Origin: Emticicia agri
Lineage (GTDB): Bacteria; Bacteroidota; Bacteroidia; Cytophagales; Spirosomataceae
Direction: 5' to 3'
DNA length: 64,000 bases
Assembly: GCF_004168285.1 (NCBI RefSeq)
Contig: NZ_SEWF01000010.1
Coordinates: 62,001-126,000, forward strand
Both the position numbers and the translations under genes were made by a program. Below the pieces are notes generated by a model, which saw nothing but the letters and a program-made list of their open reading frames with translations, searched no databases and was not told the DNA's origin. Shown one piece after another: positions 1 through 64,000 of this stretch. Each line of letters opens with the position of its first letter. Position 1 is the first letter of the stretch.

Positions 1-44
1 TAATTTGCCCAAAATCTTTTACAATTAAAATCATTCGGATAGTC

Positions 45-1808
45 ATGCTACAAAATCTTAAATTAGATACAACAGCAGAGAAAAACGTCAAAACCTGGTT
101 GAAAGGCAAGTATGACGAAGAAACCAAAACTGCCATTCAGAAACTTATTGCTGATAATAATGCTACGCAACTGACAGATTCTTTCTACAAAAATCTGGAG
201 TTCGGCACAGGTGGTATGCGGGGAGAAATTGGTGTGGGTTCTAATCGTATGAATAAATACACTGTTGGGGCAGCTACCCAGGGTTTAGCCAACTATCTGA
301 ACAAGGCTTTTCCGGGACAGGAAATAAAAGTAGCTATCGCCCACGACAGCCGTAATTTTTCTCCTGAGTTTGCCCGTGTAGCTGCCGATATTCTTTCGGC
401 CAATGGTATTACGGTTTATTTATATAAAGAACTTCGTCCTACGCCGCAGTTATCTTTTACAGTGCGTCAGTTAGGTTGCCAGAGTGGTATTGTAATCACA
501 GCTTCGCATAACCCGAGAGAATACAATGGCTATAAAGTGTATTGGGTAGATGGGTCGCAGGTAGTGGCCCCGCATGATAAAAATATTGTAGCAGAAGTAA
601 ATGCGATTACGAATGTAAAAGACATCAAGTTTAAAGGGGTAAAGAAACGCATAAAAATGATTGGCGAGGTGCTTGACAAAGCCTATCTGAAAGCAGTAAA
701 AAGCATTTCGGTGAACCCTCGTATGATTAAGCGCCAGTCTGATTTGAATATTGTTTTCTCTTCTATACATGGTACAGGTATTACAATGGTACCAAAAGCA
801 TTAGCGCAATTAGGTTTTACCAATGTAAATATTGTGGAAGAACAGGCAACTCCTGATGGCAACTTCCCGACTGTGGTTTATCCGAACCCGGAAGAACAAG
901 AAGCCATGAGTTTAGCTTTGAAAAAAGCCCAGGCAACCAATGCTGATTTGGTAATTGCGACTGACCCTGATGCCGACCGTGTGGGTATGGCTGTAAAAGA
1001 CCCGAAAGGCGAATGGCAGCTACTAAATGGGAATCAGGCAGCAAGTCTGATTATCTATTACTTGTTGAAAGCATGGAAAAAAGCTAAAAAACTGACAGGC
1101 AAAGAGTTTGTAGCCAAAACCATTGTAACAACCGATTTAATTGATGAAATGGCTGCCAAAGCAGGTGTTAATTGCTACAATACCCTGACAGGCTTCAAAT
1201 ACATTGCGCAGGTTATCAGAGAATTAGAAAGACAACAAACTTTTATAGGCGGTGGAGAAGAAAGCTATGGGTACCTGATTGGTGATAAAGTAAGGGACAA
1301 AGATGCCATTGCCAGTTGCGCCATGATTGCCGAATTAACCGCTTTTGCTAAAGATCAGGGCATCAGCTTATTCGATTTTTTAGCTGAAATGTATCAGAAA
1401 AATGGTTTCTATTACGAAGGTTTGATTTCGCTGACCAAAAAAGGTAAAACGGGCGCAGAAGAAATTCAGCAAATGATGGTTGATTTCAGAGCGAAACCGC
1501 CGAAGAGTCTGGCAGGGTCAAAAGTAATTCGTATGGATGATTATAAGGCTCTAACAACCACCGATTTAAAAACAGGCCAGACGACTGATATTCCATCGGG
1601 CAAAATGGGGATTGAATCATCAAACGTATTACAGTTCTTTACGGCTGATGGCACCAAGTTTACTTGTCGTCCGTCAGGTACTGAACCTAAAATCAAGTTT
1701 TATGTAGGTGTAAGAGCCAAACTGAAAAAGAAAGATGAATTTGATGCCACATTGGCCTCTTTGAAAGAAAAAGTAAAAACCATTCAGACAGAGTTGAATC
1801 TGGTTTAA
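45..1808 (+). CDS. Phospho-sugar mutase (phosphoglucomutase/phosphomannomutase)
   Basis: Cytoplasmic alpha-D-phosphohexomutase that interconverts hexose 1- and 6-phosphates through a phosphoserine enzyme. The 587-aa protein shows all four family signatures: the active-site serine loop TASHNP (Ser about 154), the metal loop DPDADRVG (about 307-314), the sugar-binding loop GGGEESYG (about 402-409) and the C-terminal phosphate-binding RPSGTEP (about 542-548). Length and layout match the long PGM2/ManB-like branch common in Bacteroidota, so glucose 1-phosphate is the likelier main substrate, but mannose or a pentose phosphate cannot be excluded. It is a single gene, followed by a hairpin terminator. 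Only 44 bp lie upstream in the window, so its promoter may be outside. Confidence 0.93.
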   Translation: MLQNLKLDTTAEKNVKTWLKGKYDEETKTAIQKLIADNNATQLTDSFYKNLEFGTGGMRGEIGVGSNRMNKYTVGAATQGLANYLNKAFPGQEIKVAIAHDSRNFSPEFARVAADILSANGITVYLYKELRPTPQLSFTVRQLGCQSGIVITASHNPREYNGYKVYWVDGSQVVAPHDKNIVAEVNAITNVKDIKFKGVKKRIKMIGEVLDKAYLKAVKSISVNPRMIKRQSDLNIVFSSIHGTGITMVPKALAQLGFTNVNIVEEQATPDGNFPTVVYPNPEEQEAMSLALKKAQATNADLVIATDPDADRVGMAVKDPKGEWQLLNGNQAASLIIYYLLKAWKKAKKLTGKEFVAKTIVTTDLIDEMAAKAGVNCYNTLTGFKYIAQVIRELERQQTFIGGGEESYGYLIGDKVRDKDAIASCAMIAELTAFAKDQGISLFDFLAEMYQKNGFYYEGLISLTKKGKTGAEEIQQMMVDFRAKPPKSLAGSKVIRMDDYKALTTTDLKTGQTTDIPSGKMGIESSNVLQFFTADGTKFTCRPSGTEPKIKFYVGVRAKLKKKDEFDATLASLKEKVKTIQTELNLV

Positions 1809-1813
1809 CTGAT

Positions 1814-1857
1814 ATAAATGTCCGGTTTAAACAATAAGCCGGATATTTATCTTTTAT
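1814..1857 (+). terminator. Rho-independent terminator after the phosphohexomutase gene
   Basis: A 12-bp imperfect stem (ATAAATGTCCGG at 1814-1825 against its complement at 1839-1850, one G-U pair) has a 13-nt loop and is followed by a short T-rich tract. It lies a few bases after the stop codon. Confidence 0.6.
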
Positions 1858-2046
1858 AAGCCTTTTATTCATTTTTTCTATTTGTATTTCCACATTTCTT
1901 TACTTAAACTACCTCATTTTGGTACGCAAATTGCTTCGTCAAGAGGGTAAACGATTAACAAATAATAGGTACTACTTTTAGATTCCCATTTTAAAATGTA
2001 TTTTTACATCCCAAGGTTAACCTATTTTAATCTACCAATTTCGCTG

Positions 2047-3225
2047 ATGCCAAAGCCGCTTTTAATAATTGTTTTGATAACTTTATTTGTCAATGCAACT
2101 GCTCATAGTCAAACGACAGGCACTCCCCGAAAAGCAACTCCCTTTAAGGCTAAAATTACCCGTGTCGAAATAGCAGGGCGTGATATGCCAACTCAGGAAA
2201 ACTACCATGTTGATTATGACAATAATGTGCTTGAATTTGATTTGTCTGCAACTCCTGCACAACCTGATTTAAGTTTCAAGTATCGTATTATTGAGAACAG
2301 TTTTGAGGGAGCCAAGCCCTCTGCCTGGTTTACTACCAAGAAAACCTCGGTAAAAGTTGATAGTCTTAAACCGGCTGTTTATCATTTTGAACTGGTAGCC
2401 ATAGATGCCAATAAAAAAGAAAGTGCCCCTGCCATAGTTGAATTTAAGATAGAATATCCTTGGTGGCGGTCGTGGTGGTTCTGGGGTTCTTGTTTCATTA
2501 CTTTGTTTGGTTTGTTTTATGGCAGAGAGCGTTTCCTGAAATTCTGGTCAGATGAAGAGCAGAGACATCATCGTCAGGTTACGGAGTTAGAGTTACGAAC
2601 CTTACAGTTACAAATGAATCCACACTTTGTATTTAATGCCCTGAATGCCGTACAAAGTTTTATTCTGAATCGTGATACAATCTCTGCCAATAATTATTTA
2701 TCGAAATTTGCCAATCTGATTAGGCTCTTTTTAGATTCGTCTCGTAGTAAGTATATTACTATTGCAGATGAAATAAAGCTGTTAAGTCTTTATATAGAAA
2801 TAGAAATGTTGCGTTTTGAGAATAAGTTTGAATTTCATTTGAATGTAGCTCCTGATGTGAATCGCTTTGTTGAAATTCCAACCATGATTCTGCAACCTTT
2901 TATCGAAAATGCGATTAATCACGGTCTCCGATACAAAGAAACCAAAGGTAATTTATACATGAGTTTCGTAATTCAGGGAAAATATCTCGTATGCAGAATA
3001 GAAGACGATGGTGTTGGTAGAGAGCGAGCCAAACAGATTCAGTCGAAATCGAGGAAAGGATATAAATCACAGGGTCTGAAAATTACCGAAGAACGCCTGC
3101 AGACTTTTAATTTAATTAATGATGCAGACATTCATTTTCTGGTAGAAGACCGCTTGAAACCCCCTTACGAACCGGGAGCTGATATTGGCACGACAATTGA
3201 AATTAAATTTCCAAAATTTGGTTAA
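2047..3225 (+). CDS. LytS-type sensor histidine kinase
   Basis: Membrane sensor kinase of the His_kinase (PF06580)/HATPase_c type that pairs with LytTR regulators. The frame is open from 1996, but the ATG at 2047 gives a better signal peptide (MPKPLLIIVLITLF), so I use that start. Then come an extracytoplasmic region of about 110 residues without a recognised domain, one membrane span rich in Trp/Phe at about residues 137-158, and the kinase core. The phospho-acceptor His is in QMNPHFVFNALN (about 193), the N-box is ENAINHGL and the G-box is EDDGVGRERA. The LytTR response regulator 155 bp downstream is the obvious partner. The signal sensed is unknown. Confidence 0.9.
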   Translation: MPKPLLIIVLITLFVNATAHSQTTGTPRKATPFKAKITRVEIAGRDMPTQENYHVDYDNNVLEFDLSATPAQPDLSFKYRIIENSFEGAKPSAWFTTKKTSVKVDSLKPAVYHFELVAIDANKKESAPAIVEFKIEYPWWRSWWFWGSCFITLFGLFYGRERFLKFWSDEEQRHHRQVTELELRTLQLQMNPHFVFNALNAVQSFILNRDTISANNYLSKFANLIRLFLDSSRSKYITIADEIKLLSLYIEIEMLRFENKFEFHLNVAPDVNRFVEIPTMILQPFIENAINHGLRYKETKGNLYMSFVIQGKYLVCRIEDDGVGRERAKQIQSKSRKGYKSQGLKITEERLQTFNLINDADIHFLVEDRLKPPYEPGADIGTTIEIKFPKFG

Positions 3226-3304
3226 TTTGGAATGTTTCTTTTCTTTTGTACTTAGTAAGTATCCCTCTCCCTATACATATAAATTATTATCTGTTAAATA
3301 TTTG

Positions 3305-3364
3305 TGTGGCTATTGGCATAAGTCCTATGGCTGGTGTCAATCTTATTGACTTAGAGTAAACTTG
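3305..3364 (+). promoter_or_regulatory. Possible LytTR-type direct repeat and -7 box before the response regulator
   Basis: Two 13-bp half-sites, TGTGGCTATTGGC (3305) and TATGGCTGGTGTC (3326), match at 9 of 13 positions and repeat with a 21-bp period, the spacing used by LytTR domains. A TAAACTTG box (3357-3364, one mismatch to TAnnTTTG) follows, 17 bp before the ATG at 3381. The similarity is modest, so this is tentative. Confidence 0.3.
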
Positions 3365-3380
3365 TAAACAAATCCTTTTT

Positions 3381-4133
3381 ATGTATAAGGCTATTATAGT
3401 TGATGACGAAAATCGAAGTGTTGAAACCTTAAGCAGTATCATTTACCTGTTCTGTTCATCAGAGATTGAGGTAATTGGTACGGCTAATTCAATACAAGAG
3501 GCGTATCAGCTTATTCAGGAAAAATCGCCCGATATTGTTTTTTTAGATGTGGAGATGCCTCATGGCAGCGGTTTTGACTTGTTAGAAAAATTCACTAATC
3601 CTAAATTTGAAGTTATTTTTACCACCGGCTTCGACCACTATGCTGTTACAGCTATCAAATTCAGTGCTTTAGATTATTTATTGAAACCTATCAATATCGA
3701 AGAACTGAAGCAGGCTATTGCCAAAGCGAAAGACCGTATTGAAAAGAAAAATAATCAGCAGAATTTTGACCATCTGATACAGAATTTGCGGAACCCCCGC
3801 GACAAAACGAATAAAATACCCTTACCTATTCTGAATGGGTTTCAGTTTGTACCTGTCAATAACATTATCTATTGCGAAGCCGACGAAGACTATACACATA
3901 TTTATCTGAACGATAACCAAAAAATTACAGTCTCTAAAAGCATCAAAGACTTTGAAGATTTATTGGCCAGCTATGATTTTTTCCGTATTCACCATTCTTT
4001 TTTAGTTAACCGAGACTATATAAAGAGATATACCAAAGGCGAAGGTGGTACAATTACTACCGAGCAAGGCACCGAACTCCCGGTTTCACGTCGCCGGAAA
4101 TCAGAGTTTCTGGAATGGTTGAGCAATATTTAG
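3381..4133 (+). CDS. LytTR-family response regulator
   Basis: Cytoplasmic transcription regulator. The N-terminal receiver domain (about 1-120) has the phospho-acceptor Asp56 in VFLDVEMP and the conserved Lys in LLKPINIEEL. The C-terminal LytTR DNA-binding domain (about 145-248) has the typical HHSFLVNRDYI and PVSRRRKSEF segments. At 250 aa it is standard for the family. It follows the LytS-type kinase on the same strand and ends 107 bp before a strong terminator. Likely targets are its own promoter region and the LytTR-only gene downstream, judged from direct repeats at both places. That link is inference. Confidence 0.93.
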   Translation: MYKAIIVDDENRSVETLSSIIYLFCSSEIEVIGTANSIQEAYQLIQEKSPDIVFLDVEMPHGSGFDLLEKFTNPKFEVIFTTGFDHYAVTAIKFSALDYLLKPINIEELKQAIAKAKDRIEKKNNQQNFDHLIQNLRNPRDKTNKIPLPILNGFQFVPVNNIIYCEADEDYTHIYLNDNQKITVSKSIKDFEDLLASYDFFRIHHSFLVNRDYIKRYTKGEGGTITTEQGTELPVSRRRKSEFLEWLSNI

Positions 4134-4239
4134 GATTAATCTCAGGAGATTTCTTTTTCTTTCAAAAATATGAGTAAAATTTATTGCAAATTTTAATTGC
4201 CTGTCGGTAAAATCTGGCATGCTTTTTATACTTATTACA

Positions 4240-4274
4240 GGTGCAGAAACGATTGTTTCTGCACCTTTTTTTTT
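4240..4274 (+). terminator. Strong rho-independent terminator
   Basis: A perfect 11-bp stem (GGTGCAGAAAC, loop GATT, complement) ends at 4265 and is followed by nine T residues. It closes the kinase/response-regulator unit. Confidence 0.92.
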
Positions 4275-4420
4275 GGCTTTTGGGGTCAGAATTTCTGTTT
4301 ATAGACGTATCCGCTTAATAATTTTCTCTTAGAAATATCAAAATAAAACACCCAATTATGCAAAAAGAAATTTTCAGTACAGTTTTTTAACTTCGTAAAA
4401 AGTTCGATTATTTAAGATTA

Positions 4421-4454
4421 TCTGCCACTTATCTAATTTATTCTGCCACTTACC
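4421..4454 (+). promoter_or_regulatory. 21-bp-period direct repeat, probable LytTR operator
   Basis: TCTGCCACTTATC (4421-4433) and TCTGCCACTTACC (4442-4454) differ at one of 13 bases and start exactly 21 bp apart, two helical turns. Such direct repeats are the usual target shape for LytTR domains. They lie about 76 bp before the LytTR-only gene at 4530, between the terminator and its start, so autoregulation or control by the regulator at 3381 is likely. I see no gene in 4134-4529. Confidence 0.6.
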
Positions 4455-4529
4455 GAATCGTTGTTGTAATAGTTATACGTCAAGATTAACTTGCTATAAA
4501 ATTCAACAATTTTAAAGCTTTCCTTAAGA

Positions 4530-5000
4530 ATGAATAAGCTAATTTATAAGACGCCGTTCAGTGCTGAAGGGTTTACGGTTGTCCAAAATGTGGAAAGCCA
4601 AGCTACTGGAGCGAATATGTCCATGCGAGTTGCTGGCAAGCGTAACATGGTTAAGCTCGGTGATATTCTATACCTGAAGAGCGCAAAAAATTACACAATT
4701 TTTAAGCTGGCCGATGGGAGAGAAATTATTAGTTCTAAAACGTTAAGAATCTTTGAAGAAGAATTAGACGAGATTACTAATTTTGTGAGACTTCACCGTT
4801 CGTATATCATTAACTTAGAACACGTAAAAGATTTATATTTTAATTGTCGTGGAGGAGAAGTCCTGATACATGACGAGAAAATTCTTATATCAAGAAGAAA
4901 AGCTGCGGAGTTTCGCCGTAAGTACAGAAGATTCTTACGCACAACCGGGCAGAATGTTACTTCTACAATCAAATTAAAGACAACAATCCGGATGTCCTAA
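4530..5000 (+). CDS. LytTR DNA-binding domain protein without receiver
   Basis: A 156-aa cytoplasmic protein with a single LytTR domain at about residues 35-140 (GDILYLKSAKNYTIF, VRLHRSYIINLEHV and ILISRRKAAEFRRKYRRFL are recognisable). It has no receiver or sensor domain, so it cannot be phosphorylated in the usual way. It may act as a downstream amplifier, a competitor for DNA, or a partner of the response regulator encoded upstream. The N-terminal 30 residues are not recognisable. It is monocistronic between two terminators and is preceded by a 21-bp-period direct repeat. A similar solo LytTR protein occurs at 36053. Confidence 0.88.
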   Translation: MNKLIYKTPFSAEGFTVVQNVESQATGANMSMRVAGKRNMVKLGDILYLKSAKNYTIFKLADGREIISSKTLRIFEEELDEITNFVRLHRSYIINLEHVKDLYFNCRGGEVLIHDEKILISRRKAAEFRRKYRRFLRTTGQNVTSTIKLKTTIRMS

Positions 5001-5040
5001 AAACATTCGTAATATTATTTTTTACTTTTTGGGTTACGAT

Positions 5041-5077
5041 AATAAAGTGCTGGCTAATCTGGCACTTTATTTTTTTG
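5041..5077 (+). terminator. Rho-independent terminator after the LytTR-only gene
   Basis: The stem ATAAAGTGC (5042-5050) pairs with 5062-5070 across an 11-nt loop and runs into a T tract. The remaining gap, 5078-5310, has no gene that I can recognise. It should hold the promoter of the rhamnose gene at 5311, but no clear -33/-7 pair was found. Confidence 0.8.
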
Positions 5078-5310
5078 GGGTATTCCAAACTTTTATCTGC
5101 TTAAATCTTTCTGCGAAAAGCTATATCTTACAGGAGAGTACATGAAGATTTTTGAAAAAAAATCTTCAAATTTGTAGTTGATAGTAGATTATGTTTAAAC
5201 ATCCTGATTCAACCTATACATCTTGCCTTTCTGGCTATCCCATGTGGTTAGAATGCTATATTTTAAATATAATCTTGTAGATTAAATAGTAACGCAAATC
5301 TTAATAACAC

Positions 5311-7392
5311 ATGGAAAATACCCTAACATTCAAGTATGTTAGCTACCTATGGGACGACAACAAAGCCGCTGAATTAGCCAATAATGAAGTTGATTTATTT
5401 ATTTATCGCTCTAATCTTTTAGGAGCAGATTTAAGACTAACCAACTATGCCGGAGGCAATACTTCCTGCAAAATTACAGAAACAGACCCGCTTACAGGCG
5501 AACCTGTAGAAGTAATGTGGGTGAAAGGCTCTGGTGGAGATATTGGTACCCTTACCAAAAAAGGTTGTGCCAATTTATATGTTGACCGTTTACATGCCCT
5601 AAAAAAACGATACAGAGGACTGGCCTTTGAAGATGAAATGGTAGGGCTATTCGACCATTGTTTATTTGACCCCAAGTGTGCTGCTCCCTCTATAGATACG
5701 CCCCTGCACGGATTATTGCCGTTTAAACATATTGACCACCTGCACCCTGACGCCCTGATTGCTATTGCCGCAAGTAAAGATGGTGAAAAGATTATGAAAG
5801 AAATCTGGGGTGATACTATGGCCTGGCTGCCCTGGCAACGCCCCGGTTTTGATTTAGGTCTGCAACTGGAGCAAACCGTAAAAGAAAATCCGAACCTGAG
5901 AGGTGTTATATTAGGTGGTCATGGGTTATTTACATGGGGTGATACTTCTTATGATTCTTACATCAATACGTTAGAAGTGATTGAAATGGCATCGGTATAT
6001 CTCGAAGAAAACTATGGCAAGAAACGTCCGGTTTTTGGGGGTGCTAAAGGAGAATCAAAAGCTGCCGATGATAGAAAAACAGCTGCCGCAGAGGTGATGC
6101 CTACCCTAAGAGGATTAGCCTCAAGCTATAGAAGAATGGTAGGACATTTTACCGATGATGCCCGTGTGTTAGAGTTTGTGAACTCGCATGATTTAGAAAG
6201 GCTTGCCCAAAAAGGCACAAGCTGCCCTGACCACTTTCTGCGTACCAAAATCCGTCCGCTTGTATTAAAAGGAACAGATAAAGCAGAAATAGAAGCACAG
6301 TTTGAAGCCTACAGAGCCGACTATTTAGCCTATTACGAACGTTGCAAGCATCCGAATAGTCCGGCGGTCAGAGATACCAATCCTGTGGTAATTCTGTATC
6401 CGGGCGTAGGTATGTTTTCTTTTGCCAAAGATAAACAAACAGCCCGTGTGGCCTCAGAATTTTATATCAATGCCATTAACGTAATGAAAGGTGCCGAGGC
6501 TATTTCTGAATACGTAGGGTTAAGCGAGCAGGAAGCCTTTAATATTGAGTACTGGCTGTTGGAAGAAGCCAAACTTCAACGAATGCCTAAGCCTAAATCA
6601 TTGTCAGGCAAAATAGCTTTTGTTACAGGTGGTACAGGTGGTATCGGCAAAGCTATTTGTGAAGAATTATTAGTAGAAGGTGCCTGTGTGATAGCCGCAG
6701 ATCGTGACCGACTGGAAGAAACACAAACAGAACTTCGGAAGAAATATGGCAAAGATGTAGTGCTGACCGCAAAAATTGATGTAACCCAATCTGAGCCTAT
6801 TGCAGAAGCGCTTAAACAGGGTATTTTGCAGTTTGGTGGAGTAGATATCGTAGTTAATTGTGCCGGACTATCTATCTCTAAACCATTAGAAGACCACACG
6901 TTGGCCGATTGGAATATTTTGCAGGATGTATTAGTAAAAGGCCAGTTTTTAGTATCGCAAGAGGCTGTAAAAATTATGCGTAAACAGGCTTTAGACGGAG
7001 ACATTGTAAACATTGCCAGTAAAAATGCACTTTTTGCCGGACCTAACAATGTAGGTTATGGCACAGCTAAAGCTGCACAGGCACACATGAGCCGCCTGTT
7101 AGCCGCAGAACTTGGTAAAGACAAGATACGTGTAAATACGGTTAACCCTGATGCTGTATTGCGTGGCAGTAAAATATGGGAAGGTGAATGGGCAGAAGGA
7201 CGTGCCAAAGCCTATGGTATTAATGTAGAAGATTTACCTAAAATGTATGCTGCCCGAACCCTGTTAGGCGAAGAAATACTAACAGAAGATATTGCCAAAG
7301 CAGTGAGGGTATTTGTAGACGGAAGTCTATCAAAATCAACCGGAAACATTCTGAATGTAGATGGTGGTGTAGCAGTTGCTTTTGTGAGATAA
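5311..7392 (+). CDS. rhaEW: Bifunctional rhamnulose-1-phosphate aldolase/lactaldehyde dehydrogenase (RhaEW type)
   Basis: A 693-aa fusion. The N-terminal half (about 1-420) is a class II aldolase/adducin-type domain, with PSIDTPLHGLLPF and the His-bearing LGGHGLFTWGD near the metal site. The C-terminal half (about 430-693) is a short-chain dehydrogenase with the NAD loop GGTGGIGK (from Gly440), Ser570 and catalytic Tyr583/Lys587 in YGTAK. In characterised YuxG/RhaEW proteins this fusion splits L-rhamnulose 1-phosphate into DHAP and L-lactaldehyde and oxidises the lactaldehyde to L-lactate. The context fits: an isomerase of rhamnose type and an L-lactate oxidation operon follow. No rhamnulokinase is in this window. 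Confidence 0.88.
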   Translation: MENTLTFKYVSYLWDDNKAAELANNEVDLFIYRSNLLGADLRLTNYAGGNTSCKITETDPLTGEPVEVMWVKGSGGDIGTLTKKGCANLYVDRLHALKKRYRGLAFEDEMVGLFDHCLFDPKCAAPSIDTPLHGLLPFKHIDHLHPDALIAIAASKDGEKIMKEIWGDTMAWLPWQRPGFDLGLQLEQTVKENPNLRGVILGGHGLFTWGDTSYDSYINTLEVIEMASVYLEENYGKKRPVFGGAKGESKAADDRKTAAAEVMPTLRGLASSYRRMVGHFTDDARVLEFVNSHDLERLAQKGTSCPDHFLRTKIRPLVLKGTDKAEIEAQFEAYRADYLAYYERCKHPNSPAVRDTNPVVILYPGVGMFSFAKDKQTARVASEFYINAINVMKGAEAISEYVGLSEQEAFNIEYWLLEEAKLQRMPKPKSLSGKIAFVTGGTGGIGKAICEELLVEGACVIAADRDRLEETQTELRKKYGKDVVLTAKIDVTQSEPIAEALKQGILQFGGVDIVVNCAGLSISKPLEDHTLADWNILQDVLVKGQFLVSQEAVKIMRKQALDGDIVNIASKNALFAGPNNVGYGTAKAAQAHMSRLLAAELGKDKIRVNTVNPDAVLRGSKIWEGEWAEGRAKAYGINVEDLPKMYAARTLLGEEILTEDIAKAVRVFVDGSLSKSTGNILNVDGGVAVAFVR

Positions 7393-7398
7393 ACTCAA

Positions 7399-7516
7399 CC
7401 TCACTCCACTCCTGCTGGAGAGGAGCTAAAAAATCTTATTCTTGTGCATTCAACCCAACTGTGGAGAAGAGAGCTAAAAGTCCCTCTCCCGGTCGGGAGA
7501 GGGATTTAGGGTGAGG
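7399..7516. repeat. Imperfect palindromic repeat element
   Basis: The 146-bp gap between two rhamnose genes is filled by palindromic sequence. A perfect 10-bp stem (TCCCTCTCCC at 7481-7490, loop GGTC, complement at 7495-7504) is flanked by outer arms CCTCAC (7399-7404) and GTGAGG (7511-7516), with two degenerate GGAGA-GAGCTAAAA units in between. It resembles dispersed CCTCACCC/CCCTCTCC-type repeats seen in many bacterial genomes. There is no T tract, so it is not a standard terminator. Confidence 0.6.
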
Positions 7517-7538
7517 CGTTTTAAAATTATTCGGAAAA

Positions 7539-8549
7539 ATGTATAAACTACAACTTAACCCCAATGATAAGACCCCTAAGTACAAGCAGATTGTACGGTC
7601 TATTACTGTGGATATAGAGCGAAGTGTATTAAGGAAAAATGAGCAGCTACCCTCTATCAGCGAGTTAAGTGAAGAATATTATCTGGCACGGGATACTGTA
7701 GAAAAGGCTTATCGCGAGTTAAAAGAGCACGGATATATCACGGCAGTTCAGGGCAAAGGGTTTTATGTAAATGGCAAAGAGCATAACAAAATGCGGATTC
7801 TGCTGATTTTCAATAAACTGAGCTCTTATAAAAAACTGATTTATTATGCCTTTTTAAAGGTATTGGGAGATAAAGCTACGGTGGACTTACAAATACACCA
7901 TTATAATGCCCGCATTTTTGAGGAAATTATAGACAAGAATCTGGGCAAGTATAATTATTATGTAATTATGCCACATTTTTTTCCTGAAACTGACAAATCT
8001 TTAGCCTTAAAAACAATAGAAAAAGTACCGGCTGAAGAGTTGGTTTTTTTAGACAAAGATTTACCAGAATACACCAAATCTATTCTAAGTGTTTATCAGG
8101 ACTTTGAAAATGATATTTTTGATGCTTTAGAGTCTGCGAATGATTTGCTCGAAAAATATCAGCGCATCGTATTGATTTTTCCGAGCGATGGCAACTATCC
8201 ACGTGAAATTGTAACAGGCTTCCGTTTCTTCTGTATTAATTCTCATAAAGAATATACCATTAAAGAGAATGCTTTTGATGAAATCCTGCAACCCAAAACG
8301 GCTTATGTGGTAGTAGAAGAAACCGATCTTGCGGAATTAATTAAGAAAACCAGACAAGCCAATTATATCATAGGGCAAGATATAGGCGTTGTTTCTTTTA
8401 ATGAAACCACTTTGAAAGAATTATTAGAAATTACAGTTATTACCACCGATTTTGAAACAATGGGCCGAACAGCGGCAGCCTTGTTATTAGATAAAAAACA
8501 AATAAAAGTAAAAAACCCATTTTATATTATCCGACGCAAGAGCCTTTAA
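7539..8549 (+). CDS. GntR-family transcriptional regulator with LacI-type sensor domain
   Basis: A 336-aa repressor or activator. The N-terminal winged helix of GntR type (about 1-75) includes LPSISELSEEYYLARDTVEKAY and ends in GYITAVQGKGFYV. The C-terminal part (about 85-336) looks like a periplasmic-binding/LacI-type sugar-sensing fold, as in AraR-like regulators. It sits between the RhaEW fusion and the sugar isomerase, 27 bp before the latter, so it is most likely the local regulator responding to rhamnose or a pathway intermediate. The effector is inferred from position only. Confidence 0.85.
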   Translation: MYKLQLNPNDKTPKYKQIVRSITVDIERSVLRKNEQLPSISELSEEYYLARDTVEKAYRELKEHGYITAVQGKGFYVNGKEHNKMRILLIFNKLSSYKKLIYYAFLKVLGDKATVDLQIHHYNARIFEEIIDKNLGKYNYYVIMPHFFPETDKSLALKTIEKVPAEELVFLDKDLPEYTKSILSVYQDFENDIFDALESANDLLEKYQRIVLIFPSDGNYPREIVTGFRFFCINSHKEYTIKENAFDEILQPKTAYVVVEETDLAELIKKTRQANYIIGQDIGVVSFNETTLKELLEITVITTDFETMGRTAAALLLDKKQIKVKNPFYIIRRKSL

Positions 8550-8576
8550 ACAAGCTCAATCAAAACCTGTTCAGAC

Positions 8577-9857
8577 ATGCTTACTACTGATATTATTGAA
8601 GACCATAATAAAACCTTAGCAACCGACCATCAATTTAAATTAGCTTATATCAGCGAGTTACTTGACCGTAAAGGAATTGATGTACAAAGTATCATCGATA
8701 AAATCAAGGCTTTTCAGGTAGCTATTCCCAGTTGGGCTTTGGGTACAGGTGGTACTCGCTTCGGACGTTTTCCGAATGGTGGTGAACCACGTAATTTGGA
8801 AGAGAAAATTGAAGATGTAGGCCTGATACATCAGTTAAATGGCTCATCAAACTCTATTTCTTTACATATTCCCTGGGATATTCCTTCTGATGCTTCAGCG
8901 GTTAAACAATTACTGAAAGCGAATCAACTAACGATTGACTCTGTCAATTCAAATACTTTTCAGGACCAGAAAGACCAGTCGTTTTCTTACAAATTCGGCT
9001 CATTGTGTCATACCAAAGACGAAAGTCGTAATCTGGCCATTGAACATAATATTGCTTGTGTTGAATACGGCAAACAATTAGACTCAAAAGTGCTTACAGT
9101 CTGGCTGGCTGATGGCTCCAACTTTCCGGGTCAACAGCATTTCCGTAAAGCGTATCAGCGCACAGCTGATTCTCTGGCGACTATTTATGAAGCTATGCCG
9201 TCTGACTGGACGATGTTGATTGAATATAAGCCTTATGAGCCGTTCTTCTACTCAATGGTAATACCAGACTGGGGAACTTCTTATTCGCTTTGCCAGCAAA
9301 TCGGTAAAAATGCACAGGTTTTAGTCGATTTAGGGCATCATTTACCTAATACCAATATTGAGCAGATTGTAGGACGCCTCATGCACTTCGGGCGTCTGGG
9401 TGGTTTTCACTTTAATGGCTCTATGTATGGTGATGATGATTTAACAACCGGAAGTATTAAGCCTTATCAGTTCTTTCTGATTTTCAACGAACTGGTGGAT
9501 GGCATGCAAGACCCCAACGTAAAAAATCCACCATTAGCATGGATGATTGATGCCAGCCATAATACAAAAGACCCTATCGAAGACTTGCTGCAATCGGTTA
9601 ATGCCATTTTAGCTACCTATGCCAAAGCATTGCTGGTAGATAGAATTGCCTTAGCAGACGCACAGGAAAACAATGATGTATTGAAAGCAGAAGAACTGCT
9701 GAGAGATATTTTCTTTACCGATGTGAGAGCCTTAGTAGCCGAAGCAAGCCGTCAGGTAGGCGGAGCACTTGACCCCGTGGCGACTTTCCGCCATGCTAAA
9801 GTGCGAGAAAACCTAATCGGCCAAAGAGGTAAATTCAGCGTAGCTACAGGTTTATAA
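8577..9857 (+). CDS. rhaI: L-rhamnose isomerase-type sugar isomerase (RhaI family)
   Basis: A 426-aa TIM-barrel ketol isomerase, probably L-rhamnose to L-rhamnulose. Candidate metal ligands are spaced as in the RhaI type known from Pseudomonas stutzeri: Glu216 (IEYKPYEP), Asp251 (VDLGHHLPNT), His278 (GFHFNGSMYGDDDL) and Asp325 (MIDASHN). It is not the RhaA family of E. coli. Context supports rhamnose: the aldolase/dehydrogenase for rhamnulose 1-phosphate and a GntR regulator precede it on the same strand. A related aldose (mannose, lyxose) is the alternative. Confidence 0.85.
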   Translation: MLTTDIIEDHNKTLATDHQFKLAYISELLDRKGIDVQSIIDKIKAFQVAIPSWALGTGGTRFGRFPNGGEPRNLEEKIEDVGLIHQLNGSSNSISLHIPWDIPSDASAVKQLLKANQLTIDSVNSNTFQDQKDQSFSYKFGSLCHTKDESRNLAIEHNIACVEYGKQLDSKVLTVWLADGSNFPGQQHFRKAYQRTADSLATIYEAMPSDWTMLIEYKPYEPFFYSMVIPDWGTSYSLCQQIGKNAQVLVDLGHHLPNTNIEQIVGRLMHFGRLGGFHFNGSMYGDDDLTTGSIKPYQFFLIFNELVDGMQDPNVKNPPLAWMIDASHNTKDPIEDLLQSVNAILATYAKALLVDRIALADAQENNDVLKAEELLRDIFFTDVRALVAEASRQVGGALDPVATFRHAKVRENLIGQRGKFSVATGL

Positions 9858-9875
9858 TAGCCTATTTAGACTTTT

Positions 9876-9934
9876 CATGCAAAATACTCATCAGGTCATG
9901 TTTGTCTTTGCAAAACTTGATGTTATTTTGCATG
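9876..9934. repeat. Interrupted inverted repeat between isomerase and DUF1080 gene
   Basis: CATGCAAAAT (9876-9885) is perfectly complementary to 9925-9934, with a second inner stem CATCA/TGATG (9889-9893, 9918-9922). It may terminate or attenuate the isomerase transcript. It also overlaps a possible promoter (TTTG at 9901, then TTATTTTG at 9923-9930), so an operator role for the next gene is equally possible. Confidence 0.5.
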
Positions 9935-9972
9935 AATGGTTTTAATCTTACTTACGCACCTATCTATTCAAA

Positions 9973-10848
9973 ATGAAAAAAAGCCTGACTATTTTAGCCC
10001 TGTTCTGTTTCCCATTCCTTAGTTTTTCGCAAGACGTGGATCCCAAAGAATGGAAACAATTGTTTAACGGAAAAAACCTCGACGGTTGGCACCCCAAAAT
10101 CCGTAACCATGCTTTAGATGATAACTTTGGCAAGACTTTCAGAGTAGCTGATGGTTTGATGCAAGTGCGCTACGATGCTTATTCTTCATTCGATGAGATG
10201 TTCGGACATATTTTCTATAAAGACAAATATTCTTATTATCGTATTGCCACCGAATATCGTTTTGTAGGCGACCAGGCTACCAACGGCCCGGGTTGGGCAA
10301 CACGTAATAGTGGAATCATGATACACTGTCAGGCGCCTGAAACCATGGGAAAAGACCAGGATTTCCCGATTTCGATTGAAGTGCAACTCTTAGGAGGTTT
10401 AAGTAATGGCAAACCACGCACTACCTGTAATCTTTGTACACCGGGTACTAATGTATTTTATCAGGATAAATTGGATAAGCGTCATTGTATCAATTCGACC
10501 TCAAAGACCTATGACGGCGAACAATGGGTTCGTGCCGAAGTATTAGTTTTAGGCGATTCATTGATTCAGCACTTTGTCAATGGTGAAAAAGTACTGGAAT
10601 ATACGAAAACACAAACCGGAGGAGGCAATGTAAGCGGACATGACCCCAGCCTGATGGTAGAAGGCAAATCATTAGCAGAAGGTTATATTTCTCTACAAAG
10701 TGAAAGCCACCCTGTTGATTTTCGTAAAGTTGAGTTACTGAACCTTTGTGGTTGCACAGACCCTAAAGCAAGCAATTATAAATCTTATTATGTAAAGTCT
10801 GATAATACGACTTGTGAGTATAAGAAGAAGAGAAAGAAAAAGGCCTGA
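9973..10848 (+). CDS. Secreted DUF1080 (3-keto-disaccharide hydrolase-like) protein
   Basis: A 291-aa exported protein with a signal peptide (MKKSLTILALFCFPFLSFSQ) and one DUF1080 concanavalin-like domain (WKQLFNGKNLDGWHPK, then NSGIMIHCQ). DUF1080 proteins act on glycosides, and several are linked to 3-keto-glycoside cleavage. The C-terminus carries a cysteine motif, GCTDPKASNY...TTCEY, of the GCTDP type found in many secreted Bacteroidota proteins, followed by a basic tail (KKKRKKKA). It lies between the rhamnose isomerase and the lactate operon, so it may release or process a rhamnose-containing substrate. Substrate and exact reaction are not known. Confidence 0.8.
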   Translation: MKKSLTILALFCFPFLSFSQDVDPKEWKQLFNGKNLDGWHPKIRNHALDDNFGKTFRVADGLMQVRYDAYSSFDEMFGHIFYKDKYSYYRIATEYRFVGDQATNGPGWATRNSGIMIHCQAPETMGKDQDFPISIEVQLLGGLSNGKPRTTCNLCTPGTNVFYQDKLDKRHCINSTSKTYDGEQWVRAEVLVLGDSLIQHFVNGEKVLEYTKTQTGGGNVSGHDPSLMVEGKSLAEGYISLQSESHPVDFRKVELLNLCGCTDPKASNYKSYYVKSDNTTCEYKKKRKKKA

Positions 10849-10885
10849 TTATATTCAGACATGCCTATCATTTAGTATTTGAATC

Positions 10886-11626
10886 ATGAAAGTAGCCCTG
10901 TTTATCCCATGTTATGTTGACCAGTTTTATCCGAATGTGGGGATTAATACCTTGCAATTACTGGAAAAATTAGGTGTGGAGGTAGCTTACCCGACACAAC
11001 AAACCTGTTGCGGACAACCAATGGCCAATAGTGGTTGTGAGCAGGATTCCAAAGAGGTTTACCATCATTTTGTCGATACCTTTGCCGATTACGATTATGT
11101 CGTTACGCCATCGGGTAGCTGTACTTATCATGTTCGGAAACACTATGATATTATAGAACAGACCCCTGCTGTGCAGAAGGTACGGAAAGGAGTCTATGAA
11201 TTAGTTGATTTTCTGGAAAACATTTTGAAAGTAGAAGAAATACCCATCGATTTTCCGTATAAAGTGGGTTTGCACCTGAGTTGTCACGGACAACGGGGGC
11301 TTCGACAAGCCAATGCTTCTGAAATAACAGGAGATAAAGGTGGGCAGATTCTGACCTTACTTAAAAAACTAAAAGGTATTGAGATAACCCAGTTAGAACG
11401 TAACGACGAATGTTGCGGCTTTGGCGGTTCTTTTTGTATTACAGAAGAAGCCGTTTCTGCCCGTATGGGACAAGATAGAATAGCCGACCATGTGCGCCAC
11501 GGAACTAAAGTACTGACAGGCGGAGATATGTCTTGCCTGATGCACCTTGAAGGAATAGTAAAACGACAACAAGTGCAGATAAAAGTAATGCACATTGTAG
11601 AAATTTTGAACGGGAGCCAACCATGA
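10886..11626 (+). CDS. lutA: L-lactate oxidation complex, Fe-S protein LutA
   Basis: A 246-aa cytoplasmic protein with two CCG cysteine-rich domains that bind Fe-S clusters: TCCGQPMANSGC (Cys41/42) and, after LSCHGQRG (Cys133), ECCGFGGSFC (Cys176/177). It matches the LutA/YkgE subunit of the LutABC complex, which oxidises L-lactate to pyruvate. Its stop overlaps the lutB start (ATGA at 11623-11626), showing translational coupling. Finding this operon directly after the rhamnose genes fits removal of the L-lactate made from lactaldehyde. Confidence 0.93.
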   Translation: MKVALFIPCYVDQFYPNVGINTLQLLEKLGVEVAYPTQQTCCGQPMANSGCEQDSKEVYHHFVDTFADYDYVVTPSGSCTYHVRKHYDIIEQTPAVQKVRKGVYELVDFLENILKVEEIPIDFPYKVGLHLSCHGQRGLRQANASEITGDKGGQILTLLKKLKGIEITQLERNDECCGFGGSFCITEEAVSARMGQDRIADHVRHGTKVLTGGDMSCLMHLEGIVKRQQVQIKVMHIVEILNGSQP

Positions 11627-13011
11627 ACCATCCTGCATTAGCTGAAAAATTTGCCAAAGATTTTAACCGGACTACCTGGCATGACGAAACCCTATGGTTT
11701 GTGCGTCAGAAAAGAGACAGAGCCATCTATCCTATTCCTGAATTTCAGGAATTGCGCACGCTTGCTTCTCAAATTAAAGACCATACCCTTAGCAATCTGG
11801 ACAATTATCTGCTTCAGTTTGAAGAGAACGCCAGAAAAAATGGGGTGAAGGTGCATTGGGCTGCCGATGGCGAAGAACATAACAGAATCGTGTTAGATAT
11901 TATCAGAAATGCTCCTCATATAAAAGGCAGAACAGGGCCAATCAAGATGGTAAAAAGTAAGTCGATGCTGACTGAAGAATGTCATCTGAATCCGTTTCTG
12001 CAAAAAAATGGTGTTGAAGTAGTGGATACCGACCTCGGCGAACGCATCGTACAATTCAGAAATGAGCCTCCCAGCCATATTGTAATGCCAGCTATTCACC
12101 TGAAAAAAGAAGATGTAGGCGAAACTTTCCACGAGCATTTAGGTACGCCTAAAGGTGAGAAAGACCCACAAGCACTCACAGAAGCAGCCCGGCAACATTT
12201 AAGGCAAAAGTTTGTAGAAGCCGATATTGCCTTAACAGGGGTCAATTTTGCCGTAGCAGAAACAGGAAGTTTTGTGGTATGTACCAATGAAGGCAATGCC
12301 GATTTAGGTGTCAATCTGGCGAATGTACATATTGCCTGTATGGGTATGGAAAAACTGATTCCTAAAGTAGAGCATTTATCTGTATTTATCCGCTTACTGG
12401 CACGTAGTGCTACAGGGCAGCCTGTTACTACCTATACTTCGCATTTTACCAAACCTGCTGAGGGCAAAGAAATGCACATTGTGATAGTAGACAATGGCCG
12501 CACCCAGCAATTAGGCCGCTCCGATTTCAGAAACTCGCTTAAATGTATCCGTTGCGGTGCCTGTATGAATACCTGCCCTGTGTATCGCCGCAGTGGCGGG
12601 CATAGTTATGATTTTACTGTACCGGGGCCAATAGGGGCTATTTTATCGCCTAATATTGATTTGCATAAATACAGTACACTCCCATTTGCCAGTACTCTTT
12701 GCGGCTCCTGCTCTGATGTATGCCCGGTGAAAATAGATATTCATGTACAACTATATAAATGGCGGCAGGTGGTATCTAAAGAAAACGAATTACCTGCAGT
12801 TAAAAAATGGGGGATGAAAGGCCTGGCAAAAATGTTAGCTATGCCAAAGGTGTATAATTTAGGTGGTAAAGTAGCCCGAAGTGCTTTGAGAATATTACCT
12901 CATGGCATGACACATGCTAAAGGAATGAACCCCTGGGCAAAAGCCCGTGAGCTACCAGATGCTCCTAAACAAAGCTTTAAAGAATGGTATAGTCAAAACA
13001 AAAAGCCCTGA
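11623..13011 (+). CDS. lutB: L-lactate oxidation complex, ferredoxin-like LutB
   Basis: A 462-aa protein of the LutB/YkgF family. The N-terminal LUD domain (about 60-290) is followed by two 4Fe-4S binding motifs, CIRCGACMNTCP (Cys308, 311, 314, 318) and CGSCSDVCP (Cys360, 363, 367), and a basic C-terminal tail. It transfers electrons from lactate oxidation. It overlaps lutA by 4 nt and its TGA overlaps the lutC ATG by one base, so the three genes are translated together. Confidence 0.94.
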   Translation: MNHPALAEKFAKDFNRTTWHDETLWFVRQKRDRAIYPIPEFQELRTLASQIKDHTLSNLDNYLLQFEENARKNGVKVHWAADGEEHNRIVLDIIRNAPHIKGRTGPIKMVKSKSMLTEECHLNPFLQKNGVEVVDTDLGERIVQFRNEPPSHIVMPAIHLKKEDVGETFHEHLGTPKGEKDPQALTEAARQHLRQKFVEADIALTGVNFAVAETGSFVVCTNEGNADLGVNLANVHIACMGMEKLIPKVEHLSVFIRLLARSATGQPVTTYTSHFTKPAEGKEMHIVIVDNGRTQQLGRSDFRNSLKCIRCGACMNTCPVYRRSGGHSYDFTVPGPIGAILSPNIDLHKYSTLPFASTLCGSCSDVCPVKIDIHVQLYKWRQVVSKENELPAVKKWGMKGLAKMLAMPKVYNLGGKVARSALRILPHGMTHAKGMNPWAKARELPDAPKQSFKEWYSQNKKP

Positions 13012-13574
13012 TGAGCAGCCGAGAAAAAATATTAGCAAGTGTGAAAGCCCATAAACCGGCTTTGATTGACTTACCCGTTATTCCTGCTTTTGAGGGAGAT
13101 GGGAGTATAGAAAAATTTAAAACTGTTTTGACAGGCATTGGCGGACATGCAATAGAAGTAAGCAGTAAAACTGAATGTCAGCAAGTAATTGATACCCATT
13201 ATTCAGACCTGAAAAATTTGGCTTCTACACTTGTAAAAGCCACTGTAGAAATAGATACCAGTACGTCTAAAGATATATTGGAACAGGTAGATTTGGCCGT
13301 AGTAGAGGGTGTAGTAGGCGTAGCCGAAAATGGAGCTATCTGGGTGCCAGAAGCAAACATGATTAACCGGGCTTTACCCTTTATTACACAACACCTTGTT
13401 TTGGTGCTTGATAAAACCAATATAGTAGCCAATATGCACGAAGCCTACAAGAAATTAGATACCATAGGCAATTACGGTGCATTCATTGCAGGCCCCTCTA
13501 AAACCGCTGATATTGAGCAATCATTAGTAATTGGCGCACACGGCGCAAGGAGTATGATGGTGATTTTGTATTGA
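13011..13574 (+). CDS. lutC: L-lactate oxidation complex, LUD-domain LutC
   Basis: A 187-aa LUD-domain protein of the LutC/YkgG family, third subunit of the L-lactate oxidising complex. VEGVVGVAENGAIWVPE and the C-terminal IAGPSKTADIEQSLVIGAHGAR are typical of the family. It is the last gene of the lutABC operon and is followed by the palindromic element at 13620. No lactate permease or LutR-type regulator lies next to it, so the GntR gene at 7539 may control the whole block. Confidence 0.92.
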   Translation: MSSREKILASVKAHKPALIDLPVIPAFEGDGSIEKFKTVLTGIGGHAIEVSSKTECQQVIDTHYSDLKNLASTLVKATVEIDTSTSKDILEQVDLAVVEGVVGVAENGAIWVPEANMINRALPFITQHLVLVLDKTNIVANMHEAYKKLDTIGNYGAFIAGPSKTADIEQSLVIGAHGARSMMVILY

Positions 13575-13619
13575 TTCTTGTATTTTCAAAATTCAAACCC
13601 AAATGCCAATACCCTTGTT

Positions 13620-13740
13620 CGGTGAATAAATTCACCGTCTAAGACAACAAAGGAATTATTTATATTGAGTACGGCCGACTTGAGTCGGCCTATATGGATA
13701 GTAGACCTTTGTTATTTTAGGCACCCAATTCCATTGGGTG
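13620..13740. repeat. Three-hairpin palindromic repeat, copy 1
   Basis: Nested structure: a left hairpin (CGGTGAA/TTCACCG, 13620-13637), then arms CTAA...CAACAAAGG (13639-13653) that pair with CCTTTGTT...TTAG (13706-13720) around a central hairpin GGCCGACT/AGTCGGCC (13673-13690), then a right hairpin CACCCAA/TTGGGTG (13722-13740). A diverged second copy with the same order of parts lies at 23252-23384. The layout suggests a REP/BIME-like or small non-autonomous element, with no protein coding. Confidence 0.8.
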
Positions 13741-13770
13741 AATCGACGAATTAGTAAATCGACGATAATA

Positions 13771-14673
13771 TTACTCCTTCGGCTTCGCCTTGGCTTTATC
13801 AATTACGGTTTCCGCTGAACTCACTGCCATTATCCCAAAAAAACCGATAGCCTTTTTAGTGGATTGCGAGTTATAATTGAGAATATTGGTCGGTATATTC
13901 GATAGTGGTGTGGCAAAAAGTCCTCCGTTATTTGAGACTTGCTGAACAATCTGCAAATAATAGAACTGCTCTTTGGTTATTGAATATAAGTCAACCGTTA
14001 ACGTATCTTTATCAGAATACAATTCTCCTCCTAATGACATACGGATAGGTAAGATAAATAACAAACCATCTGATTTTGAACCCGGGCTAAATCCGGCATC
14101 ATAAGCTACACTTATCTGGTTAGATTTGTTAAAGTATTTATGATTTTTAGCCGCCTTTATCCAGTAGCAATCTCCCTCTCCCTCAAAATCATGCGCATAA
14201 AACTGTGGCATAAAGCCTTCCTGTGGGCCATTATCCGGTTTTATCGGAAATCTCTCTACCGCATAATTAATGGAATCTATTTTAGGTACACGATTCAGTT
14301 TTGATAGAGACACATATTCTTCGCCCTGATATTTAATGTATAAAACATATTGCTTGCCTAATTTATCTAAGGGTTTGGCTTGACCATCATATACATAGTT
14401 ACCATCGTTTTTTACATCTATGAAATCATGCGCTACACTATCTTCATCAAATACGGTTACAGTTGCACCCAAAGCAGGTTTCACAGGTGAATTATCGAAA
14501 TAGGCTTGCGACAGGCTCAGTTTAATAGTCTGGGCTTGTGCTTTATTATTTATCAGAGCATCGACCGTCAGTTGAGAAACGCCTTCCTGTACATCAATAT
14601 CTACCACATCTTCGCACGAAAAGAGCGAGACAGAAACAAAGGTTATGAGTATGCTTAAAAAAATATTTTTCAT
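13771..14673 (-). CDS. DUF4249 outer-membrane lipoprotein
   Basis: About 300 aa. A lipoprotein signal peptide ends in SLFSC, with DUF4249 (PF14054) sequence after it (VDIDVQEGVSQLTVDALINN, LSLSQAYFDN, PVKPALGATVTVFDED). The start at 14673 (MKNIFLSIL) gives a compact signal peptide, and an in-frame ATG at 14685 is the alternative. The gene follows the TonB receptor by about 20-30 bp on the same strand, the usual pairing for this family, which probably forms a surface partner of the receptor. The ligand is unknown. Confidence 0.88.
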   Translation of the reverse strand: MKNIFLSILITFVSVSLFSCEDVVDIDVQEGVSQLTVDALINNKAQAQTIKLSLSQAYFDNSPVKPALGATVTVFDEDSVAHDFIDVKNDGNYVYDGQAKPLDKLGKQYVLYIKYQGEEYVSLSKLNRVPKIDSINYAVERFPIKPDNGPQEGFMPQFYAHDFEGEGDCYWIKAAKNHKYFNKSNQISVAYDAGFSPGSKSDGLLFILPIRMSLGGELYSDKDTLTVDLYSITKEQFYYLQIVQQVSNNGGLFATPLSNIPTNILNYNSQSTKKAIGFFGIMAVSSAETVIDKAKAKPKE

Positions 14674-14703
14674 TTTCAATGTCATTTATGAGTGTCGGAT
14701 TTG

Positions 14704-17064
14704 TCAGAATTTGAAATTATAGGTTACTGCCGGAATAATGGTTCCGAAAATCGCATAGCGTACTGCTTCTGTTCGAGTCTGGTCATTTTCATTCTGGCGT
14801 ACAAATACCGAAAATGGGTTGCGACGGTTATATACATTATAGACGGAAAATACCCATTCGCTCGTACCCTTTTTAAAGAAAGCATGTTTGTTTTGTCGGG
14901 TAGCAGATATATCTAAACGATGTGAAGCCGGAATGCGATAGGTATTGCGTGTATCATAATAATTATGAGGCAAGGCAATATCCTGCCATACAAATTTATT
15001 GGTCGGGAAACTGGCCGGTGTACCTGTGCTAAAGGTAAAGTTGGTTGAGAAAGACCATTTGCTGTTTAAATCATAAATACCGACAACGGCTAAGTTATGG
15101 GTTTTATCAATTCTACTCGGAAACCATTGATTCAGATTTAATCCGGGTATTTTTCTTTCTGTACGAGCTAGCGTATAACTCACCCAGCCATTAAATTTAC
15201 CTCTGGTTTTCTTTACATAAAACTCTGCCCCATACGCTCTGCCATCACCAAAAAGCAAATCACCTTCTACACTTGGGTTCAACAACAGGTCAGCATTGCG
15301 TATATAATCAATCTGATTATAGAGTTTTTTGTAATAGACCTCAACCGAAGTTTCATACAGGTTATCGGCTATGTTATGAAAATACCCTAAAGCTATCTGG
15401 TCAGATAATTGAGGCTTGATATTATTGCTACTTGGTGTCCAGACGTCTAATGGCGATGAGGCTGTAGTATTAGATAAAAGATGTAAGTATTGCACCAAAC
15501 GGTTATAACTTAGTTTTATAGAGTTATTTTCACCTAAACCGATATTGGCCGCAAAACGAGGCTCAAAATTGCCATATTTTTTGATAGATTGTCCCCAGTT
15601 AAAAGGAGTACTATTCGTTACCGGACGACGTTCCCCTTCTGCAGGAGCTTCACCCAGTTCTAAGGCGTTGCCTTTGCCTAAATAATCATATAACGAATAG
15701 CGCAAACCATACTGTAACGAAATCTTAGAGGTAATTTTCTGCTCATTACCGATATATAAAGCAGATTCGGCGGCAAATTTATCATCTAAGCCAATGGCTC
15801 TTTCAACGCCGCCTGAAATAGCTACTGCTTGTCCCGGATTAAATGTATAATACGTGAGCTGTCCGCCAAATGTAATGGTGTTATTGGCATTCGGATAATA
15901 CGTAAAATCAGGCTTGATGCTGTAAGTAATGATATTCGATTTCCAGCGGAAAGCATCTTGCGTATTCTTCTTTTTCAAATCAGTCTGCAAGGAATAATCG
16001 TAGTTACTATAAAAAACAGTATTGTTCAGAAACAACTTATTATTAAAGATGTGGTTCCAACGAAAACTGGTAGTAGCATTCCCCCAGTTGAAACCAAAAT
16101 CTGCCCCGAAAGTATCCCGTCCGAAATAGCCGGATAGGAAAATGGTATTTTTATCGTTTATCCTTAGGTTCCCTTTAGCTGTAAAATCATAAAAATAGAA
16201 GCGTGAGCCTTTCAAATCGTCTTTCAGAAAAGGTTTAGCTAAAATATCAATATAAGACCGACGAAGCGCCACAATGAAAGAGCCTTTGTCTTTAAAGATA
16301 GGTCGCTCATAAGTAAAACGAGAGAAAATACTACCGATACCGCCGGAAAACTGTGGTTTCTTGGCGTTACCTTCTTTCATTCGTACATCTAATATAGACG
16401 ACACTCGGCCGCCATACTGGGCAGGAATACCCCCTTTAATCAGTTTCACATCTTTTACAGCATCCGGATTAAAAACCGAGAAAAAACCGAATAAGTGAGA
16501 AGAGTTGTAAACCGGGGCTTCATCTAAGAGTACCAGATTCTGGTCAATGCCACCACCCCGAACATTAAAACCTGATGTGCCTTCTCCAACTGATGTTACA
16601 CCGGGCAGAAATTGAATACTCTTGATAATATCCACTTCACCCAATAAGGCCGGCATTTTCTGGATTGTTTTAATATCCACTTTATTGACCGACATTTCAA
16701 GGCTCTTTACATTTTCGTCGGCTCTTTTAGTAGTTACTACTACCTCCTGCAAAGCCTTGGCGTCATCTTTCAGTTCAATGTCCAATTTCAGGTCTTGCAG
16801 ACTCAAATCAATGGTTTTTAATACATTCTGATAACCTACATACGTAAACACTAAGTTATATGGTCCTTTAGGGAGTGTGAGCGAATAAAAGCCATAAGCA
16901 TTGGTAGTAGTACCTGTTTTTAACTCCTGCACATATACCGAAACCCCAATCAGACCCTCGCCATTGGCCGCATCTTTTATATAGCCGCTGATAGTAGCTT
17001 TCTCTTGTGCATACAATTGGGTAAAGTAAAGCAGACTCAAAATAAATAGGAGTATTTTTTTCAT
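14704..17064 (-). CDS. TonB-dependent outer-membrane receptor
   Basis: A 786-aa receptor. Signal peptide (MKKILLFILSLLYFTQLYAQ), then a CarboxypepD_reg-like domain (about 22-105, ATISGYIKDAANGEGLIGVS), a plug (about 120-235, with FLPGVTSVGEGTSGFNVRGG and LLDEAPVYNSSHLFGF) and a beta-barrel ending in an aromatic residue (NFKF). It is not SusC-like in size and is paired with a DUF4249 lipoprotein rather than SusD. It probably imports a chelated metal, peptide or other nutrient, which the sequence does not identify. It is transcribed divergently from blaI, sharing a 286-bp gap. Confidence 0.93.
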   Translation of the reverse strand: MKKILLFILSLLYFTQLYAQEKATISGYIKDAANGEGLIGVSVYVQELKTGTTTNAYGFYSLTLPKGPYNLVFTYVGYQNVLKTIDLSLQDLKLDIELKDDAKALQEVVVTTKRADENVKSLEMSVNKVDIKTIQKMPALLGEVDIIKSIQFLPGVTSVGEGTSGFNVRGGGIDQNLVLLDEAPVYNSSHLFGFFSVFNPDAVKDVKLIKGGIPAQYGGRVSSILDVRMKEGNAKKPQFSGGIGSIFSRFTYERPIFKDKGSFIVALRRSYIDILAKPFLKDDLKGSRFYFYDFTAKGNLRINDKNTIFLSGYFGRDTFGADFGFNWGNATTSFRWNHIFNNKLFLNNTVFYSNYDYSLQTDLKKKNTQDAFRWKSNIITYSIKPDFTYYPNANNTITFGGQLTYYTFNPGQAVAISGGVERAIGLDDKFAAESALYIGNEQKITSKISLQYGLRYSLYDYLGKGNALELGEAPAEGERRPVTNSTPFNWGQSIKKYGNFEPRFAANIGLGENNSIKLSYNRLVQYLHLLSNTTASSPLDVWTPSSNNIKPQLSDQIALGYFHNIADNLYETSVEVYYKKLYNQIDYIRNADLLLNPSVEGDLLFGDGRAYGAEFYVKKTRGKFNGWVSYTLARTERKIPGLNLNQWFPSRIDKTHNLAVVGIYDLNSKWSFSTNFTFSTGTPASFPTNKFVWQDIALPHNYYDTRNTYRIPASHRLDISATRQNKHAFFKKGTSEWVFSVYNVYNRRNPFSVFVRQNENDQTRTEAVRYAIFGTIIPAVTYNFKF

Positions 17065-17293
17065 AAATTGGATTTTTTCAAGTAATTACCGTTGATAATA
17101 AATGTTTTATGTGGAAATAATAAAACAAAAGGAAGGTGACTGCAAAACTATTAACGATTAGCCAAGAGCAAAAGTTTTATATGATAAAGCAGAATTTTTC
17201 GCTGATGAACGACATTTCTATTCACCTGAAAACGACAGCGTATGCTGAATGTGAGTATTTTAAAAAAATAAACTAAAAAATTAGTTAATATAA

Positions 17294-17350
17294 TTTGGAG
17301 ATTAGTTTTTTATTTCTACATTTGTAGAATAAACTCTAATATTGTAGAAT
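17294..17350 (+). promoter_or_regulatory. blaI promoter with overlapping BlaI operator
   Basis: TTTG (17294-17297), a 19-bp spacer and TACATTTG (17317-17324) form a full match to the Bacteroidota TTTG-N19-TAnnTTTG promoter. The -7 box lies inside a perfect 16-bp palindrome, TTCTACATTTGTAGAA (17314-17329). Its core TACA-NN-TGTA is the site bound by BlaI/MecI repressors. A second half-site TGTAGAAT (17343-17350) abuts the ATG. Binding would block RNA polymerase, giving autorepression. The rest of the 17065-17293 gap shows no other clear signal. Confidence 0.85.
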
Positions 17351-17725
17351 ATGAAATTATCAGCTACTGAAGAAAACCTGATGCAATACCTGTGGAGTGC
17401 AGAAAAAGCCTTTATGAAAGATTTGCTGGAAGCATATCCTGAACCTAAACCTGCGGTTACAACCATTGCGACACTATTGAAACGAATGATTGAGAAAGGT
17501 TTTGTAGGTTATAAAGAATATGGTAATTCGAGAGAGTATTATCCTTTAATAACCAAAACCGACTATTTTGCTAACCATGTAAATGGGTTGATTAAAACCT
17601 TTTTTAACAATTCGGCTTCACAGTTTGCTTCTTTTTTTACTACCGAGACTAATCTATCTGACAAGGAATTGAATGAACTGAAGGCCATTATTGAAAAAGA
17701 AATTCAAAAAAAGAAAAACTCATGA
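17351..17725 (+). CDS. BlaI/MecI/CopY-family transcriptional repressor
   Basis: A 124-aa winged-helix repressor (LSATEENLMQYLWSAEKAFMKDLLEAY, then TTIATLLKRMIEKGFVGY) with a C-terminal dimerisation helix. The upstream operator matches the TACA/TGTA consensus of the family. It overlaps the M56 peptidase gene by 4 nt (ATGA at 17722), as in bla/mec-type pairs. Target genes beyond its own operon are not evident. The divergent TonB receptor gene could be a second target because they share the intergenic region. Confidence 0.92.
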   Translation: MKLSATEENLMQYLWSAEKAFMKDLLEAYPEPKPAVTTIATLLKRMIEKGFVGYKEYGNSREYYPLITKTDYFANHVNGLIKTFFNNSASQFASFFTTETNLSDKELNELKAIIEKEIQKKKNS

Positions 17726-19098
17726 TACTCTATCTTTTCAAATCGACCGTATGCTTGTTCATACTCTGGGGTATTTATAAACTCTTTTTAGAATCAGAAA
17801 AAATCCATGTTTTTAACCGATTCTATCTTTTATTGAGTCTTGTCTTTGCATTTACCATTCCAGCCATAAATATTGAAATCCCGTCAGCAACAGCAGAAAC
17901 TAATTTAGTTGTATTTAAAAAGACTTTAGAAGTACAACCAAAGCTGCTACAGTTTCCTAACAGGGCAGAGTTACCGCCAATCGAAGCGCAAAAAGCTTTT
18001 CTTTGGGTACACTATGTGGTTATTCTAAGCAGCCTTGTTTCCCTTTTCTTTTTTATCCGTTTCCTCAACAATCTTGTTACTATATTCAGAAGCACACGAA
18101 CAAACCCTGTCATCAAATGGCAGGAAGCAAAGCTAATTTTATTAGATAAGAAAATCCTGCCCTATACCTTTCTGAACTACATTTTCATTAGCAGAGAGTA
18201 TTATGAGAATGCTCGTATCGAACTTGAGTTATTCAGCCATGAATTAGCCCATGTTCGTCAGAAACATTCTTTAGACGTAATTTTTATAGAGTTACTGCGG
18301 ATTGTTTTCTGGTTCAATCCACTACTCTATCTTTTCAAAAAAGCTATTCAACTAAATCATGAGTTTTTGGCTGACGAAGCAGTCAATAAGACTTATCATG
18401 ATGTATCGGCCTATCAGTACTTACTACTTAGTAAGGCTGTACAAACCAGCGGACTAACTTTAACAAGCAACTTAAATTTTCAACTCACAAAAAAACGATT
18501 ATTGATGATGACTAAAAGCACCTCCAACGCAACGGCTTTTATTAGAAAGGCCATTTGCATTCCGCTATTCATAGCCTTGGCTTTCTGTCTAACTGAATTT
18601 CAATTGATTGCACAAGAGCCAACAAACTTGAAACTTAGCTCTCCACCTACTGTTACATCAGCTTCAAAACCCCATAAACTCACCAAGGAAGATGTTAATT
18701 ATTATAATGCACTTGTATTAATGAGAGATAAAAATGGAGTAAACTCTCGCAAGTACTACAATGAACTGACTGAAGAGGAGAAAAGTAAGAATATAAAAGT
18801 ATTATACGCAGAAAAAATTACTCCTTCTCAAGAGGAAATGGAAAAATGGAAAGACCCTAAAATGTATGGTGTATGGATAAATGAAAAAAGAGTACGCAAT
18901 AGCGAGGTAGCCAAATACAAACCAAGCGATATAGCCGAATTTTCAAGTAGCAGAGTATTAAAAAATGCTCTTAATTATGGCAAACATAAATACCAGTTAG
19001 ACATCATGACCAATGATTATTATGAAAACGTTTATATAAAACAGGTCAAAGAATCGCCTACACTATTTATTGATGAAGCTAAAAAGAAAAACAATTAG
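17722..19098 (+). CDS. M56-family membrane metallopeptidase (BlaR1/MecR1-like)
   Basis: A 458-aa integral membrane protease. Membrane spans lie near residues 3-20, 33-48, 97-117 and 268-290. The zinc site is HELAH (173-177) with a downstream Glu in NHEFLADEA (Glu214 region). The C-terminal about 165 residues lie after the last span and do not resemble the penicillin-binding sensor of true BlaR1, so this is a BlaR1-like sensor for an unknown signal, presumed to trigger loss of the BlaI-type repressor encoded upstream. Its stop overlaps the stop of the convergent gene. Confidence 0.9.
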   Translation: MILYLFKSTVCLFILWGIYKLFLESEKIHVFNRFYLLLSLVFAFTIPAINIEIPSATAETNLVVFKKTLEVQPKLLQFPNRAELPPIEAQKAFLWVHYVVILSSLVSLFFFIRFLNNLVTIFRSTRTNPVIKWQEAKLILLDKKILPYTFLNYIFISREYYENARIELELFSHELAHVRQKHSLDVIFIELLRIVFWFNPLLYLFKKAIQLNHEFLADEAVNKTYHDVSAYQYLLLSKAVQTSGLTLTSNLNFQLTKKRLLMMTKSTSNATAFIRKAICIPLFIALAFCLTEFQLIAQEPTNLKLSSPPTVTSASKPHKLTKEDVNYYNALVLMRDKNGVNSRKYYNELTEEEKSKNIKVLYAEKITPSQEEMEKWKDPKMYGVWINEKRVRNSEVAKYKPSDIAEFSSSRVLKNALNYGKHKYQLDIMTNDYYENVYIKQVKESPTLFIDEAKKKNN

Positions 19099-19676
19099 GT
19101 ATCTCCCCTTTTCAGCCATTTATGATGCGGGGTAGGCTGAAAGTTTGCCATTTGTTGCAATAAATCATCAATACTATCTGATACGAGCAGCAGGTTACGG
19201 CTTTCTTGTTTTACAAAACCCTCTTGCACCATTACTTCTAATTGCTTCAATAAGAAATCATAAAACCCGTTGACATTCAGAATGCCAATGGGTTTTTTAT
19301 GCAAACCTAATTGCGCCCAGGTCAATATCTCAAAAAGTTCGTCAATACTGCCATAGCCACCTGGTAATGTGATAATACCATCGCAGAGTTTTTCCATCAA
19401 CGCCTTACGTTCGTGCATTGATTCCACCACATGAATTTCACTTAAGCCTTTGTGTCCTACTTCCATTTTTACCAGAAAATCAGGAATGACGCCTGTTACC
19501 TGTCCACCATTGGCCAATACGGCATCTGCTACTACGCCCATTAAACCTACACTTCCGGCACCATAGATTAATCTGATATTATCTTTTGCAAACCTTGCTC
19601 CTAATCCCTCTGCGGCCTCTTTATAAGCCGGATTCTTACCAACATTAGCCCCACAATACACTAATATGCTTTTCAT
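19095..19676 (-). CDS. LOG-family protein (TIGR00730 Rossmann fold)
   Basis: A 193-aa cytoplasmic protein of the lysine-decarboxylase-like/LOG family. The substrate motif PGGYGSIDELFEILTW (a variant of PGGxGTxxE) and the N-terminal GAGSVGLMGVVADAVL support the call. Characterised members are nucleoside 5'-monophosphate phosphoribohydrolases. Older annotations as lysine decarboxylase are wrong for this family. It is a single gene convergent with the M56 peptidase gene, with the two stop codons overlapping. Confidence 0.92.
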   Translation of the reverse strand: MKSILVYCGANVGKNPAYKEAAEGLGARFAKDNIRLIYGAGSVGLMGVVADAVLANGGQVTGVIPDFLVKMEVGHKGLSEIHVVESMHERKALMEKLCDGIITLPGGYGSIDELFEILTWAQLGLHKKPIGILNVNGFYDFLLKQLEVMVQEGFVKQESRNLLLVSDSIDDLLQQMANFQPTPHHKWLKRGDT

Positions 19677-19745
19677 TTACTTGGTTTTAGATACTCTTTA
19701 TTTTAATAAATACGTGATTCTATAAAACTTATAGATAATCGTTTT

Positions 19746-19865
19746 ACCACGGAGGGTCACAGAGTTTTGCACGGAGTTTCACATTGATTCTACTCTTAAT
19801 ATTTAAACCCTGTAAAGATGACTACTCAGTGTAACTTTGTGCATAACTTCGTGATACTCCGTGGT
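19746..19865. repeat. Long imperfect inverted repeat
   Basis: Arms of about 40 bp (19746-19785 and 19825-19865) pair imperfectly. The outer nine bases ACCACGGAG are perfectly complementary, followed by matched blocks TCAC, AGTT, TGCAC, AGTT and CAC separated by short mismatches. It occupies the gap 19677-20095 and contains no open frame. The CCACGGAG...CACGGAG theme is typical of dispersed intergenic repeats. Confidence 0.7.
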
Positions 19866-19910
19866 TTAAATTTGTATCTTAATTAATGCTTTCTCTTTAC
19901 TAATATCTTA

Positions 19911-19942
19911 TAAAAAAATAAAACCCAACAAGGTGCTGGGCT
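19911..19942 (-). terminator. Terminator downstream of the DUF72 gene
   Basis: On the minus strand, CCCAGC (19940-19935) pairs with GTTGGG (19929-19924, one G-U pair) and is followed by a T-rich run (19923-19911). It lies about 150 bp past the DUF72 stop. Nothing else is recognised in 19943-20095. Confidence 0.65.
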
Positions 19943-20095
19943 TATTTGTTCGCTAAATTTGTCAGGAAAAAAAATCTTTGAGTTTCAATGGCTTTTTTCC
20001 TAAAATCTTTTTGAAACAATATGAAATTTGACTTCAAGACTTTAGTATAATTTTCTGCAATTTATAGACTTAGCTGTAATAATGCAAGTATTTTT

Positions 20096-21004
20096 TCAGA
20101 AGAGACTTCCCTGTACAGCCTGTGGTGTAATCTTAGGTTCAGCTATACGTAAATTATTGGCATTATTCAGTTTTTTTATCCAATAATGCGCCAGTTCAGG
20201 GGCATATTTATTTTCGCCACAGTGAATAAAAATATAGATATTTCTCAGTCCTTTTTTTATCCAATCAGTTATTCGGCGGCACCATTCATCTGTTCTGGTA
20301 TAGTCTGTAGGGTGCAACTCATTCCCTACAAAGCGCAGCATCAGGCTATTGTCTGTCAAGGTCATGTGTAACACATCTCTCCTACCAGATACATCTGACA
20401 TCACTGTACCTACACCCAACTCTTCCAGCATAGCAGTAGTATCTTTCCAAATAGACTGGTTAGCAAACCATTGTTCATGCCGGAACTCAACCGAAACAGG
20501 AAAACCCGCAGGTAATGCTTTTAAATACCTTTCGAGGTTTTTCATCTGCTTAGGCTCAAAAGTGGGAGAGAGTTGCAGAAAAGTTCTTCCTAAATTATCT
20601 CCTAATTGTAATACAGCATTGCAGAACTCTGTGGTTAATGCTTCTGCGCCGATTAACTGTCGGTCATGGCTGATGGCCTGTGGGAATTTGGGGCAAAACT
20701 TAAAACCTTTGACAGTTTCCTCTTTCCAACGCACAATCATAGCAGGTGTAGGAATCTGATAATGGGTTACATTAAGTTCTATGGTATTGAATTGTCGGGT
20801 ATAATAATGCAGAAAGTCTTTTTCTTTGGCGTTAGAGGGGTATATCTTGCCTACCCAGTCTTTCATGGCCCATATTGGCGGGCCGATATAGACCTCAACA
20901 GGTTTATCAGTAATGTTCGATGATAATATTTTGTCTGTCAATGGATTATCAGGGGGTAGCGTGAAATCTACGCCCGAAATATCCGGTAGTTTTCCGAAGT
21001 CCAT
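20096..21004 (-). CDS. DUF72 family protein
   Basis: A 302-aa cytoplasmic TIM-barrel-like protein of the DUF72/YecE family. Recognisable segments are YTRQFNTIELNVTHYQIP, WKEETVKGFKFCPKFPQAISH, LPAGFPVSVEFRHEQWF and a C-terminal NIYIFIHCGENKYAPEL. The biochemical function of the family is not established. It is 68 bp downstream of the alpha-amylase-like gene on the same strand and could be co-transcribed with it, ending at the terminator near 19911. Confidence 0.88.
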   Translation of the reverse strand: MDFGKLPDISGVDFTLPPDNPLTDKILSSNITDKPVEVYIGPPIWAMKDWVGKIYPSNAKEKDFLHYYTRQFNTIELNVTHYQIPTPAMIVRWKEETVKGFKFCPKFPQAISHDRQLIGAEALTTEFCNAVLQLGDNLGRTFLQLSPTFEPKQMKNLERYLKALPAGFPVSVEFRHEQWFANQSIWKDTTAMLEELGVGTVMSDVSGRRDVLHMTLTDNSLMLRFVGNELHPTDYTRTDEWCRRITDWIKKGLRNIYIFIHCGENKYAPELAHYWIKKLNNANNLRIAEPKITPQAVQGSLF

Positions 21005-21072
21005 TGGTGTAAGTTTTTATAAAGGCTTTCGCCTCAAGTTATGTGTGTTTTAGTATATCTTATCTATTGATT

Positions 21073-23079
21073 TCAATTCAGCACATATATCCGGCACTCA
21101 TGTTGTGGCAGTTCATGTGCTGTATCAAAAAGCAAGGTCAATGGATGATTAAAGGTTACCTCTTTTAAAACATTTTCGTCTATCGTATTGTTTGCATCAA
21201 GGTTAGCTACAAACACATATTTTGCATAGTCCTGTAGTGTCCACACCATCATTTTCTGGTTTTCGTCAGGTGCTAAGAGCCATTTTACTTCTCTTTCTTT
21301 AATCTCATCCCAGATGCTTTCAGCTACTGCCCTTATTTGTTCTAAAATAGTAAATTGCTTAAAATTCTTTCCCCAGCTAAACCCCCCATGCGTAACTTTG
21401 TCTGTTTCCTTATCGTCCTTTATTTCAAACACATATAATTTAGTATATTCCTCGTTTGTCCCTCTTTGTATATGCAGGTTACGGGTTTCAAATCCAAGGC
21501 TCATATAACTTGGCATATCTGACAGAAATAAAGCCACAAAAAAACGCAGGTGGTTACCTGTCTGATAAAAAATATCGAACCGGGGGTCGTCTCTATCAGC
21601 TGTAATCAATGTATAATTAGGGGCAAATTTTCTGGTTTTCAGCCAATTACGATATTGCCCTGTTTTCTGCATGTATTCAGGCGAGCCTACTATTGTAGAT
21701 TGTAAATCACCTAACGTAGAATCAGCTTCTATGGCCTCTAAATGGTCTAATTCGTTACCGTAGCCCATAGAGTCAGGCTCTACCAAAAAAGTTTCTGCAA
21801 AAAAGCCGAAATACGGCACTCCCTGTTGCTGTACATAATGCTTAACCGCCCTCAATGGGTCATAATAGGCATCAATTTCTTTCGGAACTCCTTCTGAACG
21901 GGGTTGAAAATGTGCCATATCACCCCTCATGAAATCAAAATTATAGGCTTTCCGGCAATCGGCAACTTTCTGACAGAAGAAATTCCAAACAGGCTTATTC
22001 GGGTTTTTAAAATCTAATTTCCATTGGGCATTATCATCTTTTGAATGATAAAACTTGTAGCGTGCCAATGGCCCGAATACCCTCGACATCGCCTGTGGTT
22101 CATTAAATTCATAAGTGTACCAACGATTTCCGTTATCGTCCAGAATATACTCTTCATGATTGATATGTAAACCTCTGTATGGGGGTGCCATTGTCATCGG
22201 AAGTGTTTCGTAGCCCTGATAAACAATATCCTGCATCAGTTCTATCCTCCGCCGTAAACGTCCCTGATAGTCGGTTTTATGCCCGAATAGCACCTCCATG
22301 CGTTGTTCATCAGACAGAATAGGAATCTCAGGAGAAAAGAAAACATTTCTTGAATAAGACAAAGGAGAGCCATTGGCTGTGCCATGTCGGTGCAGATACA
22401 ACCACACAATCTCTTCTATTTCACGGTAGAGCGTCTCTGAATGGCTCGAAATTCTTCCGCCTACCCGCCGTATCCACTCAAAAAAACGTGGATTGGCTAT
22501 CACCATTTCTGAAAACCTATCGGTATGAGGAATTACATCCATACCTACGCTTTTGCCCATCGCATGGAGCATATTTATCACAAACACTAATTGCTTCTCC
22601 ACACTATTTAATTGAGGAATAGCGGTGGCTAATTCCTGACTGAAAAACTGCGGATTAATGTTGAAGCTGGTCATCCCATACAGGCTCCCAACGACACCCG
22701 GCTCCCAGATAGGTAGCAGATGAATAGAATCCTGCGATTTAGGGATAGTCAGCGCATACTTAATCACATTAAAGAAATTGCCGATAGTACGCACATTAAT
22801 GCCCACCATATTGGCTTTCTTTAGCCAGCTTCCATCTCTATAATGGCTGACAGGACTTTGAATAAATTGATTGGTATCTAAGGCTTTTTGGAGTGTTTCT
22901 GTGCCTAAACGCTTCTGAAGAATGTCTAAAATTTCATAAACATTGAGCTGAACAGCTATTTCAGGCAAAAGATTTTCGATGTACGACGTTTGATGCGAAG
23001 TATATTTATCTTTATATATATAATGATTCTGACGCCACAAATCGAACATCATAGGCTTGGCAAGTGTATCAGTTGTCAT
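21073..23079 (-). CDS. Alpha-amylase-superfamily (GH13-like) protein, diverged
   Basis: A 668-aa protein without a signal peptide that reads as a GH13-like TIM barrel. Region I is GMDVIPHTDRFS (Asp181), region II FDFMRGDMAH (Arg385, Asp387), region III FFAETF (Glu429) and region IV LITADRDDPRF (about 491-501). The GNHLRFFVALFLSDMPSYM that follows resembles the barrel end of amylases, and the C-terminus (YVFVANLDANN) resembles an amylase domain C. Region IV has Asp-Arg-Asp where active GH13 enzymes have Asn-His-Asp, and region I lacks the usual Asn-His. The three carboxylates seem present, but the substrate and even glycosidase activity are uncertain. It is probably cytoplasmic. Confidence 0.6.
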   Translation of the reverse strand: MTTDTLAKPMMFDLWRQNHYIYKDKYTSHQTSYIENLLPEIAVQLNVYEILDILQKRLGTETLQKALDTNQFIQSPVSHYRDGSWLKKANMVGINVRTIGNFFNVIKYALTIPKSQDSIHLLPIWEPGVVGSLYGMTSFNINPQFFSQELATAIPQLNSVEKQLVFVINMLHAMGKSVGMDVIPHTDRFSEMVIANPRFFEWIRRVGGRISSHSETLYREIEEIVWLYLHRHGTANGSPLSYSRNVFFSPEIPILSDEQRMEVLFGHKTDYQGRLRRRIELMQDIVYQGYETLPMTMAPPYRGLHINHEEYILDDNGNRWYTYEFNEPQAMSRVFGPLARYKFYHSKDDNAQWKLDFKNPNKPVWNFFCQKVADCRKAYNFDFMRGDMAHFQPRSEGVPKEIDAYYDPLRAVKHYVQQQGVPYFGFFAETFLVEPDSMGYGNELDHLEAIEADSTLGDLQSTIVGSPEYMQKTGQYRNWLKTRKFAPNYTLITADRDDPRFDIFYQTGNHLRFFVALFLSDMPSYMSLGFETRNLHIQRGTNEEYTKLYVFEIKDDKETDKVTHGGFSWGKNFKQFTILEQIRAVAESIWDEIKEREVKWLLAPDENQKMMVWTLQDYAKYVFVANLDANNTIDENVLKEVTFNHPLTLLFDTAHELPQHECRIYVLN

Positions 23080-23219
23080 CAGTCTATACTAAATGGGTAA
23101 TATACAAAGTTATGAAATCGGAACAAAATACAAGAGTTTATGGTTTTTTTTTATCAGACGGCGGAAAATAATTGATTGGCTGACAGCGATAAGAGGCAAG
23201 GTTATTGTAGTTTTGGGGG

Positions 23220-23384
23220 TTATTGATGTAGTTTATGCATCAATAATGACAGCGAATAAATTCGCCGCCTAATTAAACAAAGGTTTTATTTGAATTTACA
23301 AAGCCGACTTAAGTCGGCCTCCATTTATAAAATTTCCTTTGTTATCTTAGACACCGACCGCAACGCAGGCCGTTTCATTCGGTG
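23220..23384. repeat. Three-hairpin palindromic repeat, copy 2, with an extra hairpin
   Basis: Second, diverged copy of the element at 13620. Left hairpin GCGAA/TTCGC (23252-23265), arms CTAA...AACAAAGG (23269-23283) pairing with CCTTTGTT...TTAG (23336-23350), central perfect palindrome GCCGACTTAAGTCGGC (23303-23318), right hairpin CACCGA/TCGGTG (23352-23384). An additional hairpin TTATTGATG/CATCAATAA (23220-23246) lies just left of it. Apart from this the gap 23080-23508 shows no gene. Confidence 0.78.
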
Positions 23385-23508
23385 AGTATCAGAAAAATTT
23401 CATAAACAAAATATTTATCACAAGTTCCAACCATTTCGGAAATATCAGGGTCTTTTTAAATAAAAGCCCTTTTCAGTCCATCAGGTTGGATTATAACTTA
23501 CCCTTTTC

Positions 23509-24075
23509 ATGCACCGTGAATATGAATTAGTGCAGGCTTGCATAAGGCAAGAACGGATTGCGCAGCGACAGCTCTATGAGTTGTTTGCAGGTAAGTTGCT
23601 TGTTACGGCTATGCGGTACATGAAAAATAAGTCTGATGCAGAAGATGTTTTACAAGATGCTTTTATTAAGATTTATCAGAAACTACCTACTTTCCGGTTC
23701 GATTGCCCATTAGAAGCGTGGTTGAGAAAAATAGTAGTAAATACAGCTCTAAAAGAACTGCAGAACCAACCCAACTGGATGCAACATACAGATAGCGAGC
23801 TGGTAAGTGATTCGGTAGAAGAAAAAGACTTTACGCTTTCAAACTTTCAGTTTTCGCAGTTGATGGAAATGGTTAATAGTCTGCCGGATGGTTGTAAAAC
23901 AATTTTCAACCTTTATGCAGTAGAAGGCTATCAGCATAACGAAATAGCAGAATTATTGGGTATTTCTGAGGGAACCTCAAAATCGCAATATTCAAGAGCA
24001 AGGTCATTGTTACAACAAAAATTAGGCAGTAGCGGAAGAAAAGTAGAAGGGAAAACACCTGTCAACAAATTTTAA
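23509..24075 (+). CDS. ECF-type RNA polymerase sigma factor
   Basis: A 188-aa sigma-70 family protein. Region 2 (about 20-90) includes RYMKNKSDAEDVLQDAFIKIYQKLPTF and region 4 (about 120-175) includes PDGCKTIFNLYAVEGYQHNEIAELLG and SEGTSKSQYSRARSLL. The anti-sigma role is probably carried by the next gene, 50 bp downstream on the same strand, whose N-terminus is cytoplasmic. No autoregulatory ECF promoter was identified in the repeat-filled gap upstream. Confidence 0.94.
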   Translation: MHREYELVQACIRQERIAQRQLYELFAGKLLVTAMRYMKNKSDAEDVLQDAFIKIYQKLPTFRFDCPLEAWLRKIVVNTALKELQNQPNWMQHTDSELVSDSVEEKDFTLSNFQFSQLMEMVNSLPDGCKTIFNLYAVEGYQHNEIAELLGISEGTSKSQYSRARSLLQQKLGSSGRKVEGKTPVNKF

Positions 24076-24125
24076 GTTAAACACTTACGAACACACGAAA
24101 GGAATAGTTTCGTGATATAAACAAA

Positions 24126-25661
24126 ATGGAATTTCAAAAACAAAACAATTTTGAAGATGAATGGAGGAAAGCATTTGAGAATGCCTCGGTACCTCCCTCA
24201 GATGAATTGTGGGGACGCATTGAGTCAGAATTAGACAAGAAGAAGAAAAGAAGTCCTTTTTTATTTTTCCTTAAACCGTCATTTATGGCAACAGGCCTGG
24301 CAGCGGCCTTAGCTTTAGTGTTGGGAGGTATCCTGTTTTTTAATAAATCAGAAAAGACCAATATAGATGTAGCGCAAAACCCAGCAAGTGTTACACAAGA
24401 TACAGGTATGGCTACTACCACACAGCCAACTGATAAAAAATTAGCGGGAGAAATGCGACTAGCAGAACAAGAAGTTTTGGCTTCGGCTGAAGCCATACAT
24501 GAAGTAAGCAATACTAAGGAAGCCAAAGCAAAAAACAGTAATAAGTCAGCGTTTGAGAATCAAAATAGTATTGCCTCTATAAATGCCCGTAGCACTCAAA
24601 GCAAAATTGCCCCTCTGCCAAAGGCGTCTGATACGCAACGGGTGGTAGTTGCTCATAATAGCATTGCCACCAACAATCCGGATAAAACAACCAATAGCTT
24701 GAGTAGCCCGCTTATAGCAGAAGCATTGCCTGACACCAAAGTTGCTTTAGCCAGTGTTAATAATTTAGAAGGCAAAAAATACAGATATTTTGGCAGTAGT
24801 TATACCATGAACCGGAATAAGTTAGCGTTTGATGCCGAAATAATTGAGAATACTGAAAATAGAGACCTTGCTTCCAATGACTCAAAAGTATGGGTAGGTC
24901 TGCAATCAGGCGTTGCTCCATTTGACCCTAATATGAAATTTGGTAGCCTTAATAGCCTGGCTTATAGTTCAGCCAACGAATATGCCCAGTTAGCGAACGG
25001 GGCTTCTGCCAGTCCGGGAGATAAGATGCAGGTCTCAAGACCTCAGAATGATATAAAAGCAGGGTTAGCTATTAATAGTGGGGTAGCCGTGGGTTATAAA
25101 ATTGCTAAAAAATGGCATGTAGAAAGTGGAGTAAGGTATCTGAGAGGTAACTCTACTTTAGAAACCAATACCTATTCTTTTCAGACTAATGGCTATGTAA
25201 ATACATTCCTGGGCGACTATTTATTACAAAATTCTGCCAAAGACTATTCTTTTGCAGGCGTCAGTAACACAGTAGTAGCAGATGCTTCTAAATTCGGCAA
25301 CAGATATGAATACCTGATGGTACCCATGCAGGTAGGTTATGAAATAGGCCTTACCAAGAAACTGGGACTGAATGTTCTGGCGGGTTTCTCTACCGACATT
25401 TTCTTACAAAACAGCATCTTTACTGATAATGGTTTAGTGAGAGGGAAGAACACTATCAGTAATGATAATAAAATATACAAACCTGTCAATTTCAGTGGTT
25501 TAGGTGGCCTGAGAGCCAGTTACCTGATAAGCAAACACTGGCAGGCAAATATCGGCACTTCGTATCAGAGAGCGTTGTTTTCGGGTATGAATTCGTCGGT
25601 AGATTTAAACATGCGATTACAAATGTTTGGAATCAATTACGGCTTTAATTATCGGTTTTAA
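24126..25661 (+). CDS. Membrane-anchored protein with C-terminal beta-barrel-like domain, possible anti-sigma
   Basis: A 511-aa protein. The N-terminal 45 residues (FEDEWRKAFENASVPPSDELWGRIESEL) are the short helical segment found in many Bacteroidota proteins encoded after ECF sigma genes. One membrane span follows (about 52-72), then a low-complexity Ser/Ala/Thr/Asn linker (about 80-225). The C-terminal about 250 residues read as an outer-membrane beta-barrel of PorT-like type (GVAVGYKIAKKWHVESGVRY, LNVLAGFSTDIFLQ, ending FNYRF). A protein spanning both membranes, or a sigma-controlling segment joined to a barrel, is implied. The function is unknown. Confidence 0.7.
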   Translation: MEFQKQNNFEDEWRKAFENASVPPSDELWGRIESELDKKKKRSPFLFFLKPSFMATGLAAALALVLGGILFFNKSEKTNIDVAQNPASVTQDTGMATTTQPTDKKLAGEMRLAEQEVLASAEAIHEVSNTKEAKAKNSNKSAFENQNSIASINARSTQSKIAPLPKASDTQRVVVAHNSIATNNPDKTTNSLSSPLIAEALPDTKVALASVNNLEGKKYRYFGSSYTMNRNKLAFDAEIIENTENRDLASNDSKVWVGLQSGVAPFDPNMKFGSLNSLAYSSANEYAQLANGASASPGDKMQVSRPQNDIKAGLAINSGVAVGYKIAKKWHVESGVRYLRGNSTLETNTYSFQTNGYVNTFLGDYLLQNSAKDYSFAGVSNTVVADASKFGNRYEYLMVPMQVGYEIGLTKKLGLNVLAGFSTDIFLQNSIFTDNGLVRGKNTISNDNKIYKPVNFSGLGGLRASYLISKHWQANIGTSYQRALFSGMNSSVDLNMRLQMFGINYGFNYRF

Positions 25662-25669
25662 TTAGACAG

Positions 25670-25702
25670 AAACGCCTTTCTCATTGAGGAAGGCGTTTTT
25701 TA
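25670..25702. terminator. Bidirectional terminator
   Basis: AACGCCTT (25671-25678) pairs with AAGGCGTT (25690-25697), followed by a T run on the plus strand. It sits in the 41-bp gap between two convergent genes and can serve both. Confidence 0.88.
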
Positions 25703-26551
25703 TTAGTCAATCTTGTTCTTGCTCATATATTCCAGGTACTTTACTATCTCTTCGGCTTCTTTAGGTTTTATACCCAGATTCGGCATTTTTACCTCGTTCC
25801 GGTAACTCTCCGGTTTTTGAATAAAAGCTTTTAAATCCTCTATATTCCAGTATTCTGTTACACTCTTCGGAAAATTCAGTTCCGGCCCCATTTTGCCTCC
25901 GATTTTATTGATACTATGGCAGGTCTGGCAACGGCTTTTATATAACTCATATCCGGCTTTAGCTGTTTCTACCTTCGGCACTAAAGCCGCATCATTTTCG
26001 TGCAAAGGAGCTAAATGTATTTTCACCAGATTATAGGGCCATTTATAATCTATATCAGTGGGCGATATGCCCTCATATACTATATAAAAAGGCTCCATTT
26101 TTATTTCATCCCCATTTTGTTTCTTTACCACCTCCCACTCTTTATCTTTTGGCGCATCAACATCACTTACAGCCAGATATGCCTTCGATGAAAGCAATTT
26201 ATCAAGGGGCATTTCGGGTTTATAGCCATCTTCACACTCAAAAACAACCTTGGTTTCTGCTGCATTCTGGTTTTTGGCAGAAGAATACTTTTCTAATATT
26301 TCTTTTAACGATATAGCATTGAATCGTTTCTTCTTTAAATAAACCGGGTCTTCGTTTATTAAAATAACCTGTGTTTTTTCTAACAAGCCTTTTTCTTTCA
26401 GTTCTAATAAGTCGATAGAAACAGAATCGGTTGAACTCAGTAAAATAGGCTCAGGTTTAGCTACCTGTAAAGAGTCGTTCTCTGAAGATTCTGATTGATT
26501 ACAAGAAAGATAAATAAGAGGTAATAAGAGAATTAAAAAAACCTTTTTCAT
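25703..26551 (-). CDS. Lipoprotein c-type cytochrome
   Basis: A 282-aa exported lipoprotein (lipobox LIYLSC, Cys17). The N-terminal domain (about 40-180) resembles the molybdopterin-oxidoreductase-like fold without being a clear match (ISLKEILEKYS, ECEDGYKPEMPLDKLL). The C-terminal mono-haem cytochrome c domain (about 195-282) has haem motif CQTCH (208-212) and probable axial Met256 (KMPNLG). It probably carries electrons on the periplasmic face. It is a single gene, convergent with the barrel gene. The redox partner is not evident. Confidence 0.85.
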   Translation of the reverse strand: MKKVFLILLLPLIYLSCNQSESSENDSLQVAKPEPILLSSTDSVSIDLLELKEKGLLEKTQVILINEDPVYLKKKRFNAISLKEILEKYSSAKNQNAAETKVVFECEDGYKPEMPLDKLLSSKAYLAVSDVDAPKDKEWEVVKKQNGDEIKMEPFYIVYEGISPTDIDYKWPYNLVKIHLAPLHENDAALVPKVETAKAGYELYKSRCQTCHSINKIGGKMGPELNFPKSVTEYWNIEDLKAFIQKPESYRNEVKMPNLGIKPKEAEEIVKYLEYMSKNKID

Positions 26552-26620
26552 AGGTTAAAATACGGATAGTTTGGTATCAGAATTTAAAATTAACTTAAAA
26601 TATCCGACGGGAAAATCAAA

Positions 26621-26651
26621 TTTGTTTTTTTTTATAAAAGCATTACTTTTA
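26621..26651 (+). promoter_or_regulatory. Promoter of the GH65-like gene
   Basis: TTTG (26621-26624), a 19-bp spacer and TACTTTTA (26644-26651, one mismatch to TAnnTTTG). The ATG at 26675 leaves a leader of about 17 nt. Confidence 0.6.
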
Positions 26652-26674
26652 GTCCTGAATTTAAAACTTTACCT

Positions 26675-28720
26675 ATGAACAAAATCATAATCGGAAAAAT
26701 ATTTTTCCTATGTCTGCTCACGCATTTATCCTTTGCTCAATGGCAAATTACTGCTAAAAACTTCGACTCTAACAATTATTATGGCGTAACCGTAGCCAAT
26801 GGCATGGTAGGTATTATCTCATCGCCCGAACCGCTGAAAGTAAAAGATATTGTATTGAATGGTGCTTTTGATGCTTATGGCCGGGGACGGGTATCTAACA
26901 TCATGAAAGTATTTGAGTTTGCCAATATGGAACTGATTGTGGATAATCAACTGATTGATAAGAAGAATATCAGCAATTTTGCACAGACTTTAGATATGCA
27001 GAATGCCATCTTTACCACTACTTTCGACTTAGGCAATAAAGTAGCTGTTAAGTCTAATGTGCTGGCCTTGCGCCATCTTCCACATTCTGCCATGATTGAA
27101 ATGGAGATTACAGCCAAACAGGATGTTGAAATAACGCCAATCAGCCTGATGCAAACGCCTGACATGCTCAGAGACGTGAATAACTATTATCACCTGATTG
27201 ACCGGCCCCATTCATTGATTCCGCTAATGACTTCGGTAGCCAAAACACCTACCGGAAAACATACCATTGCGGCATCTAATTCTTTTTTATTTGAAGAAGA
27301 ACGTGGCAAAGAACCACAATTGATACATGAAGAATGGGATAATGGCATGCATCGCCTGAAATTTACCAGGAAACTGAAAGCGGGTGAAACTTACAAATTT
27401 TCGGTAGTAGGCTCGGTTATTTCAACGGCTCATGTAGCCGACCCGCACAATGAAGCAGAAAGACTGACTATTTTTGCAGCACTTGAAAAAAGAGAACGCC
27501 TGCTAAAAAAACACAAAGAGGCCTGGGCAAAAATCTGGGAGTCTGATATTATTATAGAAGGAGATGCTGAAGCACAGAGAGCCGCCCGTTTTTCGCTCTA
27601 TCACCTCTATTCTTTTTGCAGAGAAGGACAAGCCTATAGTCTTTCTCCAATGGGTTTATCGGGCTTAGGCTACAACGGACACGTGTTCTGGGATACTGAA
27701 ATGTGGATGTATCCCCCTCTATTAGTGATGAAACCCGAATTGGCGAAATCACTTTTAGAATACCGTTTTGAACGCCTGACAGCAGCCAAAGCAAACGCCA
27801 AAGAACATGGCTTTCAGGGAGCTATGTTTCCTTGGGAATCTGATGACTCGGGGCAGGAAGCCACACCTGTATGGGCTTTAACAGGACCGTTTCAACATCA
27901 TATTACGGGCGATGTTGGGTTTGCTTTCTGGAAATACTATCAGGTTACCAAAGATAAAATCTGGTTGAGAGACCGGGGTTATCCTATGCTGAAAGAAGTA
28001 GCCGATTTCTGGGTGAGCAGGGTTGAAAAAGGTGATGATGGCAAATACCATATCATCAACGTAGTGTGTGCGGATGAATGGGCTGAAAATATGGACGACA
28101 ATGCTTATACCAACGGTATGGCTAAAGAAGTATTAGGCTTTGCCAATCAGGCTGCTAAAGAATTGGGTTTGCCTGAAAACCCGAAATGGAAAGAGGTACA
28201 GGAAGGCATTATAATTCTAAAATTTCCTGATGGTACTACCCGTGAACATGCCAGTTATAATGGTGAGCCAATCAAGCAGGGTGATGTAAACCTGTTAGCA
28301 TACCCGATGAAACAGATTACTGACCCTAAAATCATTAAGAAAGATTTAGATTTTTATTGGAAAGTATTAGCTGATAATCTACCAGGCAGAAGAGGACAGA
28401 GCCCGGCAATGGCGCATGGGGTTTTCTCTATCCTGAATGCTCGTTTGGGCGACACAGAAACAGCTTATAAACAATATTTAGATAGCTATAAGCCCAACGA
28501 AGTACCTCCTTTCAATGTATTAGCCGAAACAGCAGGAGGCACTAATCCATATTTCGCTACGGGTGCTGGTGGATTCTTACAAACCTTTATTAATGGCTGG
28601 GCAGGGTTAGATATTACCGATGCAGGTATTATACAGCTAAAAACCAAACTACCAAGCCATTGGAAATCGTTGACAATTAAAGGAGTGGGAGTTGATAAGA
28701 AAACATTTATGGTGAAGTAA
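26675..28720 (+). CDS. Secreted glycoside hydrolase, family 65-like
   Basis: A 681-aa exported enzyme (signal peptide MNKIIIGKIFFLCLLTHLSFAQ). The (alpha/alpha)6-barrel features of GH65/ATHL1-type enzymes are visible: GHVFWDTEMWMYPPLL (about 335-350), FQGAMFPWESDDSGQE, ITGDVGFAFWKYY, and the segment CADEWAENMDDNAYTN (from Cys465), where Asp467/Glu468 holds the general acid. GH65 includes inverting phosphorylases and hydrolases. The periplasmic location and the likeness to the ATHL1/PGGHG branch favour a hydrolase acting on an alpha-glucoside. It is a single gene with its own promoter and a strong terminator. Confidence 0.88.
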   Translation: MNKIIIGKIFFLCLLTHLSFAQWQITAKNFDSNNYYGVTVANGMVGIISSPEPLKVKDIVLNGAFDAYGRGRVSNIMKVFEFANMELIVDNQLIDKKNISNFAQTLDMQNAIFTTTFDLGNKVAVKSNVLALRHLPHSAMIEMEITAKQDVEITPISLMQTPDMLRDVNNYYHLIDRPHSLIPLMTSVAKTPTGKHTIAASNSFLFEEERGKEPQLIHEEWDNGMHRLKFTRKLKAGETYKFSVVGSVISTAHVADPHNEAERLTIFAALEKRERLLKKHKEAWAKIWESDIIIEGDAEAQRAARFSLYHLYSFCREGQAYSLSPMGLSGLGYNGHVFWDTEMWMYPPLLVMKPELAKSLLEYRFERLTAAKANAKEHGFQGAMFPWESDDSGQEATPVWALTGPFQHHITGDVGFAFWKYYQVTKDKIWLRDRGYPMLKEVADFWVSRVEKGDDGKYHIINVVCADEWAENMDDNAYTNGMAKEVLGFANQAAKELGLPENPKWKEVQEGIIILKFPDGTTREHASYNGEPIKQGDVNLLAYPMKQITDPKIIKKDLDFYWKVLADNLPGRRGQSPAMAHGVFSILNARLGDTETAYKQYLDSYKPNEVPPFNVLAETAGGTNPYFATGAGGFLQTFINGWAGLDITDAGIIQLKTKLPSHWKSLTIKGVGVDKKTFMVK

Positions 28721-28723
28721 TCA

Positions 28724-28767
28724 TTTTTTAGTATAGACGCCGAGCATGGCGTCTATACTAAAAAAAA
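28724..28767. terminator. Perfect bidirectional terminator
   Basis: The stem AGTATAGACGCC (28730-28741) pairs perfectly with 28748-28759 across a 6-nt loop and is flanked by six T residues on one side and seven A residues on the other. It lies between convergent genes and works on either strand. Confidence 0.93.
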
Positions 28768-28778
28768 TCATATCATTA

Positions 28779-30269
28779 CTACCCTTTCCTCTCTCCCATT
28801 TCTACAGTCTTTCCATTTTCTAATCTGATTATCTGAGCAACACAGGCAGGAATTTCGTCGGGGTAGTGCGTTACATAGACTAAGGTTTTATTGAGAGCCA
28901 ACACCAGTTCATCAACTAAATCTCTGAAATAAACCATGTGGTTATAATCAAGCCCCTGACAAGGTTCGTCTAATAATAATAAAGAAGGATTTTTGACCAA
29001 TGCTCTGGCTAAAAATACCTGCCTCTGCTCGCCTGACGAAAGCTGTGTAATCTTTCGGTTGGCTAAATGATAGATATTCAATAATTTCAGGTAATCTTCT
29101 ACGGTAGTATGTTCTTCCGGTGTGAGTTTTTTAAACAAGCCTGCCGAATCAAATAAACCTGATGCCACAGCTTTCCAGACTTCCGTATGGCGATTGAAGT
29201 AGAGATGTAACTCCGGTGAGACATAACCTATACGCTGTTTAATATCCCAGATACTCTCTCCTGTGCCTCGTTTCCAGTCAAACAACTCATAATCATTCTG
29301 ATACCCCTGTGGATTATCGGCCGTAATCAGGCTCAGTAAGGTACTTTTACCAGACCCATTCGATCCCATCAATGCCCACTTTTCACCTTTTTTTACCTGC
29401 CAGCTTACTCCATCTACCACGTTCTTGTTTTTATAAGTAACTGTGATATTCCGCATATTTACGGCATACTTAAAATCATGTTTTGACGGATTATGCTCTA
29501 TTTTCTTTAAAATTTCAGGATAAAGCAATGGGTCTTTCGCTGTACGCTTATGTATAAACTGAAAAGGTTGGGTATATAGTTTTTCTACTATACCCTCTTT
29601 CAACTCTACAATATTTGTTATACAGTCGGGTATTTCTTTTACAGAACTCACCATGATTATCTGAATCCCTGATTGAGCCACCTGATTCAAAACTTCATGC
29701 AAGGTGTGTCGGCTTTCTACATCTAAGCCAATGAAAGGATTATCTAATAGCAGAAACTTTGGTTTTCTCAATAAAGACAAAGTAATAAGTGCCCTACGTG
29801 TTTCGCCATTTGATAATGTAACAATACAACGGTCTAATAAATGATTAATTTTGAGCAGACTGGCCACATTGGTTATTTCTTCGGCAGAAAATCCAGGAGG
29901 AGGTAATTTAATAGAATTTTCATTGACAGTTCCGACAGGCTTGATTCTGTTTTGCAGAATTTCTATTATAGTAGGCGCATTCTCTGCATCTATTGAATTA
30001 AACCGCTGTTGATAATATTGCGTAGCTGACTGCACAATCCGGTTGAAACTATAATCTTTTGCTACAAAGGCAACCTCTGAATAATGAGGGGTAGCAGCCT
30101 TCCCTTTATACGGAAATATTTTCCCGGCTATCACTTCTAATAAGGTGCTTTTTCCTGCTCCGTTGCCCCCTATAATTGCCCAGTTTTCCTTTTCTTTGAT
30201 TTGCCAGTTAATACTGTGCAAGACCATGCGGTCTCCTTTTTGTACAGATACTTTATTTAATTCAATCAT
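28779..30269 (-). CDS. Double ATP-binding cassette protein (ModF/PhrA-like)
   Basis: A 496-aa cytoplasmic protein with two ABC nucleotide-binding domains and no membrane domain. NBD1 has Walker A GGNGAGKST and signature LSNGE, but its Walker B reads FLLLDNPF, with Asn in place of the catalytic Glu. NBD2 has GSNGSGKST, LSSGE and the normal LLLLDEPC. The layout matches the ModF/PhrA type. The role is unclear (regulatory or translation-linked ATPase rather than transporter). Its ATG overlaps the stop of the AraC-type gene (4 nt), so the two are one operon. Confidence 0.85.
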   Translation of the reverse strand: MIELNKVSVQKGDRMVLHSINWQIKEKENWAIIGGNGAGKSTLLEVIAGKIFPYKGKAATPHYSEVAFVAKDYSFNRIVQSATQYYQQRFNSIDAENAPTIIEILQNRIKPVGTVNENSIKLPPPGFSAEEITNVASLLKINHLLDRCIVTLSNGETRRALITLSLLRKPKFLLLDNPFIGLDVESRHTLHEVLNQVAQSGIQIIMVSSVKEIPDCITNIVELKEGIVEKLYTQPFQFIHKRTAKDPLLYPEILKKIEHNPSKHDFKYAVNMRNITVTYKNKNVVDGVSWQVKKGEKWALMGSNGSGKSTLLSLITADNPQGYQNDYELFDWKRGTGESIWDIKQRIGYVSPELHLYFNRHTEVWKAVASGLFDSAGLFKKLTPEEHTTVEDYLKLLNIYHLANRKITQLSSGEQRQVFLARALVKNPSLLLLDEPCQGLDYNHMVYFRDLVDELVLALNKTLVYVTHYPDEIPACVAQIIRLENGKTVEMGERKG

Positions 30270-31111
30270 TTTATCAGAGATAGCCTATACTCACGGGGGC
30301 TTTTGCCCTTAAGCTGCTTAAAAGTTTTATTGAAATGCGAAATGTTATTAAAGCCTACCTCAAAACAAATATCGGCAATAGAGAGATTTTCAAATAATAG
30401 CCTGCAAGCCTGGTTTATCCTGTACTCATTCACAAAATCGGTATAAGTAATGTGAGTGATTTTTTTAAAATACCTGCAAAATGAGGGTACTGTAAGGCTG
30501 ACTAAATCGGCAACAACCTGCGTATCAATAGGCTCACGATAATGATGTTCTACATATTCATATACTTTATTAATCCGGTTTTCATCTTTATGACTAAAAT
30601 CAAATAACATCTCCGGTGCATTAAGTGCCGAATATTCAGTAGTAGTAGCAAGCGCCTGAAAGATATTCAATAACTCAACCAACCGCTCAAAATGCGACAA
30701 GTTCAGCATTTTTTGTAGCTTGGCGGCCACTGATTTTTTAGTTTTACCATGAAACGATAACCCCTGTTTAGCCTTCTCAAACAAATGCCTGATTTGTTGC
30801 ATTTCTGGGGTATATAAAAAACTTTCACCCAAAAAATCTTCTCTGAGCTGCACTACAATTTCTTCATGTTCACCAATGACACCATACCCAAAGCCTGTGT
30901 GTGGTAGATTTGGCCCGATAAAAACCAATTCTCCTTCTTCATAGTTGGTCAGATGCTGCCCGATATGTAATTTACCCGAACCCTTGCGTACAAAAACGAT
31001 TTCGTATTCGGGATGATAGTGCCAGAAAAATCTGTCATTTTGTGATTTCCAGTGAATGAGACGGAAAGAGCTTCCCGTATCGGGAGAGATTTTCTCGTAT
31101 TCTACTTTCAT
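30266..31111 (-). CDS. AraC-family regulator with cupin sensor
   Basis: A 281-aa transcription factor. The N-terminal cupin (about 15-95) includes RFFWHYHPEYEIVFVRKGSGKLHIG and PNLPHTGFGYG. The C-terminal tandem helix-turn-helix (about 185-281) includes VADLVSLTVPSFCRYFKKIT and ISHFNKTFKQLKGKSPREYR. It probably senses a small sugar or related ligand. It is the first gene of an operon with the double-ABC protein and is divergent from the propeller kinase gene. A second regulator of the same type lies at 58334. Confidence 0.92.
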   Translation of the reverse strand: MKVEYEKISPDTGSSFRLIHWKSQNDRFFWHYHPEYEIVFVRKGSGKLHIGQHLTNYEEGELVFIGPNLPHTGFGYGVIGEHEEIVVQLREDFLGESFLYTPEMQQIRHLFEKAKQGLSFHGKTKKSVAAKLQKMLNLSHFERLVELLNIFQALATTTEYSALNAPEMLFDFSHKDENRINKVYEYVEHHYREPIDTQVVADLVSLTVPSFCRYFKKITHITYTDFVNEYRINQACRLLFENLSIADICFEVGFNNISHFNKTFKQLKGKSPREYRLSLIK

Positions 31112-31135
31112 GCTTTATTATCATTATCAGTAAAA

Positions 31136-31167
31136 CAAATTTATAAAATATGTTAATAAAGTACAAG
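31136..31167 (-). promoter_or_regulatory. Promoter of the AraC/ABC operon
   Basis: On the minus strand, CTTG (31167-31164), a 20-bp spacer and TAAATTTG (31143-31136) give a perfect -7 and a near-consensus -33. The ATG is 25 bp downstream. Confidence 0.55.
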
Positions 31168-31284
31168 TATTTGATAATGATGGAATAGTTTATTGTAGAA
31201 AAATACCTGAATTTTGTAACTATAAAAGTACTATTATTTAGCCTTTCTTTTGACAAATATACTTTACCTATGATAATTGAATTA

Positions 31285-31308
31285 GCGAAGCCTCGGCTTC
31301 GCTTTTTT
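31285..31308 (+). terminator. Orphan rho-independent terminator
   Basis: The perfect 8-bp stem GCGAAGCC (31285-31292) with its complement (31295-31302) is followed by six T residues. No plus-strand gene ends before it, since the upstream gene runs the other way. It may end a small RNA or act on a leader of the kinase gene. A 19-codon frame from 31270 runs through it, but nothing supports translation. Confidence 0.75.
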
Positions 31309-31396
31309 ATTAGATGGCATTTTCTTTAATTTTTAGGGGCAATTAGTAGCTTTTTGCTATAAAGTTTCTACTTTTATGCCATCTATGCCCTAAAAT

Positions 31397-34300
31397 TTGA
31401 GAACCGGACAATTAATATTCTTTTTCTTTCTTCTCTGTATCTCCGAAAACCTCTCGGCACAATATATTTTTGACAATATCAAAACCAAAGACGGGCTATC
31501 TTATAAACAGGTTATCAGTATCCTGCACGATAGTGAAGGTTACTATTGGTTTGGCACACTTAATGGCCTTAATCGTTTCGATGGCTCTACCATTAAGGTA
31601 TTTAACAAAGCTAATAAGAATACAACCGGATTGCCCGAAGATTATGTAAGTTCAATAGCCGAAAATACAGATGGAAAATTGTGGCTTTCTACGCCTGCGG
31701 GTGTTACCGTTTTTAATAAATGGACGCAGACTTTTACTAATGTAGCTTTCGAAAATTACGCCAAGCCTATCAATGTTATCAAATTAATCCGCAATAAACA
31801 TCATGTAATCTGGGCATTTACTTACGACGAAGGCTTATTCTGGTACAATCAGCAAAAACAAAAATTTGTTCATTTCGCAGGCGATTCAATCCTTAAAAAT
31901 ATAGGTATTTTCAGGTTAGGTATAGCAGAGGATACCCTGCGGAGCGGCTTCTGGATATCTACACAACAAGGCTTACATTTTGTTGACTATGAACAATCAA
32001 AGATTTACAACCATGCCTATAATCCCAAAAAATGGGAAGTATTGAACAACCATAACATTACGGCAGTAGCGCTTGATAACGAAGCCAACTTATGGTATAG
32101 CGACCAGACAGACCAGGCCATTCATCATTTCGACTTCAGAACTAAAGCAGACAAGCAATGGAAAGAGCTACTCAAAAAACCATTGATAAAATTAGGTGAT
32201 GGAGCCAATAAACTCTTTGTTGATTCACAGGGTACTCTCTGGATCTCAAGTTGGAAATACAGGTCTTTTTACCTGAAGAAAGGAGCAAAAGATATTGAAC
32301 AGTTTGAATATGCCATTGCCGACCCTAATGACTTAGGATACGGTTTTTTTTACGATTGCTATGAAGACACAAAAGGTACAGTCTGGGTCGGCACGCTTAA
32401 TGGGGTGAGTCGCTGGCGGGTATCTCACTCACTCGAAAACATCATTCATATACCCAGTTATAAAGCTTACATTGACGTAGAGTTTGCTTCTGTGAATGAT
32501 ATATACCTCGGCGAAAACAATGACTACTGGATAGCGAAAGAAGACGGTTTGTTTTATTTGAAAAACCTGCAAGCACCTGCCGAGAGATATGTAGTATCTC
32601 CTACAGTTCTCAATAAAAACGAGATACTGAGTGCAACTCTGATTAACAAAGAAGTATGGTGTACTACTTATTTAGGCCTAATAGCTTTTAACCCTGCTAC
32701 TAAACAATTCCGTGATATTTCAATACCCTCTATACAAGCAAGCGAAGCAGGACAAGCCTATACCCAAAACAAAAACCGACCTTTTATTACCAAGATTTTT
32801 GTCTCTAAAGGTATATTGCCGGATAAAGAAGAAGAGGCCAATAGCTTATGGCTCTATTCTTTCAGAGATGGATTTTATACCTATAATCTTAAAACTAAGA
32901 ATACTAAAAAATACCCTGTTGATGCAGGCCCCTGCACCATGATTCAGCAGACAAAGTCTGGAGAAATGATAGCTTGCATGGAAGACGGCATCTGGATTTT
33001 TGACAGAAAACTTCAGAAATTCAGAAAGATTCCGGCAGACTGTCTGAAAGATATTTTTTGCCACAAAATCGCCGAAGACAAAGACGGTTATCTATGGGTT
33101 GGTACCAATAAGGGACTTTATCAGATTGACATAAATGGCAAGTGTATTTTTAAAATGACTACCTCAGACGGCTTACTGATGAATAGTGTCTCTCAGTTAG
33201 CTTTCGACCAGTTAAATAATCTCTGGCTTGGCACCCACAGTGGTATTTTAGGGTATCTGAATATTAAAACCAAAACTTATGCGGTTTTTGATTTTAATAC
33301 ACGGCTTCCTTTTCATGAATACTGGGCGAATTTCAGACAGAATAAAAAAACAGGACAATTTATTATTACTGTTTTTGATGAAATGCTGATTATTAATCCA
33401 CAGAAACTGCAAAATAAAGAAGCCATTCAGAAGCCTATTATTACAGATATACAGGTTTTTGAAAAAGAAATGCCCTTTACTGAAAAAGACAAACTTAATC
33501 TTACTTATCAACAGAATTATTTTACTATCAACTTCTCTTCGCCCGACCATCGGGATAACGTAGCCTTGCAATATGCCTATAAGTTGGAAGGATACGACGA
33601 TAACTGGATATACTGTGGCCGAAAACTGTCTGCTTCCTACACAAATGTTCCTGGTGGTGATTATCAGTTTCTGGTAAAAGTTATTGATAATCAGGGTAAA
33701 CGGCAAGAGAAAACCACCACATTTACTATTTATGTAAAGCCTCCTTTCTGGGAAACATGGTGGTTCAGGTCAATCATGTTTGTCCTATTTGTAGCCATTA
33801 TGTACTGGGTATGGCTATTGTTCAGGAAGCGGCAGGAAGAACTGAAACTGATAGAAGAGAAAGAACGCAAGATACTTGAGTTTAATAAACTACTGGCCGA
33901 ATCGAAGCTGACGGCCTTGCGTACACAAATGAATCCGCATTTTGTGTTCAATTGTCTGAATAGTATTCAGGAATGTATCGTGTTTGAGAAATATAAAGAA
34001 GCCCAGGGGTATTTACAGAAGTTTTCAAGGCTGATGCGGCTGGTTTTACAAAATTCTGATAAAAATCTGGTTCCTTTGAGTCAGGAAATTGAAATGTTGA
34101 AATTGTATCTTGAACTGGAGAAACTGAGATTCACTGAGAAATTCACCTACGAACTCATGTATGATACCAATGAAATAGATGCAGAAACCATTGAGATTCC
34201 TCCTATGCTTTTGCAACCTTTTGTAGAAAATGCCCTATGGCATGGCTTGTTACCTAAAAAAGAAGATCGTAAACTTTTGCTTAGTTTCCGGTTGTCAGAA

Positions 34301-34543
34301 GACGATATATTAGCGTGTGTGATTGAAGACAATGGTATTGGCCGACAAAAATCTTATCTTTTAAAGAAAAATCAGACTGTTACCAAAAAGCATGAGTCGA
34401 AAGGTATCAGAATCACTCAAGACAGGCTCAATCTGATAAGTTTACAGCATAAACAACACGCTCGTATTGAAATTATTGATAAAGAAGACAATGACGGAAA
34501 TCCGACCGGAACAAAGGTGATTATTGAGCTTGCTGTGGGATAG
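31397..34543 (+). CDS. Propeller-domain sensor histidine kinase (LytS-type output)
   Basis: A 1048-aa membrane kinase. It has a signal peptide (RTGQLIFFFFLLCISENLSAQ), then about 14 two-component-propeller repeats (from DGLSYKQVISILHDSEGYYWFGTLNGLNRF to about 680), a Y_Y_Y domain (about 700-780), one span (about 789-810), and a His_kinase/HATPase core with His848 in QMNPHFVFNCLN and EDNGIGRQKS. Unlike classical HTCS it has no C-terminal receiver or AraC domain. The frame has a stop at 31391, and the first usable codon is TTG at 31397. The next in-frame ATG lies far inside, so a TTG start is well supported. A -7-like TACTTTTA is at 31369. The partner is the LytTR regulator at 34566. Confidence 0.9.
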   Translation: MRTGQLIFFFFLLCISENLSAQYIFDNIKTKDGLSYKQVISILHDSEGYYWFGTLNGLNRFDGSTIKVFNKANKNTTGLPEDYVSSIAENTDGKLWLSTPAGVTVFNKWTQTFTNVAFENYAKPINVIKLIRNKHHVIWAFTYDEGLFWYNQQKQKFVHFAGDSILKNIGIFRLGIAEDTLRSGFWISTQQGLHFVDYEQSKIYNHAYNPKKWEVLNNHNITAVALDNEANLWYSDQTDQAIHHFDFRTKADKQWKELLKKPLIKLGDGANKLFVDSQGTLWISSWKYRSFYLKKGAKDIEQFEYAIADPNDLGYGFFYDCYEDTKGTVWVGTLNGVSRWRVSHSLENIIHIPSYKAYIDVEFASVNDIYLGENNDYWIAKEDGLFYLKNLQAPAERYVVSPTVLNKNEILSATLINKEVWCTTYLGLIAFNPATKQFRDISIPSIQASEAGQAYTQNKNRPFITKIFVSKGILPDKEEEANSLWLYSFRDGFYTYNLKTKNTKKYPVDAGPCTMIQQTKSGEMIACMEDGIWIFDRKLQKFRKIPADCLKDIFCHKIAEDKDGYLWVGTNKGLYQIDINGKCIFKMTTSDGLLMNSVSQLAFDQLNNLWLGTHSGILGYLNIKTKTYAVFDFNTRLPFHEYWANFRQNKKTGQFIITVFDEMLIINPQKLQNKEAIQKPIITDIQVFEKEMPFTEKDKLNLTYQQNYFTINFSSPDHRDNVALQYAYKLEGYDDNWIYCGRKLSASYTNVPGGDYQFLVKVIDNQGKRQEKTTTFTIYVKPPFWETWWFRSIMFVLFVAIMYWVWLLFRKRQEELKLIEEKERKILEFNKLLAESKLTALRTQMNPHFVFNCLNSIQECIVFEKYKEAQGYLQKFSRLMRLVLQNSDKNLVPLSQEIEMLKLYLELEKLRFTEKFTYELMYDTNEIDAETIEIPPMLLQPFVENALWHGLLPKKEDRKLLLSFRLSEDDILACVIEDNGIGRQKSYLLKKNQTVTKKHESKGIRITQDRLNLISLQHKQHARIEIIDKEDNDGNPTGTKVIIELAVG

Positions 34544-34565
34544 TAATTATTTAAAAAGCATTGTT

Positions 34566-35306
34566 ATGATAAAAGCACTCTTGGTAGATGATGAGGTATC
34601 TGCCCGAAATCTGTTAAGTCATTATCTGAAAACTGAAGTACCGGAAGTCAGTGAAATTCGTCTGGCTGATTCGGTTGACAGTGCTTTGGAAATATTGCAA
34701 CACTATCAACCTGATATTGTATTTCTTGATATTGAAATGCCCGAACGCAATGGTTTTGATTTTCTCATTGCCTGTGAGCAAATCAGTTTCGATATTATAT
34801 TTGTTACGGCTTACAACCAGTATGCTATTAAAGCCATCCGTTTCAGTGCCTTAGATTATTTACTAAAGCCTGTAGATACCGAAGAACTGACGGCAGCTAT
34901 TGCCCGGCATTTAGAAAAACGAGGCACAAACCAACAGGCACTCTATGAGAACCTAAAACAAAACCTTAAAAACAAAGAAGAAAAAGAGTTTCAGTTAGCT
35001 GTTCCTACTACCGAAGGCATTTTCTTTTTCAGACTCGAAAACCTCATTCGTTTAGAAGCCAATGGTAGCTATACGCTTATTTATTCTTCTACCCGTAAGC
35101 CATTTCTGGCTTCTAAAAACCTGAAATACTTTGAAGAAACTTTAGACAATCAGTCTTTTATCCGCCCGCATAAATCTCATCTCGTTAATCTGAAATATAT
35201 AACGGGGCTTTCGGCCGATAAAGATTTTCTTGTTTTACAAGACAACTCTCAGGTTGAAATCTCCCGTCGCAAAAAAGAAGAAATTCTTACCGTATTAGGC
35301 CTGTAA
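34566..35306 (+). CDS. LytTR-family response regulator
   Basis: A 246-aa regulator. The receiver (about 1-118) has Asp55 in VFLDIEMPERNGF and LLKPVDTEEL. The LytTR domain (about 145-245) has LIRLEANGSYTLIYSS, IRPHKSHLVNLKYI and VEISRRKKEEI. The frame is open from a TTG at 34524 inside the kinase gene, but the ATG at 34566 begins the receiver fold (MIKALLVDDE) and is used here. It follows the kinase by 22 bp. Two matching direct-repeat sites 3' of the gene (35319, 35954) are its likely targets. Confidence 0.92.
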   Translation: MIKALLVDDEVSARNLLSHYLKTEVPEVSEIRLADSVDSALEILQHYQPDIVFLDIEMPERNGFDFLIACEQISFDIIFVTAYNQYAIKAIRFSALDYLLKPVDTEELTAAIARHLEKRGTNQQALYENLKQNLKNKEEKEFQLAVPTTEGIFFFRLENLIRLEANGSYTLIYSSTRKPFLASKNLKYFEETLDNQSFIRPHKSHLVNLKYITGLSADKDFLVLQDNSQVEISRRKKEEILTVLGL

Positions 35307-35318
35307 TACGCATTTCTT

Positions 35319-35388
35319 ACCGAAAACAAACTCCTTATTACCGTTCGCAAAACGCATTTCTTCCCTGCGTTTGTATGGCTTTATTTTG
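35319..35388 (+). promoter_or_regulatory. LytTR direct-repeat operator A and promoter
   Basis: Repeats ACCGAAAACAAA (35319) and ACCGTTCGCAAAAC (35340) start exactly 21 bp apart and are followed by GCATTTC. The ACCGTTCG core matches known LytTR (AlgR-type) half-sites. TTATTTTG (35381-35388) is a near-consensus -7, 41 bp after the second repeat. Operator B at 35954 is the same over 31 of 42 positions without gaps, with a -7 at the same distance. Confidence 0.72.
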
Positions 35389-35410
35389 CTTCAAGGCTTA
35401 CAAAAAAAGT

Positions 35411-35635
35411 ATGAATAACGTAGCAAAAGCAATTGTCTTAGGGGTAAAGGAAACAGGCCGACACCTTAATTATAATCCCATTCTTATTATAGAATTATTG
35501 GTATATGCAGAAGACTCAGGTGCATTCAAGACTTCTGTTGAACTCACTGTGCCACGAGTTTCCATTCCCAAAATGGGAGATAAATGGCTGGTTAAATATA
35601 ATTCTGCCAAAAAAGATGAAATCGAAATTTTATAG
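35411..35635 (+). CDS. Small hypothetical protein
   Basis: A 74-aa protein (MNNVAKAIVLGVKETGRHLNY...), probably cytoplasmic, with no signal peptide or recognised domain. The central part (PILIIELLVYAEDSGAFKTSVELTVPRVS, read in pieces) looks like a small beta-rich fold, as in short domains that modulate membrane or secreted proteins. The frame is open from an ATG at 35375, but that codon lies upstream of the predicted -7 box, so I use 35411. It ends 3 bp before the next gene and is probably translationally coupled to it. I do not recognise the family. Confidence 0.6.
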   Translation: MNNVAKAIVLGVKETGRHLNYNPILIIELLVYAEDSGAFKTSVELTVPRVSIPKMGDKWLVKYNSAKKDEIEIL

Positions 35636-35638
35636 ACC

Positions 35639-35935
35639 ATGAACACTAATCTTATGCTCACATTTTTTAAAATCGGTGCTGTAATAAACGGCATTGCGAT
35701 ATTAATCGCCTTTATTCATCTGGTGGTTGACGCTATCGAACAATCAACCACAGATAACGCAGTGATAACCCTGATCATAATAGCTTATATCGCCTTATCA
35801 ACGCTGGGTTACTTTCTTAAGCTCCACAATCACCTGAAAGCAGCATTGATTGCGATCTGGATTCCGGCATTTCCTGTAGCACTAATGGGGATTTTGTTCT
35901 TACTGCTCATTATTATAAACCCTGATTTTAAATAA
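35639..35935 (+). CDS. Small membrane protein, three predicted spans
   Basis: A 98-aa hydrophobic protein with spans at about 10-30 (TFFKIGAVINGIAILIAFIHL), 40-60 (AVITLIIIAYIALSTLGYFL) and 68-92 (KAALIAIWIPAFPVALMGIL and onward). No family recognised. It follows the 74-aa gene by 3 bp, and both appear to be driven from operator A. Its place between the response regulator and the solo LytTR/fibre operon suggests an accessory role in the same response. The function is unknown. Confidence 0.65.
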   Translation: MNTNLMLTFFKIGAVINGIAILIAFIHLVVDAIEQSTTDNAVITLIIIAYIALSTLGYFLKLHNHLKAALIAIWIPAFPVALMGILFLLLIIINPDFK

Positions 35936-35953
35936 GTAGCCAATCTTGTATTG

Positions 35954-36024
35954 ACCGAAAATAAAACCAGTTGTACCGTTTACAAAACCAATTTCAGTTT
36001 CAACTCATACACAATATAACTTTG
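35954..36024 (+). promoter_or_regulatory. LytTR direct-repeat operator B and promoter of the fibre operon
   Basis: Repeats ACCGAAAATAAA (35954) and ACCGTTTACAAAAC (35975) start 21 bp apart and are followed by CAATTTC. TAACTTTG (36017-36024) is a perfect -7 box 42 bp after the second repeat. A weak TTTC lies at the -33 distance, as expected for an activated promoter. The ATG of the LytTR gene is at 36053. Confidence 0.75.
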
Positions 36025-36052
36025 AGTCATTCAAACAAAATAAGAAAAAGCA

Positions 36053-36439
36053 ATGAAAACTCCCATTCCAAATGTACATTTTCCGATGATTGAATCAGGT
36101 AGAATTCAGTTAAGAGGAGACAAAGGTAAAATCAAATTACCCATCAAAAACATTCTTTTTTTAGAAAGCGAAATTAACTATACGCTTATCTATACTACTG
36201 ATGGAAAAAAATATTTATCAGCCTATACGCTCGGCATTTATGAAACCTTGCTCAATTCTAAAGCCGAATTTATCCGTACTCACCGCGATACGCTGGTAAA
36301 TATGAATTATGCTGAAAAAGTAGAAATGCAGTCGAACAGAAGAGGGATGATTAAGATGAACAGCGGCCGTCAGATACAGGTTTCACGCCGCAAAATGCCG
36401 CTGGTTATTGAACGTAATACACAATTGATGCGAGCTTAA
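36053..36439 (+). CDS. LytTR DNA-binding domain protein without receiver
   Basis: A 128-aa protein that is almost entirely a LytTR domain (about 25-125: IKNILFLESEINYTLIYTTD, FIRTHRDTLVNMNYA, IQVSRRKMPLVIERN). It has no receiver. It is the first gene of the probable operon that continues into the fibre genes, 36 bp before the first, and it lies behind operator B. It could sustain or limit expression of the operon by competing for the same sites as the response regulator. The same arrangement is seen at 4530. Confidence 0.88.
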   Translation: MKTPIPNVHFPMIESGRIQLRGDKGKIKLPIKNILFLESEINYTLIYTTDGKKYLSAYTLGIYETLLNSKAEFIRTHRDTLVNMNYAEKVEMQSNRRGMIKMNSGRQIQVSRRKMPLVIERNTQLMRA

Positions 36440-36474
36440 TTTACCAAATATCAATTAAACCCCTATAAATTATC

Positions 36475-37806
36475 ATGAAAAAGCTATTACGGCATTTTGT
36501 TTCCTTTATTCTGTTTTTTAATGTTTTTGTTTTTATAGCATCTGCTCAAATTAATACCTCAACCGGAGAAGACCAGGGTATTACGATTACGCCTGAAGGT
36601 ATAAAAGGCAGATTCCCTCTCTCAAGCGAGCCAACAAACGTAGCTTTAGGAAGAAGTGCTCTCAGATTAGTCAGTACAGGTACAGACAATACTGCAGTAG
36701 GAGACAGAGCACTCTATAACAATACAAAATCTTATAATACCGCCTGTGGCGATCTGGCACTCTATGCCAACACTACAGGTATCTATAACTCGGCCTTTGG
36801 TGCCAATGCCTTACAGAAAAACACTATCGGTTACGAAAATGTAGCCATAGGTGCATATGCACTATTTAATAATACATCACTATCAAAAAATGTAGCTATA
36901 GGTACTTATTCTTTGTTTTCTCAGGCTTATGAAGGAAACCTTGGTGAGAATACTGCCATTGGCCATTCGGCTCTATATAGTAATAATCCGACTGATTCGT
37001 TTAATGGTTCTCAAAATACTGCCGTTGGTAATAGTGCCCTTTACTTCAATAAGACAGGTACCTACAATGTAGCCATAGGTTATCAGGCTTCGTATAATAG
37101 TGATGGTGGCAGCGACAATATGGCATTAGGCCATAAAGCACTTCATAGTAACGTTTCAGGGTCTACTAATGTAGCTATAGGAAACGAAGCTTTATACATG
37201 AGTACAGGCTCGGGCAATGTGGCTCTTGGCTATAGAGCAGGTTATAATGAAACCGGAGATAACAAACTATACATTGCCAACAGTGAAACAAATACACCTT
37301 TGATAGGGGGCGATTTTGCCAACAAAAAACTGGCTATTAATATGGATATGACCCTTACAGGGCCCAATGATTTCAAAACACGCACAGAAGCCCTACAAGT
37401 AGGTGGAGAGGCATTTAAAACATATGGTACAGGAAACTGGGCATTTGTGTCTGACCGTCGGTTAAAGAAAAACATTCAATACCTGAACAGCCGGGAAATG
37501 CTGAACAAGCTGATGCAGATGCAAGGCGTTACCTATCAGTTGAAAGACGGAAACGATAAGAAAACGCATTATGGCTTTATTGCGCAGGAACTACGTGAAA
37601 TATTTCCGGAAAAAATCAAGGAAAATACGGCAGGATATTTATCAGCAGACTATGGTTCTTATGATGCCATTCTGATAGAAGCTATAAAGGCTGTCAACGA
37701 TAATATTGAGGAAGTAAAGGTAAACATCCCTGAAAAAGAAACGCTCTATAAGCAAACCCTGCTAATGGTTGAAAATCTGGAAAAACGTATCCAGAAGCTC
37801 AAATAA
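36475..37806 (+). CDS. Secreted trimeric fibre protein with S74 chaperone, paralogue 1
   Basis: A 443-aa exported protein. A signal peptide (about 1-24, ending ASAQ) precedes 14-residue-like left-handed beta-roll repeats (about 50-265) of the YadA-head type (NTAVGDRALYNNT, NSAFGANALQKNT, NVAIGAYALF). The C-terminal intramolecular chaperone is of Peptidase_S74 type (from about 320), with SDRRLKKNI (Ser326 and the Lys that follow are the probable self-cleavage dyad) and YGFIAQELREIFPEKI, and it ends in a coiled coil (about 410-443). In phage tail spikes such a domain trimerises the fibre and then cuts itself off. No anchor is visible, so the route across the outer membrane is unknown. Confidence 0.85.
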   Translation: MKKLLRHFVSFILFFNVFVFIASAQINTSTGEDQGITITPEGIKGRFPLSSEPTNVALGRSALRLVSTGTDNTAVGDRALYNNTKSYNTACGDLALYANTTGIYNSAFGANALQKNTIGYENVAIGAYALFNNTSLSKNVAIGTYSLFSQAYEGNLGENTAIGHSALYSNNPTDSFNGSQNTAVGNSALYFNKTGTYNVAIGYQASYNSDGGSDNMALGHKALHSNVSGSTNVAIGNEALYMSTGSGNVALGYRAGYNETGDNKLYIANSETNTPLIGGDFANKKLAINMDMTLTGPNDFKTRTEALQVGGEAFKTYGTGNWAFVSDRRLKKNIQYLNSREMLNKLMQMQGVTYQLKDGNDKKTHYGFIAQELREIFPEKIKENTAGYLSADYGSYDAILIEAIKAVNDNIEEVKVNIPEKETLYKQTLLMVENLEKRIQKLK

Positions 37807-37867
37807 TCAAGTCTTAAAATAGTACGCTTATTATTAACAATTATCATTCTTTAAGCAATCTATCAAA

Positions 37868-39241
37868 ATGAAAAAATATTTATTATTGCTCATATTCTGC
37901 TTACCTGTTTCTATTTCATTCGGGCAGATTTTTTCTATCATAAATGCTGATGGTGGTATTACCATTTTACCTGATGGCATAAAAGGTATCACACATAGTA
38001 CTTCAGAAGTAACCAATGTTTCTTTAGGGACCTATACTTTAAGTAATATTACTACAGGAACCAAAAATGTAGGCGTGGGCTATTATAGCCTTCATAAAAC
38101 TACTACCGGTTCACAACTGACCGCTATTGGTCATCAGGCACTTAGTCTGAACACAACCGGAATGCTAAATTCTGCTTTTGGAAGGGGTGCTCTTGGATAC
38201 AATACTACAGGTAATGAAAACACAGCTGTAGGAGGTAGTAGTATGACTTATAATACCTCTCTTTCAAGAAATGTTGCTGTGGGTATTGCGGCACTCAGGG
38301 AGCAAACGTATGATGGAGATAACAATAGCGACAATATAGCTGTGGGGAGTAGTGCCCTCATGAATAATAATCCCACGGATGCTTCAAACGGTCGGCAGAA
38401 TATTGGAGTGGGTGATGAAGCCTTATACAAAAATCTAACAGGTTCAAGAAATATTGGATTAGGAGAATGGGCAGCGCATGAAATGCAAACCGGGAATGAT
38501 AATATAGCTGTTGGATATAGAGCTCTATGGAGCAATGTAACAGGTTCAAAAAATACAGTTGTTGGTTTCTTTGCTTTAGGAAAAAATGTAGGAACAGGCA
38601 ATGTGGCTATTGGTTCTTCATTAGGTGATAATGAACTCGGAGACAATAAACTCTACATTGCTCATGGTTCTGATGAAGATACGCCTCTGATAGGAGGTGA
38701 TTTTGCTGCCAAAAAATTAGGGATTAATCGTAATCTATCTGTTTCAGGTGGTCCTAATGATTTCAATACCCGTACCGAAACACTACAGGTAGAAGGAGAT
38801 GCTTTTAAAACAGTGGGTAATGGTAACTGGTTGTTTCCTTCTGACCGTCGTTTAAAAAAGAATATTCTGGCATTGAATCGTCAGGAAATGTTACAAAAAG
38901 TACTACAAATGCAGGGCGTTACCTATGAAATGAAGGACGAAAGTCAGAAAGGCAGACAATATGGATTTATAGCGCAGGATCTACGTGAGATTTTTCCATC
39001 TAAGATAGTAGAAAATAAAGCAGGCTATTTATCGGCAGATTATGGTTCTTATGACCCTATGATTACAGAGTCTATTAAAGCTTTAAATCAAAAACTTGTT
39101 GATTTGAAAAAGAATAAAGCTGACCTGGAATTAACAATGAATTCCCTCAATGTTGATATCACTACACTTTTAACAAAGGTAGAACAGATAGAAGCCACAA
39201 AAGCCAAATCTGACATTTCGAAGTCTATCACAGATAAATAA
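37868..39241 (+). CDS. Secreted trimeric fibre protein with S74 chaperone, paralogue 2
   Basis: A 457-aa paralogue of the gene just upstream (61 bp apart) with the same plan: signal peptide (MKKYLLLLIFCLPVSISFGQ), beta-roll repeats (about 45-255; NVGVGYYSLHKTT, NTAVGGSSMTYNT, NIGVGDEALYKNL), S74 chaperone with SDRRLKKNI (Ser325) and YGFIAQDLREIFPSKI, and a longer coiled-coil tail (about 405-450, VDLKKNKADLELTMNS). The repeat region differs much more than the chaperone, so the binding surface may be what varies. Confidence 0.85.
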   Translation: MKKYLLLLIFCLPVSISFGQIFSIINADGGITILPDGIKGITHSTSEVTNVSLGTYTLSNITTGTKNVGVGYYSLHKTTTGSQLTAIGHQALSLNTTGMLNSAFGRGALGYNTTGNENTAVGGSSMTYNTSLSRNVAVGIAALREQTYDGDNNSDNIAVGSSALMNNNPTDASNGRQNIGVGDEALYKNLTGSRNIGLGEWAAHEMQTGNDNIAVGYRALWSNVTGSKNTVVGFFALGKNVGTGNVAIGSSLGDNELGDNKLYIAHGSDEDTPLIGGDFAAKKLGINRNLSVSGGPNDFNTRTETLQVEGDAFKTVGNGNWLFPSDRRLKKNILALNRQEMLQKVLQMQGVTYEMKDESQKGRQYGFIAQDLREIFPSKIVENKAGYLSADYGSYDPMITESIKALNQKLVDLKKNKADLELTMNSLNVDITTLLTKVEQIEATKAKSDISKSITDK

Positions 39242-39272
39242 TTTAACTATTCAGATACTAATAGATAAAACC

Positions 39273-40604
39273 ATGAAAAAGTCTATATTCAGTTTAATAT
39301 TTTGCTCTTTATACACCTTGTCATTCGGACAGATTTATATCAATAACAGCAGTAATGAAAGCATTACGATTACACCTTCAGGATTGACAGGAAAACTACC
39401 CAATGTTACCACAAAAAATGACCTGATAGCTTTAGGCCCGGGAGCCTTGCACAATGTAACAGATGACAACTATGAATCTGTTGCCATTGGCAATATGGCG
39501 CTTCATAATACTACCGATAACAGGAATACAGCTTTTGGCAGTCTTGCACTTTATAGCACCAGTACGGGCAGTTTTAATAGTGCTTTTGGTAACCATACCT
39601 TAGTTTACAATACATCAGGTTATGGAAATGTTGCCTTTGGAAGTTTTGCACTCCGCAACAATGAAACATTAAAAGAAAATGTAGCTATAGGGGTATCGGC
39701 ACTTTTTTCACAAGGGGCTTACAACAATAATAATGGCAGTAATATTGGGGTTGGTTATTTTTCCTTATACGCTGTTAAGACTTTAGGCAAATACAATGTA
39801 GGGGTAGGTGCATACGTCTTACAAAATACCTCGATAGGTAGTTATAATGTGGCCGTAGGTTATCAGGCAGGTTTGAATAATCAGACCGGGTCGAATAATA
39901 TAGCCATAGGTAATTATACTTCTACTGCTGTTTTTCAGGGTTCTAATAATATATCTCTTGGCAACAAAGCCTTGAAAGATGTTGGTTCGGCAAATTATAA
40001 TATTGGTATTGGTTACAATGCAGGCGCATTTTCTTCAAATAGTGGAATGTTATACGTAGCTAACACTAATACGCCAAGTCCCCTGTTAGGAGGTATATCA
40101 ACAGTTACACACATGAAAGTAGGTATTAATCGCAATATAAATCTTACCGGAGGCAACAATTTTCTTTCTCGCAGTGAAACCTTACAAGTTGAGGGAGAAG
40201 CCTTTAAAACAAGTGCAGGGGGTACCTGGGTTATTCCGTCTGATCGTCGTTTAAAAAAGAATATTACTGCCTTGAACAGCGAAGAAATACTAACTAAAGT
40301 TTTGCAAATGAAAGGTGTTACTTACGAAATGAAAGATGAGAGTCAGAAAGGCATACAGTATGGATTTATAGCGCAGGAAATACGTGCGGTTTTCCCGGAT
40401 AAAATCTCTGAAAACGTGGATGGTTATCTTTCGGCAGATTACGGTTCTTATACCGCTATCGAAATAGAATCTATCAAAGCCCTGCATGAGAAAATAGTAG
40501 AATTAGAAAAGTATAATACTGTGCTTAAAGAAAGAATTGAAAAACTAAGAACGGCTAAAGAACTGATTTCGCAAAAGATAGATGGTATTGAAAGCAAAAA
40601 ATAA
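39273..40604 (+). CDS. Secreted trimeric fibre protein with S74 chaperone, paralogue 3
   Basis: A 443-aa third paralogue, 31 bp after the second. Signal peptide (MKKSIFSLIFCSLYTLSFGQ), beta-roll repeats (about 60-270; NTAFGSLALYSTS, NVAFGSFALRNNE, NIAIGNYTSTAV), S74 chaperone with SDRRLKKNI (Ser323) and YGFIAQEIRAVFPDKI, and a C-terminal coiled coil (IVELEKYNTVLKERIEKL). The conserved chaperone core GYLSADYGSY is shared by all three. Tight spacing indicates one transcript with the flanking genes. Confidence 0.85.
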   Translation: MKKSIFSLIFCSLYTLSFGQIYINNSSNESITITPSGLTGKLPNVTTKNDLIALGPGALHNVTDDNYESVAIGNMALHNTTDNRNTAFGSLALYSTSTGSFNSAFGNHTLVYNTSGYGNVAFGSFALRNNETLKENVAIGVSALFSQGAYNNNNGSNIGVGYFSLYAVKTLGKYNVGVGAYVLQNTSIGSYNVAVGYQAGLNNQTGSNNIAIGNYTSTAVFQGSNNISLGNKALKDVGSANYNIGIGYNAGAFSSNSGMLYVANTNTPSPLLGGISTVTHMKVGINRNINLTGGNNFLSRSETLQVEGEAFKTSAGGTWVIPSDRRLKKNITALNSEEILTKVLQMKGVTYEMKDESQKGIQYGFIAQEIRAVFPDKISENVDGYLSADYGSYTAIEIESIKALHEKIVELEKYNTVLKERIEKLRTAKELISQKIDGIESKK

Positions 40605-40636
40605 ATATTTACACTATTTCTCATCTTTTAGGAACC

Positions 40637-41455
40637 ATGAAAAAGCTATTCGTTTTATTCCAATTTATTTCGGTAGTTGCTTATTCACAGGCTACGCTTT
40701 TAGAACCTAATTCTATCAGTATTCCAAAAGTTGCAGCTAACCCAACCTGCAATGTAGCAGCGAAAGGGAAACAGATTTTTAATACTACCAGTAACAAGAT
40801 GTTGTATTGTAATGGAAACAACTGGATAGATTTATCAGGATTAAGCCTTGTTCTACCTTATACAGCCACAGGGTCTAATGCTAATTACCTACTCTCAATT
40901 ACAAATACAGGACTTGGGAAAGCCCTGAAAACTAATGGTGGTTTACAATTTTCAGGAATTGGAGAAGGTGCAGGAAAAATTCTGACTTCTGATGGATCAG
41001 GCAATGCCACGTGGCAAGGGCCTGTTGCCTTTCTGGCTACCTATGGCGGCGAGTCTAATATGTCGGTTGGGCAAACCTCTGAAACAACTATTCCATTCAG
41101 CAACGAGAGTTATGATATCAGTAATAGTTTTTCTTTCAGCACTTTTACTGCTCCTGCCAGTGGTATCTATCATTTTGATGCCACTATCACCTGGAGTGGC
41201 TTTTTTCAAACGAATGGTTATGCAAGATTTAATCTGTTGAAAAACGATGTAATTGCCTATGGTGAATACCAGAATGGCGAACCAAATCCCTTTTCTCAAC
41301 ACTTGTCGTTAGATATAAAACTCAATGCCAACGATACTGTTAAGTTATCCGTTTTTCAGAATAGCAACTTTGACCAGGCACTCACCAATACCGGAGCAGT
41401 CAATAACAACGGCAACTATATGTATTTTTCAGGTCACTTGGTGGCGAGGCAATAA
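40637..41455 (+). CDS. Secreted C1q/TNF-like trimerising protein
   Basis: A 272-aa exported protein (signal peptide MKKLFVLFQFISVVAYSQ). The N-terminal part (about 20-75, GKQIFNTTSNKMLYCNGNNW) is the short two-Cys segment common before fibre domains in Bacteroidota. The C-terminal about 135 residues look like a C1q-type jelly roll (FTAPASGIYHFDATITW, ARFNLLKNDVIAYGEY, and LSLDIKLNANDTVKLSVFQ ahead of the terminal YMYFSGHLVARQ). Such domains trimerise and bind ligands. It is last in the fibre operon, 32 bp after paralogue 3, so it may cap or accompany the fibres. Its stop directly abuts the stop of the convergent rdgB gene. Confidence 0.75.
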   Translation: MKKLFVLFQFISVVAYSQATLLEPNSISIPKVAANPTCNVAAKGKQIFNTTSNKMLYCNGNNWIDLSGLSLVLPYTATGSNANYLLSITNTGLGKALKTNGGLQFSGIGEGAGKILTSDGSGNATWQGPVAFLATYGGESNMSVGQTSETTIPFSNESYDISNSFSFSTFTAPASGIYHFDATITWSGFFQTNGYARFNLLKNDVIAYGEYQNGEPNPFSQHLSLDIKLNANDTVKLSVFQNSNFDQALTNTGAVNNNGNYMYFSGHLVARQ

Positions 41456-42040
41456 CTATATCTTTTCGTGACTATCTAAAAAAGCTATTAATTTACCCAC
41501 AGCTATTCCACGATGACTGATAGGATTCTTTTCCTCGATACTCATTTCAGCAAAAGTTCGGTTATATCCGTCAGGAACAAAAAGCGGGTCGTATCCAAAC
41601 CCTTGGATACCTCGCTTTTCATGTATAATAGTCCCTCTGATGATTCCATCAAACTGGTGAATATCATCGCCTAATATTAATGTAATGATACATCTGAATT
41701 GGGCAGAGCGGTCTTCTATCCCTTCGAGGTTTTTAAGGAGTAAAGCATTATTTTTTGCATGATTACCATGTTCCCCTGCATAACGTGCCGAAAAAACACC
41801 AGGTTCACCATTCAGGGCATCTACTTCCAGTCCAGAATCATCGGCAATACAATTCACCCCGAATCTTTCCCTAACAAACAGGGCTTTCTGATGTGAATTA
41901 CCCTGAAAAGTATTTTCAGTTTCAGGAATTTCATCATAGCAGCCAATATCTGCTAATGTTTTGAGTTGATAATGACTACCCAATAAGGCTTGTAGTTCTT
42001 CTACTTTGTGTTGATTATTGGTTGCGAGGCAGAGAATCAT
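41456..42040 (-). CDS. rdgB: Non-canonical purine NTP pyrophosphatase (RdgB/HAM1)
   Basis: A 194-aa cytoplasmic enzyme that hydrolyses dITP, XTP and related nucleotides to monophosphates, keeping them out of DNA and RNA. Family motifs are complete: the N-terminal CLATNNQHKVEEL, DDSGLEVDALNGEPGVFSARYAG (Mg-binding Asp pair), GFGYDPLFVP, FAEMSIEEKNPISHRGIAV. Length is standard. It lies downstream of prfA on the same strand with a repeat in between. Confidence 0.96.
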   Translation of the reverse strand: MILCLATNNQHKVEELQALLGSHYQLKTLADIGCYDEIPETENTFQGNSHQKALFVRERFGVNCIADDSGLEVDALNGEPGVFSARYAGEHGNHAKNNALLLKNLEGIEDRSAQFRCIITLILGDDIHQFDGIIRGTIIHEKRGIQGFGYDPLFVPDGYNRTFAEMSIEEKNPISHRGIAVGKLIAFLDSHEKI

Positions 42041-42066
42041 ATTTTTTAGGACTGGATAGATATTTG

Positions 42067-42195
42067 TTTGGAGAAAGGAACAAGGAAAACGGAGAATGCG
42101 TCCGCCGCGCAGGAAGAAGTATTTTTTGGAAGAAGGAAATGGAAAATGGAAGAATGTTTATTCCTTGTGCCGTTCTCCATTTTCCTTTCTCCAAA
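42067..42195. repeat. Purine-rich inverted repeat between prfA and rdgB
   Basis: TTTGGAGAAAGGA (42067-42079) is perfectly complementary to 42183-42195. The interior is rich in GGAAA/GGAGAA units and their complements. It resembles the GGAGAATGGAAAATGG-type intergenic repeats seen in bacteria. Open frames through it on the plus strand are low complexity and overlap prfA, so I do not call a gene. Confidence 0.55.
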
Positions 42196-42203
42196 GCCCA
42201 GCT

Positions 42204-43280
42204 TTATGTGCCTAAGCCCTCTTTCATCTTCTCAGCATTATCAGCAATGCGGAGTTGTTCGATGAAATCGTCTATGGCACCGTCCATGACATTCGGGAGA
42301 TTATACACAGTATAACCAATACGATGGTCAGTTACACGGCTTTGTGGATAATTGTAGGTACGTATCTTATCCGAGCGGTCGCCACTCCCTACCAGCGTTT
42401 TACGGGCATCGGCAATCATGGCATTATGCTTCGCCAACTCCATTTCATAGAGTCTTGAACGCAATACTGAAAGGGCTTTTTCACGGTTTTTAATCTGTGA
42501 ACGCTCATCCTGGCAAGATACTACGATTCCTGATGGAATGTGCGTCATACGTACTGCCGAATAAGTAGTATTTACCGACTGTCCACCCGCACCCGACGAG
42601 TTGAAGGTATCTACCCGAATATCGTTCATATTCAACTGAATATCTACCTCATCAGCTTCAGGCATGGCGGCTACTGAGGCTGCAGAAGTATGCACACGTC
42701 CTTGCGATTCGGTAGCAGGTACACGTTGTACACGGTGTACACCAGATTCAAATTTCAGTTTGCCATATACATCCTCACCCTCAACTTGTAGAATAATTTC
42801 TTTATAACCACCCGAAGTACCTTCATTATGGTCTAAAAGTGTCATTGTCCAGCCCTCTTGTCTTTCAATATAGCGTTGATACATTCTGAATAAGTCTCCG
42901 GCAAAAATAGAGGCTTCGTCTCCACCCGTACCCGCACGGATTTCCAGAATCACGTTTTTACTGTCGTTCGGGTCTTTAGGTATCAGCATTTCTTTCAGAA
43001 TAGCCTCGGCTTCTTCTTTCTGAGGTGTCAGAATATCCAGCTCTTCTTTTGCCATATCCCGCAACTCTTCGTCTTTCTCATTGGCAATAATATCCTTAGC
43101 TCCCTCTAAATTCGACAGGATATTTTTATAGGCATTGAGTTGGTTGACTATCTTCTCCAGGTCTTTGTACTCTTTGCTTAATCGCTTGAATTTCGCCATG
43201 TCCGATACCACCTCCGGCATCGTAATCTGTTGAGATACCTCTTCAAATCTTTCTCTGATGGCTTCTAACTGCTCTAACAT
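42204..43280 (-). CDS. prfA: Peptide chain release factor 1
   Basis: A 358-aa class I release factor that reads UAG and UAA on the ribosome. The PAT anticodon motif sits in RVPATESQGRVH (about 188-190 from this start) and the catalytic GGQ in GAGGQSVNTT (about 232-234). The N-terminal coiled coil is complete. The start at 43280 (MLEQLEAIRERF) matches the family; an ATG four codons upstream (43292) is the alternative. It is preceded by the terminator of the DUF2911 gene. Confidence 0.97.
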   Translation of the reverse strand: MLEQLEAIRERFEEVSQQITMPEVVSDMAKFKRLSKEYKDLEKIVNQLNAYKNILSNLEGAKDIIANEKDEELRDMAKEELDILTPQKEEAEAILKEMLIPKDPNDSKNVILEIRAGTGGDEASIFAGDLFRMYQRYIERQEGWTMTLLDHNEGTSGGYKEIILQVEGEDVYGKLKFESGVHRVQRVPATESQGRVHTSAASVAAMPEADEVDIQLNMNDIRVDTFNSSGAGGQSVNTTYSAVRMTHIPSGIVVSCQDERSQIKNREKALSVLRSRLYEMELAKHNAMIADARKTLVGSGDRSDKIRTYNYPQSRVTDHRIGYTVYNLPNVMDGAIDDFIEQLRIADNAEKMKEGLGT

Positions 43281-43293
43281 ACATTTAATCAAT

Positions 43294-43335
43294 TAAAAAA
43301 ACTCCCAAATCTATTATAGAAACAGAATTGGGAGA
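43294..43335 (-). terminator. Terminator of the DUF2911 gene
   Basis: On the minus strand, CTCCCAA (43334-43328) pairs with TTGGGAG (43308-43302) and is followed by seven T residues. It separates the DUF2911 gene from prfA. Confidence 0.85.
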
Positions 43336-43353
43336 ATTGCCGGATAGGCTTGT

Positions 43354-44199
43354 TTATTTTTTACACTGTGCAAAAACATTCTGATTCAGCTTGATATAAG
43401 CGTCATCGCCTGCTTTTTTAGCCAGTTCCATCGACTTTTCAGCATTCGGTAAGGCTACTGCACAATTCCCTTGTTTAGCCGCTACACGGGCTACCAATTG
43501 GTATGCCCAGTATTCTTTATTTTTTTCTATTACTTTATTAGCCCAAACCAAGGCTTTATCTAAGTGAATACCTTTCTGATAATAATAATCAGCGGCAGCA
43601 AAATAGGTATCAATAGTAGCATCTGGTTTCGATGTTTTTTCTTCTATTTCTGCCATGATTTTCGCATCAACCGGTTGTTCTACTCTGAATTTTGCTTCTG
43701 TGTTTTCCCATTTAATGGCTATATCTGTAGTAGTTGGATTGATTCCTTCAAAATCAATCGCCATTTGTTCTACAAAATATTTGCTTTTGACCGGTGTTAC
43801 TTTGAAACGATAGACATCTTTTTTCTCATCATACCCATACGAACCCCATTGTTTATCGTCAGTATTCAGAATTATCGTCCATTCTGTGGCAGTTGGAATG
43901 GTATAAAGTCCATAGCTGCCTGCTTTTACGGCTGTTCCGTTTACTACTACATCATCATCAAACTTAATTGAGGTAATTTTGTTTGCGCCTGTTCTCCAGA
44001 CTTTTCCAAATGGCACTAAATCGCCGAATATTTTACGTCCTTTTACTGACGGACGACTGTAATCAATGGTAACTTTGGTCAGTCCTACTTCTTGCGAAAT
44101 GGTTGTTGCAGGGCTTGCCTGTGGCGTATTAATCTGGGCAAAACTTGAAATAGATATAATACTGCAAGCAAGCAATAGCTTTAGGTTTAAATGTTTCAT
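43354..44199 (-). CDS. Secreted DUF2911 family protein
   Basis: A 281-aa exported protein (signal peptide MKHLNLKLLLACSIISISSFAQ). The DUF2911 domain fills about 25-190: PATTISQEVGLTKVTIDYSRPSVKGR, FGDLVPFGKVWRTGANKIT, AGSYGLYTIPTATEWTIILN. A C-terminal tetratricopeptide-like helical tail follows (about 195-281, YYYQKGIHLDKALVWANKVI). The family is common in Bacteroidota and its biochemical role is not known. It is a single gene, divergent from the acyl-CoA ligase. The 223-bp gap between them (44200-44422) shows no clear promoter match. Confidence 0.88.
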   Translation of the reverse strand: MKHLNLKLLLACSIISISSFAQINTPQASPATTISQEVGLTKVTIDYSRPSVKGRKIFGDLVPFGKVWRTGANKITSIKFDDDVVVNGTAVKAGSYGLYTIPTATEWTIILNTDDKQWGSYGYDEKKDVYRFKVTPVKSKYFVEQMAIDFEGINPTTTDIAIKWENTEAKFRVEQPVDAKIMAEIEEKTSKPDATIDTYFAAADYYYQKGIHLDKALVWANKVIEKNKEYWAYQLVARVAAKQGNCAVALPNAEKSMELAKKAGDDAYIKLNQNVFAQCKK

Positions 44200-44422
44200 T
44201 GCTTTTTGTCTCTGATATTAGGTTTCTGGTGCGAAGTTAAGATTTATCTTCCGTTGGAATATGCTTTTTAAATAGTTTTTTAGTATTACTACCAAAAATC
44301 CTCCTGAATTATCTCTTTTTCAGATAAAACCGATGAACAAAGAAGAATAGATTTGCACAAAAATATCTTTTAATAGTACCATTTAATCTTTAGCTTGCAC
44401 AAGCAATAAAACCTGTTACACT

Positions 44423-45973
44423 ATGTTTAACCTTTCAACTATTTTAGAGCATCATGCTCGTAACTCAACCGCCAAAGAAGCCCTCATTTTTGCTGATAAA
44501 AGAATTACATTCGGACAATTAGATGCTGTTGCCAACCAGATTGCCAATGGTTTGAAAGCCTTAGGAATCGGGCATGGTGATAAAGTGGCGCTTACCTGTC
44601 CTAATCTGCCTTATTTTCCGATGATTTATTTTGGTATTCTGAAAACAGGTGCCACTGTAGTGCCCCTGAGTGTATTACTGAAACGCAATGAAATTGCCTT
44701 CCACTTGCAGGATTCTGACGCCAAAGCCTATTTCTGTTTTGTAGGTACCCCCGAAATGCCAATGGGACAAGAAGGCCATGCAGGTTTTGAAATGACAGAT
44801 ACCTGTATGGATTTCTTTATAATAACCCCTGCTTTTCCTGATGCCTCCCCAATGGCAGGCACCCAAACGTTAGGAATGTTAATGGCAGGGCAATCACCCA
44901 TATTTCAAAGCCATTTTACTTCTCCTGACGATACAGCAGTCATTATCTATACTTCCGGCACTACAGGCCGCCCGAAAGGTGCAGAACTGACGCATTCTAA
45001 CCTTTTTCTGAATGCTTGCCTGAGTAAAGATTTACAGGATTTAACCTATGATGATAAATCTTTGCTGGTGCTACCGCTTTTCCACATTTTCGGGCAAACG
45101 GTTTGTATGTTAGCCAGTATTTATAAAGGAGCAACCTGTGTATTAGTCCCACGATTTGATGCCGAAATGGTGCTTACCCTTATGCAGAATGAAAAAATAA
45201 CCCATTTTGCAGGCGTACCCACCATGTACTGGGGATTATTAAACTACCCCGATACGCATAAGTTTGACATGGTGGGTATCAAGAATAACCTCAAATTGTG
45301 CATGTCTGGCGGAGCAGCATTACCTGTACAGGTTTTACACGATTTTGAGAAAAAATTTGAGGTAGAAATTCTGGAAGGTTATGGTATGTCTGAAGGTTCT
45401 CCGGTTGTATCATTTAATCACAAAGGCCAGCTTCGCAAGCCAGGTTCAGTAGGTATTCCTGTATGGGGCGTTGAAATATGTATTATGGATGAAAATGGCA
45501 ATCAATTAGGTAATAACGAAAACGGAGAAATCTGTTATAGAGGACATAATGTGATGAAAGGCTACTATAAACGACCTGATGCCACCGCAGAAAGCATTAT
45601 TAACGGCTGGATGCACTCCGGTGACATCGGTTACCGGGACGACGATGGGTTCTATTTTATTGTTGACCGTACCAAAGATATGATAATCAGAGGCGGATAC
45701 AATGTCTATCCACGTGAGATTGAAGAGTTGATGATGCAACATCCTGCCGTTTCTATGGTGGCGGTAATTGGTATTCCACATCAGGAATATGGTGAAGAAA
45801 TAAAGGCCTGTGTGGTGCTGAAACCAAACGCTACTATCACAGAAAAAGAACTTATCAGTTGGACAAAAGACCAGATAGCTTCTTATAAATATCCACGTGT
45901 AATAGAATTTATGAACAGCCTGCCTATGGGTGCCTCAGGGAAGATATTGAAGCGGGAGTTGAGGGTTCAATAA
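44423..45973 (+). CDS. Long-chain fatty acid-CoA ligase (AMP-forming)
   Basis: A 516-aa ANL-superfamily ligase. The P-loop is IIYTSGTTGRPKGAELTH (about 174-191), and EGYGMSE, HSGDIGYRDDDGFYFIVDRTKDMI and RGGYNVYPREIEE follow in order. The C-terminal catalytic Lys is in ASGKILKREL. It activates a fatty acid to acyl-CoA through an acyl-adenylate. Size and the N-terminal region fit medium/long-chain FadD-like enzymes. The exact acid chain is not visible. It is a single gene ending at a bidirectional terminator. Confidence 0.9.
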   Translation: MFNLSTILEHHARNSTAKEALIFADKRITFGQLDAVANQIANGLKALGIGHGDKVALTCPNLPYFPMIYFGILKTGATVVPLSVLLKRNEIAFHLQDSDAKAYFCFVGTPEMPMGQEGHAGFEMTDTCMDFFIITPAFPDASPMAGTQTLGMLMAGQSPIFQSHFTSPDDTAVIIYTSGTTGRPKGAELTHSNLFLNACLSKDLQDLTYDDKSLLVLPLFHIFGQTVCMLASIYKGATCVLVPRFDAEMVLTLMQNEKITHFAGVPTMYWGLLNYPDTHKFDMVGIKNNLKLCMSGGAALPVQVLHDFEKKFEVEILEGYGMSEGSPVVSFNHKGQLRKPGSVGIPVWGVEICIMDENGNQLGNNENGEICYRGHNVMKGYYKRPDATAESIINGWMHSGDIGYRDDDGFYFIVDRTKDMIIRGGYNVYPREIEELMMQHPAVSMVAVIGIPHQEYGEEIKACVVLKPNATITEKELISWTKDQIASYKYPRVIEFMNSLPMGASGKILKRELRVQ

Positions 45974-45994
45974 GGGTTCTATCTCTACGAAAAC

Positions 45995-46032
45995 AAAAAA
46001 GGTCTGAAAGAAATATCTTCCAGACCTTTTAA
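45995..46032. terminator. Bidirectional terminator
   Basis: AAAAGGTCTG (45997-46006) pairs perfectly with CAGACCTTTT (46021-46030). It lies between the convergent ligase and oxidoreductase genes and carries T runs for both. Confidence 0.9.
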
Positions 46033-46049
46033 TTTATCCATACAAGAAA

Positions 46050-47384
46050 TTAGTATTTAAACGGCTTTCCACCTGCTAATACCTCTTGTGTTTTCTCATC
46101 GAAAGTAACTTTCAAACCTGTACGGTATGCAGCGTTTGACATAATGGTTGCAATTGAGTGCGAGTAACCTGCTTCAATTGGCGCATGAGGCGTTTTACGG
46201 CTACGTACACACTCCATCCAGTTTCTGATGTGAGCAAATGTCAATGGGTCTCCACCTGTGTTGGCACCTGCTTCTACTTTCGCTCCTTCTAATTTTATTG
46301 TTGGCAACAAGTTTGCTTGTAAACCCATAGCTTTTGCTTCGCGCTCACGTAAACCACCTGTGGCAGAAATTTCGTTGGTATCTAAGTTAATCATACCACC
46401 GTTTGAGTAGTATAATTCTTTAGTATCTCCTGCGGCATTTGAGAAACGAGAGGTAAATTGTACCTGGAAGCCTGATGACATGTCATTCAATGGACCATAA
46501 TCAAATACTACTGTTAAAGTATCAGCATTGGTTCTGCCATCTTTCCATTGATAAATACCACCATTGGCAACTACCGAACGTGGGTGTGGTAAACCAGAGA
46601 ACCAGTGTACGGTATCAATCTGGTGGCTCATCCATTGGCCAGGAATACCCGACGAATAAGGCCAGAATAAACGGTACTCTAAATATTTACGAGGATCGAA
46701 CGGAACCATCGGACGGTTCATTAAGTAACGTTTCCAGTCTACATCCGACTCTTTCAGATCTTTAGTTAATTCCGGTCTTCTCCAACGTCCCGGTTGGTTT
46801 ACGTTCCACATCAATTCAACCATTACAATCGGGCCAAATTTACCAGATTTAATGAAATCTTCAGCCGCGAAATAGTTTTCACCACTTCTGCGTTGTGAAC
46901 CAATCTGAACAATTTTACCTGATGCTTTTACAGCTTTCAATACCGCACGGTTATCTTCCATGGTTTCAGCCAATGGTTTTTCGGTATAAGTATCGCAACC
47001 AGCTTTTACCGCTTCAATGGTATGCAATGCATGTTGGAAGTCAGCAGTTGAAATAAAAACCGCGTCAACCATTTTCGATGCATAAAGCTCTTCGTTATTA
47101 CGGAAAACTTTTACATCGCTACCTAATTGTTTATCTAAAAAGGCTTTTCCTTCTTCACGGCGGCGATTCCACAAATCTGAAAGGGCAACCATTTCGAAGT
47201 TCATTTCTTTTTGCATGGCTTTGAACGGGCCTACGTGAGAAGCACGGTGGCGGTCAGAGAAACCAACACAGCCCACACGCACACGGTCGTTTGCTCCGAT
47301 GATTTTGCCATAACTTTTTGCCGAAAAACCAGTAGCTGCAGTAGCCAACACTGATTTGATAATAAAATCTCTGCGGGTTGTCAT
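46050..47384 (-). CDS. Gfo/Idh/MocA-family oxidoreductase, exported
   Basis: A 444-aa NAD(P)-dependent sugar oxidoreductase with a Tat-type signal (TTRRDFIIKSVLATAATGFSA). The Rossmann domain (about 32-155) starts at VRVGCVGFSDRHRA and carries the family motif TEKPLAETMED (about 133-143). The substrate domain has GQWMSHQIDTVHWFSG. In sugar utilisation loci such enzymes oxidise C3 of glycosides or related sugars. Here it shares the strand of a SusCD/GH3/DUF1080 locus, which fits a 3-keto-glycoside route. It is separated from those genes by the nuclease gene and repeats. Confidence 0.88.
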   Translation of the reverse strand: MTTRRDFIIKSVLATAATGFSAKSYGKIIGANDRVRVGCVGFSDRHRASHVGPFKAMQKEMNFEMVALSDLWNRRREEGKAFLDKQLGSDVKVFRNNEELYASKMVDAVFISTADFQHALHTIEAVKAGCDTYTEKPLAETMEDNRAVLKAVKASGKIVQIGSQRRSGENYFAAEDFIKSGKFGPIVMVELMWNVNQPGRWRRPELTKDLKESDVDWKRYLMNRPMVPFDPRKYLEYRLFWPYSSGIPGQWMSHQIDTVHWFSGLPHPRSVVANGGIYQWKDGRTNADTLTVVFDYGPLNDMSSGFQVQFTSRFSNAAGDTKELYYSNGGMINLDTNEISATGGLREREAKAMGLQANLLPTIKLEGAKVEAGANTGGDPLTFAHIRNWMECVRSRKTPHAPIEAGYSHSIATIMSNAAYRTGLKVTFDEKTQEVLAGGKPFKY

Positions 47385-47404
47385 AGTTTTATTGGATTGA
47401 ATAA

Positions 47405-48460
47405 TTAATTTGTATCTATATTTTGTAATTCACTAATAAACCAATCATAAATCTCCTGTAATGGCATATCTTTTTTAAATTCTTTCTGTACTCTCAATCC
47501 GGCAACTTCTTCTCCATTTACCCTATTCTCTCCTTTGATTTTAAATTGCCATCCTTTTAATTTACTTTCATCGTAATCTTTACTCCAAAACCAAATTAAT
47601 TGAGATATTTTATCAATTTCACCAAAATCAAATCCTATAAAAGCATTTGTACTATAAGGAAATTTAGTTTTATTGCGGTCGCCTAAAGGAATTGAAAATC
47701 CATAACGTTTATGGTCATCTAACCTTAATTGAGGTGTCCCCACTATGCTAATATAATCAAACTCAACATTTTCTTGTTTCACTCTTTCTAATACTATTTT
47801 TAAATTAGAAAGCATTTCAAAAAATTGGAAAGATACCTTTTCGTCATAATGAATTCTTCCTGTCAAATAACTCATATTCTTTAATTCTAAAAATTCTAAA
47901 AACTCTCCGATTAAACTGTCATTTACCTTTTCCTTCTTTAAAAAATCATGAATCTCATACCACCTAAAGTCTTTAAAGTAAAAGTCGTTTTTTACTTTAT
48001 TCCCAAACTCTTTAAATACCTTAATGTCTTCAGTTGATACTTTTTCGTTGTATTTTGTACAAAATCTTAAGTATTCTTTTTTTGAAGTTTTAAGATTAAT
48101 AAGACAATCATGGTATTTTTTTAACTGACTCTTTTCTTCTTTTTCTCCCGTTTCTCCAATCGTGGCTTCCTTACCTTGAGAACTTTCAACTTTCATTTCA
48201 ATAAAACATATAAAGTTCTCCCCCGTAATTTGAATATCAATTCGACTTTTTGTTTGAACGTCTTTTGGTTCTATTGGGCAAAATTGTGATTTAATTATTA
48301 TAGATTTATCATCTTTTGCTTCTGAAATCTTTAAGAGTTTTTCATTAAAACAAAATTCTCTCAATAAGTCATAATTCTCATCTTTTCCAAGAATATCCAC
48401 TAAAATATCAGTACAATAATCTTCCAATCTATTAGATTGAAGCCTTTCAAAAATATTCAT
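47405..48460 (-). CDS. PD-(D/E)XK nuclease-family protein
   Basis: A 351-aa protein of the PDDEXK_4-like family. The N-terminal RLEDYCTDILVDIL (Glu13) is followed by the nuclease core SRIDIQITGENFICFIEMKVE, with Asp75, Glu88 and Lys90 as the D...ExK triad. The rest is Lys/Glu/Phe-rich without a recognised domain. Its DNA is clearly more AT-rich than its neighbours, and it interrupts a carbohydrate locus next to repeats and a gene scar. Together these suggest horizontal arrival. It may be an orphan defence or selfish nuclease. There is no adjacent methylase or helicase. Confidence 0.75.
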   Translation of the reverse strand: MNIFERLQSNRLEDYCTDILVDILGKDENYDLLREFCFNEKLLKISEAKDDKSIIIKSQFCPIEPKDVQTKSRIDIQITGENFICFIEMKVESSQGKEATIGETGEKEEKSQLKKYHDCLINLKTSKKEYLRFCTKYNEKVSTEDIKVFKEFGNKVKNDFYFKDFRWYEIHDFLKKEKVNDSLIGEFLEFLELKNMSYLTGRIHYDEKVSFQFFEMLSNLKIVLERVKQENVEFDYISIVGTPQLRLDDHKRYGFSIPLGDRNKTKFPYSTNAFIGFDFGEIDKISQLIWFWSKDYDESKLKGWQFKIKGENRVNGEEVAGLRVQKEFKKDMPLQEIYDWFISELQNIDTN

Positions 48461-48502
48461 GAAAATATCTAAATGTCATCTATTTAAGTTAAAGAGATTT
48501 TA

Positions 48503-48670
48503 ATATATCGTCCCTACGGGACTTTGAATTCATTTTTACATTATATACTACCGATATAGCATCCCTACCGGATATTGAAAAATGAATCTCAATGACTTAG
48601 TCCCGTAGGGACGATATATCGGTAGAAAAGAATTAACTCTATTCTGGTATCCCGTAGGGATAATATATTA
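48503..48670. repeat. Cluster of CCCTACGGG palindromic repeats
   Basis: A 21-bp unit with core CGTCCCTACGGGACT (48503-48523) has its exact reverse complement at 48599-48619. The inner flanks (about 48526-48538 and 48576-48587) are also complementary. Two diverged units lie at about 48554-48575 and 48649-48668. Similar TCCCGTAGGGACGATATATC-type repeats are common between Bacteroidota genes. They lie between the nuclease gene and the DUF1080 scar, and 48461-48787 has no intact gene. Confidence 0.8.
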
Positions 48671-48678
48671 TTTTAATT

Positions 48679-48770
48679 TTCTAATCTTCAGATTCTAAAG
48701 ACAGATTATTGCTATGGTTTTGCAACAAAATATGCCTTCATTACCTACTTCAAAACTATCATACTTAGCT
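48679..48770 (-). pseudogene. Remnant of a DUF1080 gene 3' end
   Basis: About 90 bp closely match the 3' end of the double-DUF1080 gene at 50831. TCTAATCTTCAGATTCT is shared exactly, and most bases match through the stretch coding NILLQDHGNNVSFKNLKI there. Here the minus-strand reading gives HILLQNHSNNLSL with a frameshift and stop codons around it, so it cannot be functional. It sits just past the GH3 stop and probably marks a second DUF1080 gene that was deleted, or a duplication breakpoint. Confidence 0.8.
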
Positions 48771-48787
48771 CAAACTATCCTACCAAA

Positions 48788-50809
48788 TTACTTATAATTC
48801 AGTCCATCGCCAAATTTGAACAGCGCATAGTTAGCTTCCATAAATCCTGGTACATCAGATTTGTTGTCTTCTGCTGCTTTCTGTGAAACAGGTGTTGAAA
48901 AAGGCATTTTTCCGGTTGGGTTAAATATGCCTGTAATCACATCTAAAACGGCATCCTGCGTTGTACCAAAAGTAGCTAAAATCGTCTTTGCGTTGCCCTT
49001 ATCAATTTCATCAATTACCCACGGATTGGTATAATTTACTACTACAACAGTTGGTTTAGAATTAATGAGTTCATTGATATGCGGCACATTAATTTTGTTT
49101 TTCGACAGGCTCAAATCTATGGGTTTTCCTTGTGAGGAAAACAGGCCACCACCCGAGGGAATAAGCCAGACTAAAACTACATCTGCCTCATCTTTATTTG
49201 CTACAAATTCAAGGTTCCATCTATTCTCTTTTGGCATATTGACAGAAACAGGATTCTGAGCCTGACCGCCAGGAGCGCCTCCTCTTTCGTAATATGTCTC
49301 AAAATACACCTTTTTCTTTTGTTGAATGGGCAACAGTTGCGCATCATTTCTCAATAAAACGATTGATTTCCGAAACGCTACATCTGCTTTTTTCTGAAAC
49401 TCTGCGTTTCCGACCGTTTTTACTGCTACATCTACATCAACAAATGGATTTTCAAACAAGCCTAATTCAAATTTTTCTCTTAACAAACGAGCAATTGATT
49501 CATCAATTCTTGCTTCTGAAACTAATCCTGTTTTAACAGTTTCGAGCAAAAGAGCCGGGTCTGCTCCTCCCGAGAAAATATCAACACCTGCATCAAGGGC
49601 TTTCTGATAACGTTGCACCACCGTCAGGTTTTCAACACCCCACGGCATCATGTCAATAGGGCCTGTATCAGAGTTGATAATACCTTTAAAGCCTAATTTT
49701 TTACGTAATAAATCCTGAATGATTGCCTTGTTATATGAAAATCCCACTTCTTCCATACTCTTATCTTTCGGAGCCGAATAGTAAGGCATAATGGCCGATG
49801 TACCTGCATTGATAGCGGCAATAAAGGGTTTTACATGATAATCGAACATTCCACCCGGATAATGGGCATATTTACCCCAATCAAAATGTGAATCCTGTCC
49901 GCCAACCTGTGGGCCTCCACCCGGAAAATGTTTGGTGGTCATGGCTACTGAATTTTTACTCAGTTGTTTGCCCTGAAAACCCAAAACAATTTCACGAATC
50001 ATATTAGAAGCTAAATCGGCATCTTCACCAAAAGTGCCTTCAATACGTTGCCAACGGGGTTCGGTTGCCAAATCGGCCATATACATATAGCCTTTTCTCA
50101 AACCTACTGACGACCATTCTTTGGCAGCTATTTCGGCAAACTCTCGTGTTAGTTTCAAATCTCTCATGGCAGCCATACCTAATTCGCCAGGCCACCTTGA
50201 AAAAGCAGTTGCTCCCACACTTAGTCCGATAGCTGCATCAACCGTTATATGATTACGAGGGTTTGACGCAACCACGGCAGGAATTCCCAAACGTGAATTT
50301 TCGCACAAAGCCTGTAAATTATTCGACCACTCAGCTATGGTTTTAGCACTGGTATTGGCTCTCAGAATAAAATGACGAAGATGAAAACCAGTTACACCCT
50401 TAGTTGTACCTGCTGCCGACATCATCGGTACAGGTAATGGCTTACGGGTAAACATATTAATGGGTTGCATCAAATCTTCTTCATTGAAGCCGGAAGAGAT
50501 TTCCCCTCTGGCTGCACCAGCCTGAAATGAGTTATCTCCTGCCAACCGGGTAGTGCTGATAATCATAAAACCTATTTTTTCCTCAAGTGTCATTTGAGCA
50601 ATCAGGTCTTTTATCCTTGTATCAACAGGTAACCGCCAGTCTTCGTATTTATCAAGTTTATTGTTTTTATTCAGGTCTTTAAACTCAAGGTTATTTTCTT
50701 TCAGAACCTTAACTGAGCGATAGCCTAAATCAACCTGTCTGGCTTTTTGAGCAAAGCCATTACTAAATCCTATCATCAATAGTATGATAGAAAGATATTT
50801 TGATTTCAT
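48788..50809 (-). CDS. Secreted glycoside hydrolase family 3 enzyme
   Basis: A 673-aa exported beta-glycosidase (signal peptide MKSKYLSIILLMIGFSNGFAQ). A Ca-binding-like loop DLNKNNKLDKYEDW (45-58) precedes the TIM barrel. KHFPGGG (293-299) and the nucleophile Asp381 in GIINSDTGPID mark the GH3 active site. The C-terminal alpha/beta sandwich starts near 430 (RKSIVLLRND) and is complete, but no fibronectin-III domain follows it. Probably a beta-glucosidase or xylosidase-type enzyme acting in the periplasm. It is 21 bp after the double-DUF1080 gene in the SusCD locus. Confidence 0.9.
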   Translation of the reverse strand: MKSKYLSIILLMIGFSNGFAQKARQVDLGYRSVKVLKENNLEFKDLNKNNKLDKYEDWRLPVDTRIKDLIAQMTLEEKIGFMIISTTRLAGDNSFQAGAARGEISSGFNEEDLMQPINMFTRKPLPVPMMSAAGTTKGVTGFHLRHFILRANTSAKTIAEWSNNLQALCENSRLGIPAVVASNPRNHITVDAAIGLSVGATAFSRWPGELGMAAMRDLKLTREFAEIAAKEWSSVGLRKGYMYMADLATEPRWQRIEGTFGEDADLASNMIREIVLGFQGKQLSKNSVAMTTKHFPGGGPQVGGQDSHFDWGKYAHYPGGMFDYHVKPFIAAINAGTSAIMPYYSAPKDKSMEEVGFSYNKAIIQDLLRKKLGFKGIINSDTGPIDMMPWGVENLTVVQRYQKALDAGVDIFSGGADPALLLETVKTGLVSEARIDESIARLLREKFELGLFENPFVDVDVAVKTVGNAEFQKKADVAFRKSIVLLRNDAQLLPIQQKKKVYFETYYERGGAPGGQAQNPVSVNMPKENRWNLEFVANKDEADVVLVWLIPSGGGLFSSQGKPIDLSLSKNKINVPHINELINSKPTVVVVNYTNPWVIDEIDKGNAKTILATFGTTQDAVLDVITGIFNPTGKMPFSTPVSQKAAEDNKSDVPGFMEANYALFKFGDGLNYK

Positions 50810-50830
50810 ATCATTGTTTAGTTCAGGTTG

Positions 50831-52180
50831 TTAATTCAACTCTCTAATCTTCAGATTCTTGAACGACACATTATTGCCGTGGTCTTGCAAGAGAATATTG
50901 CCTTTATCGCCTGCCCCAAAGTTATTATACTTTGCATATTTGCTTCGGGCTACTAACGCATTAAAAATATTACTTTTTCTTTCGTATTCTAATACCTTAA
51001 AGCCATTCAGCCAGTGTTGCACGATATTGTTGGGGTACACCACCAAACGAGCCTGATTCCAGTCGCCAATTTTGCGTTGGAAGCGTTTATCTAATTTATA
51101 AGAAGGTATCAGGTCATATAAACTGGCTAAAGTACGATTCCCTACTACTCCCTGCTTGGCATCAGGGTGGCGTTCGTCGTCTAATACCTGAAACTCCAGC
51201 CCGATTCCTGATTTTCCACCTGAGTCAAAATCTTCGTTTACAAAGTATTTCAAGCCTGAGTTCGCCCCTTCGGTCAGTTTAAACTCAAAAGTCAGTTCAA
51301 AAGCCCCGAATTGCTGATCTGTTACAATATCATTCCCTGTTTCTGAACCATCAGAAGGGCTTACATTGATTGCACCATCTACTACGCTCCAGTGTTTGTC
51401 AGGCATTTTGGTTTGGTGTACCCCTCTCCAACCTGTAAAATCCTTACCGTTGAAAAGCAATTTAAAGCCTTGTGCCTGTTCTTGTGGCGATAGGTTGTTC
51501 AATAACAGGTTTACCACTGGTGTATTGTCTGTAGGGCTTGGTTTCAGATTATCGGTCTGGATTCTGATGTTTCTCCAACGAATCTGTTTACCTGGTGTAT
51601 CGTTTTTACCAATGGCATGTACTTGTAAAGCAATAAAGCCGCTTGGTGTTACATCGTCAACTAAATACGCTACAGGTACATCATTAACCCATGTACGGAT
51701 AATATTGCCGATCGCTTCAATACGGTATTTATTCCATTGGTCTTTCTTAAAGGCTTTTTGACCTTCAGGATTTGAGTTTGGAATATACAACCAGTCACGG
51801 CGGGCTTCGTCATAAATACCACCCGACCAGGCACGCGCTGATGGGTCAATTTCCATCTGATAACCATGCACCCGTCCATCTTTGTAATCAGCTTTTGACA
51901 AACTACGGAATTGTATGCCTGAGTTCATTGAATTATCGACTTTCAGCTCTAATTCCAAAATGAAATCGCCGTAGTCTTTCTCAGTAGCTAAAAAAGAGTT
52001 GGGGGTATCCGAAACAGTAGTACCTACAATTTCGCCGTTCTCAATGGTATATTTAGCTTTACCATTCAGTTGTTTCCAGCCTTTCAGGTCTTTTCCATTG
52101 AAAAGAGAAGTCCATTTCTGCGCTGTAGCCGTGTAGAAAACCGACTGTACAACCAGAAAAGTTATTAGTATTTTTTTCAT
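50831..52180 (-). CDS. Secreted protein with two DUF1080 domains
   Basis: A 449-aa exported protein (signal peptide MKKILITFLVVQSVFYTATAQ) with two DUF1080 domains, about 24-210 (WTSLFNGKDLKGWKQL, NSGIQFRS) and 235-449 (FKLLFNGKDFTGWRGV, ANSGLKYFVNE). DUF1080 proteins are linked to cleavage of 3-keto-glycosides. The Gfo/Idh/MocA oxidoreductase and sugar isomerase of the locus could supply and use such keto-sugars. A broken copy of its 3' end lies at 48679. Confidence 0.87.
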   Translation of the reverse strand: MKKILITFLVVQSVFYTATAQKWTSLFNGKDLKGWKQLNGKAKYTIENGEIVGTTVSDTPNSFLATEKDYGDFILELELKVDNSMNSGIQFRSLSKADYKDGRVHGYQMEIDPSARAWSGGIYDEARRDWLYIPNSNPEGQKAFKKDQWNKYRIEAIGNIIRTWVNDVPVAYLVDDVTPSGFIALQVHAIGKNDTPGKQIRWRNIRIQTDNLKPSPTDNTPVVNLLLNNLSPQEQAQGFKLLFNGKDFTGWRGVHQTKMPDKHWSVVDGAINVSPSDGSETGNDIVTDQQFGAFELTFEFKLTEGANSGLKYFVNEDFDSGGKSGIGLEFQVLDDERHPDAKQGVVGNRTLASLYDLIPSYKLDKRFQRKIGDWNQARLVVYPNNIVQHWLNGFKVLEYERKSNIFNALVARSKYAKYNNFGAGDKGNILLQDHGNNVSFKNLKIRELN

Positions 52181-52294
52181 TCAGGTATGAATAGGATTGA
52201 ATAATTTTATTCAAAATTACGATTTATGCGCTTATCAGTCTAATACCTATTTGGCTAAAAATTCCTAAAATTTGATAAAATCCTTACCTTTTTA

Positions 52295-53185
52295 TTAGGA
52301 GAATTTAATGTTTATCGACTCTAAGTATTTTTTACTGGTTTGTCCGCTCTCTAAAGCTGTTCTGCCTTTTACAGGTACAGAGTCTAATTCTATCACATTC
52401 CAGCCTTTGAACTTAATTTTTTCTAATGCCTTGAAAATAGCCGGAAAATCTACACGCCCCTGGCCTAATTCTACAAACTGATAGCCCGATTTACTTTCTA
52501 CAGGCTTGGTATCTTTGATATGTGTGGCATGCAGTATGTCTTTATATTTGATAACTGCCTCGGCGGCATTGCCACCACCTTGTGTGTAGTGAGCCACATC
52601 GAGTTCCAGTTTAATATATTTGGTATCCATGCTTGTAGCAACTATTTCTACCTCCTCAGGGGTTTCGCCTAACTGGTGCATGTGGTTATGCCAGGCCGGT
52701 TGCACACCCGTTTCTCCCAAAACCTGTTTGGCTACTTCCGACATATTTTTGGCATATTTTTTCAACTCCTCTGTGGTCGGATTTCTGTCTTTCGGACGAG
52801 AAACGTTTGTAATCTGTAAAGAATTTCCTCCCAGCGCTTTTACAAAACGTGCGTGGTTCAGGTGTGTTTCCAAATCTTTCGAAATATCATCCTGAATGCC
52901 TACGTTTCCGCTCGAAAACATAGCTAATGTCAGACCATTCTGGTCTAATAAGTCTTTTAAGTCTTGTGGTTTGTCTTTAAAAGGTGCGTAGGTATTGGCC
53001 CTTAACTGTATTCCTTTGAAACCCAAAGCGGCAATGTCTTTAATGGCTATCAAATCATTACCATTCCAGGTAATGGCCGAGTAAGCCATTTTGTGTTTAA
53101 TTTTTGCGGTGGCTAAACTTTCAAAAGAAATCAGTGAAGATGCGGTCAGTAGCGACGCCTGAGTGAGGAAGTCTCTGCGGTTCAT
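52295..53185 (-). CDS. Sugar phosphate isomerase/epimerase-like TIM-barrel protein, exported
   Basis: A 296-aa AP_endonuc_2-type TIM barrel with a Tat-like signal (MNRRDFLTQASLLTASSLISFESLATA). Probable metal ligands lie in PAWHNHMHQLG, KLELDVAHYTQGGG, ILHATHIKDTKP and NVIELDSVPV. Exported members of this family act on free or keto sugars rather than sugar phosphates. It lies between SusD and the double-DUF1080 gene on the same strand, 111 bp after SusD with a terminator-like hairpin between, and likely takes part in the same sugar oxidation/isomerisation route. Confidence 0.85.
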   Translation of the reverse strand: MNRRDFLTQASLLTASSLISFESLATAKIKHKMAYSAITWNGNDLIAIKDIAALGFKGIQLRANTYAPFKDKPQDLKDLLDQNGLTLAMFSSGNVGIQDDISKDLETHLNHARFVKALGGNSLQITNVSRPKDRNPTTEELKKYAKNMSEVAKQVLGETGVQPAWHNHMHQLGETPEEVEIVATSMDTKYIKLELDVAHYTQGGGNAAEAVIKYKDILHATHIKDTKPVESKSGYQFVELGQGRVDFPAIFKALEKIKFKGWNVIELDSVPVKGRTALESGQTSKKYLESINIKFS

Positions 53186-53233
53186 GGGGTTGAAAATGTT
53201 TATTATAGATGAATGTTGAATTTACTAAAACTT

Positions 53234-53269
53234 AAAAAGAGAGGACTCCTTGAAATGAAGGAGCCTCTC
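53234..53269 (-). terminator. Terminator-like hairpin after susD
   Basis: On the minus strand, a 12-bp stem (GAGAGG and CTCCTT blocks with their complements, one bulge) has a 6-nt loop and is followed by five T residues. It may give partial termination, keeping SusCD levels above the enzymes downstream. Confidence 0.8.
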
Positions 53270-53296
53270 CCGTGAACTATGATGAAACAAAACTAA

Positions 53297-54979
53297 CTAA
53301 AATCCTGGATTTTGTGCAAATGCACCTTTGGCTGACCGGTCAATCTGTGTCTGAGGTATCGGGCGCACATTGTGTCTGTCAGCAATATTTACTGCTGCTT
53401 GTGGGTTATGCATTTTCACTCTTTCTACCAGTAATCCCCAACGTTTCAAATCTACCCAACGCATTTGTTCGCCAGCCAGCTCTCTCGCTCTTTCTTCAAT
53501 AATCATTTCGAAGTTCATCTGAGCTTCAGTAATCAGCATCGCATCTTTTTTGCCCGGCCAACCTGCTCGGTAACGTACCATATTAAATGCCTTTGTTGCA
53601 TCTGCTATGTTTCCTGCTTTTAATTGTGCTTCTGCCAACATCAGATAAATATCTGCTAAACGGAACACGAAGAAATCACGGCTACCAGCTTCATAAGTCA
53701 GGTCAGGACGTTTAGTATCAAAAAACTTAGTCAAGGTCGGGAATAATGCCTCGTCATATCTGCTTGGTACTAATACCTGATATTTTTTCTTGGCACGCTC
53801 TTCCAAAGACATTTCATAACCCGGAATAAAAATAGCTGTATCTCCGGCTGCGAAAGTAAGTTTGGTTTTAGAGTTATCAAAAGAAGCATTCAGGTTTGCT
53901 CCAGGGTTATTGCTCAACCAGGTATCTCTGAAAGTCTTTTTGTAACGAGAGTCGTTGGTTCTGTCAGCAAATACGGTATTCAATAAATAAGAAGTAGGGC
54001 GTAAACGTTTGAATGGGCGGCCATAGAATACATCACGTTTCATACCCGGTTGAACGTCATACTGCATACCAAAGAACAAGTGCAGGTTATTCCCACCATT
54101 CACAGCACCTGTATTATTGGTAAGGTTGGTTAATGGGTCAGAAGTATATTGTACGGCAAAAACAACTTCACTATTCTGCTGATTGTTTTCGTCATGTACC
54201 TGAGCAAAATCATCTAACAATTTAAAGCCATAGTTATTGATAACATTATTGCAAAGGGCTGCTGCTTTGGTAAAGTCATCGGCAGCTTTTTGAGCAGAAT
54301 AGGCTTTTGTCAAATAAACTTTAGCTAAAAGTGCTTCTGCAGATGCTTTGGTAGCACGGCCATAGTCAGACGAATGACCTTTTGCTTCCAGATTAGCTAC
54401 TGCCTCATTCAAATCTGCAATAATAGCATTGTACATTTCGGCATCAGAGGCTCTTTTGGTGTCTTTGGTTGGTGACAAAGTTTCGGTTAGTCTCAAGTCT
54501 ACCCCACCCCATTGCATAAACAGGATATAATAGTAGTGCGCTCTCAGGAATTTGGCCTCTGCGACTCTCAGTTTTTTGATAGCATCTGATACGGCTGCTT
54601 TCGGTGCCCTTTCAATAACTGCATTACAAGTATTTATACCACGATAGAGTTCATCCCAGGTATTAATCAGATAGTCAACTGTTGGTTGCATCTGCGTATC
54701 GTAGAAATGGAAGCCTTTATAACCACCATCTGCTCCTGTTGCATAAATATCGGTACCATACTCGGTCAGGGTTAAACCTTGCTGACTTCCATAGAAATAT
54801 CTGAGTGAAGAATAAGCTGATTTAACTGCATCTTCAAACCCTTTGGCAGTATTCATGTAATCGTTGCCGATACCCGATACTACTTTTTCGTCCAATAAAT
54901 CTTTGCAGGATTGAGTTGTCAAAAGAATTGACATTACCCCTAAGACTTTGATTGGTTTTAATATATTTTTTAGTTTCAT
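53297..54979 (-). CDS. SusD/RagB-family surface glycan-binding lipoprotein
   Basis: A 560-aa outer-membrane lipoprotein (lipobox LLTTQSC, then KDLLDE). The SusD tetratricopeptide core (about 60-330) and RagB domain are recognisable from VAEAKFLRAHYYYILFMQWGGV, FVFRLADIYLMLAEAQLKAG and EERARELAGEQMRWVDLKRWG. It binds an oligosaccharide at the cell surface and hands it to the SusC partner encoded just upstream (29 bp). Length is normal. Confidence 0.95.
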   Translation of the reverse strand: MKLKNILKPIKVLGVMSILLTTQSCKDLLDEKVVSGIGNDYMNTAKGFEDAVKSAYSSLRYFYGSQQGLTLTEYGTDIYATGADGGYKGFHFYDTQMQPTVDYLINTWDELYRGINTCNAVIERAPKAAVSDAIKKLRVAEAKFLRAHYYYILFMQWGGVDLRLTETLSPTKDTKRASDAEMYNAIIADLNEAVANLEAKGHSSDYGRATKASAEALLAKVYLTKAYSAQKAADDFTKAAALCNNVINNYGFKLLDDFAQVHDENNQQNSEVVFAVQYTSDPLTNLTNNTGAVNGGNNLHLFFGMQYDVQPGMKRDVFYGRPFKRLRPTSYLLNTVFADRTNDSRYKKTFRDTWLSNNPGANLNASFDNSKTKLTFAAGDTAIFIPGYEMSLEERAKKKYQVLVPSRYDEALFPTLTKFFDTKRPDLTYEAGSRDFFVFRLADIYLMLAEAQLKAGNIADATKAFNMVRYRAGWPGKKDAMLITEAQMNFEMIIEERARELAGEQMRWVDLKRWGLLVERVKMHNPQAAVNIADRHNVRPIPQTQIDRSAKGAFAQNPGF

Positions 54980-55008
54980 TTTCTTAAATAATTAAATAAT
55001 TTTTCAAC

Positions 55009-58000
55009 TTAGAATCTTACGTTCAAACCAAAGGTTGTAACCGAAGTAGCAGGTACAACGTTTTCACTCACGGCAGTTGTTCCGTTACCTGAAGAAGTAA
55101 TCGTTGCCTCAGGGTCAATACCATTATATTTATCACGATATACCGACCAGATTTTAGGTTGTTGGATACTTGTGTACAAACGTAGCGACTCCATACCCAA
55201 TTTCTTAGCAATTTTTGGAGAGAAAGTATAGCCAAAATTGATATTTCTTAATTTAACAAAAGTACCGTCGTAGTAAATCAACGTAGTATTGTAAACCGGG
55301 AACTCCTGTGTACTTTTCGGACGAGGGAATTCGTTAGTCGGATTATTTGGTGTCCAGTAATCAACTTTGATTTGTTGGTAGCGACCTGCCAACTGGTTTC
55401 TGTTCTGATGGAAACCACTCACAATCATGTTTCCGAAACGACCAAACAAGAAAGCTGATAAATCGAAACCTTTGTACTCAAATCTGGTGGTAAAACCAGC
55501 GCTAAAATCAGGAATATCTGAACCCAATAATACGCGGTCTGCGGCTGTAATTTTACCATCACCATTCGTATCCTGTACTCTAATCTGACCTACTTCACTA
55601 CCAAACGATTTTGCCAGATCAGCTTCGTTTGTTTGCCAGATACCTACTTTTTTGAAGTCGTAGTATGAGTTTAACGGTTGACCGATAAACCAACGGTTTC
55701 CTAAGTCGTCAACTTTACCATTATATAAAGAAATGATAGCTTCGGTATTTTTGGTAAAAGTAAAGTCAGTTGTCCATTTGAAACCACTCGGCGAATTTAC
55801 GTTTACAGTTGTAAAACCTAATTCTATACCTTTGTTACGAGTCTGACCTACGTTTCTTGTTACAGACAAGAATCCGGTTGAACCTGGTAACTGGTCAGAT
55901 AATAGAAGGTCGGTAGTATTGGTTTCATACAATTCTAATGAACCCTGGATTCTGCCTCTCAGGAAGCTAAAATCTAACCCGATATTAGCTGTTGCAGAAG
56001 ATTCCCATTTCAAATCAGGATTTCCGATAGTATTTGGTCTGTAACCAAAAGCTGCTGCTGAACCCCAGGCATAAGCTGTTCTGGTTAATAAACCTTGTGT
56101 CTGGTAAGGAGCTACCCCCTGATTACCTACTACACCCCAGCCTGCTCTCAGTTTCAATAAATCTAACCAGGTAACTTGTTTCATGAAAGGCTCATTGCTG
56201 ATATTCCAGCCTAAAGCAATACCTGGGAAATTACCATATTTGGTATTGGCACCGAAACGGCTTGAACCATCACGGCGTAGCGTAGCTGTCAGGAGATACT
56301 TATCATTGAAATCATAGTTCACACGAGCCATGTAAGAGTTAATGGTCCATTGAGTTAAACCACTACCTACCAACAATACCGAACTTGCATTACCTAAGTT
56401 ATAGAACTGTTGCGTTTCTGCCGGCACACCTTGTACCTCAGTTCTGAAAACTTCAAAATTATCTCTCTGAATAGAGTGTAGTAAAGTAACCCCTAAGTTA
56501 TGTTTACCACTAAATGTTTTGTTGTAGTTAACGATATTCTCCAATGTCCAGTTAAAGCCGTTGTTATTCTGAACAGAAGCCTGCGGGTCACCGAATTTAC
56601 GGGCATTAGTAGCTGCCCCAATAAAGCGTCCCCATCTCTGAATAGTAAAGTCAGGCCCAAAATTTACACGGTATTTTAAACCTTCGATAATTTTAACCTC
56701 TGCATACAGGCTATTAAACAAACGGTATTTTTTGGTTTCATCTACTTGTGCACCCGGTACAATCTCTGCCAACGGGTTAGTTAATAACGCATCATTGGTT
56801 GGAGAGAAAATAAGGTTTCCATTATCGTCATATGGTCTTGCTAACGGGTTCTGCTGAATGGTCATACCATAAGGGTTCAGGTTTTCTCCGTTTCTGATGC
56901 TGTACATGGTATAAGAAGATAAACCCACTTTCAGACGATTATTGATATTATGGTCAATATTTACCCTTAAAGACATACGGGTATAATCTAATCCGGCTGT
57001 AATACCTTTATCCTGAAAATATCCGCCTGAAATATAAAACTGTGTTTTATCATTTCCACCTTGTACGCCTAATGAGTGGTTCTGCATCACACCATTGCGT
57101 AAAAGCAAATCCTGCCAGTCGGTGTTAGTACCGTTAGCAATACCTCTTGCTACAGCTGGGTCACCCCCTAATACAGCAATTTTTGCATCAGCAGCAGGAT
57201 CGCCCACACCTGTTGGTACAGGATTGCCATTGGCATCTTTATAAAGGTTAGTAGCACGATAAGCCTCTCTTACATACTCAAGAAATTCAGGTCCACTAAA
57301 CAAGTTGATTTTATCAAGTGGTGTTGAAACCCCGCCGTAAGTATCAAAACTTACGGTTGTTTTGCCTTTTACCGCTCCTCTTTTAGTAGTTACTAATACA
57401 ACCCCGTTAGCACCTCTGGCACCATAGATGGCTGTAGCCGTAGCATCTTTCAAAACTTCCATAGATTGAACATCGCTTGGGTTCAGGTCTTCGTAGCCTG
57501 CTGATAACGGAATACCATCTACTACATATAGCGGGTCGTTACCTGCGTTGAACGAACGACGACCACGAATCAGAATCTTTGGTACTGACCCCGGTCTTGA
57601 ACCTGATTGAGAAACGTCAACCCCGGCTACACGGCCTTGCATAGCTTGCCCTAAACTGGTAATAGGCATTTCCTGAATCTGTTTCGCACTTACCGACGAA
57701 ATAGCACCAGTGGTCTGGCTTTTCTTCTGTGAACCATAACCTACTACAACTACTTCACTTAAAGCAGCTGCATCTTCTTCCAACGATACATTAATGGTAG
57801 TTCTTCCACCGGTGGCAACTTCCTGCGCTTTAAACCCGATGTAGCTGAATACTAAAACCGAATTGGCTGAGGCCTGAACCGAAAATTTACCACCTGCATC
57901 TGTGATGGCACCCTGAGTAGTTCCTTTTACTGTAACACTAACGCCCGGAAGGCCAGTGCCTCCAACGTCAGAAACTGTTCCCGAAACAGTACGGGTTTGA

Positions 58001-58068
58001 GCTTGTGCAAACTGCCCGCTAAGAAGTACGGCAAACACAAGCAACATTTTTTGTAGTAGTTGTTTCAT
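55009..58068 (-). CDS. SusC/RagA-family TonB-linked outer-membrane transporter
   Basis: A 1019-aa transporter. Signal peptide (to about 23), CarboxypepD_reg-like domain (about 25-105, RTVSGTVSDVGGTGLPGVSV), the linker EVVVVGYGSQKKSQTTGAIS typical of SusC, a plug (about 115-240, LQ-type GRVAGVDVSQSGSRPG and DPLYVVDGIPL) and a beta-barrel ending GLNVRF. It imports oligosaccharide by TonB energy. It is first in the locus, divergent from the AraC-type regulator at 58334, its probable controller. Confidence 0.96.
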   Translation of the reverse strand: MKQLLQKMLLVFAVLLSGQFAQAQTRTVSGTVSDVGGTGLPGVSVTVKGTTQGAITDAGGKFSVQASANSVLVFSYIGFKAQEVATGGRTTINVSLEEDAAALSEVVVVGYGSQKKSQTTGAISSVSAKQIQEMPITSLGQAMQGRVAGVDVSQSGSRPGSVPKILIRGRRSFNAGNDPLYVVDGIPLSAGYEDLNPSDVQSMEVLKDATATAIYGARGANGVVLVTTKRGAVKGKTTVSFDTYGGVSTPLDKINLFSGPEFLEYVREAYRATNLYKDANGNPVPTGVGDPAADAKIAVLGGDPAVARGIANGTNTDWQDLLLRNGVMQNHSLGVQGGNDKTQFYISGGYFQDKGITAGLDYTRMSLRVNIDHNINNRLKVGLSSYTMYSIRNGENLNPYGMTIQQNPLARPYDDNGNLIFSPTNDALLTNPLAEIVPGAQVDETKKYRLFNSLYAEVKIIEGLKYRVNFGPDFTIQRWGRFIGAATNARKFGDPQASVQNNNGFNWTLENIVNYNKTFSGKHNLGVTLLHSIQRDNFEVFRTEVQGVPAETQQFYNLGNASSVLLVGSGLTQWTINSYMARVNYDFNDKYLLTATLRRDGSSRFGANTKYGNFPGIALGWNISNEPFMKQVTWLDLLKLRAGWGVVGNQGVAPYQTQGLLTRTAYAWGSAAAFGYRPNTIGNPDLKWESSATANIGLDFSFLRGRIQGSLELYETNTTDLLLSDQLPGSTGFLSVTRNVGQTRNKGIELGFTTVNVNSPSGFKWTTDFTFTKNTEAIISLYNGKVDDLGNRWFIGQPLNSYYDFKKVGIWQTNEADLAKSFGSEVGQIRVQDTNGDGKITAADRVLLGSDIPDFSAGFTTRFEYKGFDLSAFLFGRFGNMIVSGFHQNRNQLAGRYQQIKVDYWTPNNPTNEFPRPKSTQEFPVYNTTLIYYDGTFVKLRNINFGYTFSPKIAKKLGMESLRLYTSIQQPKIWSVYRDKYNGIDPEATITSSGNGTTAVSENVVPATSVTTFGLNVRF

Positions 58069-58109
58069 ACAAATTATTAAGGTTAATATAAAATTAGGCT
58101 TCCGCTAAA

Positions 58110-58142
58110 AAAATGTAAATTTTATATTGGAATAATTACAAA
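58110..58142 (-). promoter_or_regulatory. Possible susC promoter
   Basis: On the minus strand TTTG (58142-58139), a 21-bp spacer and TACATTTT (58117-58110, one mismatch in the -7) precede the SusC ATG by 41 bp. The spacer is longer than optimal, consistent with activator dependence. Confidence 0.4.
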
Positions 58143-58333
58143 ATTAGGTATATATATAGGGTTTTACCACTAAAATTTAGTCATTTTCTAATATTTTTTT
58201 GACAAGTTATTTGTATATTTAAGCAAGAAAACATAGTGCTATTGAATTTTGCCATTATATTTACATGATTTTTCTATTAGCTATCAAAAGAAATAGAGTA
58301 TAGACTGAACTGGTATTAATAGCGACAAAAGAA

Positions 58334-59197
58334 ATGAAACCCCAATTACTCAAAATATCAAACCCTGCTGATTATTCGTTTAATCTTTATGTGCAGGAAT
58401 GCCCTTTCTTCCCGACCCCCTGGCATTATCACCCCGAATACGAAATTGTACTTATTTTAGAAAGTACCGGAAAGAAATTTATTGGGAGCAGCATTACAGA
58501 CTATAGCCCGGGCGACTTGTGTATGATTGGTTCTTACTTACCTCATTATTACCGCAATGACGAAGAATTTTATGTAAAAGATTCAGGTCTGAAAGCCCGT
58601 TCGTTGGTAATTCATTTTTTAGAAGATTTTTTAGGAGACAAATTTTTAGAGATTCCCGAGAGTCAGGCAATCAAGGCTTTGCTCGAACGCTCGAAAAGAG
58701 GTTTGTCATTTGGTGAGAAAACAGTGCAGAAAGTAGAGCCTAAATTTAAAAATCTGCCGAATCTGAAAGGCATGAGCCGATTGCTCGAAATGATTTCTAT
58801 TCTGACGATTCTGGCCGAAAGTGAAGACAAGCAGGATTTAACTACTAACCCTATCTCGCTACGTAATGAAGTCGATTCAGCCCGTATGAATAAGGTATTT
58901 GAATATGTGATGCAGAAATATCAGGAAGAAATACAGTTGAGCGATGTGGCCGAACTGGCCAATATGAGTGAGTCGGCTTTTAGTCGTTATTTTAAAAAGC
59001 GCACACGCCGTACTTTCTCACAATTTCTTGCCGAAATACGGATTGAACACGCCTGTAAATTACTGATGGCTGATAAAATGAGTGTGGCAGAGATTTCTTT
59101 CGAAAGTGGCTTTAATAACCTTTCTAATTTCAACAGGCAGTTTAAGGCTATTAAAAAGATAACACCGCTTACTTACCGCACCAAATTCCTGGAGTAG
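58334..59197 (+). CDS. AraC-family regulator with cupin sensor, of the SusCD locus
   Basis: A 287-aa regulator. The N-terminal cupin (about 18-100) includes FPTPWHYHPEYEIVLILEST and YSPGDLCMIGSYLPHYYR. The C-terminal AraC helix-turn-helix pair (about 190-287) includes LSDVAELANMSESAFSRYFKKR and NNLSNFNRQFKAIKKITPLTYR. It is divergent from susC across 265 bp, so it probably controls the locus in response to a sugar product. It resembles the AraC-type protein at 30266 over the whole length. Confidence 0.93.
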   Translation: MKPQLLKISNPADYSFNLYVQECPFFPTPWHYHPEYEIVLILESTGKKFIGSSITDYSPGDLCMIGSYLPHYYRNDEEFYVKDSGLKARSLVIHFLEDFLGDKFLEIPESQAIKALLERSKRGLSFGEKTVQKVEPKFKNLPNLKGMSRLLEMISILTILAESEDKQDLTTNPISLRNEVDSARMNKVFEYVMQKYQEEIQLSDVAELANMSESAFSRYFKKRTRRTFSQFLAEIRIEHACKLLMADKMSVAEISFESGFNNLSNFNRQFKAIKKITPLTYRTKFLE

Positions 59198-59198
59198 A

Positions 59199-59411
59199 TT
59201 AATGCTTAGGGCAATCGCACTGGTTTTTGCCTTTAAACAAGCCCCACATAAAGCCTTTTTTCTTTTTGTAAGCGCCGCTTTTTTTTCTTCGGCCTTTGCC
59301 CAATTCTTTTTTAACACCAACAGAAGTCTTAGTGTCGATACTCGCTGCCTGAGAGAACTCAGGCGTAATGGCTAATAAGCCTATAATACCCAGAATGGCT
59401 ACTTTTTTCAT
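59199..59411 (-). CDS. Small basic secreted protein
   Basis: A 70-aa protein with a signal peptide (MKKVAILGIIGLLAITPEFSQA) and a mature part that is very rich in Lys/Gly (GKGRRKKSGAYKKKKG), ending in CDCPKH. I do not recognise a family. It is convergent with the AraC gene, one base between the stops. It could be a small cationic envelope protein or peptide. Confidence 0.6.
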   Translation of the reverse strand: MKKVAILGIIGLLAITPEFSQAASIDTKTSVGVKKELGKGRRKKSGAYKKKKGFMWGLFKGKNQCDCPKH

Positions 59412-59566
59412 TTGGTTAGTCTATTTTCAATTGAAACGAAAAAACTTTGACAAAAATTACACCATTAATCTATTTTTCGACTGAAAAAGCCATCTGTTTA
59501 TTGGTAAATGGTACTTTGGCTTTAGCCAGTGAACTTTATAAACAGCATAGTTTCTGTAAATATACT

Positions 59567-59610
59567 CATAAAAAAACAAAAACCTCCTGCGGCAAAGCCA
59601 CAGGAGGTTT
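59567..59610 (-). terminator. Orphan minus-strand terminator
   Basis: On the minus strand, the 10-bp stem AAACCTCCTG (59610-59601) pairs with its complement (59589-59580), with an inner GGC/GCC pair, and is followed by five T, one G and more T. No minus-strand gene lies just upstream of it. It might end an unannotated small transcript from 59611-59938. Confidence 0.65.
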
Positions 59611-59938
59611 CCAAACCCCTAACCTAAACAAAATATGAGAATGTACGCTTTATAGTCTGAATTTAAGGCTGTTAATCCGTTCTACAGAGAAACATGTATT
59701 ACTATAGCATTGATGGCAAAAGATTTTTGTAAATAGTTTTCATGGCTTTTAAAAAATATTTACTATACTTGATTGTTAATTGTTTTTGTTTGATGGTTCA
59801 AAATTAATGAGTAACCCTGACCTGAAAAAGGCAGAATTGATTGCCGGATAGGAAGAATATACGTGTGGCAGGTTTTGACTCATATATGGCTCGACAGTTA
59901 ACGCTCCCTCTTATTAACCTGATTTCTATTGATAACCT
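59611..59938. other. Gene-free stretch before the PIG-L gene
   Basis: It holds a leader-like run right after the hairpin (CCCCTAACCTAAAC, then an ATG at 59635 with only six codons), and otherwise AT-rich sequence. The only long minus-strand frame (59804-60088) overlaps the PIG-L start and has no sign of being a gene. No promoter for the gene at 59939 was clear. Confidence 0.5.
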
Positions 59939-60832
59939 ATGAAAAAAGCTACTCATGCCCTGGGCTTTGTCCTCCTGTTTGTATTTTTCTGCTACCAAAG
60001 TTATAGTCAGGGACCTAAAGTCTTGATTATAACCGCCCATCCTGACGATGAAACGATGTTTCCGGTAACTGTTTTCAAGGTTACGCATGAAATGAAAGGC
60101 ACTGCCGACGTTGCCCTGATAACAGATGGTTCGGGTGGATACAATGGCTTGGTGGCCTCGAGCTATTATGGAAAAAACATGACCGATTCGGCTACTGGAA
60201 GAACATATCTGCCTTTAATCCGGAAAAAAGAGTTGCTTTGCTCCGGCGAAGTAATGGGTATCAGAAATTTTTATTTCTTCGACCAGATTGATGATTTCTA
60301 TCAGATGAATCCGGAGCCTTTTCTATCGGGCGAGCGTTGGGATATGAATTATTGTGAAAAAAAATTAGATAAAATCTTAGAGCAGGGTAAATACGATTTT
60401 ATTTTTTGTTTGGTGCCCGATGCAGGTCAGCATGCACATCACAAAACAGCCAGTATTATGGCCTTGCGGGCAGCGCAAAGATTCAAAGGTGCCGATAAAC
60501 CCATTGTATTAGGTGGCAGGTCGGCCAGTAAAGATTATTCATTCAGATTTACTGAATTAGAGAATTATCCCGAAACCAGAATTTCAAGCAAAGCCCCGGT
60601 CTTTTACTTCGACCGCTCTTATGGCTTTGGCGAAAACAATAAACATAGCTATATGATTGTAGCAGACTGGGTAAAAGCCTGCCATAAATCACAAAGCGGA
60701 GATATGAATGCGGCCATGCACAAAGGCGATTTGGAGACATTCTGGTATTTTGAGATAAATGGCGACCTAAACATTGAAAGAACCAGAGCTTTTTTTGAAC
60801 AACTGAAAAGCAGTGGTTTTCCTACAAAATAG
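59939..60832 (+). CDS. Secreted PIG-L-family deacetylase
   Basis: A 297-aa exported zinc deacetylase (signal peptide KKATHALGFVLLFVFFCYQSYSQ). The N-terminal metal motif is AHPDDETMFP (about 31-40) and the second metal site is HAHHKTASIMALRA (about 163-176). PIG-L enzymes deacetylate GlcNAc-type substrates such as GlcNAc conjugates. It is 174 bp upstream of the NagB-PIG-L fusion on the same strand, which suggests a shared amino-sugar role. The substrate is unknown. Confidence 0.88.
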   Translation: MKKATHALGFVLLFVFFCYQSYSQGPKVLIITAHPDDETMFPVTVFKVTHEMKGTADVALITDGSGGYNGLVASSYYGKNMTDSATGRTYLPLIRKKELLCSGEVMGIRNFYFFDQIDDFYQMNPEPFLSGERWDMNYCEKKLDKILEQGKYDFIFCLVPDAGQHAHHKTASIMALRAAQRFKGADKPIVLGGRSASKDYSFRFTELENYPETRISSKAPVFYFDRSYGFGENNKHSYMIVADWVKACHKSQSGDMNAAMHKGDLETFWYFEINGDLNIERTRAFFEQLKSSGFPTK

Positions 60833-60952
60833 ATAGATTGTTATAGCCGCTAAACCATTTTATCGGCTAAGTGTCTGTTTTACATTTTTAAAAAAATTTA
60901 AAAATTAAATTTCTGAACATCAAAAAAAATGTTTTGTTAATAAGAAAAGCCT

Positions 60953-60960
60953 TAAATTTG
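60953..60960 (+). promoter_or_regulatory. -7 box of the nagB-type gene
   Basis: TAAATTTG is a perfect TAnnTTTG match 46 bp before the ATG. The nearest TTTG (60933) is 16 bp upstream, closer than normal, so the -33 is uncertain. Confidence 0.4.
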
Positions 60961-61006
60961 TCAAAATTTCCTGCGATTATTGCTCTAAAACAAAACTACA
61001 ATCATA

Positions 61007-62929
61007 ATGGAACAGCAGATTATCACAAATGAACCTATTGCTTACGAGAAGATTCCAACCAAAATTTTTAAAGATTCAAAAGAGGCATCGAAGGCGGTTG
61101 CACAAGAAATTGCTGATTTGATTCGGGAAAAACAAAAACAAGGAAAACAATGTATTCTTGGTCTGGCCACAGGCTCTTCTCCTAAATCGGTATATGCCGA
61201 GTTAGTAAGAATGCACAGAGAAGAAGGACTAAGCTTTAAAAATGTAGTTTCTTTTAACCTTGACGAATACTTTCCGATGGAACCTGACTCTCTGCAAAGT
61301 TATGTTCGTTTTATGAAAGAGCAACTTTTTGATAAGGTTGATATTCCGAAAGAAAACTATTTCATTCCTGATGGAACTGTTCCTGCCAGTAAGGTAAAAG
61401 ATTTTAGTGATGAATATGAGCGAAAAATAGATGCCATGGGTGGGCTCGATTTTCAGTTGTTAGGTATCGGGGCAAATGGTCATATTGGTTTCAATGAGCC
61501 TGGTTCATTAATTAATTCAAGAACCCGTCTGATGATGCTCGACCACTCAACCCGTGTAGCAGCCGCCTCAGATTTTGGTGGTAGTCTGGTAAAAGTTCCG
61601 AAAAAAGCCATTACCCTTGGTGTTTCTAAAATTCTGAATGCCAAAAGAGTAGTACTACTGGCATGGGGTGAGAGAAAAGCACCTGTAATTGCAGAAGCCG
61701 TTGAGGGCAGAGTAACCGAATCGGTACCTGCTTCGTACTTACAGACCCATGCAAATTCGTTGTTTGTGATAGACGAAAGAGCGGCATCAGAATTAACCCG
61801 CATGAAAACCCCTTGGTTGGTTGAAGATGTTGACTGGACAAGCAAAATGGTGAAAAAGGCAGTTACTAATCTATCGCTTTCTTTAAGTATCCCTATCCTG
61901 AAACTGACTAATAAAGATTATAACGATAATGGTTTAAGTGATTTACTGGCGCAACACGGACAAGCCTACGAAATCAATATTGAAGTATTTAATCAACTAC
62001 AACATACCATTACAGGCTGGCCGGGTGGTAAACCCAATGCCGATGATACCAATCGCCCTGAAAGAGCTTTACCTGCTAAAAAACGTGTGATTATTTTCAG
62101 CCCTCACCCGGATGATGATATTATCTCAATGGGTGGTACATTCCAGCGTCTGGTTGACCAGGGGCACGATGTACATATCGGTTACCAAACCTCAGGTAAT
62201 ATTGCCGTGGCCGACGATGAAGCTATCCGTTTTATTGATTTTGTGGTTGACTTTAACCATAAATTCGGCATTGAAAATAAAGAAACGCAAACTTTGTTTA
62301 CCGAGGCAAAAGAGTTCTTGAAAAACAAGAAAGATAGCGATATTGACCCTGCTGCCGTTAGATACGTAAAAGGCTTGATACGTAGAGGTGAAGCTAAAGC
62401 TACTTGCCGCTTTGTAGGTATTCCGGAAGAAAACGTACATTTCCTGGATATGCCTTTTTACGAAACAGGCCGTATTGAGAAAAAACCTCTTGGCTCCGAA
62501 GATGTAAAAGTGGTAGCTGATTTGATAGAAGAAGTAAAACCGCATCAGGTATATGCTGCCGGAGACTTAGCTGACCCACATGGTACCCATAAGGTTTGTT
62601 TAGATGCTATTTTTGCTGCTATTGAGGGCTTGAAACACAAAAACTTCATGAAAGACTGCTGGGTATGGCTATACCGTGGTGCATGGGCTGAGTGGGATAT
62701 TCATGAAATTGAAATGGCTGTGCCTATGTCGCCTGACCAGGTGTTACAAAAACGTATGGGTATCTTTAAACACCAATCGCAAAAAGATGGTGTGGTGTTC
62801 CAGGGTACCGATGCCCGTGAGTTTTGGCAGCGTGCCGAAGAGCGCAACAGAGCTACAGCAGGTCTTTATAACAAATTAGGGCTGGCAGAGTACGAAGCAA
62901 TGGAAGCCTTTGTGAGATGGAAGTTTTAA
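61007..62929 (+). CDS. nagB: Glucosamine-6-phosphate deaminase fused to a PIG-L domain
   Basis: A 640-aa fusion. The N-terminal NagB domain (about 15-285) converts glucosamine 6-phosphate to fructose 6-phosphate and ammonia. NLDEYFPM (Asp86) and GIGANGHIGFNEPG (His159) carry catalytic residues. The C-terminal PIG-L/LmbE-type deacetylase domain (about 355-640) has HPDDD (367-371) and a second metal site around ADPHGTHKVCLDAI (about 525-538). This could couple removal of an acetyl group to deamination. The fusion is recurrent in Bacteroidota. The PIG-L substrate is unproven. No signal peptide, so cytoplasmic. Confidence 0.92.
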   Translation: MEQQIITNEPIAYEKIPTKIFKDSKEASKAVAQEIADLIREKQKQGKQCILGLATGSSPKSVYAELVRMHREEGLSFKNVVSFNLDEYFPMEPDSLQSYVRFMKEQLFDKVDIPKENYFIPDGTVPASKVKDFSDEYERKIDAMGGLDFQLLGIGANGHIGFNEPGSLINSRTRLMMLDHSTRVAAASDFGGSLVKVPKKAITLGVSKILNAKRVVLLAWGERKAPVIAEAVEGRVTESVPASYLQTHANSLFVIDERAASELTRMKTPWLVEDVDWTSKMVKKAVTNLSLSLSIPILKLTNKDYNDNGLSDLLAQHGQAYEINIEVFNQLQHTITGWPGGKPNADDTNRPERALPAKKRVIIFSPHPDDDIISMGGTFQRLVDQGHDVHIGYQTSGNIAVADDEAIRFIDFVVDFNHKFGIENKETQTLFTEAKEFLKNKKDSDIDPAAVRYVKGLIRRGEAKATCRFVGIPEENVHFLDMPFYETGRIEKKPLGSEDVKVVADLIEEVKPHQVYAAGDLADPHGTHKVCLDAIFAAIEGLKHKNFMKDCWVWLYRGAWAEWDIHEIEMAVPMSPDQVLQKRMGIFKHQSQKDGVVFQGTDAREFWQRAEERNRATAGLYNKLGLAEYEAMEAFVRWKF

Positions 62930-62943
62930 AAGTTAATTTTGAT

Positions 62944-62999
62944 TATATAGATATGAAAAAGGCGTTTGAAGAATCAAACGCCTTTTTCATATCTATATA
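62944..62999. terminator. Perfect 26-bp bidirectional hairpin terminator
   Basis: Residues 62944-62969 pair perfectly with 62974-62999 around loop AGAA, giving a core GGCGTTTGA stem and AAAAA/TTTTT tracts on each side. It lies between convergent genes. Confidence 0.93.
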
Positions 63000-63006
63000 G
63001 CAAAGT

Positions 63007-63468
63007 TTAAATCGTCTTCACTTCAAACTTAAACTTATCTTTGTTAGGCACACATTTGCCATCTTTGGTTGTACAAGTCTGACATTCTATTTTACCCTCA
63101 ATCACCGGATTTGCCTTTTTTATTTTTACTTTCTGAATAAACTTGGCTTCGTGTTCAAAGTATTGTACTTTGCCTCCCCATATATCATCAAACTTTTCTT
63201 TTGGTTTCACGGGTACCAATTTACCTACCAAAGCATACGTATCGTTTTTAGTAAAGTTGGCTGTTGTTGGCAATGGGCCGTCTACTTTCAGTTCCGACGA
63301 GTACATATACCAGCTATCATCAATTTTTGCTGTAAAAACCAAATCAATGGTTTCGCCTACTTTAGCAGAAGTTTTTGAGGGTGTAAATGTCCACTTGGCA
63401 GGTTTAAGAATCTGTGCTGAAGCTGCCAGCGAAAAAGCAAACAAAAATATAAAAAGGATTTTTTTCAT
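63007..63468 (-). CDS. Secreted DsbD N-terminal-domain-like protein
   Basis: A 153-aa exported protein (signal peptide MKKILFIFLFAFSLAASAQ) matching the N-terminal domain of DsbD-type proteins: WTFTPSKTSAKVGETIDLVF, FTKNDTYALVGKLVPVKPK, and a C-terminal CQTC pair (EGKIECQTCTTKDGKCVP). In DsbD this domain takes electrons from the membrane part and passes them to periplasmic thiol partners. No transmembrane or thioredoxin domain is attached here, so it is a stand-alone protein that may assist a separate DsbD. Confidence 0.75.
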   Translation of the reverse strand: MKKILFIFLFAFSLAASAQILKPAKWTFTPSKTSAKVGETIDLVFTAKIDDSWYMYSSELKVDGPLPTTANFTKNDTYALVGKLVPVKPKEKFDDIWGGKVQYFEHEAKFIQKVKIKKANPVIEGKIECQTCTTKDGKCVPNKDKFKFEVKTI

Positions 63469-63486
63469 GCGTTTAAAAAATAGATG

Positions 63487-64000
63487 CTATAATATTACTT
63501 CTATGTTATTTTCATTGATTAACGACCAATTATTCATTTTCATATATAGTTGGGTCAAAACTATAATGTAATCGGCGCAGTACTGTTCAATTTTGGCTTT
63601 ATCTTTTTCTTTGTAATAAATATCATTGATGAGTTCTCCACTCACTTCAGTTTCACCACCCGGAATATCAAACAAAGCTGCCAGCAAATCTAAAGAGGTA
63701 TAATTCTTATAGTCGCCAAACTTCCACATATCTAAAGTATCAATATGGTTGATTTCCCAGGGCTTTTTGCCTGATACCTGTAAAACACGGGGCAAGGCAA
63801 TTCCGTTCACTAACATGCGGCGGCAAATATAGGGAAAGTCAAATTCTTTGCCATTATGTGCACACAACATCAGGTTTGAACCTGCCTTGTGTTTTTCAAG
63901 AATGTTTTTAAACTCCTCTAAAATCTCTGCTTCCGTTTCACCCCGAATCATTTTTACACGCAGTGACATCTCATCATTATCATCAAAAAAAATGCCACCA
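63487..64000 (-). CDS. Predicted 3'-5' exonuclease, PolB-type RNase H fold, 5' end cut by window
   Basis: The frame is open to the window edge, so the N-terminus (with the first DxE motif) is missing; an internal Met at 63969 is not the start. The visible part, at least 170 aa, matches DNA_pol_B_exo2 (PF10108): LCAHNGKEFDFPYICRRMLVNGIALPRVL, INHIDTLDMWKFGDYKNYTSLDLLAALF and a YCADYIIVL motif with the third acidic residue. A ribonuclease H-like exonuclease acting on DNA or RNA ends is expected. The gene lies 18 bp from the DsbD-like start and could be co-transcribed with it. Confidence 0.85.
   Translation of the reverse strand, partial: GGIFFDDNDEMSLRVKMIRGETEAEILEEFKNILEKHKAGSNLMLCAHNGKEFDFPYICRRMLVNGIALPRVLQVSGKKPWEINHIDTLDMWKFGDYKNYTSLDLLAALFDIPGGETEVSGELINDIYYKEKDKAKIEQYCADYIIVLTQLYMKMNNWSLINENNIEVIL

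Follow-up and report, generated by a model that had tools for sequence, protein, structure and literature searches.

Two intergenic regions downstream of a LytTR response regulator gene in Emticicia agri carry look-alike ACCG direct repeats, one before a pair of small genes (operator A) and one before an orphan LytTR gene and a run of fibre genes (operator B). Are these two copies of one operator, which protein would read them, and what would they switch on? We addressed these questions in a window of 64,000 nucleotides, i.e., the whole stretch of DNA that was analysed (C10:62001-126000 of the 6.65 Mb source genome, G000), and in further genomes, among them that of Emticicia sp. C21 of the same genus (G002), whose matching locus lies on contig C29 (NZ_QVMT01000005.1). 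The features of the locus, in window coordinates, are as follows.

31397..34543, + strand: sensor histidine kinase (Pfam PF06580, PF07494, PF07495: Reg_prop repeats, Y_Y_Y, LytS-type His_kinase); listed start TTG
34566..35306, + strand: LytTR response regulator (Pfam PF00072, Response_reg; PF04397, LytTR)
35319..35327, + strand: operator A, half-site 1 ACCGAAAAC; 9/9 bases kept in G002
35340..35348, + strand: operator A, half-site 2 ACCGTTCGC, 21 bp after half-site 1; 8/9 bases kept in G002
35357..35360, + strand: candidate -33 box TTTC of promoter A, picked by inspection
35381..35388, + strand: -7 box TTATTTTG of promoter A, one mismatch to TAnnTTTG; G002 counterpart TTACTTTG at the same place
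35411..35635, + strand: small gene 1, 74 aa; 92% identical in G002
35639..35935, + strand: small gene 2, 98 aa; 94% identical in G002
35954..35962, + strand: operator B, half-site 1 ACCGAAAAT; 9/9 bases kept in G002
35975..35983, + strand: operator B, half-site 2 ACCGTTTAC; 8/9 bases kept in G002
35992..35995, + strand: candidate -33 box TTTC of promoter B, picked by inspection
36017..36024, + strand: -7 box TAACTTTG of promoter B, perfect TAnnTTTG; G002 counterpart TAAATTTG
36053..36439, + strand: orphan LytTR protein, 128 aa, DNA-binding domain only (PF04397); 86% identical in G002
36475..37806, + strand: fibre protein with S74 chaperone domain, 443 aa (PF13884)
37868..39241, + strand: fibre protein with S74 chaperone domain, 457 aa (PF13884)
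39273..40604, + strand: fibre protein with S74 chaperone domain, 443 aa (PF13884)
40637..41455, + strand: C1q-domain protein, 272 aa (PF00386); 74% identical in G002

The gene order is the one described in the earlier note, the response regulator ending at 35306, the small genes following at 35411 and 35639, and the orphan LytTR gene at 36053 preceding the fibres. PF06580 and PF00072 are encoded by adjoining genes, a two-component pairing in which kinase 31397 is the probable partner of response regulator 34566. The orphan LytTR gene is presumed to be the first and the C1q gene the last gene of a fibre operon; the orphan's product is soluble by prediction, without a hydrophobic helix. Small gene 2 has about three membrane helices by hydropathy and no Pfam family match above the cut-off, and for small gene 1 no protein family match was found. 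Beyond G000 and G002, small gene 1 has a weak match in one of the 150 genomes searched and small gene 2 has weak matches in two of 101. S74 chaperone domains number 39 in G000, several of them in tandem clusters.

Operators A (35319-35360) and B (35954-35995) are identical at 31 of 42 bases without gaps, as previously claimed, and the next-best ungapped match to either of them in the whole window, on both strands, is 25/42; a binomial estimate over all placements in both intergenic regions puts the chance of the A-B match at about 4e-5. Both can be read as 9-12-9 bp direct repeats with a period of 21 (A, ACCGAAAAC-12-ACCGTTCGC; B, ACCGAAAAT-12-ACCGTTTAC), their ACCG words starting at 35319/35340 and 35954/35975, where the earlier note had placed them. 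The bare ACCG-N17-ACCG pattern occurs three times in the window against 0.49 expected (A, B, and 57857 inside an opposite-strand gene for 1019 aa) and, given that three of 100 shuffles also reach at least three, it is weak evidence, unlike the 42-bp match.

Bacteroides promoters have the -7 consensus TAnnTTTG and the -33 box TTTG, the latter not found in Flavobacterium johnsoniae according to an excerpt of PMC7366714, and an excerpt of PMC9723704 places TAnnTTTG at -12 to -5 in Flavobacterium psychrophilum. Counted from the first base of the second repeat, the -7 boxes start 41 bp (A, 35381) and 42 bp (B, 36017) further on, where they had been reported; the one at B is perfect and the one at A has one mismatch. 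The candidate -33 box TTTC, one base off TTTG, begins 17 bp beyond the first base of the second repeat, at offset 38 from the first ACCG at A and B alike, in G000 and G002; 8 bp separate it from the end of half-site 2, and 20 (A) or 21 (B) bp separate it from the -7 box, in both species. As ATTTC ends both 42-mers and thus places TTTC near -33, the tail of the 42-bp match is probably -33 region rather than operator. Both promoters would accordingly have a -33 box that is imperfect at best, with the repeats directly upstream, where an activator could sit. The activator role that had been proposed for the regulator is favoured by this position only, i.e., repeats just upstream of -33 as at HdrRM (excerpt of PMC6193735).

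The gene order is fully kept in G002 (identities of 79% for the kinase, 90% for the response regulator, 86% for the orphan and 62-69% for the fibres), both operators are at the same places, and the A-B distance is 635 bp in both genomes. The 14-bp half-sites kept 27 of 28 bases at A and 26 of 28 at B, and the whole 37-bp operator cores 32/37 and 33/37; the intergenic DNA outside the cores kept 51/67 and 57/80, and the coding DNA of the small genes 200/222 and 252/294. This conservation carries limited weight, since the cluster was found in two species only, which are about 84% identical here. The first base of the second half-site has changed from A in G000 to G in G002 at both operators, a weak hint that A and B track the same protein. 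Patterns from the first 16 residues of the orphan found it in one other genome, that of Emticicia sp. C21, and its best-scoring match beyond these two (98 genomes searched) is 39% identical. Next to the 40% homologs of the orphan (C7, G001, G002, G003), the adjoining 21-bp repeats are only A-/T-rich or upstream of other genes.

How rare is the shared word? For two extended forms of it we relied on exact sites only, because the two-mismatch counts for both resemble those of reversed controls. The zero-mismatch sites of RCCGN6AN9TRCCGTTYRCAAAA are A and B in G000 and A and B in G002, with none in the other nine genus genomes. The second form, RCCGAAAAYAAAM-N8-RCCGTT, has three zero-mismatch sites in G000 (A, B and C1:8703), three counterparts in G002, one site in G001 that is the counterpart of C1:8703, and none in the remaining eight of the 11 genus genomes. 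The bare repeat fared differently: the genome-wide search that had been suggested, run as ACCG-N17-ACCGTT, gave no enrichment, with 11 places being fewer than the 61 of the reversed pattern, and we rejected it as a target finder. A composite pattern that includes the -7 box has 11 matches in the 11 genus genomes vs two for the reversed control, all in G000, G001 and G002, with one of the five in G000 lying inside a gene. Beyond the genus the composite pattern was also discarded, as it is not above control (54 matches in 139 genomes vs about 66, counted by hand); 27 of these out-of-genus loci were placed against genes, 11 being intergenic and 16 inside a gene.

The third site aligns across G000 (C1:8703), G002 (C28:133728) and G001 (C12:988012), its operator kept while the DNA upstream diverged. 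Its -7 box stands 63 bp (G000) or 62 bp (G001) after the operator's first base; in G002 no perfect -7 box is present (one mismatch by eye). The operator (L224:8703-8921 = G000 C1:8703-8921) precedes an unannotated, conserved frame for a basic peptide of 37 aa, which is present in three of 150 family genomes, all of this genus and the same three as the site itself. After CCGTT the right half reads CCTATA, vs YRCAAAA in A and B, which share that ending only with each other. G001 is without the local cluster, and its closest match to response regulator 34566 is 43% identical; the persistence of the site there implies that this regulator is not the word's only reader, and another LytTR protein should serve it in G001. 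A candidate, on protein comparison, is the C24 response regulator, which is 97-99% identical among G000, G001 and G002 and has a best match of 43% in other genus genomes (none at cut-off in G006). The picture drawn in the earlier note changes to the extent that the word extends beyond this locus, to a third operator before the 37-aa frame, also in G001.

The 21-bp period recurs at LytTR genes elsewhere in the genome. G000 has 72 LytTR domains (71 proteins parsed, 30 of them shorter than 200 aa), including the hit at C26:52225 in region L187, which is part of the period and orphan counts. Taking 10 of 12 matching bases as a self-repeat in intergenic DNA, with 29 other offsets for comparison, we found a 21-bp repeat in 13 of the 92 intergenics beside LytTR genes (other offsets: mean 1.93, maximum 5). 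Other intergenics, drawn from the same stretches as the LytTR loci and not a random genome sample, are enriched too (20/204; mean 5.21, maximum 12). The other species gave 4/37 beside LytTR genes (mean 1.0, maximum 3) and 5/116 elsewhere (mean 2.07, maximum 5), each weak by itself. Coding DNA was excluded with a simple, greedy gene caller (ORFs from 60 aa), and some small genes may therefore have been taken for intergenic DNA. In promoter-oriented intergenics of G000 and the other species, a perfect -7 box that begins 33-45 bp downstream of the second word's first base accompanies nine of the 57 21-bp repeats vs nine of the 450 repeats at the 29 other periods, the highest of which is 20 bp (3/24). 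Half-site words vary between loci and the spacing is constant. One example is the pair ACCGTTAGATAA/GCCGTTGGATAA, which precedes an orphan LytTR gene and has counterparts in two further species; another is CACAGTT/CACAGTT, present in two species ahead of a 543-aa protein and a response regulator. Of the 27 orphan LytTR genes whose upstream DNA exceeds 60 bp, seven carry a 21-bp repeat in it, vs two of 16 response regulators or long LytTR proteins. One stretch that is also in the window (L094) was left out of the -7-box, orphan-upstream and repeat-example analyses. Locus conservation, word rarity and the 21-bp period at LytTR genes all speak for the earlier proposal of co-regulating LytTR operators, and we regard it as very probable that A and B are LytTR operators and that the promoters they precede are activated.

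With moderate confidence, and judging from sequence comparisons, we favour the adjacent response regulator 34566 as the protein that binds A and B; the orphan or a third LytTR protein is a possible binder. The LytTR domain closest to that of the response regulator in the genome belongs to the C1:221773 protein (46%; open frame of 353 aa), whose gene adjoins the ACCGTTAGATAA operator of the ACCGTT type. The C24 regulator comes second (39%), the C55 protein beside the CACAGTT operator has 33%, and the C10:65846 response regulator, which lies beside the different word TCTGCCACTT, also has 33%. The closeness of this last regulator counts against our preference, as does the region upstream of kinase 31397, in which no ACCG was found. 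Were the orphan to bind B and A instead, it would activate itself in a positive feedback and leave other targets to the response regulator, an arrangement that we consider unlikely even though B lies directly before the orphan's own gene and HdrR of Streptococcus mutans autoactivates through 9-12-9 repeats (excerpt of PMC6193735). The higher share of upstream 21-bp repeats at orphan genes than at regulators and long LytTR proteins also favours the orphan; three of the seven are on contigs (C46, C74) that yielded no LytTR proteins other than short ones. However, operator A directly follows the response regulator gene, the LytTR domain of the orphan is only 25% identical to that of the response regulator, and its eight closest LytTR domains are all in short LytTR proteins; two of these (C17, C46) are preceded by a 21-bp repeat, whose words differ from those of A and B.

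The exact RCCGAAAAYAAAM-N8-RCCGTT sites at C1:8703 and its counterparts, one of them in a genome without the local cluster, would suit a third LytTR protein that binds A, B and C1:8703, with the present locus as an outpost of a small dispersed regulon, and the C24 regulator occurs in the same three genomes. Yet the right half of the third site departs from A and B after CCGTT, and shared presence in three large, related genomes ties the C24 regulator to the sites weakly; we rate this explanation slightly below that of the orphan. Chance resemblance, or the remains of a promoter duplication that bind no protein, could be argued from the ACCG-N17-ACCG copy inside the gene at 57857, from the shuffles and from the scarcity of ACCG-N17-ACCGTT relative to its reversed control, but the extended match, the conservation in a second species, the near-uniqueness, the 21-bp enrichment and the -7-box link are not expected by chance and make this reading very improbable. 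We consider it reasonably likely that A and B are one operator present twice, bound by regulator 34566 and activating both transcripts, and we count in favour of this reading that the same geometry precedes another orphan LytTR gene in three species.

Under the reading with regulator 34566 as the binder, each copy of the operator would sit directly upstream of an activator-dependent promoter. Kinase 31397 would switch on the response regulator, presumably by phosphorylation; a dimer of the regulator would occupy both half-sites, which the 21-bp period (two turns) puts on the same face of the DNA, and contact RNA polymerase at the imperfect -33 and the -7 box. Transcription from A would then yield small genes 1 and 2, and from B the orphan LytTR protein, the three S74 fibres and the C1q protein, the orphan acting as a second-tier or feedback regulator. 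One signal would thus probably switch on the small genes, a second regulator and surface-fibre genes together.

This layout has relatives, here compared through excerpts of the papers cited. In S. mutans, LytTR systems carry 9-bp repeats with a spacer of 12 bp (once 11) that stand 4-11 bp ahead of -35; at HdrRM and BrsRM the distance is 8 bp, 10 bp being usual in other species, and for HdrRM direct autoactivation was demonstrated with repeats just upstream of -35 (PMC6193735). These LRS (HdrRM, BrsRM) resemble our locus in the 9-12-9 repeats, the 8 bp before the distal box, words that start with ACC, repeats before a small LytTR gene and a small membrane protein gene beside it. Unlike them, the present locus has a two-component kinase and response regulator, a Bacteroidota promoter of the -33/-7 type, and a membrane protein gene that precedes the LytTR gene and has an operator to itself. 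Orphan 36053 is, like an LRS regulator, small and soluble with direct repeats in its own promoter; an LRS has its membrane inhibitor gene downstream in the same operon, whereas the 98-aa membrane protein is encoded upstream. By the order of its membrane gene the locus is not an LRS, and the lack of a Pfam match above cut-off for small gene 2 means that no link to LRS membrane proteins was found. An LRS would also predict that orphan LytTR genes are generally paired with small membrane proteins, an expectation that we rejected: with a same-strand neighbour shorter than 200 aa and at least two predicted helices as the criterion, one of 30 orphans has such a partner, at this locus only.

For two Bacteroides operons (B. 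thetaiotaomicron, B. ovatus), Table 3 of PMC6193735 predicts 11-bp CCG-core repeats 11 bp apart, laid out as TCCGGTATTCA-11 bp-ACCGGAAATCA-11 bp-TGTA-19 bp-TATCTTTG, with the promoter TGTA/TGTG-19-TATCTTTG. They belong to the same phylum and share the CCG-core repeats before a TAnnTTTG promoter and a membrane gene upstream of the LytTR gene; unlike here, the period is 22, the distal box is 11 bp away and the LytTR protein has membrane segments, and the Table 3 section makes no mention of a fibre operon. PlnC and PlnD bind as dimers to 9-12-9 repeats of which the right one is closer to consensus (PMC2714321), as in our locus, where the right half reads ACCGTT. PlnC/PlnD and AgrA are, like regulator 34566, response regulators with a LytTR domain and repeats just upstream of the promoter, one regulator serving neighbouring promoters (PMC2714321, PMC4227749); their promoters are of Firmicutes type and their targets are bacteriocin genes or the agr operon, vs small genes and S74 fibres here. 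AgrA promoters have their proximal repeat centred near -60 (PMC4227749), further out than here, which counts against the reading that we prefer. The excerpts of PMC10197871, PMC10269533 and PMC5395568 make no mention of LytTR operators, and among the open-licence papers found on LytTR or Bacteroidota promoters we recognised none with an experimentally defined LytTR operator of Bacteroidota, the nearest being the Bacteroides predictions in the section of PMC6193735. The layout matches Firmicutes LytTR systems and the Bacteroides predictions, to which the locus adds a conserved case with a doubled operator and fibre targets.

If the predicted binding is true, the locus offers a testable model of a LytTR operator for Bacteroidota whose geometry relative to a -33/-7 promoter is exact and kept in another species. 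The third site, before the unannotated 37-aa frame, would widen this model, and the 21-bp period would be a simple target predictor for the many LytTR proteins of these genomes. More boldly, and in our estimation doubtfully, large Emticicia genomes might use a cis code for their dozens of LytTR proteins: many of these would have a private word of 21-bp period in the promoter of their own gene, and where words overlap in part, small circuits between loci would arise (e.g., A/B and the 37-aa operator). In such a code, small gene 2, transcribed from A, could be a membrane inhibitor of the orphan transcribed from B; the two-component system would then arm an LRS-like switch that controls surface fibres.

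Similar arrangements were seen at other places. In genome G151, a 555-aa LytTR protein (L230:6009) is directly followed by a GCCG-N17-GCCGTT operator with a -7 box and by two small genes, which repeats the order seen at the present locus from the response regulator through operator A to the small genes; no similarity was found between small genes 1 and 2 and the genes after that operator. At L225, which corresponds to about C19:4821 of G000 (also L227 and L228), the same ACCG operator geometry is conserved in three species. Some 420 bp further on, G001 and G002 have a gene for a 124-aa protein whose N-terminus is signal-like; the intervening DNA is conserved, and in G000 the caller gives a frame shorter than 124 aa. 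The same kind of operator recurs in another genus (L233), there 54 bp ahead of a gene whose 128-aa product by eye resembles the 124-aa protein. Within the window itself, at 4420-4452, a TCTGCCACTT repeat of 21 bp separates a LytTR response regulator gene from an orphan LytTR gene, which makes two such arrangements in this stretch of DNA.
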